This document shows positions 1 to 48,625 of a DNA stretch of 48,625 bases, piece by piece. Source of the stretch: Candidatus Thalassarchaeaceae archaeon (GTDB taxonomy: Archaea > Thermoplasmatota > Poseidoniia > Poseidoniales > Thalassarchaeaceae); contig JASLKT010000005.1 in NCBI GenBank assembly GCA_030747395.1, positions 1 to 48,625 on the forward strand. Direction: 5' to 3'. The notes under the pieces were generated by a model. It saw only the letters and a list, made by a program, of their open reading frames with translations. It did not search any database and was not told the origin of the DNA. Numbering within the stretch: the first letter of the stretch is position 1; each line of letters starts with the position of its first letter. A program made the position numbers and the translations under genes.

Positions 1-2278
1 GAACACGCAGGTAGATGGTGTGGTTGCCCTGTATCACTTGGCTTGTGAGGGTGATGTCTAGGTTGACCAATGCGGTATCACTCGGTGCCAATTGAACACG
101 TGGTGTGGGATCACCGTTATTGTCAGTGATCTCATACTGCCACAATCCATACTTCTCGTTGGCCGAGTCTGGATACAACTGCTCATCGACATTGCGATCG
201 AGATTTTGTGGATTGACAATCAGCCAATCTGTGACTGTATCGCCTTCTGTCATTGTATTTGTAATCTCGACCGTGAATGAAATCTGATTAGCATTATTCA
301 GACAAATTTCAGCGTTGGCATGTCCCAACGGTGTCGCATCACAATCCCAGACTACTTGGGCTTGGATTCCGAATGTGCGCTGAATTGTGAAGGCGATACG
401 AGCCTTCTCTGTTGAATTCCCGATACTGATAATTTCCAATTCAATCAAACCACTGTCCGGGTCGTCGCGTGATGTAGATGGTTTGATTTGCAGCCTGATT
501 GTTTGTGTCGTATGTCGATCAAGGTCACTGGTATGGAATGTTCCATCGCCTTCATCCTCTTCGATACGCTGTCCAGTGTCATTATCCCAGAATCTAAGGT
601 TTGCATTCGAGTCCTGCTTAACATCGATTCTGAATTGATCTGTGTCGAATCCAGTGTTGAATATTTCTAGATAGAAAGTGGTGAATACACCATCCTCAAC
701 GTAGCGGTGGATGTTCTCATCGATGTCTAATGCACCCGTACTATTCGCATATTGATTGTCATGCTCCTCTGGCCATAGACTGACCCATGGAGGCGAATAA
801 GTGTCCAACTTCTCCAAATCAAGTTGCAAGGTTGTCTGATGGACTAAAACGGACGCATTGTCATATGCAACTGCTCTGATTTCAAGAGTGTCAGGGGCGT
901 CGGTCAAGTCGTCAGGAGCGGTAAGTAAGAGGACAGGGTGAGCTTCCATCCCGCCTCCTGAAAGATCGTAAATCTGATCTGCGCGATCAAATTCAACAAT
1001 CCAACTTGAGGCCAAATTTGACAACACGGCCAACTCAACAGTCAGTGCGTAGGCGTTTCCACTCGCACCAACGTGGCGAAGGTCTAGGTTTACTGGAGTT
1101 GTTGAACTGGGTGCGATATATTCGACAACCCTCCCATTTCCATGCGTGAGGGAAACACCATAGGAACTCATCAGAATATTCGGATGATCGATTGTGAACG
1201 ATTTACCTTGGATATTCTCAACTTCAAGATCTAGTTCATACCATCCAGAATCAAGGCCACCTGGATATGTCCAGTTGTATTGTGCCCGAAGTGCATTGTT
1301 ATCGGTCACCAATTCTTCATCGTCGAAGGTGTGAGTGAATGCAACCTGTCCTTGATCATCAGTCATATGCAATCGCACAACTTCGATATCTTCTCGACCG
1401 AACGCATCCCGCAGTTCAACATTGAACTGCATAACACGCATGTCAGGTGAATCATTGGGGAACCACGGGTTCTGTTCAGTGCCAACTTCCTCATCGGTCC
1501 AAACACTTCCGGGGCGGTGGACCTTGACTTGAGAACCACTGAGGGGTTGAGTCTCGACCTCAATCTTAGAGAATCGGCCTGAAGCAGTATCGATTTCATT
1601 CCATGCAACCCAAGCATCGCACTCGACTGAACCGAACTGGCGCCCGCTGGTTTCACTATCACTCCCATTGGGCGGGTCGGGGTTACCGCTGCCTGAATTA
1701 CACTCCATATCTGCAGATACGACAACCTTGAGGCGGTCGTCTGCATCTACTGTGAAATCACTGGGTGAGCCCCAACTGGGGTGGAAATATCGCTCATCAA
1801 ATCCACATGTATTGCCCCCCCAAGCGGAAGGAGTGCAAACATCAGTACTCCAATCTTCAGTGCCGATAATTGAGGTGCCAGCGATAACGGATACGGTCCA
1901 ATCAACCGTTGAGCCCTCTTGACCGGTCGCTTTGAGGAAAAGGACAATTTCCAATTCATACTGGTTGCCGTTTGGAGTTCCTGTGATTACCAAATCAGAG
2001 AGCATCTGATCCGTAGAGAATTCAACGTTGGTCCCTGATGCGGATTCTTCCTCTTGACCACCACTATCTGGACGCTCTGTTGTGATTCGTCCATCGGTAG
2101 GATGGCCCCCGGGAGCGGATGCAAAGTAGAGATCGTAACTCACGGTCCCAGAATCACTTCTAGTGGGGAGTTCTTCCAGTGATTCTGACGCTGGGGCCAA
2201 GGAGACCATGAGCGAAGATAGCATGATTGCAACCAACAGAATGGCCATCGTGCTCTTACCTCGGGTCACACCTAGCAT
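1..2278 (-). CDS. Large secreted or cell-surface protein, N-terminal part
   Basis: Open reading frame running off the left edge of the window; 759 codons are visible without a stop. I checked the frame near the start, near 1798-1741 and at 58-1, and it is continuous. The ATG at 2278 is followed by a short basic stretch and a hydrophobic segment (residues about 11-26) ending in A-P-A, a good Sec signal peptide. The rest is acidic, rich in Asp, Thr, Ser, Asn and Val, and looks like stacked beta-sandwich domains of the CARDB/Ig-like type seen in archaeal surface proteins. A few Cys pairs (for example near residues 145-155 and 185-200) may form disulfides. No catalytic motif is visible. The C-terminus, where a membrane or sorting anchor would be expected, lies outside the window. 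The gene sits about 115 bp downstream of tRNA-Leu on the same strand. Function unknown; secretion is the only firm prediction. Confidence 0.8.
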   Translation of the reverse strand, partial: MLGVTRGKSTMAILLVAIMLSSLMVSLAPASESLEELPTRSDSGTVSYDLYFASAPGGHPTDGRITTERPDSGGQEEESASGTNVEFSTDQMLSDLVITGTPNGNQYELEIVLFLKATGQEGSTVDWTVSVIAGTSIIGTEDWSTDVCTPSAWGGNTCGFDERYFHPSWGSPSDFTVDADDRLKVVVSADMECNSGSGNPDPPNGSDSETSGRQFGSVECDAWVAWNEIDTASGRFSKIEVETQPLSGSQVKVHRPGSVWTDEEVGTEQNPWFPNDSPDMRVMQFNVELRDAFGREDIEVVRLHMTDDQGQVAFTHTFDDEELVTDNNALRAQYNWTYPGGLDSGWYELDLEVENIQGKSFTIDHPNILMSSYGVSLTHGNGRVVEYIAPSSTTPVNLDLRHVGASGNAYALTVELAVLSNLASSWIVEFDRADQIYDLSGGGMEAHPVLLLTAPDDLTDAPDTLEIRAVAYDNASVLVHQTTLQLDLEKLDTYSPPWVSLWPEEHDNQYANSTGALDIDENIHRYVEDGVFTTFYLEIFNTGFDTDQFRIDVKQDSNANLRFWDNDTGQRIEEDEGDGTFHTSDLDRHTTQTIRLQIKPSTSRDDPDSGLIELEIISIGNSTEKARIAFTIQRTFGIQAQVVWDCDATPLGHANAEICLNNANQISFTVEITNTMTEGDTVTDWLIVNPQNLDRNVDEQLYPDSANEKYGLWQYEITDNNGDPTPRVQLAPSDTALVNLDITLTSQVIQGNHTIYLRV

Positions 2279-2361
2279 TCGCTCACCTACGGTGACCCGT
2301 AACCTACAGCCCATTAAACGGTTTGCAGGACACGCTTGTTTGTGGCATCACTCTCTCGTGC

Positions 2362-2376
2362 TGCATCGTAGATGCA
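2362..2376. repeat. 6/3/6 inverted repeat between tRNA-Leu and the surface-protein gene
   Basis: TGCATC and GATGCA flank a GTA loop, giving a perfect 6-bp stem. It overlaps the A-run that starts at 2376. It lies downstream of the tRNA and upstream of the secreted-protein gene on the minus strand. On that strand the T-run comes before the stem, so it does not have the order of a bacterial intrinsic terminator. Confidence 0.45.
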
Positions 2377-2382
2377 AAAAAA
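2376..2382 (-). terminator. Oligo-T terminator downstream of tRNA-Leu
   Basis: Seven consecutive A on the plus strand read as T7 on the minus strand, 12 nt beyond the discriminator base of tRNA-Leu. Archaeal RNA polymerase ends transcription at such oligo-T runs without needing a hairpin, so this is the likely tRNA terminator. The next minus-strand gene would then need its own promoter within 2279-2375. Confidence 0.5.
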
Positions 2383-2394
2383 TGCGGAAATTAA

Positions 2395-2478
2395 TGCAGG
2401 GGGTGGGATTCGAACCCACGAAGGCATTGCCCCCGGAGCTTAAGTCCGGTGCCGTTGGCCGGGCTTGGCAACCCCTGC
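2395..2478 (-). tRNA. tRNA-Leu (anticodon UAA)
   Basis: The minus strand folds as a class II tRNA. The 7-bp acceptor stem pairs GCAGGGG (from 2478) with CCCCTGC (to 2396), followed by discriminator A at 2395. The T-arm is GTGGG-TTCGAAT-CCCAC and the D-arm contains AAGCCCGGCC. The anticodon stem CCGGA/TCCGG encloses loop CTTAAGC, so the anticodon is TAA at 2442-2440. A long variable arm (GGGCAATGCCTTC region) fits leucine. There is no intron and CCA is not encoded. It reads UUA codons. Confidence 0.95.
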
Positions 2479-2510
2479 GGGCTGTTTGAGTCGCACTCGG
2501 GTTTTGAACA

Positions 2511-3287
2511 CTACGACGAAGTCAGGGACCATCCGCCATCAACATCAATGATCTGTCCAGTGATGTAGGATGGGCCGCAAACTAGGAACAAAACGGTCTC
2601 TGCAATTTCTTCTGCTGAACCCTGTCGCTCCATCGGTATAGATGAAAGGACTGCGTCCCTTCTTTGTTCAGATTCCCATTCCTGAAACAGTATCGCACCC
2701 GGGCCCACTGCATTGACTCTAATGGACGGTGCAAGTTCCTGAGCCAGACTTCGTGTGATTGAGAGCAAAGCCGCCTTAGATGCGCAATAATGACTGAATT
2801 CAGGCCAATCCCTTCGCCCACTTGCATTGTCAAGCATATTGATGACACAACCTGGTTGATCGACTCCTTCAAATCGAAGATGGGGCGCGGCATGTTGAAT
2901 CAACATCAATGGGGCTTCTGCATTGACTCTCCACATCATTTGTGCCGCATCGGAAGTCATGTCCTCCAGAGGTATTTTTTCAAATATAGAGGCGTTGTTT
3001 ACGAGGATGTCGAATCGACCTGCACGTTCGATAACTGAATCGATTAGGCTTGCCCTATCTTCTTCTTCGGAGAGATCGCCACGAACCACGAATGCTTCTC
3101 CACCAATGGATTCGATTTCCTCGACCAAATCTTCGGCAGCTGCGAGGCTTCTGTGGCAGTGTATGGCGACGATGGCTCCTGCATTTGCAAGAGTTCTGGA
3201 AATTTGAGCACCGAGCCGAGTGGCCCCTCCGGTCACCAATGCAACCTTGTCCTCGAGGTCAGCGCCCATGTCGCTTGGAAGCGTCAC
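2511..3287 (-). CDS. SDR-family oxidoreductase, pteridine-reductase-like
   Basis: A 258-residue classical short-chain dehydrogenase/reductase. The Rossmann glycine motif TGGATRLG (about residues 19-26) binds NAD(P)H, NNAS follows the fourth strand, and the catalytic Y-C-A-S-K supplies the Tyr/Lys pair. Two stretches resemble the PTR1/FolM group more than FabG: NNASIF, and the block RVNAVGPGAILFQE before the C-terminal TGQIIDVDGG. Those enzymes reduce dihydropterins or dihydrofolate with NADPH, which would fit folB and folP elsewhere in this window. General SDR activity is certain; pteridine specificity is inferred from motif likeness. The GTG at 3287 has AAGGA just upstream; an ATG at 3269 would shorten the protein by six residues. 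It is divergent from lipA. Confidence 0.85.
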   Translation of the reverse strand: MTLPSDMGADLEDKVALVTGGATRLGAQISRTLANAGAIVAIHCHRSLAAAEDLVEEIESIGGEAFVVRGDLSEEEDRASLIDSVIERAGRFDILVNNASIFEKIPLEDMTSDAAQMMWRVNAEAPLMLIQHAAPHLRFEGVDQPGCVINMLDNASGRRDWPEFSHYCASKAALLSITRSLAQELAPSIRVNAVGPGAILFQEWESEQRRDAVLSSIPMERQGSAEEIAETVLFLVCGPSYITGQIIDVDGGWSLTSS

Positions 3288-3307
3288 TTATCCTTGAACG
3301 CTCCGAG

Positions 3308-3325
3308 CCCGACCCTAGGGTCGGG
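3308..3325. promoter_or_regulatory. 18-bp perfect palindrome in the SDR-lipA divergent gap
   Basis: CCCGACCCT is followed directly by its reverse complement AGGGTCGGG. It lies 20 bp from the SDR start and 53 bp from the lipA start, between divergently transcribed genes, so it cannot be a terminator for either. As DNA it could be an operator for a dimeric regulator; as RNA it would form a 7-bp stem with a CTAG loop in a 5' leader. Its function is not known. Confidence 0.5.
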
Positions 3326-3378
3326 AAACAAAGGATTAACCGAGTCCGATGTTGACACGGCACACAGGAGTGGTGTTC

Positions 3379-4374
3379 ATGACAGGGAAACGTCTGCCTA
3401 TGACCAATGAATCCGCCCCTCTCACGGCGATTGAGCGCCGAAAAAAATCTCGCAAAAGATTGCCACCTTGGTTCAAAACATATCTGCCAACCGGTGATGC
3501 GCAAATCGCATTCAATGATGTCCGTGGTAGTGTTTCCGAGCATGGATTGAATACAGTTTGTCAGGAAGCACAATGCCCGAATATTCACGATTGTTGGGGA
3601 CGAGGAACGGCTACGTTCATGGTCGCTGGTGAACAATGCACTCGAGCGTGCCGATTCTGTGCGGTTGGTACTGTCAAAGTTCCACCTCCTTTGGATGTTG
3701 ATGAGCCCGAAAAATTAGCTGAAGCCGTTGATTTGATGGGAGTTACACATGCGGTCATAACCTGTGTCAATCGGGATGAGCTCCCAGATGGAGGCGCAGA
3801 CCACTATCGCGCCTGTTTAGAGGCTGTTCACACACGCCGTCCCGATGTTGGCCTCGAATTTCTTTGCTCTGATTTAGATGGTAATCTCGATGCACTTTCG
3901 ACATTATTGGATGGGTTGGAATTGCGTGTTTTTGCGCATAACGTTGAATGTGTTCCTCGCTTAGATTCCGTAGTCCGAGATCATCGTGCATCGTTCCAGC
4001 AATCTCTAGAAATTCTGAAGGAAGCAAAGCGTCTCCGACCCGACATTTTGACCAAATCGAGCATCATGGTGGGTGTCGGTGAAACTGATGAAGAAGTGGT
4101 GGGGGCCATGAGACTTCTTCGTGAAGTTGATGTGGATTTATTGACCATTGGCCAATACCTCGCTCCATCTCCAAGTCACTTGACTGTCGATCGATTTCCT
4201 GAGCCCGAAGTCTTCGTAAAGTGGGATGAAAAGGCTAGAGAATTGGGTTTCAAAGCCGTCGCTTGTGGACCACTGGTACGTTCATCCTATCGAGCAGGTC
4301 TCCTCTACGAGGAGGCAAAAGGTGGGCCTGTAACCCTCACCTACGGTGAATCTTGTATCAGCGAAACGCTATGA
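3379..4374 (+). CDS. lipA: Lipoyl synthase
   Basis: Radical-SAM enzyme that inserts two sulfurs into octanoyl groups on carrier proteins to make lipoate. The protein has 331 residues from the preferred start. Both iron-sulfur signatures are present: an N-terminal auxiliary-cluster motif (CQEAQCPNIHDC) and the radical-SAM CxxxCxxC (CTRACRFC). The conserved C-terminal RSSYRAG segment, which contains a serine ligand of the auxiliary cluster, is also present. The ATG at 3379 is chosen because AGGAG lies about 8 bp upstream; an ATG at 3349 would add ten unconserved residues. The stop overlaps the start of the E1-alpha gene (ATGA), so translation is probably coupled. Placement directly before the 2-oxoacid dehydrogenase genes points to E2 as its substrate; lipB lies just beyond that cluster. 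Confidence 0.97.
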   Translation: MTGKRLPMTNESAPLTAIERRKKSRKRLPPWFKTYLPTGDAQIAFNDVRGSVSEHGLNTVCQEAQCPNIHDCWGRGTATFMVAGEQCTRACRFCAVGTVKVPPPLDVDEPEKLAEAVDLMGVTHAVITCVNRDELPDGGADHYRACLEAVHTRRPDVGLEFLCSDLDGNLDALSTLLDGLELRVFAHNVECVPRLDSVVRDHRASFQQSLEILKEAKRLRPDILTKSSIMVGVGETDEEVVGAMRLLREVDVDLLTIGQYLAPSPSHLTVDRFPEPEVFVKWDEKARELGFKAVACGPLVRSSYRAGLLYEEAKGGPVTLTYGESCISETL

Positions 4375-5624
4375 GCGACTTTGGAGTGGTGAGAATAATG
4401 GGCGAAGATGAGGGGAGAAGAATACACGTGCCAGTCCCCCCACATCGGGAAGGAGGCATGTCATTCCCATCACCACATGAAATCCCTGCAGGACACCATG
4501 CAAAGCCAGCCATAGACTGCGGAGGTGCAGATACCCGAGAAATTGCATACGGTTTGCTTCGTGTTCTCAATGATGATGATGAAGCCGTGGGTGATTGGGA
4601 CCCTGGCCTCGATGCCGATACTCTGCGCCAAGCACTGGAACATATGGTCCGAATCCGAGCATACGATGATCGCATGATGAAGATGCAACGTCAGGGTCGC
4701 CTTTCGTTTTACATGAAGTGCTTGGGGGAAGAAGCGGTGAGTGTCGGCGCAGCAATGGCGATGGAGAATAGAGACATCGTCATCCCATCCTACCGACAGC
4801 AGGGGTTACTCTTCGTTCGAGGACGGAATATGGTCGACATGATCAGTCACTGTATCACCAATTCCAATGACAATGTCAAGGGACGACAAATGCCCGTGCA
4901 TTATTCTTGGAAAGAAGGAAATTTTGTCTCAATCTCAAGTCCTGTTGGAACACAGTTCCCACAAGCTGTTGGAGCCGCCATGGCCTTTGCCTATCGAGGT
5001 GAAGATAGTATTGCCTGCTCTTGGTTAGGTGAGGGGACTTCTGCGCAAGGGGATTTCCACTATGGTCTCAATTTTGCTTCCGTTTACCGAGCACCCTGTG
5101 TTCTGGTTATTGTCAATAATCAATGGGCGATTTCAACACATCGAAATCTAGCACACGGGGGATCCTCATTTGCAGCCCGTGGAATACCCTATGATGTTGC
5201 TTCAATGCGAGTTGATGGGCAGGATTTCCTTGCAGTTTATGCTGCTCACAAATGGGCGACTGAACGTGCCCGAGCAGGACATGGACCCACCTTATTGGAA
5301 ATGTACACCTATCGTGGAGACAGTCACTCATCCTCAGATGATCCGACCATCTACCGCCCCGGAGATGGATACGAATCATGGCCATTGGGTGACCCTGTTG
5401 ACCGCCTGAAGGCGCATCTATTGAAACTCGGCGAATGGGATGAAGAAAGGCATGCAGCACTTGAGGCAGCATGTGTGAAAGAAATTACCGCTGCTTACAA
5501 GGAAGCAGAGACACATGGAACCCTGAAGGATGGACCATTCCCCTCGGTATCTACTCTGTTTGAAGATGTCTACGAAAAAGAGCCATGGCATCTTCTTGAG
5601 CAACGTGGAGAGGTGGGAATTTAA
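4371..5624 (+). CDS. bkdA1: Branched-chain 2-oxoacid dehydrogenase E1 alpha subunit
   Basis: Thiamine-diphosphate-dependent decarboxylase subunit of the 2-oxoacid dehydrogenase complex. It pairs with E1-beta to decarboxylate the 2-oxoacid and pass the acyl group to lipoyl-E2. The TPP motif is GEG followed about 30 residues on by NNQ; GEG instead of GDG is also found in branched-chain E1-alpha. PSYRQQG and KGRQMPVHYS are typical of the branched-chain rather than the pyruvate type. The phosphorylation-loop-like stretch RGDSHSSSDD follows. The ATG at 4371 overlaps the lipA stop by 4 nt and gives 417 residues. An ATG at 4353 and one at 4398, with GGTGAG upstream, are alternatives; the first 45 or so residues are not recognisable. 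Its stop overlaps the E1-beta ATG by one base. Confidence 0.93.
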   Translation: MSDFGVVRIMGEDEGRRIHVPVPPHREGGMSFPSPHEIPAGHHAKPAIDCGGADTREIAYGLLRVLNDDDEAVGDWDPGLDADTLRQALEHMVRIRAYDDRMMKMQRQGRLSFYMKCLGEEAVSVGAAMAMENRDIVIPSYRQQGLLFVRGRNMVDMISHCITNSNDNVKGRQMPVHYSWKEGNFVSISSPVGTQFPQAVGAAMAFAYRGEDSIACSWLGEGTSAQGDFHYGLNFASVYRAPCVLVIVNNQWAISTHRNLAHGGSSFAARGIPYDVASMRVDGQDFLAVYAAHKWATERARAGHGPTLLEMYTYRGDSHSSSDDPTIYRPGDGYESWPLGDPVDRLKAHLLKLGEWDEERHAALEAACVKEITAAYKEAETHGTLKDGPFPSVSTLFEDVYEKEPWHLLEQRGEVGI

Positions 5625-6637
5625 TGGCACAGATGAGTATCATCCAAGCGGTGAATTCCGCGTTGCACAACATGTTTGAGCGTGATGAAACTGTTGTCTC
5701 CTTCGGCGAAGATGCTGGATTTTATGGTGGTGTGTTCCGCTGTACTGCTGGATTGCAAGAAAAATTCGGCAAGCATCGTGCATTCGACACGCCTCTTGCG
5801 GAAGGTGGCATCATGGGTATTGCAATCGGAATGGGCATGAATGGGCTGCGCCCGGTGGCAGAAATCCAATTCGCAGACTACATTTTCCCCGGATTTGATC
5901 AGATTACAAACGAACTCGCAAAACTTCGCTATCGATCAGGTGGCGAATATAGTGCCCCTGTAACCATTCGAACCCCGTGTGGTGGAGGAATCAAAGGTGG
6001 GCACTATCATAGCCAATCTCCAGAAGCATATTTCACACACACACCCGGTTTGAAAGTCGTCATTTGTTCAAACCCCTACGATGCAAAGGGTCTGCTAATA
6101 TCATCTATTGAATGCAATGATCCGGTCATTTTCTTCGAACCCAAGAGGCTCTACAACGGACCGTTTGATGGCGACCATACTGCGGCCATGGTCAAGTGGG
6201 ACAGTCACCCAAAGGGTGAGGTGCCTGAAGATTACTACAACATCCCATTGGGCAAAGCGGAAATTGTCAGAGAAGGTAAGGATGTAACCATTCTTTGCTA
6301 TGGAACCATGGTCCATGTTGCCAGTGCAGCGGTTGAAAACAATGGAATCGATGCCGAGATTATTGATTTGAGAACATTGGTTCCAATCGACATTGATGCG
6401 ATTGAAAATTCAGTCAAAAAAACCGGACGTTGCATTATCGTGCATGAAGCGCCTCGAACATCAGGTTTCGGAGCCGAATTGATGTCCTTGGTGCAAGAGC
6501 GTTGCTTCTGGCATCTTGAAGGACCGATTCAAAGAGTCACAGGATGGGATACACCCTACCCACATAGTTTGGAATGGGATTATTTCCCCAGCCAAACCAG
6601 AATTGCAGAGGCTATTCAAGCCACAATGGAGGAGTGA
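5624..6637 (+). CDS. bkdB: Branched-chain 2-oxoacid dehydrogenase E1 beta subunit
   Basis: Beta half of the E1 heterotetramer, 337 residues, the usual length. It carries the transketolase pyrimidine-binding and C-terminal domains. Recognisable blocks are FGEDAGFYGGVFRCT, DTPLAEGGIMG, AEIQFADYIFP, the YHSQSPEA histidine loop, and VIDLRTLVPID-like and HEAPRTSGFGAE segments in the C-terminal domain. The VFRCT block and the HSQSPEA loop match branched-chain (BCKDHB-type) E1-beta closely. The start ATG shares its A with the TAA stop of E1-alpha (TAATG) and has GAGGTGGG upstream, so the two subunits are probably translated together in equal amounts. Known Thermoplasma complexes of this family act on branched-chain 2-oxoacids; I infer the same here from the motifs. 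Confidence 0.95.
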   Translation: MAQMSIIQAVNSALHNMFERDETVVSFGEDAGFYGGVFRCTAGLQEKFGKHRAFDTPLAEGGIMGIAIGMGMNGLRPVAEIQFADYIFPGFDQITNELAKLRYRSGGEYSAPVTIRTPCGGGIKGGHYHSQSPEAYFTHTPGLKVVICSNPYDAKGLLISSIECNDPVIFFEPKRLYNGPFDGDHTAAMVKWDSHPKGEVPEDYYNIPLGKAEIVREGKDVTILCYGTMVHVASAAVENNGIDAEIIDLRTLVPIDIDAIENSVKKTGRCIIVHEAPRTSGFGAELMSLVQERCFWHLEGPIQRVTGWDTPYPHSLEWDYFPSQTRIAEAIQATMEE

Positions 6638-6639
6638 AA

Positions 6640-7890
6640 ATGGGTTCGCATATATTCAAATTACCAGATATTGGAGAAGGTGTTGTCGAGGGTGAAATTA
6701 CCGCTTGGCATGTCGCTGTTGGTGACACGGTTTCCGAAGATCAGGACATGGTTGACATCATGACCGATAAAGCAACGGTTGGAATCGGTAGTACGGTTGA
6801 TGGAAAAGTCACCAAACTCTACGGAGCCATTGGGGACATGATTGCTGTCGGTGCTCCGCTCATTGAATTCGAAGTCGATGGAGAAGTGAGTGTATCTGAA
6901 CCTGAGCCAGAACCGGAACCTGTGGCAAAACCCGAGCCTGAGCCCATGCCAAAACCCAAGCCTGAGTCGAAACCAGAACCCACCCCTAAACCGACCCCGG
7001 AGCCAGAGAATTCATCGCGCAAACCACTTGCTTCACCTGCTGTCCGCCGTCGAGCAAAAGAGGAAGGCGTCTCTCTTTCTCATGTGAATGGATCTGGACC
7101 AGCAGGACGTATTACACATGCAGATCTTGAGGCGCACCTAACTCAACCACAGACTGTCGGTGGAGTGCCTGTAAGTGTGCCAGGGGAAGAGCGTTCAGAG
7201 GTGACTGAAGTTCCGGTCGTGGGTCTTCGCAGAAAGATTGCGGAACAAATGACAAAGTCATACACCTCAATTCCGCACTTCTCATATTTCGAAGAGGTGG
7301 ATGTTACCGACCTAGAGGCTCTCAGACAATGGATGAACTCCAATCGAACTGAGGAACAACCGAAGTTGACTTATCTGCCCTTCATCATGCAGGCTTTGGT
7401 CAAATTGTTTGAAGGTGAGCACGGCGGTTGTAATGCCACTTACGATGACGGAAATGAGGTGTTATCAATCCATAGTGGAATCAACATTGGAATTGCGACA
7501 ACCACTGATCGAGGGCTGTATGTCCCTGTTGTCAAGCATGTTGAAGCGAAGACAATTTGGGAAACTGGAGCAGAACTCATTCGAGTTGCAGGCGCCGCTA
7601 GAGATGGGAGTGCCAGCCTAGATGATTTGACCGGTTCCACATTTACCATCACCAGTCTAGGACGCGATGGTGGATTGGGTGCAACACCAATCATCAACCA
7701 CCCGGAGGTTGGAATTTTGGGTGTTCACAAGGCAATCGATCGACCCGTTGTCGTCGATGGTAAAATCACCATTCGAAGAATGATGAATCTGTCTTCATCG
7801 TGGGATCACCGTGTTGTCGATGGAGCTGATGGAGCGGCACTCGTGCAGGCTCTGAAGCAGTTACTCGAGCATCCAATCTCGATTCTCTGA
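6640..7890 (+). CDS. bkdC: Dihydrolipoamide acyltransferase (E2) of the branched-chain 2-oxoacid dehydrogenase
   Basis: Core acyltransferase that moves the acyl group from lipoate to CoA. It has 416 residues and three parts: one lipoyl domain (residues about 1-82, with the lipoyl-lysine in DKAT at K44), a charged Pro linker (about 87-124, alternating EP and KP), a peripheral-subunit-binding domain (about 128-168, SPAVRRRAKEEG and GPAGRITHADL), and the catalytic domain ending in HRVVDG (H390, D394), the acetyltransferase active site. The ATG at 6640 is preferred because GGAGGAG lies just upstream and the conserved lipoyl domain begins there; an in-frame ATG at 6574 lies inside E1-beta. The Glu/Pro/Lys linker replaces the usual Ala-Pro linker, which may suit a saline or acidic-proteome cell. 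LipA and LipB encoded nearby should modify K44. Confidence 0.96.
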   Translation: MGSHIFKLPDIGEGVVEGEITAWHVAVGDTVSEDQDMVDIMTDKATVGIGSTVDGKVTKLYGAIGDMIAVGAPLIEFEVDGEVSVSEPEPEPEPVAKPEPEPMPKPKPESKPEPTPKPTPEPENSSRKPLASPAVRRRAKEEGVSLSHVNGSGPAGRITHADLEAHLTQPQTVGGVPVSVPGEERSEVTEVPVVGLRRKIAEQMTKSYTSIPHFSYFEEVDVTDLEALRQWMNSNRTEEQPKLTYLPFIMQALVKLFEGEHGGCNATYDDGNEVLSIHSGINIGIATTTDRGLYVPVVKHVEAKTIWETGAELIRVAGAARDGSASLDDLTGSTFTITSLGRDGGLGATPIINHPEVGILGVHKAIDRPVVVDGKITIRRMMNLSSSWDHRVVDGADGAALVQALKQLLEHPISIL

Positions 7891-7899
7891 GGTGTCAAT

Positions 7900-9318
7900 A
7901 TGGTGGATATTTCTTGCCAAGTGTTGGTCGTTGGCGCCGGACCAGGTGGATATGTGGCTGCGATTCGCGCCGCTCAACTTGGCCTTGATACCGTGATTGT
8001 TGAAGGTGACAAAGCAGGTGGAACCTGCTTGATCCGCGGATGTATTCCATCCAAGGCACTGATTCATGCGGCTGATCGGATGCATCATCTGGCTCAACAC
8101 AAGGAGGGGCACATGGGAATGAAAATCGATGGTTCCGTCTCATTGAACATGAAGGAACTTATCTCATGGAAGGATGAAATCGTAACCAAACTCAACAAGG
8201 GTGTCGAGCATCTCCTGAAAAATGCCGGTGCGAAACTGGTTTCTGGATGGGCCACATTCAAGGATGCCAAGCATTGTACTGTTGAGACCGAAGATGGCCC
8301 AGTCAACATTGAGGCTGAGAATGTCATTCTAGCGACGGGTTCAGCACCGATTGAATTGCCATTCATGAAGTTCGATGAGGAATACATCTGCTCTTCAACT
8401 GGAGCTTTGGATTTGGATGCCCTTCCAGAGAAAGTTGCAGTGATTGGAGGGGGTTACATCGGATTGGAATTGGGAATCGCACTGCGAAGACTGGGTTCCG
8501 AAGTGACTGTGATCGAAGGATTGGACAAGGTACTGGCCATCTTCGATGATGAATTACGCCGGCCACTGACAACATGGTTGCGCAAGAATGGAGTCACGAC
8601 ACATGTCAATTGTCTGGCTCAAGGTGCCGAAGTCAAGGATGGTAAGGTCATACTTACTTGGAAAGATGGTGGTAGTGAAATGCAATCAGAGACATTCGAT
8701 AGAGTACTGGTCACAGTAGGTCGTCGACCCAATACCCGTGGATGGGGGTTGGAGAAAATGGGACTCCGAATGGATGCCGATGAACGGTTCATTCGAATCG
8801 ATGATCAGTGCAAGACGTCGATGCGTGGTGTCTATGCAATCGGTGATGTCTCTGGTGAGCCCATGCTCGCTCATCGTGCCAGTGCGCAGGGAGAGATGGT
8901 CGCCGAAATTATTGCAGGACACAAGCGTTCCTTCAATCCCGTTGCGATTCCCGCGATTGTCTTTACAGAACCCGAAATTATCTGCGTTGGCCTGACACCG
9001 GATGAAGCTGTAGAAGCCGGTGAAGAAATCATCACTGGAAAATTCCCACTGGCAGCGAATGGTCGTGCTTTGACAATGGAGGCTGAGAAGACGGGAGGGT
9101 TCGTGCGCGTGGTCGCGCGCGAGAGTGACCATGTGATTCTGGGGATCCAAGCCACTGGCAGTCATGTGAGTGAATTGTCTGGAGAATTTACTCTGGCACT
9201 AGAGATGGGTGCTGTGCTCGAAGATATTGCTGGTACCATTCACGCGCACCCTACAATGTCTGAATCTTTCCACGAAGGAGTCCTCAAGACCCTAGGGCAT
9301 GCGATTCATACTGCATGA
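7900..9318 (+). CDS. lpdA: Dihydrolipoyl dehydrogenase (E3)
   Basis: FAD enzyme that reoxidises dihydrolipoamide on E2 and reduces NAD+. It has 472 residues, normal for the family. N-terminal FAD motif GAGPGGYVAA, redox-active disulfide in GGTCLIRGCIPSK, NAD-binding GGGYIGLELG near residue 185, FAD-contact YAIGDV, and the C-terminal catalytic pair HAHPTMSE (His-Glu). ATG at 7900 with GAGGTG about 7 bp upstream, 9 bp after the E2 stop. It is the last gene of the lipA-bkd operon and ends flush against the stop of the convergent TerB-like gene, with no spacer. Confidence 0.97.
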   Translation: MVDISCQVLVVGAGPGGYVAAIRAAQLGLDTVIVEGDKAGGTCLIRGCIPSKALIHAADRMHHLAQHKEGHMGMKIDGSVSLNMKELISWKDEIVTKLNKGVEHLLKNAGAKLVSGWATFKDAKHCTVETEDGPVNIEAENVILATGSAPIELPFMKFDEEYICSSTGALDLDALPEKVAVIGGGYIGLELGIALRRLGSEVTVIEGLDKVLAIFDDELRRPLTTWLRKNGVTTHVNCLAQGAEVKDGKVILTWKDGGSEMQSETFDRVLVTVGRRPNTRGWGLEKMGLRMDADERFIRIDDQCKTSMRGVYAIGDVSGEPMLAHRASAQGEMVAEIIAGHKRSFNPVAIPAIVFTEPEIICVGLTPDEAVEAGEEIITGKFPLAANGRALTMEAEKTGGFVRVVARESDHVILGIQATGSHVSELSGEFTLALEMGAVLEDIAGTIHAHPTMSESFHEGVLKTLGHAIHTA

Positions 9319-9840
9319 TTACGACTCGTACACTGTGCCCCAATGGTGAATTTCCTCAGGTAATGACAAAACCTTGCGGCCTTTCTTCATCCATGTCCAA
9401 CCCTCATCGATCCAATCGTATAGGCTCTCCAAATCTTCTTCAGAAAATGAGGCTTTTTTTGCGAGATGCTTGACAACATCCATTTCGCGTGTGTCATAGT
9501 GGCCATCGGCTGCAGCCATCAACAATGCATCACGCAATGCAATTCGAAGATGGGCAGGGTGCATGTGATCGGCAGCGTTGATGAAACTCCGGCCACGCTT
9601 CAATTCTTGGCGCAATATCACTCGTTCCTCAGGTGGGAGAAGTGCCATACCCATCCGGGATTCATAATTGGCGAATTCCTCAGTTGAGACCCGACCATCG
9701 GCAAGGGCAACTGCGGCCAGCACACGGCAGTATGCTTTCCTGTCTTCTTTGTCGAAAATATGCAGTGTGTCGGGTAGCATATCCTCCGGTTCTAACATCC
9801 TGTAATTGAATCCATTGACTTCATGCCCCGCCGACCCCAC
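9319..9840 (-). CDS. TerB-like helical protein
   Basis: A 173-residue cytoplasmic protein with two TerB/DjlA-type repeats. AAVALADGRVSTEE and MAAADGHYDTREMD are the paired acidic, metal-binding-like loops typical of the TerB fold, separated by helices. TerB domains occur in tellurite-resistance and membrane-stress systems, but the domain is widespread and gives no specific function here; no other ter gene is nearby. The longest reading starts at GTG 9840, only 8 bp from the divergent lipB ATG. An ATG at 9798 (159 residues) leaves room for promoters and is equally possible. It is the only minus-strand gene inside the 2-oxoacid-dehydrogenase/lipoate region, and its stop touches the E3 stop. Confidence 0.75.
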   Translation of the reverse strand: MGSAGHEVNGFNYRMLEPEDMLPDTLHIFDKEDRKAYCRVLAAVALADGRVSTEEFANYESRMGMALLPPEERVILRQELKRGRSFINAADHMHPAHLRIALRDALLMAAADGHYDTREMDVVKHLAKKASFSEEDLESLYDWIDEGWTWMKKGRKVLSLPEEIHHWGTVYES

Positions 9841-9848
9841 CGGGCGTC

Positions 9849-10490
9849 ATGGAGGCGCAACGTGTTGTCGATGTTCGCCTTCTAGGACATACTGATTATC
9901 ACGGAACTGAACTGCTGATGCGCGAACTTCAGCAGCAGCGATTGCTAGGTGAAATCCCAGATACTATCCTATTCTGTAGCCACACAGAGATCGTCACCAT
10001 CGGTCCAGCGGCTCGTCGAGACAAGATCGTCGTTCCTGCTGATTACCCCACTACAGATGTGGATAGAGGAGGTGGAATCACTTGGCACGGACCTGGGCAA
10101 TTGGTGGTATATCCAATTGTCAAATGGGACCTTGAGGGTGAGGCGAATGTCAAACACATCACATCCAAATTGGAACAATGGGCCATTTCCGCACTCGCCG
10201 TTCTCGGAATTGAGGCAGGAATCGATGAAAGGATGCAAGGAGTGTGGGTTCAAGGAGTGAAGATTGGTTCGGTGGGCTTGGCCTTCAAGAAATGGATCTC
10301 AAGGCATGGATTCACCATCAACTTCGCCACTCCAAAAGGCAGGGTCGAAACTCTGGACGGTTGCGGTCTCAGTGCGGGAACAACCTCTTCTCTAGACCGA
10401 TTGGGATTCGAAATTTCACCGGATGAAATTACCGATGCCTTGCTGTTTTCAATGCAAGATTCGCTCAACAGGGTGAATGCGAAGTCTTGA
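9849..10490 (+). CDS. lipB: Octanoyl-[protein] transferase (lipoate biosynthesis)
   Basis: Transfers octanoyl groups from acyl carrier protein to the lipoyl domain, the step before LipA. It has 213 residues. The family core GGGITWHGPGQLVVYP, the lysine motif GVKIGSVGLA and the catalytic cysteine in DGCGLSAG are all present. It is a BPL/LplA-fold cytoplasmic enzyme. Together with LipA this gives a full de novo lipoylation route, unlike the lipoate-scavenging LplA used by many archaea. What donates the octanoyl group in an archaeon without bacterial-type fatty-acid synthesis is not evident from the window. It starts a plus-strand run of seven genes. Two in-frame Met near the start (9849 and codon 24) exist; the first is kept because conserved sequence begins soon after. 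Confidence 0.95.
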   Translation: MEAQRVVDVRLLGHTDYHGTELLMRELQQQRLLGEIPDTILFCSHTEIVTIGPAARRDKIVVPADYPTTDVDRGGGITWHGPGQLVVYPIVKWDLEGEANVKHITSKLEQWAISALAVLGIEAGIDERMQGVWVQGVKIGSVGLAFKKWISRHGFTINFATPKGRVETLDGCGLSAGTTSSLDRLGFEISPDEITDALLFSMQDSLNRVNAKS

Positions 10491-10515
10491 GAACTATCGG
10501 GTTCTGCACAGTTGT

Positions 10516-11256
10516 ATGTATCGCACAAGTAACCCCGCGCTCAATGATTCGGTTTTTACAATTCAAGACCTAATTCAAGACAAGATGACCATCGAAGGTG
10601 TCGCCGAAAAGGGCTTGATTACATTCTTCGTAATGATGTTCAGTGGACTGTCTGTTTTCGGCCTTTTCATTAGCGGAAATGCCGAATTGGCGTTCATGCT
10701 GAGTGTTGTCGGATGGGTCGCCGGATTCATCTTCTTCTTCGTGATGCTGTTCACGGGGCTGGCCGAGAATCCGATTGCTGTACTCACATATGCGGCCTTA
10801 CAGGGACTCTTTCTGGGAGGCATTACCACATTATTCGAGGTCGCATACCCTGGTATTGCAATCCAAGCGTTCATGTTGACTGCAGCGGTTTTCGGTGGGA
10901 TGCTGGTCATCTACCGAATGGGAATTATTCCCGTAAACGATAATTTTAGAATCGCTGTTTTCAGTGCTATGTCAGCGGTATTCCTCGTTTACATGATTAC
11001 CCTCATTTTCGCTTTGGTTGGTGGACCTGAAATCCCCTACATCCACGGCAGTGGACCCATCGGAATCGGATTCTCCGTATTGGTCATTGGACTTGGGGCA
11101 CTTTGTTTGGCCGCTGACTTTGATTTCATCGAGAGGGGAGTCGAAAATGGAGCCCCGAAGAAACTTGAGTGGAGGGCGGTCTTCGGACTTCTCGTCACAG
11201 TGGTATGGATCTACCTCGAAATGCTGAGACTATTGGCGAAAATCAACCAACGGTGA
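10516..11256 (+). CDS. Bax inhibitor-1/YccA-family membrane protein
   Basis: A hydrophobic protein of 246 residues with about seven predicted membrane helices. The C-terminal block DFDFIERGVENGAPKK, followed by a Trp/Tyr-rich helix (VWIYLEMLRLL), is characteristic of the bacterial Bax-inhibitor-1/YccA subgroup. These proteins are proposed to be pH-sensitive calcium leak channels or stress modulators; no substrate can be read from the sequence. The ATG at 10516 (MYRTSNPALN) is preferred because related proteins begin with a similar SNP motif; an ATG at 10477 would overlap lipB. Its stop overlaps the GTG start of the next gene (GTGA), so the pair is translationally coupled. Confidence 0.88.
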   Translation: MYRTSNPALNDSVFTIQDLIQDKMTIEGVAEKGLITFFVMMFSGLSVFGLFISGNAELAFMLSVVGWVAGFIFFFVMLFTGLAENPIAVLTYAALQGLFLGGITTLFEVAYPGIAIQAFMLTAAVFGGMLVIYRMGIIPVNDNFRIAVFSAMSAVFLVYMITLIFALVGGPEIPYIHGSGPIGIGFSVLVIGLGALCLAADFDFIERGVENGAPKKLEWRAVFGLLVTVVWIYLEMLRLLAKINQR

Positions 11257-12383
11257 TTTGGGTGGAACCGCGGCTGGGTGGCCCAGTTAGCGGCGATGGA
11301 ATCCCGCCAGTAGATTACCTCTCTTGGTACGTTCCGCGACTCCAAGAGAATCGACCACACGATCTATCACAGTCTGGATTTTCCCACTCGTGGGATTTTG
11401 ATTTGGAACCCGAAGAATTACTCGGATTCTGGAAGAGTGGGGCTGACCCGGCACAATGGGTTGCGGAACGACATGGTGTAGACTTGAATCAAGTCTGTAT
11501 CGCACATGGAACCTGCCAATCACTTTCATTGGCCATTTTAGCAGCTCTTCCAGAAGATGGACCGCGAGCCGTTGGTGTAGAGATGCCTTCATTTGCCGTG
11601 GTTTCACAATGTGCAAGATTGCTGGGATGTGAAGTCATCCCGTTCCATCGTGGGCCCAATTCAGGACCTTGGACATTGAATCGTGACGAAGTCATGGAAA
11701 TTCTTCCGAAAGTAGGTGTCATCGCACTGACCCCTGTCATGAATCCGACTGGAGAGATGATTTCAGAGGAAGATCAGGATTGGTTGATTGATGTCACTAC
11801 AAAGGCAGGAGTCAATATCGTATCTGACGAAGTGTATTTGGATGCTGCAAAGGGCACAGAATTCTATAGACCAATGTATTTAAGGTCCAAAAATTCGATT
11901 TCTGTGAACTCCTTAACCAAGACATATGGCCTTGGTCCACTTCGTTTTGGATGGTTGATTGGTGCACCTGAATTCATTCAGAATGCGAAACATGCATTCC
12001 AGAATATGCAGGGTATGGCTAGTTCGCCTTCGGTATCCATCGCTGGCGCAGTGTTCCCTCGTTTGGATCAGGCTCTGGATGCCATTTGGGTCGCAAGAGA
12101 GAAGAATTTGCCTAAATTGATGGAGGTACTCAATGCACACGGAATCGAATGGGTACCACCGCCATTCGGCATCTTTGGTGCATTCTCTATCGGAACCGAT
12201 GCCGTGCAAGCACTGGCTGATTATGGAAAGCCATTGGGGCTCCTCGCAACACCCGGTGGCATGTTCCATGCTGGACTGAAAGATTACCTCCGTATCGCAT
12301 GGGGTGGGGAAGAGGAAGCATTCGAAGCGGCGATGCCGGTCCTGTCACAGTTCCTAACAAGCATTCAAGAAGGAATTGCTTGA
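11253..12383 (+). CDS. Class I/II PLP-dependent aminotransferase
   Basis: Fold-type I pyridoxal-phosphate enzyme of about 376 residues. The cofactor lysine is in NSLTKTYGLGPLRFGW, the substrate-carboxylate arginine is probably in LRIAWG near the C-terminus, MNPTGE is the Asn-Pro-(T/H)-G motif, and SDEVY holds the PLP pyridine-contact Asp and Tyr. It belongs to the AspC/AlaA superfamily; the amino acid handled is not evident. The GTG start at 11253 is chosen because it overlaps the preceding stop (GTGA); an ATG at 11169 would extend 84 nt into the Bax-inhibitor gene. Proximity to the branched-chain dehydrogenase would fit a branched-chain or aromatic transaminase, but that is only context. Confidence 0.88.
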   Translation: MIWVEPRLGGPVSGDGIPPVDYLSWYVPRLQENRPHDLSQSGFSHSWDFDLEPEELLGFWKSGADPAQWVAERHGVDLNQVCIAHGTCQSLSLAILAALPEDGPRAVGVEMPSFAVVSQCARLLGCEVIPFHRGPNSGPWTLNRDEVMEILPKVGVIALTPVMNPTGEMISEEDQDWLIDVTTKAGVNIVSDEVYLDAAKGTEFYRPMYLRSKNSISVNSLTKTYGLGPLRFGWLIGAPEFIQNAKHAFQNMQGMASSPSVSIAGAVFPRLDQALDAIWVAREKNLPKLMEVLNAHGIEWVPPPFGIFGAFSIGTDAVQALADYGKPLGLLATPGGMFHAGLKDYLRIAWGGEEEAFEAAMPVLSQFLTSIQEGIA

Positions 12384-12393
12384 GGCATCTACG

Positions 12394-12966
12394 ATGCCAG
12401 AGGCTGTCGTTGCGATTACCGGTGCTTCTGGCGCGCTGTATGCCGAACGTTTACTGCGTGCATTGTCCGATGCCAAGTGGGATGTTCTCCTAATCGTGAC
12501 ACGGGAAGGAGGAATAAATCTCGATCTAGAATTGGGTCTGAGTATAGCGGACTTGTCGACTATTCCAGGCGTTTCCCTTGAAGACAATGACAACCTAGCC
12601 GCACGATCAGCTTCGGGTTCAGCAAAAATTGACCACTATGTCATCTGCCCAGCCAGTGGAACCACCATTGGAAAAATTGCGACTGGAATTTCCGACAATT
12701 TGGTCACGCGTTCAGCGCTTGTTGCTCTCAAAGAACGACGGCCACTCATCGTTGTGCCTCGTGAAGCCCCTTATGCAACCGTGCATTTAGAGAACATGAC
12801 CAAACTCTCCAACTGGGGTGTTGTAGTCCTTCCTGCAAGCCCAGGATTTTATCATAATCCACAAGGTATTGATGATCTCGTTGACTTCGTTGTCGCCCGG
12901 ATTCTTGACCAAATGAACATAGAACACTCACTTGGAACACGCTGGACAGGTGAAGAGGTACAATAG
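12394..12966 (+). CDS. ubiX: Flavin prenyltransferase, UbiX family
   Basis: Makes prenylated FMN, the cofactor of UbiD-type decarboxylases, from FMN and dimethylallyl (pyro)phosphate. It has 190 residues. It carries the N-terminal ITGASGA flavin loop, CPASGTTIGKIATG, SDNLVTRSA, LKERRPLIVVPRE and the C-terminal PASPGFYHNP, all in family order. The ATG at 12394 follows the aminotransferase stop by 10 bp. A TTG 18 bp earlier is in frame but weaker. No ubiD partner is encoded in this window, so the client enzyme must lie elsewhere. Confidence 0.93.
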   Translation: MPEAVVAITGASGALYAERLLRALSDAKWDVLLIVTREGGINLDLELGLSIADLSTIPGVSLEDNDNLAARSASGSAKIDHYVICPASGTTIGKIATGISDNLVTRSALVALKERRPLIVVPREAPYATVHLENMTKLSNWGVVVLPASPGFYHNPQGIDDLVDFVVARILDQMNIEHSLGTRWTGEEVQ

Positions 12967-13021
12967 ACCCGTGCCTTGAAGAATGACGACGTTGCATGGC
13001 GAACTGTAAGGAGTGGTCCAG

Positions 13022-14752
13022 ATGGGATATGAAGACCAAACTCACGTTGAACTTGGAAAATTGCTGAAAGACCGAGGAATTGTGGTTCCTCGAACGAAAG
13101 ATGAACGCATTGCTGCACTTATTTGGGACGATAATAATCAAGCTATCAGGTCGACACCCACTGCAAGTTCAAACCCCTTCCAAGAACGATTTCCTTGGGC
13201 GACCGCTTCTGTGATTGCAGTCGTTGTCATGCTGATTGTGGGTGGCAGTGTCACTGCGATATTCTTTGGAGATACAATACTCGGTTGGTTCTCTGACGAC
13301 GAATTCGACGGTGAACTGATTGATTTCGATTCCGCGCAAGCACGAGCCTTTGCTGAAGGTTTGGTCGCACTGGGCGATTCTGAGTGGCAGGGCCGAATGA
13401 GTGGATCTGCTTCTGAACACGCAGCTGCACAATCCAATTTGGATAACTTCTCAGATTTTGGATTGTCCATCGAACCGAATTCATTTGCGGTTCCAATGTT
13501 TGAGATTCAAGAAGAGCCGATACTATCGATATGTATGCCAGGTGTCATTGGTTTCCCCCCTTGTGCATTTACTGACTTGGGGAGTCAAGAGACAGTATTT
13601 ACCCACAGAAGTGACTTTGTCCTCCAAGGATATTCAGGTTCAGCTGATTACCAGTACCAAGATCAGATTCCTGTTGTCGATTTAGGCAATGCCAGTGATG
13701 AAGGGACCTGGGAGAATGCTTCAGCAAGTATTGGCATGGTCTTTGGGCAAGGGGGAGTTTCAAGCAATACCCAACTATTCATCAAGGCACAGGAGAATGA
13801 TTTGTATGGACTCATCCTTGTGACTTGGGATTCAACCGATGGGGAAAATCCACCCAACAATTGCAAAATCCCTGGTGACGAAGGGCGATGTGTCCCCTAC
13901 TTCAAATCGGTCGATACGAGCCAATTTGAGAGCATGCCACCCGGCATCCCCTTCATGATGGTCAGTGACCAAGTCGGTGAACAAATTCGCGATGATGTCG
14001 TCAATGGTGAAGGATTAATCCGAATGATTGTGAGTGTTGACAACCAAGGCGAACGTGATGTGAAGGCACCTTGTGGGATTTTGCCCGGAAAGACCGATCA
14101 ATTGATTATTTTCGGAGGTCATCACGATACAGTCTACAACGGACCTGGTGCAGTCGATGACACCTCTGGTTCAGCCTCAGTTCTCGAATTGGCGCGCCAA
14201 TTTGCCAATATGGCTGATAGCAAGGGACAGCCGTATTACACCATGAAGTTCTGCACATGGGGCGGAGAAGAAGAAGGGCTGCATGGATCCAAAGCCTACG
14301 TTGCGGCCTATCTTGGACAACTGCAAGGCAATCTCCGACTATACATCAACCTCGATATGAATCATGTCGACATTGACCTTGATACTCGAGGAAACAGCCT
14401 GTGGATGTTCGGCAATGATGCTCGTGACATGAAGTATGTCAACCAAATCGTCGACCAGTTCAGGCAAGAAAATCCGAAGGGGTTGGCATCCAAGTACACG
14501 ATTAACACGCAAACACTTGATGGACCAAAAGGGGAAAGTGATGGGATGCCCTACAATTCAGACCACGGTCCGTTTGTCTATGATATACAGCAGCAAGATG
14601 GTGACGAGAGGGGTCGTGCAATTGTCTGCTATGGGTCGGGCTCGTGGGAATACCACACCTTCCACGACGATATGGATCGATTCAATGAAGAGTCGCTGGC
14701 AGTGAGTGGAATCATCTACGGTTCTTACGCTGCATGGTTGGCATGGGGATGA
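13022..14752 (+). CDS. Membrane-anchored M28-family metallopeptidase
   Basis: A 576-residue protein with a cytoplasmic N-terminus (about 1-55), one membrane helix (about 60-85) and a large exported catalytic part, so a type II membrane orientation. The M28 zinc ligands are visible in order: HHDT, VDDTSG, EEEGLHG (general-base Glu and Glu ligand), INLDMNH and a late SDHG. The family contains di-zinc aminopeptidases and carboxypeptidases. A PA-like insert may lie between the helix and the catalytic core. The short cytoplasmic part (ELGKLLKDRGIVV-type, then a TKDERI turn) looks like a SAP-type helix-extension-helix, which is odd for a membrane peptidase. The ATG at 13022 has AAGGAG 8 bp upstream. 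It probably degrades peptides at the cell surface. Confidence 0.9.
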   Translation: MGYEDQTHVELGKLLKDRGIVVPRTKDERIAALIWDDNNQAIRSTPTASSNPFQERFPWATASVIAVVVMLIVGGSVTAIFFGDTILGWFSDDEFDGELIDFDSAQARAFAEGLVALGDSEWQGRMSGSASEHAAAQSNLDNFSDFGLSIEPNSFAVPMFEIQEEPILSICMPGVIGFPPCAFTDLGSQETVFTHRSDFVLQGYSGSADYQYQDQIPVVDLGNASDEGTWENASASIGMVFGQGGVSSNTQLFIKAQENDLYGLILVTWDSTDGENPPNNCKIPGDEGRCVPYFKSVDTSQFESMPPGIPFMMVSDQVGEQIRDDVVNGEGLIRMIVSVDNQGERDVKAPCGILPGKTDQLIIFGGHHDTVYNGPGAVDDTSGSASVLELARQFANMADSKGQPYYTMKFCTWGGEEEGLHGSKAYVAAYLGQLQGNLRLYINLDMNHVDIDLDTRGNSLWMFGNDARDMKYVNQIVDQFRQENPKGLASKYTINTQTLDGPKGESDGMPYNSDHGPFVYDIQQQDGDERGRAIVCYGSGSWEYHTFHDDMDRFNEESLAVSGIIYGSYAAWLAWG

Positions 14753-14756
14753 TTGT

Positions 14757-15056
14757 ATGGCAGCACGTAGAGCACATGCCAGTCACATCTTGTTGCGCCA
14801 GAAATCAGATGCTGTGCGATTGATTGAAGAAATCAATGGGGCAAGGAAGCCTCTGAAGGCGTTTCAAAAGGCCGCAAAGAAATACAGCTCATGTCCAAGT
14901 GGGCAAAGCGGAGGGGATCTCGGTTGGTTCCACGAGCGCCAAATGGTTCGAGAATTCAGTGCAGCCTGCTTTGAACAACCACTCAAAGAAGTAGATCGTT
15001 TTGTCAAAACTGAATTTGGTTACCATCTGATTTGGGTTCACGAAAGAGATGAATGA
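14757..15056 (+). CDS. Parvulin-type peptidyl-prolyl cis-trans isomerase
   Basis: A small stand-alone PpiC domain of 99 residues. Family motifs in order: ASHILL near the start, YSSCPSG, GGDLGWF, FSAACFEQP and the C-terminal FGYHLIWV. It has no signal peptide, so it should act in the cytoplasm on proline bonds of folding proteins. Single-domain parvulins of this size are common in Thermoplasmatota and Thaumarchaeota. ATG 14757 is four bases after the M28 peptidase stop, so it is translated with that gene; an in-frame ATG at 14706 would lie inside the peptidase. Confidence 0.93.
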   Translation: MAARRAHASHILLRQKSDAVRLIEEINGARKPLKAFQKAAKKYSSCPSGQSGGDLGWFHERQMVREFSAACFEQPLKEVDRFVKTEFGYHLIWVHERDE

Positions 15057-15065
15057 GGTGACCTC

Positions 15066-15434
15066 ATGAGTACGATTATCGCTGTTGAGAATTACAAACT
15101 CAAAGGGAAGCATGGCGTTTTTGATTATGAGAGAGAAAAAGATCAACCCTTCGTTGTCAGCATTTGGGTTGTGCTCAAAGAACCTGCGAGCGATGATGAA
15201 TTGGCTTCAAGTGTAGACTATGGATTTCTACAACGGACTGCGCACGATGTCATTGCACGAGGTGATTCTGTGAAGATGATGGAAACATTGTGCGACAAAA
15301 TTATCGAAATCGTCTCTGGACATCTCAACGTCGCGGGTGTGAAACTCAGAATTGAGAAACCTGATGCACCGATGCCACACAATGGAGGCTTGGCTGTGGT
15401 AGAGCGGACTTGGCCCGAAGGTCAAACCTTCTAA
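15066..15434 (+). CDS. folB: Dihydroneopterin aldolase
   Basis: Bacterial-type FolB of 122 residues. It converts 7,8-dihydroneopterin to 6-hydroxymethyl-7,8-dihydropterin in folate synthesis. GKHGVFDYEREKDQPF carries the conserved Glu region, SSVDYGFLQ the tunnel-fold beta/helix junction, METLCDKI the conserved Glu helix, and EKPDAPMP the catalytic Lys with its following Pro motif. Most archaea use an unrelated enzyme (MptD) for this step, so a FolB here is informative. The ATG has GAGGTGACC just upstream, nine bases after the parvulin stop. Its stop abuts the stop of the convergent peroxiredoxin gene. Confidence 0.92.
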   Translation: MSTIIAVENYKLKGKHGVFDYEREKDQPFVVSIWVVLKEPASDDELASSVDYGFLQRTAHDVIARGDSVKMMETLCDKIIEIVSGHLNVAGVKLRIEKPDAPMPHNGGLAVVERTWPEGQTF

Positions 15435-15899
15435 TCAAGCACCAACTGCTGCTAGAACCGCTTCGTAATCTGGCTGCAAGCCCGGATTTTCCCCGACCCA
15501 TTTCCACATTATATCGCCATTCTCATCGACGATGAAGACGGCTCGTTCGCTCGCTGTATATCCAGGCATTCCGGCGAAGTCATGCAATGCAATGCCATAT
15601 GCTTCGACGGTTGAACGTGTGTAATCAGATAGAATGGGGAAGGTTAAGCCATTCTTTTCGGCAAATGCGGCATTTGAAAATCGCGCATCCACGCAAATCC
15701 CCAAGACCACAGCATCAGCATCGTTCAATCGGGAAACACTTTCCTCAAATGTGCACATCTCTGTTGTGCAAATCCCTGTAAATGCTGCAGGGAAGAATGC
15801 GAGAATCACTTTCTGTCCTTTGAAGTCTGAACCACTGACGGTGTTGTTGTTCTGATCAAGCAGGCTGAAGTCAGGAGCATCATCACCGATGTTTACCAT
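15435..15899 (-). CDS. Peroxiredoxin (BCP/AhpE type)
   Basis: Thiol peroxidase of 154 residues. The active-site block FFPAAFTGIC contains Pro37, Thr41 and the peroxidatic Cys44; a second Cys at 49 (CTTEMC) matches the atypical 2-Cys BCP layout, where the resolving Cys sits five residues on. The downstream conserved Arg is in ERAVFIVD. It is cytoplasmic and reduces hydrogen peroxide or alkyl hydroperoxides with thioredoxin-like donors. The ATG at 15899 starts at the conserved IGDDAPDF; an ATG at 15932 would add 11 unconserved residues. The divergent neighbour is a CxxC thioredoxin-fold protein, a plausible reductant. Confidence 0.94.
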   Translation of the reverse strand: MVNIGDDAPDFSLLDQNNNTVSGSDFKGQKVILAFFPAAFTGICTTEMCTFEESVSRLNDADAVVLGICVDARFSNAAFAEKNGLTFPILSDYTRSTVEAYGIALHDFAGMPGYTASERAVFIVDENGDIMWKWVGENPGLQPDYEAVLAAVGA

Positions 15900-15952
15900 A
15901 TCTTGGTCGGGTGGCGACCACGCTAAGAACATGCGCCTATTGCCCTAGAGGC

Positions 15953-16240
15953 ATGGGATGGCGAGAGATTGTATCTGCAGAACTCGGCATTGTGATAATC
16001 ACCGCCGGAGATTGTGCGCACTGCATCGAATTGGAAGCCTTGCTCAATGAGCAACCATTGGACGCCCCTCACGTTTGGATTGACAAGTCAGAGGGGGATG
16101 AATTGTTTGCCAGATTCCCTCTTTTCGCGGCCTCAATTGATGTTCTACCCTGTGCAGGAATCTTTTCTCATGGTGATGGAAAGATTGTGGTTCGTGCGGC
16201 AACACCTGAGCGCATCAAAGAAGCCCTTGCCAGTCTGTGA
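15953..16240 (+). CDS. Small thioredoxin-like protein (CAHC motif)
   Basis: A 95-residue protein with a beta-strand followed by the redox motif C-A-H-C (C21, C24) at the start of a helix, then a cis-Pro-like VLPCAGIF and a terminal beta/helix. This is the thioredoxin/glutaredoxin fold. No signal peptide is seen, so it is cytoplasmic. It may reduce the divergently encoded peroxiredoxin, whose start is 53 bp away. The ATG at 15953 is chosen over a GTG at 15911 because the latter would overlap the peroxiredoxin leader and adds no conserved sequence. Confidence 0.75.
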   Translation: MGWREIVSAELGIVIITAGDCAHCIELEALLNEQPLDAPHVWIDKSEGDELFARFPLFAASIDVLPCAGIFSHGDGKIVVRAATPERIKEALASL

Positions 16241-16257
16241 GTTAGCGATGACTTCTT

Positions 16258-16276
16258 CCGTCCTCTTAGAGGACGG
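16258..16276. repeat. 8/3/8 perfect inverted repeat just upstream of the zinc-ribbon gene
   Basis: CCGTCCTC and GAGGACGG flank a TTA loop. It starts 18 bp after the thioredoxin-like stop and ends 6 bp before the next ATG (16283). No T-run follows, so a bacterial-style terminator is unlikely. It could be a leader hairpin or a protein-binding site. Confidence 0.5.
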
Positions 16277-16282
16277 GGTTCC

Positions 16283-16840
16283 ATGGAGGAGGCACTGAAG
16301 CAAGTGTTCGTCCCAATTGTCGCCACCCCCGGTGGTGAGAAAACTCAGTTGGGTGTCTTCTCCACCGAACAGGATGCTTGGGACGTGATGCGCGCTTTCT
16401 TGGCCAAGGCTGGTGCCACCGATGTGGTCAGTGGCAGCATCGTTGCTTGGGAGATTGATTTTGTCGGTGAAGAAGGTTCGTTGGAACTTGCTGCCTTTGA
16501 TCGGAAAAATTGTCCTGTTTGTGATGAGATGTCATTCTGGGTTGAAGGTGATGAAGAGAAAGCCCGATGCTATTTCCCCAGATGTGGTGCTTGGATTGAG
16601 CAGAACGCCTACGACCCAAGCCGATGGGATTGTGGTTGGCCTGCCGCCAATTGGAATAAACGAGCGGAGGATTACGATCATGCCTACAAGGGATTGGTTG
16701 CGATGCGAGCGCAATCGGCCTCTGCGGGGATGACGGGGCGAATGGCATCCCGTGAAGCTTGGCTGGATGAGAAGGACCGTGAGAGGCGGACCATCCAACA
16801 GAAGAAGTTCGATTCAAGGACTGAGGACATCACAGAGTGA
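16283..16840 (+). CDS. Uncharacterised zinc-ribbon protein
   Basis: A 185-residue protein I cannot assign. The N-terminal 75 residues form a mixed alpha/beta region. Residues about 80-105 hold CPVCDEMSFW and, 18 residues on, a CYFPRCG pair, a possible four-Cys zinc ribbon. The C-terminal third is charged and helical (DEKDRERRTIQQKK). There is no signal or membrane helix. It is preceded by a strong inverted repeat 6 bp from the start codon. A nucleic-acid or protein-binding role is likely for such ribbons, but nothing specific can be said. Confidence 0.7.
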   Translation: MEEALKQVFVPIVATPGGEKTQLGVFSTEQDAWDVMRAFLAKAGATDVVSGSIVAWEIDFVGEEGSLELAAFDRKNCPVCDEMSFWVEGDEEKARCYFPRCGAWIEQNAYDPSRWDCGWPAANWNKRAEDYDHAYKGLVAMRAQSASAGMTGRMASREAWLDEKDRERRTIQQKKFDSRTEDITE

Positions 16841-16844
16841 TCGT

Positions 16845-16925
16845 ATGGTTGGTTGGATTTCGGCCATCATCGCATCGATGTTTGGGGCCGGAGAAACCAT
16901 CGAAGAGATTCTAGAAGAGGAATGA
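16845..16925 (+). CDS. Possible 26-residue hydrophobic microprotein
   Basis: ATG at 16845, four bases after the zinc-ribbon stop, encodes MVGWISAIIASMFGAG followed by an acidic tail TIEEILEEE and TGA. The hydrophobic half could insert in the membrane and the tail is acidic, as in other genes here. It fills the gap between two convergent genes exactly. There is no clear ribosome binding site, so it depends on coupling to the previous gene. Its coding status is uncertain. Confidence 0.3.
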   Translation: MVGWISAIIASMFGAGETIEEILEEE

Positions 16926-16928
16926 GAA

Positions 16929-17237
16929 TTACAATAACCACCACAATAAACGGAAAAATGATTCAGGACCAAGTAACAGCCAAATGATCCCTCCAACCAC
17001 AAGAAACCCTACGAATGCCTCACCCCAATCATCTGTTGGTATTTCTCCCTCGGATAGTACACTTTCAACGTGCCCAGGAATGAATTTTTCGTCAATGATA
17101 TCAGCAAACTCAGTGGAATCTGAATTTGAAGTCACTTTAGGAGTACGGTCTCCACTTGCGATTCTCTCGTCCACATCGTCCATCAAATCGCCAAGTGTAT
17201 CGGCGAATTCTCCGGCGTGCTCTTCCGACTCTGGCAT
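16929..17237 (-). CDS. Small acidic tail-anchored membrane protein
   Basis: A 102-residue protein with an acidic soluble N-terminal part (about 1-75, many Asp, Glu and Ser) and one C-terminal membrane helix (GFLVVGGIIWLLLG) followed by a short Trp-rich end. No family recognised. It starts two bases after the stop of the large membrane protein at 17240, so the two are probably co-translated and may form a complex. Confidence 0.65.
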   Translation of the reverse strand: MPESEEHAGEFADTLGDLMDDVDERIASGDRTPKVTSNSDSTEFADIIDEKFIPGHVESVLSEGEIPTDDWGEAFVGFLVVGGIIWLLLGPESFFRLLWWLL

Positions 17238-17239
17238 TG

Positions 17240-18640
17240 TTATTCCTCTTCATCAGAAGATTCCAAGGATTCGGCATACCATGTTTCTAGGTATTCAACG
17301 CGGGCCTCATCCAATCCGAGATTCTTGGCTTGTAGTGTCAGTAATTTCCTCTCATTTTCTGTGAGGATGCCATCATCCATCACCATGGTGTAGGCTTCGA
17401 GGTAACTCTTTTCCTCTTTGGTAAATGCCTCTGGCATTAGAATGATTACGATGATATTGATCGTGTTGTAGATTGGTTTTCGCATGACCATGAGGGGTAC
17501 ACCGATAACGACCCCGCCAGCCCAACCCCAACCGGTCAGGGATTCCATGAATTCGGTCCCAATTAGAATGGCCAATGCACCTACGAAGACGAATACACCC
17601 CAAGACATGCTTCGGCGTAATTGTTCATCGATTCCAAGGATGTCATTCTTGAGGATGGCATAACTGAACATGAATCCTTCAAACATGCCCGTCAGCAAGA
17701 TGCTGAACATGAACCCATACAAGCAGTAGAGATAGATTGGGAGAAGATCACCTTCAATAGACGCTAAATCAGCTAGATTGAAATCTCCGAATTTTGCAGT
17801 CATGAAGACCATTGAAAATACCATCAAACCCTTGATGACCGCTTTGCCGGTGAAGCCGATGAAAAGGGCACGTGCCTCATGTGCTTCGTCATCCATTTCT
17901 TCTTCGTTTTCGAATCGATTCCATGCACCACGCATGAGGAAAGCAGCAGCAATCGCAGAAAGTGGTGGTGCTAAAAGAAGCAATTTTCCAGCCGAAGAAC
18001 TACCGGGTACAAACCAAGAATAAGGCAAATATTCCTGATTCTCGATACAAGATGCTTCGATTGGAGCCGAATCTGGGCCGTATGTCACAACTACATCTCC
18101 TTCGATAGGACACTCGATGTGGTAATTTCCACCGAATGCGCTCGCAGCACTCCCACTGGAGGATACAAGGGCGCCAATGATTACCGCTGTAATCAATGGT
18201 AGGGCCCACCATAGATTTTTTCGGATTTTTTCATTGGCCATGAAGTCTAGGCGCTTGGGTGGGTAGAAGGATACAGTGGATACATACATCAGCAGGCACA
18301 ACAAGGAGCAGAAATACCACCCTATTCGATAATACTCCATGAGCGGTAACATGTCCGCACTGAAGGGATATGTGTTGTACCACGAGGCCATCACCCGGTA
18401 TCCTTCAGCGAGAAGAAGAATCGCCATGAAGCGATTTTCAGGTGCGTGACTTCGGGCCTTGAGAATCAATGCCGCTAAGAAACACAGCACAATCAACGTC
18501 AAAATTGAGAGGAAACAGATGAAATATGTCAGCCCCAAAGTTTCTCCAGTTTGGAAATTTATCTGGAAAAATTTCTCCCAATAGTAGGGTAAGAGGGGTC
18601 CCATGCCGTCTAGTGCCATCACAGGTTCGTTGGTCAGCAT
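17240..18640 (-). CDS. Multi-pass membrane protein with TerB-like C-terminal tail
   Basis: About 466 residues. Roughly nine to ten hydrophobic helices are visible, with an extracytoplasmic loop (about residues 165-205) containing two Cys (HIECPIEG and ASCIENQ). The last 60 residues are soluble and acidic: YTMVMDDGILTENERKLL followed by LGLDEARVEYLE resembles one repeat of a TerB domain. No transporter family was recognised. The ATG at 18640 is preferred to a TTG at 18646. It lies downstream of argS in the same direction, separated by a hairpin, and is followed two bases later by a tail-anchored protein. A sensor or membrane-stress role is speculation from the TerB-like tail. Confidence 0.7.
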   Translation of the reverse strand: MLTNEPVMALDGMGPLLPYYWEKFFQINFQTGETLGLTYFICFLSILTLIVLCFLAALILKARSHAPENRFMAILLLAEGYRVMASWYNTYPFSADMLPLMEYYRIGWYFCSLLCLLMYVSTVSFYPPKRLDFMANEKIRKNLWWALPLITAVIIGALVSSSGSAASAFGGNYHIECPIEGDVVVTYGPDSAPIEASCIENQEYLPYSWFVPGSSSAGKLLLLAPPLSAIAAAFLMRGAWNRFENEEEMDDEAHEARALFIGFTGKAVIKGLMVFSMVFMTAKFGDFNLADLASIEGDLLPIYLYCLYGFMFSILLTGMFEGFMFSYAILKNDILGIDEQLRRSMSWGVFVFVGALAILIGTEFMESLTGWGWAGGVVIGVPLMVMRKPIYNTINIIVIILMPEAFTKEEKSYLEAYTMVMDDGILTENERKLLTLQAKNLGLDEARVEYLETWYAESLESSDEEE

Positions 18641-18650
18641 TCCCAAAAAC

Positions 18651-18665
18651 TTACCCTATGGGTAA
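18651..18665 (-). terminator. 6/3/6 hairpin followed by T5 after argS
   Basis: On the minus strand TTACCC and GGGTAA flank ATA; one base later comes TTTTT. It begins 9 bp after the argS stop and ends about 10 bp before the next ATG. This has the order of an intrinsic terminator, but the stem is short and archaeal termination does not require one; a T5 run alone could attenuate read-through. Confidence 0.4.
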
Positions 18666-18674
18666 AACAACAAA

Positions 18675-20393
18675 TCACATTTCTTCGATGGGGATGATTC
18701 CCACCGCCTCACATCCGCGTCGCAAATGATCACGAGCCAATTCACTGATGATGAGGTTCTGGATGTTCACAACGCCTTCTTCGATGACATAATTGTCGCG
18801 ATAGAAGCGATTGTAATCTACTGCCAAAGCACTGAGCCATGCACAGAAATTGTGAGGGGCCCGGGAATCGATTGCAGTTTGGAGCACGTCGTTCATGTAA
18901 GCCATTCTTCGGACTAAATCCGCCGCAGAACCTGAAAGTTCAGCGGTATTGAGGCCCTCTGAGATATCGACATCTCCAGCCTTGCGCTGAATCGAACATG
19001 CTCTAGCATGACTATACATGATGAATGGGGCACTGTCCGCTTCAAGACTTAGTGCATCGGACCAACGGAATGTGATTCCCTTCTCAGGTGAGATTCGGGC
19101 AATGTTGAATCGTGTGGCACTGACACCAACAGCTTCTGAAATCCCCAACAATTTCTCCGCAGGTAAATCAGCGCGGATTTCTTTCACCGTTTCAAGAGCG
19201 CGTGCTTGAGCCTCGTCGAGCAAGTCATCCATGAAAACGACATTTCCACGTCGTGTACTCATCTTACCATCTGCCAATTTGGTGAAGGCATAGAATACCA
19301 CTTCGGGTGTCCTGATGTTCAATTCATCCAAGGCGATTCCGACCTGTTTGGATTGCAATTTGTGGTCCTCGCCAAGAATGTTCAATAAACTGCCAGAGCG
19401 CGTCCATTTATGCTGATGATAAGCCAAATCTCGAGTTGCGTAGAGGCTGCTCCCATCTCCACGACGATAGTAGAATTGTGTCGATTTCCCTTTGACACCC
19501 TTACTCTCCAATTCTAAGAAATGAGCTCCGTTTTCAGCGACGCCATGGAGTTCAGATGTTTCCAATTGATCCATCAAAATTTCGACACTACCATCGACGA
19601 TGAATCTCGATTCCTTGGTGAATGAATCAAAGGTAATTCCCATGCGAGCCAGAGTCACCAACATCCCATCAAGAACGGGTTGATATGATGCTTCAAATCT
19701 AGCGAGAATATCTGCATCAGCCTCCTCACTCTTCTGAACCAATTCCGTCACACCTGAATCGACTGTTGGGTCTTGGGCTTTCAACAAATTTGCCGCTTGA
19801 TACCAAAGAACACGCGCATGATCTTCTTTGGCTGAATGTGGTGATTCTTCAATCGGGATCTCACCCTCTGCTAGAAGATTGTGGACTTGATTCTCTTCGA
19901 GATTTTCGAGTGCCCAACAAAGAATGCCCACTTGTTTCCCCATATCATCGACGTAGTACTCAGCGGTGACATCGTAACCTGAAGCACGGTGCATGCGAAC
20001 AAATGTATCCCCTAGAACGGCATTTCTTGCACGCCCAACATGGAAGGGTCCGTTGGGGTTGGCCGAGGTGTGTTCAATCAGGATAGACCCCTTGGATTCT
20101 GGCTCCTTCGACAACTGTGCTACCAACCAAGCCATAGAGGCTCGGATGTTTACGTAAGGACCAACAGCAGCGGCTTGCCCAATGTCAAGTTCCAAAGCAT
20201 TGACAATTTGTTGGGCCGCCTCATCAGGGGAGATGCCTAGTTGCTTGGCGAATGGGAAACAGGGTAAGGCGAGGTCGCCTTGACTTGCCTCTTTGGAACG
20301 CGATAGCATCTTCTTCCAAAAATCACCCTGGATGCCAACTTTGGCCATGGCCGTTTCCATCGAAGGGAGAACTGCATCAATCAGTGCCTGCAT
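18675..20393 (-). CDS. argS: Arginyl-tRNA synthetase
   Basis: Class I synthetase of 572 residues that charges tRNA-Arg. The HIGH-equivalent is in ANPNGPFHVGRARN (residues about 111-124) and the KMSKS-equivalent is KMSTRRGN. The Arg-tRNA-synthetase N-terminal domain precedes the catalytic core and the DALR anticodon-binding domain closes the protein (YNRFYRDN then the final helix). It starts four bases after the aRF1 stop, so both translation genes share a transcript. Confidence 0.97.
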   Translation of the reverse strand: MQALIDAVLPSMETAMAKVGIQGDFWKKMLSRSKEASQGDLALPCFPFAKQLGISPDEAAQQIVNALELDIGQAAAVGPYVNIRASMAWLVAQLSKEPESKGSILIEHTSANPNGPFHVGRARNAVLGDTFVRMHRASGYDVTAEYYVDDMGKQVGILCWALENLEENQVHNLLAEGEIPIEESPHSAKEDHARVLWYQAANLLKAQDPTVDSGVTELVQKSEEADADILARFEASYQPVLDGMLVTLARMGITFDSFTKESRFIVDGSVEILMDQLETSELHGVAENGAHFLELESKGVKGKSTQFYYRRGDGSSLYATRDLAYHQHKWTRSGSLLNILGEDHKLQSKQVGIALDELNIRTPEVVFYAFTKLADGKMSTRRGNVVFMDDLLDEAQARALETVKEIRADLPAEKLLGISEAVGVSATRFNIARISPEKGITFRWSDALSLEADSAPFIMYSHARACSIQRKAGDVDISEGLNTAELSGSAADLVRRMAYMNDVLQTAIDSRAPHNFCAWLSALAVDYNRFYRDNYVIEEGVVNIQNLIISELARDHLRRGCEAVGIIPIEEM

Positions 20394-20397
20394 TCAA

Positions 20398-21651
20398 TCA
20401 ACTCCAGGGGTAGCGCAGCAATGCTGCAAGACCAGCAAAGGCTTCCATCAAGGTTGCACCTTCTTCGGTATCCATTGAAATTAGTTTTACCTTACTTGAT
20501 GAATGTCCAGCCATTAATGTAAATTCATCCATGAGAGAAATTGTGTTGTCAGGGTCTTCTCTAATCTGATCAGGTGCGGCACCACAAGAAGCACAAGGCG
20601 GGATTTCAACAAGGTGTTCTGTTGTAATCTGCCAACCGTGTTGGCACTGACGGCAGGTGTATCCTTGGCGGATTTTGCGCAACCCTTCCGAAAGGAGGAG
20701 TGTGTCGACCGCACCCTGTTCTAGTGCGCTTTGAATCATCATTTCACCATAGGTTGCTTTGGGGTGTTTCTGCATGATTTCAGACAAAAATCGGTCTACC
20801 AACTGGCGTTCGGCGTCCAATTCGATTTCATGCATCAGGCCACCGGCTCTCTGAACTAATTCACGCAACCCCGATTCATTGGAATATCCAACATCAAAGG
20901 TTGGCTTACGAACAAGTTTAGCGATTTCATGATGAAAGAATTCACCTTTCAGAACTTGATCCTTGGTCGCCCCAGGGCCACCGATGATGATGCCCTCCAT
21001 ATTGTCCATCATTCCAAGCCAGTAATCGCTTGCATGCTCTGCTGATTTCTTGAAAAATTTGTGGGCATGCTCTTCAATCAATCTCTCAAAGCGCTGTGCA
21101 GACTGACCACCTTGGCGGTGCTTGCCCATGATGTTGGATTGCATTTCTTCTTGGCAATGTACTGATTTTCCACTGGCAATGCCGTAGGCAGCCTCACCGC
21201 GATCGATGACAAAAATTCCGTAACAGGTCTTGTCGACCAACATGTCTTCCAACTGTGTGACCTCGAACGTGCTATCGCATCGATATCGGAATGAGCGGAA
21301 TGGTTCGGGTGGGTCATCGATCACAATGGTTGTCATTCGTGTCTTATTATTGCCAACAATGACGTGACCAGTAAAGATTGCAATGCCATTTGAAGGCGTT
21401 TCTCTCATGTTGTTGATTGAGGATACTGCGGACTCAATCGCATCGGAAACGTGCTTCTTGGTTTGCTTGGATTTGATATTCGCTGCTTGGCCCAATTCTT
21501 GTGACAATTGTTGGCGAACATCGTGGATGGCTCGATCGGGTGGGATTATCACTGTCACGAGTTCGGTACCCATGCCTCGCATGTTGCTCAAATCGTCCAA
21601 CGCATTCTTTGCCTTGAGGCGGCGCTGCTGCATCTCAAGATCCTCGGACAT
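20398..21651 (-). CDS. prf1: Peptide chain release factor aRF1
   Basis: Archaeal/eukaryotic-type class I release factor, 417 residues, the usual size. It recognises all three stop codons and triggers peptide release. Stop-recognition motifs NIKS (58-61) and YRCDSTF (the YxCxxxF element, 123-129) are in the N domain, and GGQ (181-183) is in the M domain. The C-terminal domain contains a CxxC...CxxC mini-domain (CRQC and CASC) near residues 330-355. It is first in an operon with argS. Its leader contains a long inverted repeat at 21693-21720. Confidence 0.97.
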   Translation of the reverse strand: MSEDLEMQQRRLKAKNALDDLSNMRGMGTELVTVIIPPDRAIHDVRQQLSQELGQAANIKSKQTKKHVSDAIESAVSSINNMRETPSNGIAIFTGHVIVGNNKTRMTTIVIDDPPEPFRSFRYRCDSTFEVTQLEDMLVDKTCYGIFVIDRGEAAYGIASGKSVHCQEEMQSNIMGKHRQGGQSAQRFERLIEEHAHKFFKKSAEHASDYWLGMMDNMEGIIIGGPGATKDQVLKGEFFHHEIAKLVRKPTFDVGYSNESGLRELVQRAGGLMHEIELDAERQLVDRFLSEIMQKHPKATYGEMMIQSALEQGAVDTLLLSEGLRKIRQGYTCRQCQHGWQITTEHLVEIPPCASCGAAPDQIREDPDNTISLMDEFTLMAGHSSSKVKLISMDTEEGATLMEAFAGLAALLRYPWS

Positions 21652-21692
21652 TGCGCTTCCTCAACCTTGGCGGCGGCTCGGCCCTCATCAAT

Positions 21693-21720
21693 CCTTCCGG
21701 CGGCGTAGCCGCCCGGAAGG
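21693..21720. repeat. Long GC-rich inverted repeat between aRF1 and UMP kinase genes
   Basis: A 12-base left arm (CCTTCCGGCGGC) and a 13-base right arm pair around a GTA loop with one bulged C. It lies 42 bp from the aRF1 start and 35 bp from the pyrH start, between divergent genes, so it is not a terminator for either. It is the most stable predicted hairpin in the window. It could be a leader structure in one or both mRNAs or a binding site. Confidence 0.55.
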
Positions 21721-21754
21721 GAAGGTGTCATGAATCGTCACTGATGCGACAACC

Positions 21755-22456
21755 ATGATGGCAGCCCCCCTAGTCCTCGCTCTTGGCGGTAGTTTACTAC
21801 GTCCTGAAGAGAGTGAAAGACATGCATGGCTGTCATCTCTAGCAGATCTCCTTTCATCCTGTGATGCATCGATTGGAATCGTTGTCGGGGGAGGGGCTCC
21901 GGCCCGAGAAGCAATTGAACTCGCCAAACCGGTCCTCAACGATGTCGCTGCACTCGATGAAATCGGTATCGCAGCCACCCGATTGAACGCTGCAATTGTC
22001 GCCCAAATATTGCAGGGCGCCGATCTCGATGTTTGTGCCGGCATCCCCTCAGATGTTGCGTCGGCGGCAAGGGGCCTTGAGGCGCACAAAGTGGTCGTCA
22101 TGGGAGGGACAAGGCCAGGGCACACTACAGACAATGTCGCAATCCGCTTGGCAATTGAAGCAAAAGCAGCTAGATGCTTGATTGCTACAAATGTATCTCA
22201 TGTCCATTCATCGGACCCTAGAGTGGATGCAGATGCACGAATTATAGAATCCATGAGCCTTGCTGAACTGCAGGAAATTGTTGGCCCACCTATCCACGGA
22301 AAGGCAGGCGGTTCAGGTGTCATCGATCCGATTGGTGTACAGGCTGCGATTGACAATAATCTACCACTGGCTGTTCTAGATGGAAGGTATTTGGACAGAG
22401 TGGCAGATGCGCTAGCCGGTAAGCCCTTCATTGGGACACGAATCGAGGTAGAGTGA
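21755..22456 (+). CDS. pyrH: UMP kinase, archaeal type
   Basis: Amino-acid-kinase-fold enzyme of 233 residues phosphorylating UMP to UDP. LALGGSLL is the N-terminal phosphate loop with its Gly-Ser, VVGGGAPARE the second glycine loop, and GGTRPGHTTDNVA is the block that marks the archaeal UMP kinase group. ATNVSHVHSSDPR and HGKAGGSGVIDP form the ATP-binding region. Carbamoyl-phosphate synthetase (carAB), dUTPase and a PRTase regulator in the window belong to the same pyrimidine network. Two adjacent ATG codons (21755 and 21758) are possible starts. Confidence 0.92.
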   Translation: MMAAPLVLALGGSLLRPEESERHAWLSSLADLLSSCDASIGIVVGGGAPAREAIELAKPVLNDVAALDEIGIAATRLNAAIVAQILQGADLDVCAGIPSDVASAARGLEAHKVVVMGGTRPGHTTDNVAIRLAIEAKAARCLIATNVSHVHSSDPRVDADARIIESMSLAELQEIVGPPIHGKAGGSGVIDPIGVQAAIDNNLPLAVLDGRYLDRVADALAGKPFIGTRIEVE

Positions 22457-22460
22457 GCAT

Positions 22461-22781
22461 ATGGCGAACAAACAGAAACTCGCCGACCAAATTCGCTCCA
22501 ACGTTGAGAGTTCCAAAGCTGGAGAAAAAAAACGCAAAGGCGGTAAGACAGGGTTGCCGAAATCGGCCAGTTCAAATGCTTACGTCGCCCCACATCGTCA
22601 TTGTGCCATTTGCCAATCTCCTATTGCACTCAACCGCGACCCCTCGATATGTGGAGAGGTGAAATGCTCTGACGAGTACGACAGTCGTGAACGGCAGCGA
22701 AAACGATGGAATATCCTCCTTTACATTGCCCCAGCGATTATGGTGGGCGCATTGGTGTTGCAATTGATGGCGAGTGGTTAG
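22461..22781 (+). CDS. Zinc-ribbon membrane protein, DUF2116-like
   Basis: A 106-residue protein with a basic N-terminal segment (GEKKRKGGKTG), a treble-clef-like zinc site (HCAICQSPI and CGEVKCSDEY) around residues 48-70, a basic stretch RERQRKRW, and one C-terminal membrane helix (LLYIAPAIMVGALVLQLM). This layout matches small archaeal DUF2116-type proteins; function unknown. The strong positive charge before the helix places the zinc domain in the cytoplasm. It begins four bases after pyrH, suggesting co-transcription. Confidence 0.8.
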   Translation: MANKQKLADQIRSNVESSKAGEKKRKGGKTGLPKSASSNAYVAPHRHCAICQSPIALNRDPSICGEVKCSDEYDSRERQRKRWNILLYIAPAIMVGALVLQLMASG

Positions 22782-22793
22782 GACGGTGAAAAA

Positions 22794-23372
22794 ATGACAA
22801 TGATGGTTCGAATCATGTCTCTACTCCCATTTGCCACCGGTTCTCTGTGCGTGTTATTGGTGCTCTTCTCTTTGTTTGGGTTCGCCTCCGGGACCATCGA
22901 TGATGAAATCCCTGCTCTTCCATGCGTTGGCCCGCAAGAAGAGTGTGCTACTGGAATGTCTGAATCAGATCTCGCTGTGCCTGCTGCATTCTTCTTGCTG
23001 GATGTTCATCTTGAAATCACGATGGAATTGGACGATAAAGCGTGGATTGGAATCGTTGATGCAGAATATGCTGAAGAATGTCCACCAGGTGATACAGGAT
23101 TGACCAATTGTACGGCTTCGGATTATGAATTTCTAGCAGGGGGACCAGATCATGAAGGTTCAATTGGTCACAATTTGGAACCAGGCAGTGTTCGCTTTGT
23201 GACCGGTGGCGATGAAGGAGCCATCGAGCTCCAAGACAATGACGTCACGACTGAATGGTCGGTGCATCTTGCAACTTGGGTTGAAGTCATCCTCATACTC
23301 ACCGGAATTGGTTTGTGCGCATCTGGAATGCACATGGCATTCCCTATGGTTGCAAAGGCACGCAAGGAATGA
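22794..23372 (+). CDS. Two-helix membrane protein with extracytoplasmic Cys-containing domain
   Basis: A 192-residue protein with an N-terminal membrane helix (about 10-33), an acidic extracytoplasmic domain (about 35-160) and a second helix (about 163-182) before a short basic tail. The loop has four Cys (CVGPQEEC, then ECPPGDTGLTNC), likely two disulfides. No family recognised. Several Met occur at the start (22794, 22800, 22803). It is followed by an overlapping zinc-ribbon gene (ATGA). Confidence 0.7.
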   Translation: MTMMVRIMSLLPFATGSLCVLLVLFSLFGFASGTIDDEIPALPCVGPQEECATGMSESDLAVPAAFFLLDVHLEITMELDDKAWIGIVDAEYAEECPPGDTGLTNCTASDYEFLAGGPDHEGSIGHNLEPGSVRFVTGGDEGAIELQDNDVTTEWSVHLATWVEVILILTGIGLCASGMHMAFPMVAKARKE

Positions 23373-23533
23373 ACCGGTGCGTGGCTTTCAAGAACCGAAT
23401 ACTGGTGGGGTGTCTCATGAGTGGATTCTGCTGTGGCGGATGTGGGGCTAGCATCGATATCGGTGGGTTGGAGCCTGCACTGGCTGAACGCAAGGTCTAC
23501 TGCGTTCGCTGCGGTCATGTCACGACGATTTGA
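23369..23533 (+). CDS. Very small zinc-ribbon protein
   Basis: ATG at 23369 overlaps the preceding stop (ATGA) and encodes 54 residues; a second in-frame ATG at 23417 gives a 38-residue form that is almost only the ribbon. CCGGCG and, 21 residues on, CVRCGH form a clear four-Cys zinc ribbon. Such mini-ribbons resemble the zinc domains of RNA polymerase or ribosome-associated proteins, but no specific family is apparent. Its stop is one base from that of the convergent GTPase. Confidence 0.65.
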   Translation: MNRCVAFKNRILVGCLMSGFCCGGCGASIDIGGLEPALAERKVYCVRCGHVTTI

Positions 23534-23534
23534 T

Positions 23535-24656
23535 TCAGACTGAATCGTCGCGAATATGCCAGTTTTCTGGTAGAGATAGGGGGTCCGTTTCTCGCATTTG
23601 ACCGATTCGTTGAATGATCTCAAATCGCAATCTCTCGATTCCTGCTGATTCTGTGGCGCTGATGACTAGATGGCCTGTTGCGGGATTCCGAATTTCGGGT
23701 ATGGGGCCATCGGGATTCTCATCCAATGCGGCCTCCATCTCACAAACTGCGGCCCATTCATCAGAATCAATGTCTTCGATAAGATCACCTTTTCCATCAA
23801 TCACAATCAGTGGGGTTTGAGGTAACAAACTCGCGACTTCATTTAGCAGGTTATTCTGAATCTCCATGCTGGTCCCCCCAGATTCTGAGGGGTCCATCAA
23901 AAATAGACAGAGGTCTCCAACGTGCTCCAATGCTGCAATCGCTTGCATCTCGATTTGATTTCGCTCCTCCATGGGTCGATCCAAAAGTCCAGGTGTGTCG
24001 ACAAGTTGGTATTTCATGCGACGATTTGTGAAATGGCCAACATGCAATTGCTTCGTAGTAAATGGATAGGCAGCAATCTCGGGTTTGCCACTAGACATCG
24101 ATGCGATGAGTGCGGATTTTCCCACATTTGGCGCACCTGCAACCACCAAACAAGGCTCGGTTGAATCAATCATTGGAAGTGATCGAAGTGTGTCTCTTGC
24201 TTCACGAAGAAAGTCGAGATTACCCTCAATTCGTCCCATGACACTAGAAATGCGCCCGTAAGCCTCCCTACGTGTTTCATGCATCGGTGGAAGATTGACC
24301 ATTCTTCGCAATTTTTTGCCATTTTGTTGGGCTATTTCTACACATTTATGAGCAGCCCATTGACAGGCCCCTAAACTCTGTCGATAATCGTCACAACCCA
24401 CCGCTGCTTCGACCATGGCCACATCGAATGAAGACATCTTATCGAGGCTCGGCCAACGCTTGACCCACTCGAGGAGGGTGGAGGAAAGGGAATCGCCAGC
24501 GGACCCGACCATTCGCGTCATTTGCTTTCGAGTCCGATATACGCGGTCTCTATCGACAACTGCGTCACCAGCCTTCTTCGCTTTACTGAACGCTTTATCG
24601 AGGAGTTCTTCAACGGTCAATACGGTTGGAATATTGCGCCAAACGACTGAACCCAT
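23535..24656 (-). CDS. Nog1-like GTPase
   Basis: A 373-residue GTPase of the OBG/Nog1 class. An N-terminal helical region (about 1-160) precedes the G domain: G1 GAPNVGKS (174-181), G2 around FTTKQ, and G3 DTPG (220-223). A canonical NKxD G4 is not evident; DGKGD in the expected place may serve. Archaeal Nog1 homologues assist large-ribosomal-subunit assembly, and the N-terminal helical bundle contacts rRNA in the eukaryotic protein. It lacks the long C-terminal tail of eukaryotic Nog1, as archaeal forms do. It is divergent from an uncharacterised gene and convergent with a zinc-ribbon gene. Confidence 0.88.
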   Translation of the reverse strand: MGSVVWRNIPTVLTVEELLDKAFSKAKKAGDAVVDRDRVYRTRKQMTRMVGSAGDSLSSTLLEWVKRWPSLDKMSSFDVAMVEAAVGCDDYRQSLGACQWAAHKCVEIAQQNGKKLRRMVNLPPMHETRREAYGRISSVMGRIEGNLDFLREARDTLRSLPMIDSTEPCLVVAGAPNVGKSALIASMSSGKPEIAAYPFTTKQLHVGHFTNRRMKYQLVDTPGLLDRPMEERNQIEMQAIAALEHVGDLCLFLMDPSESGGTSMEIQNNLLNEVASLLPQTPLIVIDGKGDLIEDIDSDEWAAVCEMEAALDENPDGPIPEIRNPATGHLVISATESAGIERLRFEIIQRIGQMRETDPLSLPENWHIRDDSV

Positions 24657-24759
24657 GCGTTCCCCTCATCTCTGCGGCGGAGCCCATCCCTCTTCAAACA
24701 AGGGGCTTGGGTCAACCCATCGGTTCAAGAGCAACCAATGACTGGGCAGTGCGATTCCG

Positions 24760-25191
24760 ATGCCAGATGATTCACCCGACCTCCCTGAATGGGCACTCTC
24801 GATTTGGGAAACGCTCGGCAAGCCCGAAGTATGCGAAGATGTGCTGACTGGTCCTCTTCTTGACCGACGTGCGGGGATGAGACGGGATGATTTGGTCGAA
24901 TTGCTACTCGATGCTCGTTCGCTGACGAAGGGTACTGAGGAATGGGTCCGAGGTCGACTCATTGGAACCAACAAAATGAGTGTTGAAATTCTAGATACAG
25001 ATGGTATTTACCGATATATTGCACGTGATGTGATTGTCGAAGTTCGCTTGATTGCACATATGAGGCCCGCTTACATTGATGACGATGAATTGCTCCAATT
25101 TGAGCGAGAAGATCAAAAGCGACGAACCAAGATTCACGAAGACGTGGAAAAGAAAACCAAAGGCGGAGACGATGATCACCTCTGGGGTTGA
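24760..25191 (+). CDS. Uncharacterised protein with possible Sm-like beta segment
   Basis: A 143-residue soluble protein. The N-terminal half is helical. Residues about 60-100 form alternating beta strands (VRGRLIGTNKMSVEILD, then YRYIARDVIVEVRLI) whose spacing and Arg-Asp-Ile-Val turn recall an Sm/LSm fold; this is only a visual resemblance. The C-terminal tail is charged and probably disordered. It is divergent from the Nog1-like GTPase, so a link to RNA or ribosomes is possible but unproven. Confidence 0.65.
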   Translation: MPDDSPDLPEWALSIWETLGKPEVCEDVLTGPLLDRRAGMRRDDLVELLLDARSLTKGTEEWVRGRLIGTNKMSVEILDTDGIYRYIARDVIVEVRLIAHMRPAYIDDDELLQFEREDQKRRTKIHEDVEKKTKGGDDDHLWG

Positions 25192-25236
25192 ATAGTTTCA
25201 CCCCTAAAGCCATTGAAACCAGTGGTGTGATGAAAA

Positions 25237-25551
25237 ATGGATGGCTTCAATCGACACATGTTCTTCTGCGCTCATGAGAGGGACAGTGATGCTCCCCGTG
25301 GTTGCTGTGCTGCCAAGAAGAGTTTGGCCCTGATGAAGGCAGTAAAAACTGCAGCCAAAGCAGAAGGAATCGCCAATATTCGTGTGCAGAAAGCTGGTTG
25401 CCTGGGTCAATGTGAACGTGGAATTTCTTGCGTAGTTTACCCAGAGGGTGTTTGGTACACTCTCTCGGGTGAAGAGAATATTCCTGAACTCCTTGAGCAT
25501 CTTCGCTCAGGTGCCATTGCAGAAGGCTTGAGGATGACACTTGAGGATTGA
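25237..25551 (+). CDS. Thioredoxin-like 2Fe-2S ferredoxin
   Basis: A 104-residue protein of the thioredoxin-like ferredoxin family. The four cluster ligands are C11, one of C23/C24, C55 and C59, the last two in KAGCLGQCERG, the family hallmark. The thioredoxin fold is retained (HMFFCAHERD first strand, VVYPEGVWY late strand). It is cytoplasmic and probably a one-electron carrier. It is followed by a nitroreductase gene 16 bp downstream, so it may supply or accept electrons there. ATG at 25237. Confidence 0.9.
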   Translation: MDGFNRHMFFCAHERDSDAPRGCCAAKKSLALMKAVKTAAKAEGIANIRVQKAGCLGQCERGISCVVYPEGVWYTLSGEENIPELLEHLRSGAIAEGLRMTLED

Positions 25552-25567
25552 AATGAGGGGATGACAT

Positions 25568-26308
25568 ATGAACGAGAATTTCGACTCTAATGATTTCAGT
25601 TCATTTGTAGCCTCGCGTCGCTCAACACGGGATTTTCAGTCAACTCCAGTTCCAGATGAATTGATCGAGGAAATCATTGCTGATGGACTCACGTCTCCCA
25701 GTTGGAGTAATACAAGACCATTTGTCGTTGCAGTCGCTAAAGGCGATGTAAGAGATCGGCTATCGAAGGAATTTCTTAGTCGCTTTGAATCCATCAAAAG
25801 TGCTCGTGGCGAGGGGATTTTTGCCAAAATGAAAGCCGTGTTGAGGAGAAGGGGGCTACCAACTAGTAATTGGTTGATAATCAGACCATATCACAAAGAT
25901 TTGATTCCTCGATCAAGACGGGTAGGCAAGGAAATGTTGTCTCACATTGGGATAGAAAGAGATGACAAAAAGGGAAGGGATGCCTTCTGGGCTAGGAATT
26001 ACGAATTCTTTGGAGCACCTGTAGAATTGTTCGTATTCACGCATAAAAGTCTAGGCAAATTTGCCACTTCAGATGCCGGGCTTTTCATGCAGAATCTAAT
26101 GTTGTCAGCGCACGCAAAGGGACTGGGTACCTGCGCTCAAGGTTCGGTGGCTGTTTGGGAAGATGCGGTGCGCAAAGAATTCTCGATTAGCAAAAACTAT
26201 TCTTTGCTATGTGGAATCTGCGTAGGATATCCAAGTGAAGGGAAAATAAATTCGTTTAACGCCCACCGTATTCCCCCATCAGAAATAATCGCCCCAGTCA
26301 ATAAATAA
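25568..26308 (+). CDS. Nitroreductase-family flavoprotein
   Basis: A 246-residue FMN-dependent oxidoreductase. ASRRSTRDF near residue 20 is the FMN-phosphate Arg-Arg-Ser motif, TSPSWSNTRP the second FMN contact, and MLSAHAKGLGTCAQGS the C-terminal flavin loop; CVGYPSEG precedes the final helix. A long insert (about residues 75-140) contains two basic segments. The substrate is not evident; relatives reduce quinones, nitro compounds or flavins. It follows the 2Fe-2S protein, a plausible redox partner. Confidence 0.88.
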   Translation: MNENFDSNDFSSFVASRRSTRDFQSTPVPDELIEEIIADGLTSPSWSNTRPFVVAVAKGDVRDRLSKEFLSRFESIKSARGEGIFAKMKAVLRRRGLPTSNWLIIRPYHKDLIPRSRRVGKEMLSHIGIERDDKKGRDAFWARNYEFFGAPVELFVFTHKSLGKFATSDAGLFMQNLMLSAHAKGLGTCAQGSVAVWEDAVRKEFSISKNYSLLCGICVGYPSEGKINSFNAHRIPPSEIIAPVNK

Positions 26309-26408
26309 CGCAAGACGGGGATGTCTACGGTACACTGGCCCCACTGCCAATATGTTACGACTGCGTGAAAGCAAGGCAAGCCCATTACTCGACTTCAGTC
26401 CGAAGTAA
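26309..26408. other. Short intergenic gap between convergent nitroreductase and aIF2-beta
   Basis: About 100 bp without a gene. The only structure seen is an imperfect inverted repeat, ATTACTCG at 26394 and CGAAGTAAT at 26401-26409, with one bulge, which reaches the aIF2-beta stop codon. It could help end transcription from either side. No tRNA, promoter or coding sequence is visible. Confidence 0.35.
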
Positions 26409-26819
26409 TCAGAGTTTGACCGGACGGGTCGCACCGCAAGCCTGGCACTTCAGCAAGGTGGTGCGGTCTTCTTTGAGGAAGGAGGTGTCAGGAGCTTTGC
26501 ATTGGTGGCACAAAATGAAGGCCTTGACGTAAGCTACGATTCGCTCCTTGATACGGCGCGGTGGAATACGGCCCTTGAGCAACACACGACCTTTGTCGCG
26601 AGTTCCGCTGGTTCCGAGTTCGTTCTGCAGGAAATGGTAGACGTGATCAGCATCACGATCCATCATAGAAACCATCTCGTTGAAGTTTCTCAAAATGGTC
26701 TGAGAACCCTCGATGAGGACATCTGGTTCGGGCAATGTCCAGCGACTGCGCGAAGAGATATCTTCGGGAATCTTGTCCCGTGCTCGGTCGAGCAATGACT
26801 CGTAATCGAAGTCCGTCAT
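26409..26819 (-). CDS. Translation initiation factor aIF2 subunit beta
   Basis: A 136-residue archaeal aIF2-beta/eIF5-type protein, the usual archaeal size. The central alpha/beta domain contains LRNFNEMVSMMDR and HFLQNELGTSG, then GRIPPRRIKERI; the C-terminal zinc ribbon has CHQC and CQACG. It binds aIF2-gamma in the ternary complex with initiator tRNA. ATG 26819 is chosen; an ATG at 26837 adds six residues. The reading frame stays open upstream, but that part is the antisense of dUTPase. It is divergent from dut. Confidence 0.95.
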   Translation of the reverse strand: MTDFDYESLLDRARDKIPEDISSRSRWTLPEPDVLIEGSQTILRNFNEMVSMMDRDADHVYHFLQNELGTSGTRDKGRVLLKGRIPPRRIKERIVAYVKAFILCHQCKAPDTSFLKEDRTTLLKCQACGATRPVKL

Positions 26820-26892
26820 CGTCTCGCCCACCCACATCCCCTTCTTGAGACCACCGACAGAACCAATGTTCCCCTGTGCAGCGCGTGAGGTG

Positions 26893-27342
26893 ATGGACGA
26901 ACCGGTAGAGGTGCGGATTGCCCGCATACACGCTGATGCACAACTTCCTGTGCAAGGCAGTGATTTAGCCGCTGGATTTGATCTACATTCCGTCGAACGT
27001 GTCGAGGTGCGGAAAGGCACCACTGAAATGCTCCCTACTGGCCTTATTCTGGCGATTCCCCCCGGTTGGGAAGGACAGGTACGTTGTCGTTCTGGACTGG
27101 GGAAACGGGGACTCATATTGCCCAATGGTGTTGGCACAATTGATGCTGATTATCGAGGTGAACTGATGGTTCTCGCACATTGGATTGGAGAATCTGATTC
27201 CTTTGTCGTTGAGAAGGGTGAACGAATTGGACAATTGCTCCTAAAACGAGTTCCTGAAATTCGGTTTGTCGAAGTTGACAAAGAAGCACTCGATGATACC
27301 GACAGGGGCGATGGCGGATTTGGTAGTACGGGTCGATTCTAG
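26893..27342 (+). CDS. dut: dUTP diphosphatase
   Basis: Trimeric dUTPase of 149 residues that hydrolyses dUTP to dUMP and keeps uracil out of DNA. Family motifs in order: AAGFDLHS (1), RSGLGKRG (2), NGVGTIDADYRGE (3, with the catalytic Asp), GERIGQLLL (4) and the C-terminal GGFGSTGR (5). The ATG at 26893 directly follows GAGGTG; in-frame upstream starts would extend towards the aIF2-beta start. A strong inverted repeat follows 3 bp after its stop. Confidence 0.94.
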   Translation: MDEPVEVRIARIHADAQLPVQGSDLAAGFDLHSVERVEVRKGTTEMLPTGLILAIPPGWEGQVRCRSGLGKRGLILPNGVGTIDADYRGELMVLAHWIGESDSFVVEKGERIGQLLLKRVPEIRFVEVDKEALDDTDRGDGGFGSTGRF

Positions 27343-27344
27343 GT

Positions 27345-27361
27345 AGAGTCCTATGGACTCT
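27345..27361. promoter_or_regulatory. 7/3/7 perfect inverted repeat before the GfcR-type regulator
   Basis: AGAGTCC and GGACTCT flank a TAT centre. It begins 3 bp after the dut stop and ends 20 bp before the regulator's first ATG. Since the next gene encodes a helix-turn-helix regulator, it is a candidate autoregulatory operator; a 3' end hairpin of dut mRNA is the alternative. No T-run follows. Confidence 0.45.
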
Positions 27362-27381
27362 GTCCGGTGATTTCATAGGAT

Positions 27382-27996
27382 ATGGACCCGCAGACATCCC
27401 CGATTCACATGGCGCTGAGCATTGACGAACTGCGAGAAAAGGTCGCAGAAATGATTGAACAAGGACTCAATACGCAACAAATTGCGGACGAGTTATCCAT
27501 CTCACAACGGACCGTGATGTGGTTGAATTCTGGGGCTGCCGAGGTAGATCACCCTGATGATATTCAAATTGGATGGCGTACCATTGGCGCACGGCCCAAC
27601 CGTATCAACGCGATTGGTGCCATTATGGCTGACATCGTAGTGGAGGAACTTGAGAATCGAGGTGGGGAAGTCAATACCATTGTCGGTATCAGTTTGAATG
27701 GGATTCTATTTGCCAATTCTATCGCCGACCAACTTGAGGTTGATGTCGCCATTTTCCGTTCCGTCTCTGAAGAGGGTGATGGGCATTTGTCAAACAAGTA
27801 TGGCAACGTTGCAGGTCGCAAGGTCGTCGTTGTCGACGATGTATTGTCCTCTGGGGAAACCATGCGCAAGACTATCAAAACACTGCAAGATGAAGGTGCG
27901 GAAGTCTTCCTCAGTATAGTGATGGTTAACAAAACTGAAGAGAATTCAATCTCCAGTGTGCCACTACGTGGCCTAATTCGAACCGTGAGAGTCTGA
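27382..27996 (+). CDS. gfcR: PRTase-fused helix-turn-helix regulator, GfcR type
   Basis: A 204-residue protein with an N-terminal helix-turn-helix (about residues 12-50; LNTQQIADELSISQRTVMWL) and a type I phosphoribosyltransferase domain. The PRPP loop VVVVDDVLSSGETM is intact. This two-domain layout is that of archaeal orotate-PRTase-like regulators; haloarchaeal GfcR controls sugar catabolism genes. Whether this one still has enzymatic activity is not evident. ATG at 27382; an ATG at 27409 begins nearer the HTH and is also plausible. Given carAB and pyrH in the window, a pyrimidine or PRPP signal is possible but not shown. Confidence 0.88.
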   Translation: MDPQTSPIHMALSIDELREKVAEMIEQGLNTQQIADELSISQRTVMWLNSGAAEVDHPDDIQIGWRTIGARPNRINAIGAIMADIVVEELENRGGEVNTIVGISLNGILFANSIADQLEVDVAIFRSVSEEGDGHLSNKYGNVAGRKVVVVDDVLSSGETMRKTIKTLQDEGAEVFLSIVMVNKTEENSISSVPLRGLIRTVRV

Positions 27997-28007
27997 GGTG
28001 AACCCAC

Positions 28008-29624
28008 ATGCATTGGGCCGATTCGATTGCGAAGGCCCTGTCACATCGTGGTGACACGCATGTCGTCGCCTCCGGTATTACGCCCTCTGGTGAATTTCAT
28101 ATTGGTCACTTGAGAGAAATTCTCACTTCTGATATGATTAAGAGAGCCTGTAAATCACATGATCTTGAAATTGAATTTGTATGGTTCGTTGATGATGCTG
28201 ATCCACTTCGCAAGGTTTACTCATTCCTTGATGAATCATATGAACAGTACATTGGGCACCAATTGGCAAACATCCCGCCACCCGATTCCAGCGGAAAACC
28301 CGATTATGATAGATTCGAATCAGGCATATCCTATGCCAAGCATTTCCTTGGACCATTCATTCAAGCACTCGAATACATAGGAGTAGAAATAGATGAAATT
28401 ATCTACAATTATGATGCATACAAGAGCGGGAAGTTTGCAGATGCTTCCCGGATTGCTTGCAATCAAACCGATGAAATTCGAGAGATTATTGAGCGAGTCT
28501 CTGGACGTGAATTAGATGATGACTGGTTCCCTTGGAATCCAATCGATTCCACGGGTTCCATGGATGGAATTCGAATCACAGGATGGAATGATCCAATTGT
28601 GAGTTGGATTGACTCGAAAGGAAATGATGGCCAATCGGATGTCACCAAAGGTGATGGGAAATTACCTTGGAGGGTTGATTGGCCGGCCAAATGGTCATGG
28701 AGAGGTGTGACGATGGAGCCATTTGGAAAGGACCACGGTGCAGCTGGAGGTTCTTATGATACTGGCAAAGAAATTTGTCAATTACTTGGCGACCAACCAC
28801 CTTACCCAACGACATACGAATGGATTTCACTCAAGGGGGTTGGTGCAATGTCCAGTAGCACTGGTGTCACCGTCGGGCCATTGGAGGCATTGGAATTGGT
28901 ACCACCGGAAATTCTCCGATATCTGATTGCTAGGAATAAACCAAATCGACACATCGATTTTGATACAGGAAGTGCTCTCATTGAACTTGCAGATGAATAT
29001 CAGAAAAAACTCTCAGATCTAGAGAAGGGTTCAGGTGAATGGGACAATCTTAGCCGCAGGCAACAGGTGGCCTGGGCCAAATTGGAATCTCAAATCCTCT
29101 ATTCGTCTATTGATCCCACCAAACCACCTCAGGCTGCCTCTGAGAGGGTCACCTTCAGGCATTTGGCACTGGTGGCTCAGATTCGAGGTGATGATGCTGA
29201 TGTTTGGAAATCACTTCAGCAAAGTGGATTGATTTCGGGAGTGCCCACTGGTGATTTGCCTCGCAGACTCGAACTGATGAGAAATTGGATTGACAGCCCA
29301 CACTTCCCAGAGGCATTCAGATTGAACATACAATCTGAAATTGCAGAGACTGCAATGGAAAATGTGGACGGGCGCGATGTTGACTACCTCGGTGCTCTAC
29401 GGACAAAACTCGCTAGTTGTGAATGGACATCTCAAGAAATCAATGCTGCCATTTGCAATGAAGCAAAAGAAAGAGACATTGCTTTACGAGATGCATTCCA
29501 AACTTTGTATTGGATTGTCCTCGCTCAAGATTACGGGCCAAAGTTGGCTTCAATCCTTGAAGAAATGGATAGACAAGCAGTTCTGGACTTGCTACAATCG
29601 GCAATTGTTGAGTTGTCATCCTGA
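28008..29624 (+). CDS. lysS: Lysyl-tRNA synthetase, class I
   Basis: Archaeal class I LysRS of 538 residues. The HIGH motif is intact (EFHIGHLRE, residues 31-34) after the family ASGITPSG. The KMSKS-equivalent near residue 283 reads AMSSSTG, so the lysines seen in many relatives are absent. WPAKWSWRGVTMEPFGKDHGAAGGSYDTG is present as the family's Trp-rich substrate block in pieces (WPAKW and EPFGKDH). The C-terminal helical anticodon-binding part is complete. ATG at 28008 follows GAGGTGAACC, 11 bases after the regulator gene. Confidence 0.96.
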   Translation: MHWADSIAKALSHRGDTHVVASGITPSGEFHIGHLREILTSDMIKRACKSHDLEIEFVWFVDDADPLRKVYSFLDESYEQYIGHQLANIPPPDSSGKPDYDRFESGISYAKHFLGPFIQALEYIGVEIDEIIYNYDAYKSGKFADASRIACNQTDEIREIIERVSGRELDDDWFPWNPIDSTGSMDGIRITGWNDPIVSWIDSKGNDGQSDVTKGDGKLPWRVDWPAKWSWRGVTMEPFGKDHGAAGGSYDTGKEICQLLGDQPPYPTTYEWISLKGVGAMSSSTGVTVGPLEALELVPPEILRYLIARNKPNRHIDFDTGSALIELADEYQKKLSDLEKGSGEWDNLSRRQQVAWAKLESQILYSSIDPTKPPQAASERVTFRHLALVAQIRGDDADVWKSLQQSGLISGVPTGDLPRRLELMRNWIDSPHFPEAFRLNIQSEIAETAMENVDGRDVDYLGALRTKLASCEWTSQEINAAICNEAKERDIALRDAFQTLYWIVLAQDYGPKLASILEEMDRQAVLDLLQSAIVELSS

Positions 29625-29686
29625 ACGTAGTTCAGAAACCCCAACCACCCACACGCTTGAAAGAGGATGTCGGTGTGGCGCTGGTA

Positions 29687-30955
29687 ATGCCGGTCTATTG
29701 TCCCAGTTGCGAAGCCGGCGTAGATGCGACCTCCAAATTCTGCTTACAGTGTGGCCATGACCTCGAAACAGACGGCCCGATTACATCAACTGGACACGAT
29801 GTTCGCCAACTCAAAGAATTAATTCGAAGTCGCGATGATTTGTCAATGGCTGAGAAGTTTGACCTGATTGCGAAAGTCGAAGAAGGTGAGGATCCCATTG
29901 GACTTGGTTTGGCCGCTCCAGCCGAAGGAGCAGGTGTTACTCCAGAACAAATGGAAGTTCAAGCTGCGGCTCCAAAAGTGGTCAAGGGTGGGCTCTCCGA
30001 GGCTGCTATGGGTTACACCACAAATCCCGCTGCTGCTGCTGCTGTTGCCCTGATGAGTTCACAAACAGATGCGTGGGGGCACATTCAGTCAGGTTCCATC
30101 AACACTCGAGACCCCTTGTTCCTTGAAGCGATGGCACTTGGCATGGAAGCCAGCCACCACATTCACGACATTGCGGCTGGAGGAATCGATGAGACCAGCC
30201 TCACCAACGAAGATTTGCGAGGCATTCCTGTCCTCAAACCACCCAAGCGATCATTCTGCCCAAAATGTGGTTCAGATATTCACTCACACACGATGCTACA
30301 ATGGAGGAAGTGGCGAGACCACTCCGGTGAAGTTGTGCAATTGCAGGCTCAAGCTGCAATGGAGACCAGTTTGGTCCAGGTTGCTGCCCATTACTTGACT
30401 GAAACTCAATCTGCTCAAGCACAGAGGGATGATTTGGCCAGTCAACTGGCCGGGCTAGATGAAGGTGCGATGACCGATAAAATCGGTAAGGAATTGCGGC
30501 CACAGATTCTCAAAGAAGTAGAAGAAGAACTTCGCAAGAAGGTCGAAGAAGAACTTCGAGAAAGCATTGAGGAAGAAGTTCGTGCCGACATGGCAGCACG
30601 CGGAGGCGGTCGCAAGGTTGTCTCAACCAGCGGTGCATCAACATTCAAACCGAAGGCGGCCAAGAAGGCCTCTGCACCAACTGTGCGACGTGGGGCTGCC
30701 AAGAAGACCTACGAAGGAGAACCTGACGGCAAGGTCGATTGGTTCCTCGCCGATGCATTAGATACCGTCTTTGATCCACACGGCACCGGAAAGGTGCTCA
30801 AGGCCAAGACCATTCTCGCTCGTTCGGCAGAAGGAAACGTCAGAGTTCAGGATGTCGTCAGAATTTATTCAGCAGATGGTCAAGATGGTCTTTCTGAGTT
30901 GGCTTGGACCAGTCCATTCACCAAGTACATCATCGAAGCATTCGATGCTTGCTGA
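29687..30955 (+). CDS. Uncharacterised double zinc-ribbon, coiled-coil protein
   Basis: A 422-residue soluble protein I cannot place in a family. It has a first zinc ribbon at the N-terminus (YCPSCEAG and FCLQCGHD), an Ala-rich middle with a helical stretch, a lone CPKCGSD pair near residue 195, a long charged coiled coil (about 275-310, EVEEELRKKVEEELRE pattern), a basic Lys/Ala hinge (about 325-350), and a compact C-terminal domain (about 355-422; GKVDWFLADALDTVFDP, then VRIYSADGQDG). ATG 29687 is chosen over a TTG 30 bp upstream because the ribbon starts there. The hinge and ribbons suggest nucleic-acid or ribosome contact. It follows lysS by 62 bp. Confidence 0.7.
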   Translation: MPVYCPSCEAGVDATSKFCLQCGHDLETDGPITSTGHDVRQLKELIRSRDDLSMAEKFDLIAKVEEGEDPIGLGLAAPAEGAGVTPEQMEVQAAAPKVVKGGLSEAAMGYTTNPAAAAAVALMSSQTDAWGHIQSGSINTRDPLFLEAMALGMEASHHIHDIAAGGIDETSLTNEDLRGIPVLKPPKRSFCPKCGSDIHSHTMLQWRKWRDHSGEVVQLQAQAAMETSLVQVAAHYLTETQSAQAQRDDLASQLAGLDEGAMTDKIGKELRPQILKEVEEELRKKVEEELRESIEEEVRADMAARGGGRKVVSTSGASTFKPKAAKKASAPTVRRGAAKKTYEGEPDGKVDWFLADALDTVFDPHGTGKVLKAKTILARSAEGNVRVQDVVRIYSADGQDGLSELAWTSPFTKYIIEAFDAC

Positions 30956-30956
30956 T

Positions 30957-31193
30957 TCACCTGAATTTGATGACGGTGTAAGATGGCCCATCGGGTTCGA
31001 TAATGATTGCAGATTTGAATTGGGGAGATGCTTCCTTGAGCAGTTTCCCTCGACGAATGTAATCTCGTATTACTGTACCTCCACGGTGTCCATGACAAAA
31101 TTTTAGTTCATTGATGTCGGAAAAATATGCATTCATCAATTCGTCTTGGATTTTTATTGTAGCCTGAAAATAGTCGTGATTATGCAAGTCCAC
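30957..31193 (-). CDS. Stand-alone Smr-domain protein
   Basis: A 78-residue protein consisting of little more than one Smr (small MutS-related) domain. The N-terminal MDLH matches the conserved DLH motif, and CHGHRGGTVIRDYIR matches the HG-x-G motif that forms the active loop; the C-terminal IEPDGPSYTVIKF is the last strand. Smr domains nick DNA or cleave RNA. The start is GTG at 31193; no in-frame ATG exists before the upstream stop at 31221. It lies 27 bp downstream of carB on the same strand, so it is the distal gene of the car operon. Confidence 0.78.
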   Translation of the reverse strand: MDLHNHDYFQATIKIQDELMNAYFSDINELKFCHGHRGGTVIRDYIRRGKLLKEASPQFKSAIIIEPDGPSYTVIKFR

Positions 31194-31220
31194 TTCACGA
31201 AGAATTTCAACACCCCATAA

Positions 31221-34200
31221 TCAGATATAATCGACGACCAGTCGTCGTGGTTCTGGCATACCCTCTTGTGCAACTGCAATCGCTTGGCATTCCATTCGGG
31301 CACCTGACATCGTCGTCACGAAGGGAATGTTCAGTTCCACAGCAAGGCGACGCATCATATTGCCATCCAAAACTGCACCGCCGCTATTGCTGGGTGTGTT
31401 GATAATGAGGTGGATTTTTCCTGTGCGCATCAGATCGAGTGCGTCAGGGCTCTGTCCCTCTGCGATTCGATAGCAAGTTTCGACTTCAAGTCCACCTACA
31501 TCACGAAGATGGCGGGCAGTCCCTTGAGTAGCGTGCAAAATGAAACCCATCTCTTGTAGAGAACGAGCCATGGGGATGAGGTGTCCCTTGTCTTCATCTT
31601 TGACGGTTAGATACACACCACCTCGGGTCGGGACTGGAAGTTCAGTTGCGAGGCGGGCTTTGAGATAAGCCGCTGCTGCATCGACGTGACTACCCATGAC
31701 TTCACCAGTACTCTTCATTTCAGGACCAGGGGCTGGATCAAGACCACGGAGTTTGAGGAAAGGAAATACCGGTGCTTTGACACAGACAGCATCGGTTTGT
31801 CGGCGAGGAATTTCCATGTTCGCCAATTGTTCTCCGATTGTAATATGGGCGGCGATTCTGGCCAGAGGGATACCTGTTGCCTTGGCGACAAAGGGGAATG
31901 TACGAGAACCTCGGGGATTGACTTCCAGCACGTAGAGTTCATCTCGACAAATGCAGAATTGTATGTTGAAGCAACCCCTGATATTCAAGCCTATTCCGAT
32001 TTCTTTTGTCCATTCATGGACCTTTGCAAGTATTTCCTCACTTACGTTCTGAGTGGGTATGAAGCAAGTTGAATCACCACTGTGGATTCCGGCTTCTTCC
32101 AGATGTTCCATCACAGCTCCAACTAGTACATCTTCGCCATCGCAAACCGCATCGACATCCAATTCGATTGCTCCACCTAGATACTCGTCGACGAGTAATG
32201 GTTTGTCGGGTGCAATGTATGCATCGGCCATGTAAGTCTCCAACTGTGAATCGTCGGTTAGAATCTCCATCCCTCTGCCTCCGAGTACGTAGGAGGGTCG
32301 AACAAGAACAGGATAACCAATTTCGGCTACTGCTGCACGGATTGCGGCTGGTGTTTTTCCGGTGCGCCCATTGGGTAAGCGGATGATGCTGCGTTTGCCA
32401 AAGGCTTCGAATCGTTCACGGTCACTGGCCTCATCAACCGCATCAGGTGATGTGCCGAGCATTGAACATTCTAGACCCTGCTCACTCAGGTGGGGCATTC
32501 TAGCGTCAAGAGGTAATGCTAGATTGATGGCTGTTTGACCTCCAAATTGTAGCAGGATACCATCGGCACCCTCTCGAAGGAGAATCTCGGCAACACACTC
32601 TGTGGTCAAGGGCTCAAAGTAGAGGCGATCAGATGTGTCGAAATCCGTACTCACAGTTTCTGGATTGTTGTTGACGAGGATCGCCTCGTGTCCAGCCTCT
32701 CGAATGGCCTGAACTGCATGCACTGCCCCGTAATCAAACTCGATGCCCTGCCCAATTCGAATTGGGCCTGATCCTATGACGACAAGGCGGCGGCAATCAG
32801 TCTTCTTTTCCGCAGGAACAGGGTCCATTCCCAATGGAGCGCTGCCGCCTTCGTATGTTGCATAATAGTAGGGGGTGACCGCTGCAAATTCTGCAGCGCA
32901 TGAATCGACCATTCGGAATCGCGGGTGGATTGCCAACTCATGCCTGCGCTTCATGACATCAATTTCCGTTCGACCTTCGGGCAACCGGTTCCAACCACTG
33001 GCAGGGAATCCGGAGATGGCGTCAGCGATGTGTGCATCCGTAAACCCGAGCCCTTTCCAAGCCCGCATTTGTGCTTCAGTGATTTGATTCGCCTCACAAT
33101 TCGCAGCAACAATCTCGGCCTCTACATTTGCAATTCGCTTGAATCGATGCAGGAACCATCGAGTAATGTTACCTGTTCCTTCTCTAACTTCTTCGATTCC
33201 CATACCGCGTCTGAATGCTTCAACAAGTGCCCCCATGCGCCGGTCAGTAGCCACCCTTAGCCAATGATCTAAGACCTCCTTTGGAAGTGGTTCATGCGCT
33301 CTTTCATCCATTGATTCACCATCACTTGCATCGGCAAGTGTGAGGGGGCGAGGGTGAGGTTGTCCATATTCTAGAGAAGCGATGGCTTTCAGGAAAGCTT
33401 CCTCAAAATTTCGGCCAATCGCCATGACTTCGCCCGTGGATTTCATGCTGGTACCCAATGTACGATCGGCGGTTCGGAATTTGTCGAACGGCCAGCGTGG
33501 TATTTTCACAACTGCATAATCAAGAGTTGGTTCAAACGCTGCAGTCGTTCCTTCGCCAGTGATTGGATTGGGTAACTCATCCAATGTGTAGCCGACAGCA
33601 ATCAATGCAGCCATCCGTGCAATTGGATACCCGGTAGCCTTGGATGCGAGCGCAGATGAACGGGATACTCGAGGGTTGACCTCGATGACCCTGAATTCAC
33701 CGGTATCTTGATTGACAGTGAATTGGACGTTACAACCTCCTTTGATGTCAAGCCGCCGAATCAAACGTAGAGCGGCGTCACGCAATCCTTGGTGGTCTCG
33801 ATCCGAAAGTGTCTGAGCGGGTGCAACTACGACAGATTCACCCGTGTGAATGCCCATTGGGTCGATGTTTTCCATCGTACAGACAATGGTGCAGTTGTCA
33901 CTTGCATCTCGCATGACTTCATACTCAAATTCCTGCCATCCGAGAATGCTCTCTTCAATCAAAACTTGACCAATTTGAGAGTGGAGGATGCCTTGACTGG
34001 CAATCTCAACCAACTCACCTGTATTCCATGCTGTTCCTCCACCCAGTCCACCCAAGGTGAATGCGGGACGAATCAGGATTGGATACTTGCCGAGTTCATC
34101 AGCTGCAGCGAGAACCTCTTCAATAGAATTACAGGCCATTGCTTGAGAAATTGGCAGGTCGATTTCTTCGCAAACTTGATTGAACAAATCTCGGTCTTCG

Positions 34201-34577
34201 GCTTCATCAATTGAGCGTAAATTACAGCCTATGAGTTCCACACCCAATTCAGCAAGAGCGCCGCTGTGTGCTAAATTGCTGGCGATGTTGAGGGCGGTTT
34301 GCCCACCCATTCCCGCGAGAAGTGCATCGGGTTTTTCAATCTCAAGAATGCGTTTTACGACGTCGGGCAATAGTGGTTCGATGTAAATCCGATCAGCCAT
34401 TTCAGGGTCGTTTTGGATTGTAGCAGGATTGGAATTGACCAAGACAACCTCGTAACCATCTGCGCGAAGAGCTCGGCAGGCTTGAGAACCTGAAAAATCG
34501 AATTCAGCGGCCTGTCCAATACGGATGGGGCCACTGCCTAGAATCATCACTTTCTGCAAATCATCGCGTCTTGGCAT
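31221..34577 (-). CDS. carB: Carbamoyl-phosphate synthase large subunit
   Basis: ATP-grasp enzyme of 1118 residues, slightly longer than the common 1060-1080. It makes carbamoyl phosphate from bicarbonate, glutamine-derived ammonia and two ATP, for pyrimidine and arginine synthesis. It shows the internal duplication: GSGPIRIGQAAEFDFSG in the first half and GSGPIRIGQGIEFDYG in the second; each half has its ATP-grasp block (FTLGGLGGG and YVLGGRGME). The C-terminal MGS-like regulatory domain (about residues 980-1118) is present. Its start overlaps the end of carA by 17 nt. Confidence 0.97.
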   Translation of the reverse strand: MPRRDDLQKVMILGSGPIRIGQAAEFDFSGSQACRALRADGYEVVLVNSNPATIQNDPEMADRIYIEPLLPDVVKRILEIEKPDALLAGMGGQTALNIASNLAHSGALAELGVELIGCNLRSIDEAEDRDLFNQVCEEIDLPISQAMACNSIEEVLAAADELGKYPILIRPAFTLGGLGGGTAWNTGELVEIASQGILHSQIGQVLIEESILGWQEFEYEVMRDASDNCTIVCTMENIDPMGIHTGESVVVAPAQTLSDRDHQGLRDAALRLIRRLDIKGGCNVQFTVNQDTGEFRVIEVNPRVSRSSALASKATGYPIARMAALIAVGYTLDELPNPITGEGTTAAFEPTLDYAVVKIPRWPFDKFRTADRTLGTSMKSTGEVMAIGRNFEEAFLKAIASLEYGQPHPRPLTLADASDGESMDERAHEPLPKEVLDHWLRVATDRRMGALVEAFRRGMGIEEVREGTGNITRWFLHRFKRIANVEAEIVAANCEANQITEAQMRAWKGLGFTDAHIADAISGFPASGWNRLPEGRTEIDVMKRRHELAIHPRFRMVDSCAAEFAAVTPYYYATYEGGSAPLGMDPVPAEKKTDCRRLVVIGSGPIRIGQGIEFDYGAVHAVQAIREAGHEAILVNNNPETVSTDFDTSDRLYFEPLTTECVAEILLREGADGILLQFGGQTAINLALPLDARMPHLSEQGLECSMLGTSPDAVDEASDRERFEAFGKRSIIRLPNGRTGKTPAAIRAAVAEIGYPVLVRPSYVLGGRGMEILTDDSQLETYMADAYIAPDKPLLVDEYLGGAIELDVDAVCDGEDVLVGAVMEHLEEAGIHSGDSTCFIPTQNVSEEILAKVHEWTKEIGIGLNIRGCFNIQFCICRDELYVLEVNPRGSRTFPFVAKATGIPLARIAAHITIGEQLANMEIPRRQTDAVCVKAPVFPFLKLRGLDPAPGPEMKSTGEVMGSHVDAAAAYLKARLATELPVPTRGGVYLTVKDEDKGHLIPMARSLQEMGFILHATQGTARHLRDVGGLEVETCYRIAEGQSPDALDLMRTGKIHLIINTPSNSGGAVLDGNMMRRLAVELNIPFVTTMSGARMECQAIAVAQEGMPEPRRLVVDYI

Positions 34578-35919
34578 TGGCTTTCACCTCCAAATGATTC
34601 GCAATCAGTTCAGCAAATCGGTCGAACAATGGATTTGCATCGTGAGGCCCTGGACAGGCTTCGGGGTGATATTGGATAGTGAAAGCCGGACGGCCTTTGA
34701 CATCCAAGCCCTCTACAGTTCGATCATTGGCATTGATGAATCGAACTTCAACATCGCATCCGGTCAGATTTTTGACCTCACCAGAATTTGCTCCGGACGG
34801 GTGTGGCGCTAGCATGCCTTTGACGGGATCCTCCACAGCAAAGCCGTGATTTTGACTGGTGATACTCACCTTTTGAGTCTGCAAATCAAGGACCGGTTGA
34901 TTGCCACCACGGTGACCATACCGCAATTTGTAGGTGCGCAGCCCACTTGCCAAACCCATCAATTGGTGACCTAAACAGATGCCCATGACAGGAACGCCTT
35001 CTTTGGTTGCTTGTGCCAATGTGTGACGGGCTGCTGTTGCTTTACCGGGGTGAGCGGGGTCACCGGGCCCATTGCTGGCAAATAGAGCATCGACATTGTA
35101 GGTCTCTTTCAATTCCGACCAAGAGATATCCGGAGGACACCATAATACTTCGAATCGTGTACAGAGTTCTCGAAGAATATTGTATTTGATTCCGCAATCT
35201 AACGCTGCAACACGAGGGAGGAGGTTACCTTCGGAATCAGTTGCGCCTTCGTTGAGGAATACAGCATCATTGCGACTGACTTCGTCTGCGAGATCCGCTA
35301 AATCAGGAGATTTCATCTTTCCCAGAATAGCGGCCATTTCTGCTTCCTTTTCGAGAGGGCCAAAGATACTGAGAATGACACCATATTCGCGGACTCTGCG
35401 CGTCACTGCTCGTGTATCAATACCTGAAATCCCAGGGATACCATGAGCCAAGAGAAGGTCGTGAACGGTTCCGATACAGTGACGATGGTCGGGTTCCATC
35501 ATCAATTCTCGACAAACTACACCTCTTGGCCAAACACCTGATGACTCAGAAATACCCGCCGCAATACCGTAATTTCCTAGTAAAGGCCATGTGAATGTTA
35601 GCACCTGCCCAGCAAAGGAGGGATCGGTCAAAGATTCCTGATAACCAGTCATGTTTGTTGTGAAAACCAATTCGCCTTCTGCAATCTTGGAAGCACCGAA
35701 TAAATCCCCTTCGTGACGAGAGCCGTCTGCAAGCAATAGGACACCTCTGCCACTCGCTTCAGAGTGGTCATGAGATGGTGATCCAGGCAATAGAAAATCC
35801 GCTGCATCTCGTGCGATAAAGGCCTTCGAAACGCCAAGTTGGCCAGAACCGGGAGAGAAGCCCCCTGTTACCGACACCTTCGCACCCTCGGACTCTCCCT
35901 GAAATCCGGTTATAATCAT
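34561..35919 (-). CDS. carA: Carbamoyl-phosphate synthase small subunit
   Basis: Glutaminase subunit supplying ammonia to CarB. The class I amidotransferase motifs are complete: nucleophile Cys in GICLGHQL, and the catalytic His-Pro-Glu in QYHPEA. The N-terminal CPSase small domain begins near residue 57 (GVLLLADGS). The protein is 452 residues, about 60 longer than usual, because of an N-terminal extension rich in Gly, Ser and Ala with no clear targeting signal. No in-frame ATG or GTG lies close to the conserved start, so at least about 40 of these residues appear real. It begins 8 bp after the trm56 stop. Confidence 0.95.
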   Translation of the reverse strand: MIITGFQGESEGAKVSVTGGFSPGSGQLGVSKAFIARDAADFLLPGSPSHDHSEASGRGVLLLADGSRHEGDLFGASKIAEGELVFTTNMTGYQESLTDPSFAGQVLTFTWPLLGNYGIAAGISESSGVWPRGVVCRELMMEPDHRHCIGTVHDLLLAHGIPGISGIDTRAVTRRVREYGVILSIFGPLEKEAEMAAILGKMKSPDLADLADEVSRNDAVFLNEGATDSEGNLLPRVAALDCGIKYNILRELCTRFEVLWCPPDISWSELKETYNVDALFASNGPGDPAHPGKATAARHTLAQATKEGVPVMGICLGHQLMGLASGLRTYKLRYGHRGGNQPVLDLQTQKVSITSQNHGFAVEDPVKGMLAPHPSGANSGEVKNLTGCDVEVRFINANDRTVEGLDVKGRPAFTIQYHPEACPGPHDANPLFDRFAELIANHLEVKANAKTR

Positions 35920-35927
35920 TGACTTGA

Positions 35928-36470
35928 TTACGAATCTTCATTGCGGTCAATGACAACTTTTCCTGAAGGGTGTGGTTGAACCTGCAAACGGGCACCAGGG
36001 AACTGTTCTGGACCGGCAACGCCGCCCATCAATTCCGACATGAAGAGTGCGAGTGCTGCAACCTCCGAATGTGGTTGATGTCCAACCGCGACATTGTGAT
36101 TGGCCAATTTGTAAATCTCACCCGGTACTTTGACACCTCCGACTACCACGGCGATTGGTGTGTCAGTAGGGATGTCTTTGGTCACCGAATCATGAGGTTC
36201 ACCATACATGGTGAGATGAACAATTGTTCCACCCTGCTTTGAGAAATGGCGAAGATAACTCATTGGTTTGGCATGATGCTCAGAAGAAAAATCCCCGCCA
36301 AAATTTTCGGTGACATCTGTCATCGTATCAAGGACACCTTGATCATTATCGCCACAGAGAACGAAGTGGTTGGCACCCAAGGCTCGAGCCGTCAGACCCA
36401 AATGACTGGTGATGCGCTTGTCGCGCTGTTGTCGATGGCCAAGTCTGACCACCGTGACATTAGGTCGCAC
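35928..36470 (-). CDS. trm56: tRNA (cytidine(56)-2'-O)-methyltransferase
   Basis: Archaea-specific SPOUT-class methyltransferase of 180 residues, which methylates C56 in the T-loop of tRNA. It shows the family blocks VVRLGHRQQRDKRITSH, IVHLTMYG, the knot region VVVGGVKVPGEIY, and HNVAVGHQPHSEVAALALF. It starts with GTG at 36470; there is no better ATG before the conserved sequence. It lies between a membrane-protein gene and carA in a tight minus-strand operon. Confidence 0.94.
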   Translation of the reverse strand: MRPNVTVVRLGHRQQRDKRITSHLGLTARALGANHFVLCGDNDQGVLDTMTDVTENFGGDFSSEHHAKPMSYLRHFSKQGGTIVHLTMYGEPHDSVTKDIPTDTPIAVVVGGVKVPGEIYKLANHNVAVGHQPHSEVAALALFMSELMGGVAGPEQFPGARLQVQPHPSGKVVIDRNEDS

Positions 36471-36492
36471 AGATTCAGGCCGTGGACACCGC

Positions 36493-37203
36493 TTATTCAG
36501 CCTGCCCCTCAGCGGGAGCGCCGCCTAAGGGAGATATGTCGACTGGGAAATTGGCGAGTAAATCGCGGACCCAGCGCAACAAAAGAGCATCTAGGAACAT
36601 CGAGGCACAGTAGTGAACCATGACCCCCAAAGCGATGAGGCGGGCGGAATGAAGGAGCATGATTGGGGGTGCGCTTCCAAAGGCCAGATGGCCGATGGGC
36701 TCAATGGCCAAGAATAGGGCGAGAATCAACATAGCACCCGCGGCCAGCCCAGCCCAAGGTTGGCTCTTCTCAGCGGATAATTTCATCAATGTAGTCGCCA
36801 CAAAAATGAGGATGGGGACCAAAGCAGCAACCCACTTGTAATCCAAATCGAAAATCAATGAAAGTTGAGCGTCTTCAGAACCCAATTGCTTGCCGAAGAC
36901 GGATACTGTGAGCCACCAAAACAATGCCACAGCCATCATAAGAACGCCTGCAGCAATGGCGTTTCGGTACACCATTTGCCCCATCTCATGCCGATCACCT
37001 GGTTGTAATCTTTGCAAAATGGATTCTGCGAGTTCAAGCGTATCCGCAGTTGGAACTGAGGTGTCACCACTGTAAGATTCGATGTCTGAGTATTGAAGGA
37101 TGGCGTCCTCCTCTCCACCCTCCAATGGCACAAGTGCCATGCTTTCAGAATCACCTTCGCCTGCCACGAGTTGCCAACGCCCTCTCCACACATCATAAAC
37201 CAT
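36493..37203 (-). CDS. Uncharacterised four-helix membrane protein
   Basis: A 236-residue protein with a soluble N-terminal part (about 1-75; beta-rich start VYDVWRGRWQLVAG, then an acidic segment) and about four membrane helices (GVLMMAVALFWWL, WVAALVPILIFVA, GLAAGAMLILALFLA, LIALGVMVHYCA). The C-terminus is short and soluble. No family recognised. ATG 37203 is preferred; a GTG at 37224 would touch the divergent folP start. It leads the operon with trm56 and carAB; its role there is not apparent. Confidence 0.65.
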   Translation of the reverse strand: MVYDVWRGRWQLVAGEGDSESMALVPLEGGEEDAILQYSDIESYSGDTSVPTADTLELAESILQRLQPGDRHEMGQMVYRNAIAAGVLMMAVALFWWLTVSVFGKQLGSEDAQLSLIFDLDYKWVAALVPILIFVATTLMKLSAEKSQPWAGLAAGAMLILALFLAIEPIGHLAFGSAPPIMLLHSARLIALGVMVHYCASMFLDALLLRWVRDLLANFPVDISPLGGAPAEGQAE

Positions 37204-37224
37204 GCCGTTCCACCGGGGGCACAC

Positions 37225-38058
37225 ATGGACGACTTGCGACCCTTTCTGAGCCGCCGCTCGGATGGGCGATGCCGGCTGATGGGTATTCTAAACGTCACTC
37301 CTGACTCATTTCATGCCGCTTCTAGAGTCAATCTTGATTCGGCTGTCAAACGAGGATTAGAGATGTGGTCTTCTGGGGCAGATTGGATCGATGTTGGAGG
37401 TGAATCTACGCGCCCTGGTGCTGAATCAATCGATTCATTCGAGGAATTATCTCGCGTAATTCCAGTCATCAAGGCACTGAGAGAGGCAAAACCAACAGGG
37501 CTGATCTCCATTGATACACGTCGTGTCGATGTTGCCAGAGCTGCTCTTGATGCTGGTGCAAACATGGTGAATGATGTCAGTGGATTGAGAAATCCAGAAA
37601 TGGGGGCGTTGGTTATTGAGCGCGGTTGTGCCGTTTGCATCATGCATATGCAAGGTGAACCGGGCAATATGCAACAGGAACCCATCTACGAAGATGTCGT
37701 TTCAGAGGTGTATTCTTACCTCACTTCAACCGCGAATCAATTGGTCGAAAAGGGACATGATCCAAATCTGATTTGTTTAGACCCTGGAATTGGATTCGGG
37801 AAAACATTGACTCATAATTTGGAGTTATTACATTCTCGTGGGGACTCAAAATATAGTGTTCTTTGGGGTGTCAGTCGGAAATCGATGTTCGCACAATTAC
37901 TAGACAGAAAGGAGACAGAACAGAGATTACCGGGCACACTCGGGGTGGCTGCCCATGCCATGTTGGAAGGCGTAGACATGTTGCGTGTTCACGATGTTGA
38001 AGCGCATTCGGATTTGTTGACGACTCTGGCCACCCTACGTCCGGAGTTGAATGGATGA
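37225..38058 (+). CDS. folP: Dihydropteroate synthase
   Basis: TIM-barrel enzyme of about 277 residues that joins hydroxymethyl-dihydropterin diphosphate to p-aminobenzoate (or a related aryl amine in archaea). All family blocks are present: MGILNVTPDSF, DVGGESTRPGA, ISIDTRR, NDVSGL, MHMQGEPG, DPGIGFGKT and WGVSRKS. The ATG at 37225 sits 16 residues before the first block; an in-frame ATG at 37093 is antisense to the neighbouring gene. The divergent gene starts only 21 bp away. Its stop overlaps the traB start (ATGA). In the same window folB encodes the aldolase step. Confidence 0.95.
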   Translation: MDDLRPFLSRRSDGRCRLMGILNVTPDSFHAASRVNLDSAVKRGLEMWSSGADWIDVGGESTRPGAESIDSFEELSRVIPVIKALREAKPTGLISIDTRRVDVARAALDAGANMVNDVSGLRNPEMGALVIERGCAVCIMHMQGEPGNMQQEPIYEDVVSEVYSYLTSTANQLVEKGHDPNLICLDPGIGFGKTLTHNLELLHSRGDSKYSVLWGVSRKSMFAQLLDRKETEQRLPGTLGVAAHAMLEGVDMLRVHDVEAHSDLLTTLATLRPELNG

Positions 38059-39209
38059 CTGTCATCGATATCGACGAGAATCTTCGCCTTCTGGGTACTG
38101 CTCATATCTCCAAGGCCAGTGCCGATGCAGCACGTCATGAAGTGGTCGAATATGAGCCGGACATTGTTGCCGTTGAATTGTGTAAAAGTCGTTTGGACGC
38201 GCTCACCCGCCCTGATCGATTTGACAATGAGACATTGGGCAAAGTATTGCGTGAAGGAAAGGCACCATTGGTCCTGTTCCAGTCCATGCTCGCAGTCGAA
38301 CAGCGCCGAATGGGTCTGGCAGAAGGGGAGAAACCCGGAACTGATCTGTTGGCAGCAATGCAAGCTGCTGCTGAAGCACAGAAAGAAGTAGCATTGGTCG
38401 ACCGTGATATTCAGACGACGTTGCGTAGAGCTTGGAGGAAAATGAAATTCCGCGAAAAGTGGAAAGTGATGTCTGCCCTGTTGTTCGAAGAAGAGGGTGA
38501 ACAAGAGGATGTTTCCGTTGAAGAATTACTTGAAAATTCAGATTTGATTACCCAATTGATGGATGAATTACGAGAAGTTGCCCCTGCTGCAGGCGAGGTC
38601 TTAATCGATGAACGTGACGAGTTTTTGGCGGGTAGTATCCAGAGGCTCCGTCCCGAAGGAAAGGTTCTGGCCGTCATCGGAGCCGGCCACCTTGAGGGTG
38701 TGGCCAATCATCTAAGGCGAAATTCAGAGTTAGACAAAGAGCGATTCCGTGAACTGAATCACATCACTCCACCACACCCCGCTTGGAAAGTTGTCAAGTG
38801 GGGCATCCCCGTTCTCATGCTCGGCCTCTTTGCTTGGATTGCATCTCAGGGCGATATTGCCGCCCTCAAAGATGCAGCCATCACTTGGTTGGCACTGAAT
38901 GCAATATTGGCCGCATTGGGTGCTGCCATCGCTAGAGGTCACCCCTTAGCGATTCTAACCGCAGCGATTGCGAGTCCGATTACATCTCTGAATCCGATGT
39001 TGGCGGCCGGTTGGTTTGCGGGTTTGGTGCAATTGAAAATTGCAGCACCTTCCACCAAAGATTTGCAGTCGTTCTTGAAACTTGATCGGCTCTCTCTGTT
39101 CTGGAAAAATAAAGTTGGACGTGTCTTACTTGTAACAGCGTTCGCCAATTTAGGTTCAACAGCAGGTGCTTGGATTGCGGGCAGTGCCATCATTGGTAGC
39201 ATGCTGTAA
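38055..39209 (+). CDS. TraB-family membrane protein
   Basis: A 384-residue protein of the TraB/PrgY/GumN family. The N-terminal soluble domain starts with the hallmark LGTAHISKAS and a following VAVELCKSRLD; VDRDIQTTLRRAW and VIGAGHLEGV complete the family pattern. The C-terminal 130 residues hold about four membrane helices. These conserved His/Glu residues suggest a metal-dependent hydrolase or protease; bacterial PrgY/TraB limit peptide pheromone activity. The archaeal role is unknown. It is coupled to folP by an ATGA overlap. Confidence 0.9.
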   Translation: MTVIDIDENLRLLGTAHISKASADAARHEVVEYEPDIVAVELCKSRLDALTRPDRFDNETLGKVLREGKAPLVLFQSMLAVEQRRMGLAEGEKPGTDLLAAMQAAAEAQKEVALVDRDIQTTLRRAWRKMKFREKWKVMSALLFEEEGEQEDVSVEELLENSDLITQLMDELREVAPAAGEVLIDERDEFLAGSIQRLRPEGKVLAVIGAGHLEGVANHLRRNSELDKERFRELNHITPPHPAWKVVKWGIPVLMLGLFAWIASQGDIAALKDAAITWLALNAILAALGAAIARGHPLAILTAAIASPITSLNPMLAAGWFAGLVQLKIAAPSTKDLQSFLKLDRLSLFWKNKVGRVLLVTAFANLGSTAGAWIAGSAIIGSML

Positions 39210-39240
39210 TGCCGGTCCGTTGAAGAACCGAATGCCGGTC
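39208..39240. repeat. Two 10-bp direct repeats upstream of the thiolase gene
   Basis: AATGCCGGTC occurs at 39208-39217 and again at 39231-39240, 23 bp apart (about two helical turns), in the 39-bp gap between traB and the thiolase. The second copy ends 8 bp before the ATG. Same-face spacing is what a dimeric or cooperative regulator would use; a chance repeat cannot be excluded. Confidence 0.35.
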
Positions 39241-39248
39241 GAGGCAAC

Positions 39249-40469
39249 ATGGTCGAAGACGTTGTCATCGTTGGAGGAGCGAGAACCCCATTTTGTGAAT
39301 GGTCTGGAGGCAAGCGAGGAGATGGGCAACCAGGTGGTCTACTCAAGGATACATCCGCTCTGAAACTCGGTGAGATTGCCATCAAAGGCGCACTTGAAAA
39401 GACTGGTACTGCTCCCGAAAGTGTCGATCATGTGGTCATGGGATATGCCCTGCAAACCTGTGACCAAGCCATCTTCGGTGCACGTCACGCAGGACTTGGT
39501 GCTGGCATCCCACAAGAAGTTCCCATGCTTACAGTGTCACGAATCTGTGGTTCAGGTGTTCAATCAATTGTGAATGCGGCACAGATGATTCAGTTGGGGG
39601 AAGCGGCCACAGTAGTTGCTGGTGGGATGGAAAATATGTCGCAAGCCCCACATGTCCTACGTGGAATGCGTGATACATTCCGTTTGGGCCGACCTCCACA
39701 AGCAGGTACAGAATTACCCAAGGATATGGAGGACTACCTCTTCACCAATTTGCTGGATGGGATGTGTGGCTCATACATGGCTCAGACCTCAGATGAGATT
39801 TGTAAACGCAAGGGCGTCACTCGAGAAGAGACTGATGCGTTCGCGGCAATGTCCCACGCTCGTACAGCTGCTTCGATTGAGAACAACATCTTCCAACAAG
39901 AGATTGTCCCAGTCGGCGAGGTCGGTCACAAGGATGAGGACCACGTCGTTATTGGATGCACACCTGAATCTCTGGCAGAGTTGCGTACCGCCTTTGGGCC
40001 AAACTCTCTAGTCACGGCTGGAAACGCCTCGGGTGTCGTAGATGGTGGAGCAGCAGTGGTTGTGAAGTCAGCAACTCAAGCAGCAGCGGATGGTGACAAA
40101 CCATTGGCTCGCATCATCTCATGGGGTATTGTCGGATTGGAACCTGCCATCATGGCTTACGGACCAGTCCCCTCCTCACGATTGGCTTTGGAAAAGGCCG
40201 AACTGACGATTGACGACATCGATCGATGGGAAATCAACGAAGCATTCGCCGGTCAGGCAGTAGCCTGTGTCAAGGACCTCGGCTTGGATGTCGAGAAGGT
40301 AAACGTCAACGGCGGCGCGGTTGGTCTGGGCCATCCATTGGCTGCGACGGGGACACGTCTTGTGCTAACCCTCGCACATGAATTACAGCGCTGCGGTGGC
40401 AAGTATGGTGTCGCCACAGCATGTATTGGTGGGGGTCAAGGGATCGCCATGGTCATCGAGGCGCTCTGA
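39249..40469 (+). CDS. Acetyl-CoA C-acetyltransferase (thiolase)
   Basis: A 406-residue thiolase. Nucleophile Cys100 is in SRICGSGVQS, the His block is VNGGAVGLGHPLAATGTRL, the Asn-Glu-Ala block is WEINEAF, and the second Cys is in CIGGGQG. It resembles bacterial PhaA/AtoB-type biosynthetic or degradative thiolases rather than the archaeal thiolase that works with HMG-CoA synthase and a DUF35 partner; no DUF35 gene is adjacent. It could end branched-chain amino-acid or fatty-acid breakdown, linking it to the branched-chain dehydrogenase cluster. The following permease starts 9 bp on. Confidence 0.94.
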   Translation: MVEDVVIVGGARTPFCEWSGGKRGDGQPGGLLKDTSALKLGEIAIKGALEKTGTAPESVDHVVMGYALQTCDQAIFGARHAGLGAGIPQEVPMLTVSRICGSGVQSIVNAAQMIQLGEAATVVAGGMENMSQAPHVLRGMRDTFRLGRPPQAGTELPKDMEDYLFTNLLDGMCGSYMAQTSDEICKRKGVTREETDAFAAMSHARTAASIENNIFQQEIVPVGEVGHKDEDHVVIGCTPESLAELRTAFGPNSLVTAGNASGVVDGGAAVVVKSATQAAADGDKPLARIISWGIVGLEPAIMAYGPVPSSRLALEKAELTIDDIDRWEINEAFAGQAVACVKDLGLDVEKVNVNGGAVGLGHPLAATGTRLVLTLAHELQRCGGKYGVATACIGGGQGIAMVIEAL

Positions 40470-40478
40470 GGGTTTCAG

Positions 40479-41270
40479 TTGGTTTCAATCGAAGCACTAG
40501 GAGTGGTCACACTTCTCCTGATTGTGGTTGTTCTATTCAGCCCGATTGGATTGGGTGGCGGATTGCTCTACGTGCCGATTCTTCACTATGTGGCGGGACT
40601 GCCTTTCGATACCGCCATCCTCGGATCTCTCGTCATGGTGCTCTGTACAGCATTGGGCAGTGCACAGGCGCATCGGTCCGAACAACTGGTCAGTTTGGAC
40701 CATGTTAAGGTCGCTGTGAAGACGGCACTGCCTGCGGCAATCGTCGGTGCTTTGGCGAGCATCTGGACCATCGAACATGTGAGCGATGTAACCGTCAAAG
40801 TCATCGCACTATGCCTGACGTCCTGGGTGCTGTACCAGACCATCCGTAGAATGCGTTCGGAAATTGTCGTGACCGAGGGTGAGTTCGACCCCAAATTGTA
40901 CAGAATCGGCACAGGGGTAGGTGGCCTGGCCTGTGGAATGCTCGGCATCGGGGGTGGCGCAATTTACGTCACGATGAATCGAGGCTGGGGGGGGCTCGGT
41001 GTGCGTGACGCAGCCGGGACATCGTTCGCCATCGCCTCGCTGGTGGTGCCGGTCGCCATCACCACACATTCAATTGCTAGGGGTTGGGGAGAATTGGCGG
41101 AAATAGAGACTCTATTGCTCGTCTGTACACCGATTCTAGCATTGGGATTCGCCTATATGGGCGGCCGATTCTCCTTCAAGAATCTGCCAACCTCAGCCAT
41201 CACTTGGGTGTTCATCACCATGGTCAGCATAAGTCTGCTAAGATATCTCACTGACCTTATTTCGGCATGA
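40479..41270 (+). CDS. TSUP (TauE/SafE) family permease
   Basis: A 263-residue membrane protein with about eight helices. The two half-repeats each begin with a Gly-rich segment: FSPIGLGGGLLYVPIL and GGLACGMLGIGGGAIYV, the TSUP hallmark. The family moves sulfite, sulfonates, sulfoacetate or other organic anions. The start appears to be TTG at 40479, with GAGGG upstream; no ATG exists before the first conserved helix. Its 3' end overlaps that of the convergent molybdoenzyme gene by 14 bp. A sulfur substrate would suit the neighbouring complex, but this is context only. Confidence 0.86.
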   Translation: MVSIEALGVVTLLLIVVVLFSPIGLGGGLLYVPILHYVAGLPFDTAILGSLVMVLCTALGSAQAHRSEQLVSLDHVKVAVKTALPAAIVGALASIWTIEHVSDVTVKVIALCLTSWVLYQTIRRMRSEIVVTEGEFDPKLYRIGTGVGGLACGMLGIGGGAIYVTMNRGWGGLGVRDAAGTSFAIASLVVPVAITTHSIARGWGELAEIETLLLVCTPILALGFAYMGGRFSFKNLPTSAITWVFITMVSISLLRYLTDLISA

Positions 41271-43986
41271 ACCAATGCTTTTTCTGCGGAGATAATGGAC
41301 GTTTCATCCACAGGGGTCGGCGTTCCCCCCTTGGATGCGTCTCTTTCTCGAGAGCCATCTCGTTCCACTTCTTGTAGTAAGCAAACGATTTCTCCGTATC
41401 GACTTCAACGTCACCATACTGTTCATCAGGACCTGGTTTGGAAAGACGAACCTTTTGCAACCAACAGTGCGCACCAGAGATTGGATCTGGTTGGACTGCG
41501 TGCGTAATATTCTGGTGTACGCCACCGTCTCTCCACCAGATTCGGTTTGTGTCAGGGTCCACTGACTCAAAGGGCTGCACGCCACTTACTGTGCGCATAC
41601 GCATCTTTCCATCGCCTTGGTCATCAATCTTGACCTCGTTGGTTAGGAAGCGATTTCCACGATCTTGACTGCGCCTCCAGCGCCCAATGTGGTGACTACA
41701 TCCGACGACACCTGGCTTGATGCTCTCCGTTACCCAAACCTTGTCGACGAACCAACCAATCTCCGTTTCAATCTTGAGAAGGTCGCCCTCTTCAATACCA
41801 AGCTTGGCCGCATCCTTCGGATGAATCCAAATAGGGTTGCGATGGGCAATTTCCACCAACCACTTGGCATTTGCAGAACGAGAATGGATATGTTGAGGTA
41901 ATCGGAAGTTGGGTAACAAGCAGTATTCGTCCTCGCCGGTTAATCTAGAAGGGTGAACCTGACTTTTGACTCTGAAGTGTGGAATGGCGTGTTCAGGATA
42001 ACCAAAATCAATCATGGTCTGTGAATAGAACTCCTGCTTGCCACTGGGTGTTGGCCAGCCTTCCTCCTTGTGCTTCTCATAGGTGGCTGGTTCGATCATG
42101 AATGCGCCATGCTTACGCATGTAATCCAGTTCAGTCACATCCTCTTCTTTGGCCGCCTCAGGTAGCCCTGGGACACGCTCGAATAGGAATTGATAATATT
42201 CATCGATTGTGATTGATTCACCCGGTCTATAGGGTGATTCGAAGTGCTTCTTGATGCCCATTTCCCCATCGGGATCGATACGGAGGCTGAGTTCATTCCA
42301 GAACTCATCTTCCTCCCACACTTCACCGGGATTTATTTCGTAGGTGAAGGTGACATCCTTGCCCTCACGGCGTGCATATTCACGCAAGACGGGTTGGCGG
42401 AAAGCAACCCACTTCCCTGAACTCGTCGCATAGGAATTGACGTCGTGCCGCTCAGAAGCGTGGCCCATTGGCAGAACGTAATCGGCGAAGAAGGCAGTCT
42501 CGTTCCATGTTGGAGTCAGTGCAATGTGACAACCGATGCTGTCTTCATTCTGCAGCATTTCCATCCAAGAGAATCCATCTGGATAGGTCCACACCGGATT
42601 GAATACACGGGTGAAGTAGACATCCATCGTCCCACGTCCATCTTTGACCAAGTGTGGCAGGATGTGACTCATCTCATAGTGGGCCAGCATGTATTCGGGT
42701 GGGAAATGTAACTCGTTCCATCCATCTGGATCAGGAGGGTTGTCGAATAATTCTGGCTTGAATTTGGACCATGAATTGGGTGCGGTACCACCCTCAGTCC
42801 CAACACTACCAGTCAGTACATTGAGGAAGTGCAACGCCCGACTGACCTGCCAACCACCGAGATTCCCAATCGCTGCACTACGCCACACATGTGTGCAAAG
42901 TTGAGTGCCGGCATTCGCCACCGCCTCACCAGCTTCAATGACTTGTTCAACAGGAATGCGACATTCTTCTGCAGCATATTCGGGTGTGTATTCTGCATAT
43001 TCATCGAGCAACAATTCAAGGAATCTTTCGTAGGTGCATTCCTCACTGGAGTGAACGGCTTTCATCCAATCCTGCCAGTTGACTTGATTCTCGACGAAGT
43101 CACGATTGACCAAACCCTTCTCCACAATCATCCGTGCCCAGCACAGGAATAGTGCCGGTTCGGAACCGGGCCACGTTGGCAACCAATGGTCAGCCATCGC
43201 TGCGGTATTGGATAACCGTGGATCAATGACGATCAGTTTGGCACCATCCATCATACCTTCCAAAATTCTCTGTGCGTGAGGATTGAAGTAATGGCCCGTT
43301 TCCAAATGGGAGGACGAGAGTAAGATGACCTTGGCGTTGGCGTGGTCTGGAGATGGTCGATCGTGCTGGTGCCACAATGCGTAACCGGTTCGAGCACCTG
43401 CACTGCAAATGTTGGTGTGTGAATTGTGACCATCCACACCCCATGCCTTGAGGACACGATTGGTGTATCCCTCATGTCCTGGACGACCGACGTGATAGAC
43501 AACTCGATCTTTGGCACCAGTCTTCAGAGAGGTGCGAATCTTGGCGGCAATCTCATCCAATGCTTGACTCCAAGAGATTTGTTCCCAGCCACCCTCACCG
43601 CGCTTTCCAACACGCTTCATCGGGTGCAAGATTCTCTCTGTGTCCTGAATTTGGTTGATTGTGGCTGGTCCTTTGGCACAATTCCGACCGCGTGAACCAG
43701 GGTGATGTGGATTGCCCTCGAACTTCTGAACTTCCCCACTCTCCTTGTCAACATAGGCGAGCAAGCCACAAGCGGATTCGCAGTTGAAGCAAGTGGTTGG
43801 AACCAAACTGTACCGCTTCTCAATTTGCTCAGGCCATGCCTGAGCATCCAGTTCAACATGGTCATTCCACTCTTCAGGAGATGGGAATTTGCGTAGTGGA
43901 GCACCTGTGCCCTGCGGGCTCTTTCTATCCAGATTCGGAATAATCCGCAAATTCTGTGCGATTTTCTCTAGGAATGAACGTGCCAT
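41257..43986 (-). CDS. Molybdopterin-dependent oxidoreductase, catalytic subunit
   Basis: A 909-residue Mo/W-bisPGD enzyme of the DMSO-reductase superfamily. An N-terminal 4Fe-4S site is formed by C66, C69, C73 and C103 (CFNCESAC and RNCAKG). NICSAGARTGY supplies a probable Mo-ligand cysteine, C194, as in the polysulfide/thiosulfate reductase and NapA-type groups. The dinucleotide-binding C-terminal domain (LPNFRLPQHIHSRS on) is complete. There is no twin-arginine signal at the N-terminus (MARSFLEKIAQNL), so it should face the cytoplasm. The substrate is unknown. It starts 11 bp after the FeS-NrfD subunit gene and forms a complex with it. Confidence 0.93.
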   Translation of the reverse strand: MARSFLEKIAQNLRIIPNLDRKSPQGTGAPLRKFPSPEEWNDHVELDAQAWPEQIEKRYSLVPTTCFNCESACGLLAYVDKESGEVQKFEGNPHHPGSRGRNCAKGPATINQIQDTERILHPMKRVGKRGEGGWEQISWSQALDEIAAKIRTSLKTGAKDRVVYHVGRPGHEGYTNRVLKAWGVDGHNSHTNICSAGARTGYALWHQHDRPSPDHANAKVILLSSSHLETGHYFNPHAQRILEGMMDGAKLIVIDPRLSNTAAMADHWLPTWPGSEPALFLCWARMIVEKGLVNRDFVENQVNWQDWMKAVHSSEECTYERFLELLLDEYAEYTPEYAAEECRIPVEQVIEAGEAVANAGTQLCTHVWRSAAIGNLGGWQVSRALHFLNVLTGSVGTEGGTAPNSWSKFKPELFDNPPDPDGWNELHFPPEYMLAHYEMSHILPHLVKDGRGTMDVYFTRVFNPVWTYPDGFSWMEMLQNEDSIGCHIALTPTWNETAFFADYVLPMGHASERHDVNSYATSSGKWVAFRQPVLREYARREGKDVTFTYEINPGEVWEEDEFWNELSLRIDPDGEMGIKKHFESPYRPGESITIDEYYQFLFERVPGLPEAAKEEDVTELDYMRKHGAFMIEPATYEKHKEEGWPTPSGKQEFYSQTMIDFGYPEHAIPHFRVKSQVHPSRLTGEDEYCLLPNFRLPQHIHSRSANAKWLVEIAHRNPIWIHPKDAAKLGIEEGDLLKIETEIGWFVDKVWVTESIKPGVVGCSHHIGRWRRSQDRGNRFLTNEVKIDDQGDGKMRMRTVSGVQPFESVDPDTNRIWWRDGGVHQNITHAVQPDPISGAHCWLQKVRLSKPGPDEQYGDVEVDTEKSFAYYKKWNEMALEKETHPRGERRPLWMKRPLSPQKKHWFMPK

Positions 43987-43997
43987 GATTCTTCACC

Positions 43998-45476
43998 TCA
44001 GAGTAATGGCTCCATCTGGGCCTTTCGCAGCCCTTCCCGAATATGTAGAACACCGAAATTGACCACCACAACGAGTAGGGTCACCGGTACCAAAGTGGTA
44101 ACCACATCTTGTCCGACCAAATTCCCTGACATGGCAGTTTCAACAAGCAGAACAAGTAGGGGCACACACAGGATTGTCATACACCCAAAGAAGGCCATTT
44201 CAAGTAAACCAATAGTGAAAATTTGTAGATTTGATCGGTTCGCCCAAATTGAACGCCCCTTGGCTTGCTTGAGTAACCACCCTGTGTAGGTCCCAGTCAG
44301 AAGGGCTAGAACGATGCCTACACCTCCAATTAAGGGATGCATGGAGGGGTCAATTCCGAACATGAAGATGACGATATGAGCCGTTAGAATGGCCCCGAAG
44401 CCAGTGAGGAAATAGGCGCCAATGACAAGCCAAGATGACCAATTCGGACGCAATAATACGTAGAGGAAACGCTCTGGTCGATCCAAATCCTTGACGAGAA
44501 GAATGCCTGTGAAACCGAGAAGAACCAATGAAGAGACAGCCACGGATTCAATTCCAATCATCAAGTGCCATTCAGGGAACACGAATAGGGAAATCCAGTA
44601 CAGAACATACAATCCACTCGCTGCAGCCTTCGTAGCAATGTAAGCTGCAACTTCGGTATCCCACAAGATTCCCTTGCTTGGTTGATCATAGGCACGGGTG
44701 GCCTTGGGCGAATCACCTTCGAGTTTCTCCATCACATCACGAATGATGGCTTGATCTCGTGGATTTGCCGCCTTTGCCTTCTTTTCCAAGGCAAGTTGAA
44801 CCAACATCGAAGGTGTATCTGCTTCAGCCAATCTCGAATCTGCATACTTGGCAAAATGGCCGACGCCATGAGCTTGGTCTGTCCACATCCCAATCCCCGT
44901 CACTTCTGTTGCATCAGGGTTGAGCATCTCATCACTTGTTTCAACATAGTAGACATTGGGTTTGGTTCCAGCCTCAGGTTTACGCACCTTGACTTCATTC
45001 TCAGCAACGAGAATGGAAATTGGCGACTCTGGGTCATCTAGGTCTCCACTCACAATGGATTCGGTTGGACAGACGATGACACACGCCGGCTCGTAGGCAT
45101 TCTCAACACGGTGAGCACAGTAGTTGCATTTGGCGGCTGTGCCTTGATTTGGATCGATATACAATGCATCGTAAGGACATGCTTGCATACACGACTTACA
45201 GCCAATACACCGGTCATTGTCGAAATCTACAATCCCATCTTCACGCGTAAACAATGCGTAGGTTGGGCAGATGGTTGTGCAAGGTGCATCCTCACAATGG
45301 TTGCAGCGATGGACGCTGAATTCTCTTGAGGAATCAGGATAGGTGCCGGTCTCGATGTACTTGACGTGAGTGCGATTGACACCAATGGGCACATCGTGTT
45401 CGGACTTGCATGCCACCGTGCAAGCGTGGCAACCAATGCAGGTTCGATTGTCGATGACGAATCCATAGTTGACCAT
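43998..45476 (-). CDS. Fused four-cluster ferredoxin and NrfD-like membrane subunit
   Basis: A 492-residue fusion of two subunits that are usually separate. Residues 1-150 are a DmsB/NrfC-type electron-transfer domain with 16 cluster Cys in four groups: C13-C16-C19-C23, C58-C61-C66-C70, C90-C93-C96-C100 and C117-C120-C132-C136, enough for four 4Fe-4S clusters. A linker of about 130 residues, partly charged, leads to a membrane part from about residue 285 with about six to eight helices and the NrfD signature DLDRPERF followed by PNWSSW. NrfD domains exchange electrons with quinones. No Tat signal is present. It sits between the Asp-box lipoprotein and the Mo enzyme genes with 9-11 bp spacers. 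Confidence 0.93.
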   Translation of the reverse strand: MVNYGFVIDNRTCIGCHACTVACKSEHDVPIGVNRTHVKYIETGTYPDSSREFSVHRCNHCEDAPCTTICPTYALFTREDGIVDFDNDRCIGCKSCMQACPYDALYIDPNQGTAAKCNYCAHRVENAYEPACVIVCPTESIVSGDLDDPESPISILVAENEVKVRKPEAGTKPNVYYVETSDEMLNPDATEVTGIGMWTDQAHGVGHFAKYADSRLAEADTPSMLVQLALEKKAKAANPRDQAIIRDVMEKLEGDSPKATRAYDQPSKGILWDTEVAAYIATKAAASGLYVLYWISLFVFPEWHLMIGIESVAVSSLVLLGFTGILLVKDLDRPERFLYVLLRPNWSSWLVIGAYFLTGFGAILTAHIVIFMFGIDPSMHPLIGGVGIVLALLTGTYTGWLLKQAKGRSIWANRSNLQIFTIGLLEMAFFGCMTILCVPLLVLLVETAMSGNLVGQDVVTTLVPVTLLVVVVNFGVLHIREGLRKAQMEPLL

Positions 45477-45485
45477 GCGGTCACC

Positions 45486-46973
45486 TCACATCTTCAGGGT
45501 TGAATTGCCCCCAGCAGGTAAAATATCGAGCATTGTGATGTTGTCACCAAACAAACTTGGTCCGGTGATCCAAGTGCCAATCACAGCTTCCTCATTGTTG
45601 ACATTGTGTGCGAGTGCCACCCATGGACGGCCTTGGTCATCAATTTCGATATCGATGAAATCACCAAATCCACCACAGCGAACATCGCCACAATCATCAG
45701 TCATGTCGAGCATGTCTCCGAATTCATTGACCATGGTAGTGGTAATCAGGGGATAAGTTGCATTGGCGTCAGTAATGGCCCCTAGGAATCCACCCCAACC
45801 TCCGCCATCGGTGAATTCTCCAATGTAAGCAAAGGCGACTCGACCATCTGCACCAGCATGGATTGTTGGGAAACCTGCCTCCTCGATGCCTGGCGCAGCG
45901 ACCATGATAGGTTCTCTCCAAGTATCGCCATGATCTGTGGACCAACTGACCCAGGGCATCATTCCGTCACCAATCCACATCCCGTAGAGGTTGCCAGCAG
46001 CGTCGGTTGCTGTGGCTACTTCGTGGCTGTGCCATCCTTGTTGCATTCCAACTTCTGTTGTAATCGTGTGTTCAGTCCAACTGTATCCGCCATCATCGCT
46101 TGCATAGACTGCTGGACCCTCACAAGAAGGGTTTCCGCGATACACCCAGCCGTCTATGGAGCCAACAACGTGGCCGTGCAACCCACTGCACTGGGTGGTC
46201 AGAGGTGAACCAGGTAATTGCAAATCCCATGTGTGTCCCCCATCTAAGGAACGGGAACACTGAGGACCAGCAATCGAGGTTCCAGTGTTGATGCAATAGA
46301 CATAGATGGTCTCGTAGGAACCTTGGCCATCGACATCTACGGTAGAAGCGATACTTTGGTGATCTTGTGGAGTATAATATCCGTAAGCAGTGAAAGGTGG
46401 ACTCCAAGTGTCTCCTCCATCATCTGAATACTCAACATACATCGATACAAGTGCATGCATGTCGAACTTGACTATGCGGTCCGTCCATGGATCGACATAG
46501 ATGTACGGGTCATTCGAATTGGGGACCTGGCCACCAGGATACACCTGTCCGAATGGACCAACATTTTCCCAAGTCTGCCCTTGATCCTGACTGCGGATAA
46601 TCATCGTCCCTGTGCCTGAACCACCCCAGTTTGTGAACACAATCGTGCCATCAGACAGAATGCCTAGTGTTGGCTCAAAGGTATCGTATCCAGTGCCATA
46701 GTAGGTCCCATTTGCCCAGTAAGGGACGTTGGAACCGTTGAACATGTCCATCGAGAATCCGCGCTCAGCCATGGCCTCTGCATCAAGGATATCAGTGGCA
46801 TTCTGGGAACTAGGACTACCGCCTACGTGATACCAAACACCGGGTGCAATCGCTTCCTCAAATCCGAACGGATGATCAGGTGCAGCGGGAGGTTTGGCAT
46901 CTTCGCCGAAGCACCCCATCAAGGTAGGCAATACGAGTAGTAACACCAAGACAGTGCTCACGCGTGTGCGCAT
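45486..46973 (-). CDS. Secreted lipoprotein with Asp-box (BNR) beta-propeller
   Basis: A 495-residue exported protein. The N-terminal basic-hydrophobic signal ends in a lipobox (L18-M19-G20-C21), so it is probably lipid-anchored on the outside. Five Asp-box repeats are visible: SQDQGQTW, SDDGGDTW, SLDGGHTW, SDDGGYSW and STDHGDTW, giving a six-bladed-propeller-like sialidase fold. The sialidase Arg triad and FRIP motif are not apparent, so a binding or structural role is as likely as glycan hydrolysis. It lies 9 bp upstream of the FeS-NrfD gene. Its ATG abuts a strong inverted repeat at 46974-46992. Confidence 0.88.
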   Translation of the reverse strand: MRTRVSTVLVLLLVLPTLMGCFGEDAKPPAAPDHPFGFEEAIAPGVWYHVGGSPSSQNATDILDAEAMAERGFSMDMFNGSNVPYWANGTYYGTGYDTFEPTLGILSDGTIVFTNWGGSGTGTMIIRSQDQGQTWENVGPFGQVYPGGQVPNSNDPYIYVDPWTDRIVKFDMHALVSMYVEYSDDGGDTWSPPFTAYGYYTPQDHQSIASTVDVDGQGSYETIYVYCINTGTSIAGPQCSRSLDGGHTWDLQLPGSPLTTQCSGLHGHVVGSIDGWVYRGNPSCEGPAVYASDDGGYSWTEHTITTEVGMQQGWHSHEVATATDAAGNLYGMWIGDGMMPWVSWSTDHGDTWREPIMVAAPGIEEAGFPTIHAGADGRVAFAYIGEFTDGGGWGGFLGAITDANATYPLITTTMVNEFGDMLDMTDDCGDVRCGGFGDFIDIEIDDQGRPWVALAHNVNNEEAVIGTWITGPSLFGDNITMLDILPAGGNSTLKM

Positions 46974-46992
46974 AGACCGCCGAAGGCGGTCT
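46974..46992 (-). repeat. 8/3/8 perfect inverted repeat touching the lipoprotein start codon
   Basis: On the minus strand AGACCGCC and GGCGGTCT flank TTC, and the next base is the A of the ATG. It lies 33 bp after the flotillin stop. There is no T-run and no room for a ribosome binding site between the stem and the ATG, so the hairpin would hide the initiation region if formed in the mRNA. Confidence 0.55.
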
Positions 46993-47025
46993 CCGCTTCA
47001 ATCGTTCCGTCGACCTAGAATCCGA

Positions 47026-48429
47026 TTACTCGGAATCTTCAGTTACTGAACCCAAGTATTCGGGCAATTCGACGCCGGCCATCTTGGCAACATCATGCAT
47101 TGGAGGGAGGGTCTGAACAAGGCTGCTCACGAAGTTGGATGTGGCACCCTTACCGTCTTCCCCGTTACCTGAATCCCAAACAGTGATCTTGTCAATCTTG
47201 AGATTCTTGACCGCCTCAACTTGAGCGTTGACCATCGAGTCGACCTTCTCAACCATGAGTAGGGTTGCTGCAGCCTTGGCGTCTCCGCCAGCGCTTGCAA
47301 CAAGCATCTGGTAACCGGATGCTTTGGCTTCCAGAACCTTCTGGATACCTTCAGCTTCTGCGGTATAGCGAGCCAAGATTGCGTCTGCTTCACCACCAGC
47401 GATACGGCGCTGGCGCTCAGCCTCTGCTTCGGCTGCAATCTCAATCTGTGTCTTGGCGATTTCTTCGCGGACGATTTCTTCGGCCTTGAGACGTTCTTGT
47501 TCTAGCAAATACTGTGCCTTCTGAATTTCCATCTCGGCTGTTCTTGATGCGACTTCAGAACGACGCATGGCTTCGGCTTCTTTCTCAGCGAGTGTTGCAT
47601 TGTATTCAGCAATGTTCGCCTTGGAAGTGTTCTCACCTTCAATCGCCAATGACTCTTGGTTCTGAACGAAAATTCGCTGATCTGCACGAGCGGCCTTCTT
47701 ACCCTTCTCTGCCTCAGCCTCGTTCTCTGCAACTTGGATGTCACGTGCACGGTTTGCTTCTGCAGCACCGATTGCACCATCGCGGTCTGCAACTGCGACG
47801 TCAGCCTTTGCTGCGTTGACTGCAGTTGCAGCTGCCTTCTTACCAATGCTCTCGATGTATTCGGAGTCATCTGTAATATCTGTGATGTTCACGTTGATGA
47901 GTTCCAAACCAAGTTTGTGCAACTCATGTCCAACGTTGGTACGAATGGACTCAAGGAAGTTGTCACGGTCTTGGTTAATCTGCTCAATGGTTAGAGATGC
48001 GACGGTCAAACGAAGTTGTCCGAAAATAATCTCAGAGGCCATCTCCTCAATCTGTTGCTTGCTGAGGTGAAGTAGACGTTCTGCTGCATTGTTCATGAGA
48101 ACTGGATCGGTACTGATTCCGACAGTGAATGTGGATGGCACGTGGATACGAATGTTCTGTAACGAAAGTGCATTGGTCAAGTTAATCTGAATTGTCATTG
48201 GAACTAGACTTAGTTTCTTGTAATCCTGAAACAATGGAATCACAAATGTAGCACCACCGTGGATACAACGAGATGCCCTCGCCCCTTTAACGCGACCAAA
48301 CACGACGAGGATTTCGTCGGAGGCACATCGCTTGTAACGCGTTACAAGCATAATAAACATAAATGCCATCAATATCAAAATTGCAAAAATTATCATGACG
48401 CCCCAAGCGCCTGAACCATCATCAGCCAT
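47026..48429 (-). CDS. Flotillin-like SPFH-domain protein
   Basis: A 467-residue membrane scaffold protein. One N-terminal membrane helix (about residues 10-30) is followed by an SPFH/band-7 domain (about 35-200; DEILVVFGRVKG, then FTVGISTDPVLM) and a long Ala/Glu-rich coiled coil (about 205-370) typical of flotillins. The C-terminal part is soluble and acidic. Flotillins organise membrane microdomains as large oligomers. It follows the NfeD-like gene by 8 bp, the pairing seen in bacteria and archaea. Confidence 0.94.
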   Translation of the reverse strand: MADDGSGAWGVMIIFAILILMAFMFIMLVTRYKRCASDEILVVFGRVKGARASRCIHGGATFVIPLFQDYKKLSLVPMTIQINLTNALSLQNIRIHVPSTFTVGISTDPVLMNNAAERLLHLSKQQIEEMASEIIFGQLRLTVASLTIEQINQDRDNFLESIRTNVGHELHKLGLELINVNITDITDDSEYIESIGKKAAATAVNAAKADVAVADRDGAIGAAEANRARDIQVAENEAEAEKGKKAARADQRIFVQNQESLAIEGENTSKANIAEYNATLAEKEAEAMRRSEVASRTAEMEIQKAQYLLEQERLKAEEIVREEIAKTQIEIAAEAEAERQRRIAGGEADAILARYTAEAEGIQKVLEAKASGYQMLVASAGGDAKAAATLLMVEKVDSMVNAQVEAVKNLKIDKITVWDSGNGEDGKGATSNFVSSLVQTLPPMHDVAKMAGVELPEYLGSVTEDSE

Positions 48430-48437
48430 ATCTTACA

Positions 48438-48625
48438 CTACTCCTCTTCTGTTTGTTTTTCGTCTTCAAAACTCCATGGCTCAACAATCAGTGTGTTGCC
48501 AATGACGTCTATGACTCGGATTAAATTTCCTGAATTCAATTGTTCGGATGGGTCTTTTGCGCGCCCCTTTAGGGTACGCAATGTCCCGTCTACTGCGACG
48601 GATACTTCACCAGTCTGACCTGGGC
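48438..48625 (-). CDS. NfeD-like protein, C-terminal end only
   Basis: The last 61 codons of a gene entering from the right edge, ending in TAG at 48440-48438. The visible sequence starts PGQTGEVSVAVDGTLRTLKG and continues through SGNLIRVIDVIGNTLIVEPW, which is the NfeD C-terminal OB-fold (G-x-x-G-E, then G-x-x-L-x-V-x-P). An acidic tail follows. Membrane helices expected upstream lie outside the window. The immediately downstream flotillin gene supports the assignment, as NfeD and SPFH proteins are co-encoded partners. Confidence 0.8.
   Translation of the reverse strand, partial: PGQTGEVSVAVDGTLRTLKGRAKDPSEQLNSGNLIRVIDVIGNTLIVEPWSFEDEKQTEEE

Follow-up and report, generated by a model that had tools for sequence, protein, structure and literature searches.

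Marine Group II (MGII) archaea, for which there are no cultured isolates, are abundant in surface oceans (PMC6336850). A locus from one of them, a member of the Poseidoniales (MGII), raises the question of which reaction is carried out by a molybdoenzyme encoded next to a fused iron-sulfur/NrfD membrane protein, and whether a third gene, for a lipoprotein, belongs to the same complex. The window, which is the whole stretch of 48,625 nucleotides analyzed here, contains these genes and their neighbors (Table 1).

The initial annotation described three closely spaced genes on the minus strand, and this description holds. The gap between the catalytic (MopB) gene and the fusion gene is 11 bp, and that between the fusion and lipoprotein genes is 9 bp. 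A GAGGTGA Shine-Dalgarno sequence precedes both downstream starts and adjoins or overlaps the stop of the gene before. The genome is compact throughout, and most co-directional genes in the window abut or overlap, so that close spacing by itself says little about whether a complex exists. The TauE/SafE gene is convergent to the catalytic gene, and their ends overlap by 14 bp. The Band-7/flotillin gene is a neighborhood marker outside the enzyme; it adjoins the lipoprotein gene in a locus that has no enzyme (L017) and the enzyme in a locus that has no lipoprotein (L088). Elsewhere in the genome of the window (locus L099, contig C58, 4084-9533, minus strand) is a gene for a formate dehydrogenase alpha subunit that scores above cut-off (801 bits) and is accompanied by a NuoF-like partner and FdhD. 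This genome therefore handles a second molybdoenzyme.

Table 1. Features of the locus, with coordinates in the window.
Feature	Coordinates	Strand	Basis
TauE/SafE (TSUP) exporter	40479..41270	(+)	Pfam TauE 4e-22
Catalytic subunit ORF, 909 aa	41257-43986	(-)	ORF list
MopB/DMSO-reductase superfamily protein, bis-MGD, SoeA-like	41257..43986	(-)	Pfam; invariant residues in 16 homologues
Cys194 codon, predicted Mo ligand	43405..43407	(-)	Invariant in homologue alignment
FeS-NrfD fusion ORF, 492 aa	43998-45476	(-)	ORF list
NrfD-like membrane domain, residues 272-492	44001..44663	(-)	Pfam NrfD 1.9e-6
FeS domain, residues 1-180, SoeB/PsrB/TtrB-like	44937..45476	(-)	Pfam Fer4_11 etc.
Asp-box lipoprotein ORF, 495 aa	45486-46973	(-)	ORF list
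Perfect GC hairpin, AGACCGCC-TTC-GGCGGTCT	46974..46992	(-)	Sequence
Band-7/flotillin gene, upstream of lipoprotein	47026..48429	(-)	Pfam Band_7

The molybdoenzyme and its fused partner

Pfam searches agree with the domain content first proposed for the three proteins: a MopB protein (Molybdop_Fe4S4, Molybdopterin and Molydop_binding), a four-cluster ferredoxin joined to NrfD, and an Asp-box lipoprotein. The N-terminal [4Fe-4S] cluster of the catalytic subunit is assigned to C66, C69, C73 and C103, and the 16 cysteines of the FeS domain correspond to four further [4Fe-4S] clusters. Cys194 aligns with the cysteines of PsrA (2vpw, ..SLCTAP..) and ArrA (6cz7, ..SSVCAEA..) that we take to be the molybdenum ligands. 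Cysteine ligation is also compatible with polysulfide, thiosulfate or arsenate enzymes. In a survey of the superfamily, SoeA is tabulated with Cys and a cytoplasmic location and DorA/TorA with Ser, and the bSreA/SoeA lineage has only five archaeal members (PMC10100899).

The closest solved relative of the catalytic subunit is the thiosulfate/polysulfide reductase PsrA (2vpw), and that of the FeS domain is PsrB (2vpw_B, 7e-50). No NCBIfam equivalog matches the catalytic subunit at its cut-off. The DmsA, PhsA, TtrA, ArrA and NapA models all score far below theirs; the best is PhsA with 184 versus 694 bits, and DmsA (TIGR02166) gives 182 versus 777.7 bits. No signal peptide was found on the catalytic subunit in MGII, haloarchaeal or Thermomicrobium homologues, nor was a Tat signal seen at the start of any homologue of the catalytic clade.

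The catalytic gene is present in 20 of 59 relatives, a count that leaves out genomes whose sole match is a weak one to a different molybdoenzyme (21 with them). Among 293 Thermoplasmatota genomes it occurs in 26, of which 25 belong to the order of the window and one to the same class. The FeS-NrfD fusion lies directly upstream of MopB in every MGII locus where both genes are readable. Full-length homologues of both genes are also adjacent on plasmids of Natrinema, Halomicrococcus, Thermomicrobium roseum and Rhodococcus jostii, with identities over shared positions of 55-56% for the catalytic subunit and 42-45% for the fusion. The MopB and FeS-NrfD pair is thus real and conserved beyond what chance would give. 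The fusion had been considered unusual; its presence in haloarchaea, Rhodococcus and Thermomicrobium as well makes it a trait of a clade that crosses domains.

Maximum-likelihood reconstruction groups the MGII proteins, the plasmid homologues and a partial protein from Sulfurovum into a single clade with 100/100 support, apart from PhsA, DmsA, TtrA, NapA, NasA and FdhA, the families covered by a tree that includes neither PsrA, ArrA nor SoeA. The catalytic subunit therefore does not fall inside any of the sampled clades with standard subunits. Relations outside the clade are unsure because the branches to the outgroups are long. The Sulfurovum mangrovi plasmid homologue (L086, 8001-11169) has no annotated CDS and its catalytic gene is split over two frames, which is a frameshift or sequencing error. 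Of the plasmid matches at about 30% identity or less, those examined proved to be other enzymes: the Tat-type enzyme of Azoarcus and enzymes of the nitrate, formate, thiosulfate, tetrathionate and DMSO types. On the Azoarcus KH32C plasmid (L087, 6245-14136), a Tat-type MopB/FeS/NrfD/TorD cluster lies beside arsA and an ACR3 arsenite pump; it may be an Arx enzyme, although the arx paper makes no mention of this strain.

The membrane domain and its orientation

The fold search relates the NrfD part of the fusion to PsrC (2vpw_C, probability 1.00, E 2.3e-3). Hydropathy predicts six membrane segments in this part of the window protein, a crude segmentation that gives five helices in several MGII relatives. 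An AF2 model of the fusion has six long helices of fair to good confidence in its membrane half, which alone was used since the FeS half is poorly modeled (mostly below 50 pLDDT). Alignment gaps relative to the plasmid homologues agree with six helices. The fusions of Halomicrococcus, Thermomicrobium and Rhodococcus have eight, and NrfD proteins in general have 8-10 transmembrane helices (PMC8076601). On the basis of segmentation, alignment and model, the MGII NrfD part thus appears to be six-helical rather than eight-helical.

The distribution of Lys and Arg in the NrfD part indicates which side of the membrane the FeS domain occupies. The ratio of these residues on the FeS side to those on the other side is 12:0 in the window, 13:0 in Rhodococcus, 13:3 in Thermomicrobium and 11:1 in Halomicrococcus. 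The ratio is reversed in controls expected to be exported, namely the Azoarcus NrfD (2:10), TtrC (6:12) and DmsC (3:7), and the Azoarcus and TtrA catalytic subunits begin with Tat signals. The Halomicrobium NrfD has ten helices and belongs to a Tat-type cluster; its ratio of 21:7 lies outside this simple pattern, and its extra helices may put its N-terminus on the other side. A separate Sulfurovum NrfD (5:15) was left out, as its segmentation into helices looked wrong near the N-terminus. Under the positive-inside rule, the excess on the FeS side predicts that the FeS and catalytic parts lie on the cytoplasmic face. An external complex, as suggested at first, fits neither this charge pattern nor the lack of a Tat signal. 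SoeABC likewise faces the cytoplasmic side (PMC8076601).

Sulfur genes beside the pair and the probable reaction

The substrate, which had seemed wholly obscure, is suggested by the neighbors of the pair in other genomes. Nine MGII loci (L029, L093, L095, L096, L120-L123, L129) have the order ArsR-TusA-DsrE-PDO-FeS/NrfD-MopB, in which PDO, a persulfide dioxygenase homologue, is a protein of rhodanese and metallo-beta-lactamase domains. Pfam agrees on TusA and DsrE. The best solved relatives of PDO are 3tp9 (beta-lactamase/rhodanese), 3r2u (metallo-beta-lactamase family), 4chl (the ETHE1 persulfide dioxygenase) and 5ve3 (the BpPRF fusion). About 16 MGII loci, among them seven of the nine above, have a TauE/SafE gene adjoining MopB at its 3' end; in most, it is a diverged copy that shares the strand of MopB. 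Outside MGII, the order in Rhodococcus is a divergent PDO-like gene, DsrE, TusA, fusion, MopB and Mrp, and in two haloarchaeal loci (L084, L085) the pair is preceded by a PDO-like gene and TauE and followed by MobA, with Mrp also present in one. Neighbors of the PDO or TauE type are absent from the Natrinema (L083) and Thermomicrobium loci. A similar association is found in Acidithiobacillus caldus, where soeABC occurs together with rhd-tusA-dsrE (PMC6335251).

Eight of the nine strong PDO matches fall in the 26 of 293 genomes that carry MopB (Fisher p = 1e-8, in a test that treats these related genomes as independent, which they are not), and the ninth lies on a contig whose end cuts the PDO gene. 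PDO and DsrE are absent from the genus of the window, and of these sulfur-linked neighbors only TauE is present in the window itself. Since this genus keeps only the enzyme and the exporter, its sulfite must have another source. Taurine and sulfoacetaldehyde were considered as MGII sources and rejected: none of the 59 MGII genomes has TauD, and none has Xsc above cut-off.

The product of persulfide dioxygenase is sulfite, and a cytoplasmic, quinone-linked enzyme encoded next to it would therefore most simply serve to remove sulfite. From this context we infer the substrate, the direction of the reaction and the electron path. MopB and the fusion probably (at roughly 0.7) make up a sulfite:quinone oxidoreductase of two polypeptides that functions like SoeABC. 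The bis-MGD subunit would oxidize sulfite to sulfate in the cytoplasm. Two electrons would leave through its N-terminal [4Fe-4S] cluster, cross the FeS domain by way of its four clusters and reach a quinone site, located in the first bundle of helices of the fused NrfD domain; the quinone would then hand them on to respiration. In many relatives TusA/DsrE carriers would feed the rhodanese-persulfide dioxygenase, so that sulfite would be made beside the enzyme, and the TauE/SafE protein would export sulfur oxyanions. The specificity of the TauE family is not fixed, which counts against the sulfite reading. We call the pair SoeABC-like and do not count it as a member, since a fused anchor of six helices is at odds with that enzyme as described and the tree covered families other than SoeA.

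A more specific proposal, put forward tentatively and at somewhat less than even odds, is that the sulfite:quinone dehydrogenase of MGII is a minimal one of two polypeptides, in which the NrfD domain has lost two helices from its second four-helix bundle. If so, the quinone-reducing half would be kept and the second bundle would be incomplete, and the enzyme would pass electrons to respiration while lacking the ion pathway that has been proposed for NrfD proteins. Some of the commonest archaea of the surface ocean would then be sulfite and sulfur oxidizers and not DMSO respirers. The six-helix NrfD is a natural test of which half of this common respiratory subunit serves quinone chemistry and which serves ion movement.

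The enzyme might instead act in the same quinone-linked, cytoplasmic layout on another sulfur species, such as persulfide, thiosulfonate or thiosulfate carried on TusA/DsrE, with no free sulfite. The TusA and DsrE carriers in the operon of relatives and the identity of the nearest solved relative, PsrA, are consistent with this. It is nevertheless unlikely, as the PDO of the same operon would already convert persulfide to sulfite, leaving sulfite to remove, and a TauE/SafE gene is linked to the pair.

An anaerobic respiratory reductase of DMSO, polysulfide/thiosulfate, tetrathionate or arsenate is a poorer candidate still. The superfamily and subunit plan are those of the complex iron-sulfur molybdoenzyme reductases, and a gene set of the same kind, an MGII molybdopterin oxidoreductase with a 4Fe-4S protein and TraB, has been reported with a suggestion of DMSO respiration, citing Martin-Cuadrado 2008 (PMC6741140). 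TraB adjoins the MopB/fusion pair in many loci, so the two gene sets are probably the same. The low family-model scores, the well supported separate clade, a Cys rather than Ser/Asp ligand, the FeS domain on the inner face with no Tat signal, and the oxidative character of the sulfur neighbors all argue against a reductase. The evidence favors sulfite oxidation over the earlier DMSO-respiration annotation. A DMSO, thiosulfate, tetrathionate, nitrate or formate enzyme was likewise rejected as a candidate, on the grounds of the family scores, the tree, the residue at the ligand position and the orientation.

No report of a sulfite dehydrogenase or a persulfide-dioxygenase operon in the order Poseidoniales was found in the literature searched here. 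If sulfite oxidation is correct, part of MGII can draw energy from, or detoxify, sulfite and persulfide sulfur; the genomic hint of DMSO respiration in MGII would then have to be dropped.

The lipoprotein and comparison with known systems

The lipoprotein matches Pfam BNR_2 and has the lipobox LMGC, whose Gly-Cys is invariant across 25 homologues. Its AF2 model (pLDDT 84) is a beta-propeller with Asp boxes, and the nearest folds are the Photorhabdus PLL lectins (TM-score by target about 0.7) and sialidases. No sialidase NCBIfam model matched the lipoprotein, and no RIP motif was seen in its N-terminal region. It is predicted to be outside the cell, on the membrane face opposite to the catalytic side. 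The hairpin, which ends at the base before the start codon of the lipoprotein gene, recurs in five further loci of the genus, where GAACGATTGAAG immediately precedes it. It has no match in Rfam; translational control of the lipoprotein is a possible role.

The lipoprotein family is present in 58 of 59 genomes, usually in 2-3 copies that are often distant from any such molybdoenzyme, as against 20 of 59 for the enzyme. Members are near-universal in Poseidoniales and often occur as tandem pairs (many of L020-L079). Adjacency to the pair is found only in the genus of the window (the window, L013-L016 and L018) and in genus g2 (L097, G017). The lipoprotein gene is about 2.6 kb from the pair, past the sulfur genes, in L029, L095 and L096, and about 17 MGII loci have none beside the pair. 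For the most part, then, the lipoprotein gene in related genomes is not adjacent to the other two. Locus L017 (MED-G33) has the order Band7-lipoprotein-YeiH-TauE-thiolase and no enzyme pair; its YeiH-type transporter gene (PF03601) is at 2575-3555 on the plus strand. In L088, from the genus of the window, Band7 is followed directly by the pair, and the hairpin and an ATG remain as a scar of the missing gene. From this scar, the lipoprotein gene was most likely lost there while the pair stayed intact.

A three-part complex in which the lipoprotein is an external ligand-binding subunit is very unlikely: the 9 bp gap, the Shine-Dalgarno overlap and the adjacency in six loci of one genus and both g2 genomes are outweighed by the separation of lipoprotein and pair in both directions (L088, L017), by the loci and genomes that have one and not the other, and by the opposite membrane faces. 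Of the complex originally proposed, the quinone-linked molybdoenzyme with its fused FeS/NrfD partner stands, and the lipoprotein is probably a neighbor and no subunit.

Among known systems, SoeABC of Allochromatium vinosum and Aquifex aeolicus resembles the pair in its MopB protein with an N-terminal [4Fe-4S] cluster, Cys position and no signal peptide, in its four-cluster FeS protein, in its NrfD-type anchor and in its N-side orientation, which is predicted for the pair. SoeABC of A. caldus shares the rhd/TusA/DsrE neighbors of the relatives' loci. SoeABC differs in having three separate subunits, whereas FeS domain and anchor are fused in one gene of the window, and in its eight-helix anchor, which is apparently six-helical in MGII. 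The hosts differ too, that of the pair being an ocean archaeon. The likeness was drawn from published descriptions of SoeABC.

PsrABC/PhsABC (T. thermophilus, 2vpw) provides the best solved match for both catalytic and FeS parts, along with the Cys position and a PsrC-like fold. Those enzymes have a Tat signal and face outward, whereas the window enzyme has none, its charge distribution puts it on the inner face, and in the tree it stands apart from PhsA. DmsABC and the haloarchaeal DMSO reductase belong to the same superfamily and gave the MGII gene set its earlier annotation; they differ from the window enzyme, with its Cys194 and no Tat signal, in a Ser ligand to Mo (Asp in haloarchaea) and Tat export, and in orientation, clade and gene context. 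The lipoprotein, in turn, resembles the Photorhabdus PLL-type lectins and Asp-box sialidases in its Asp-box beta-propeller, at 10-18% identity.
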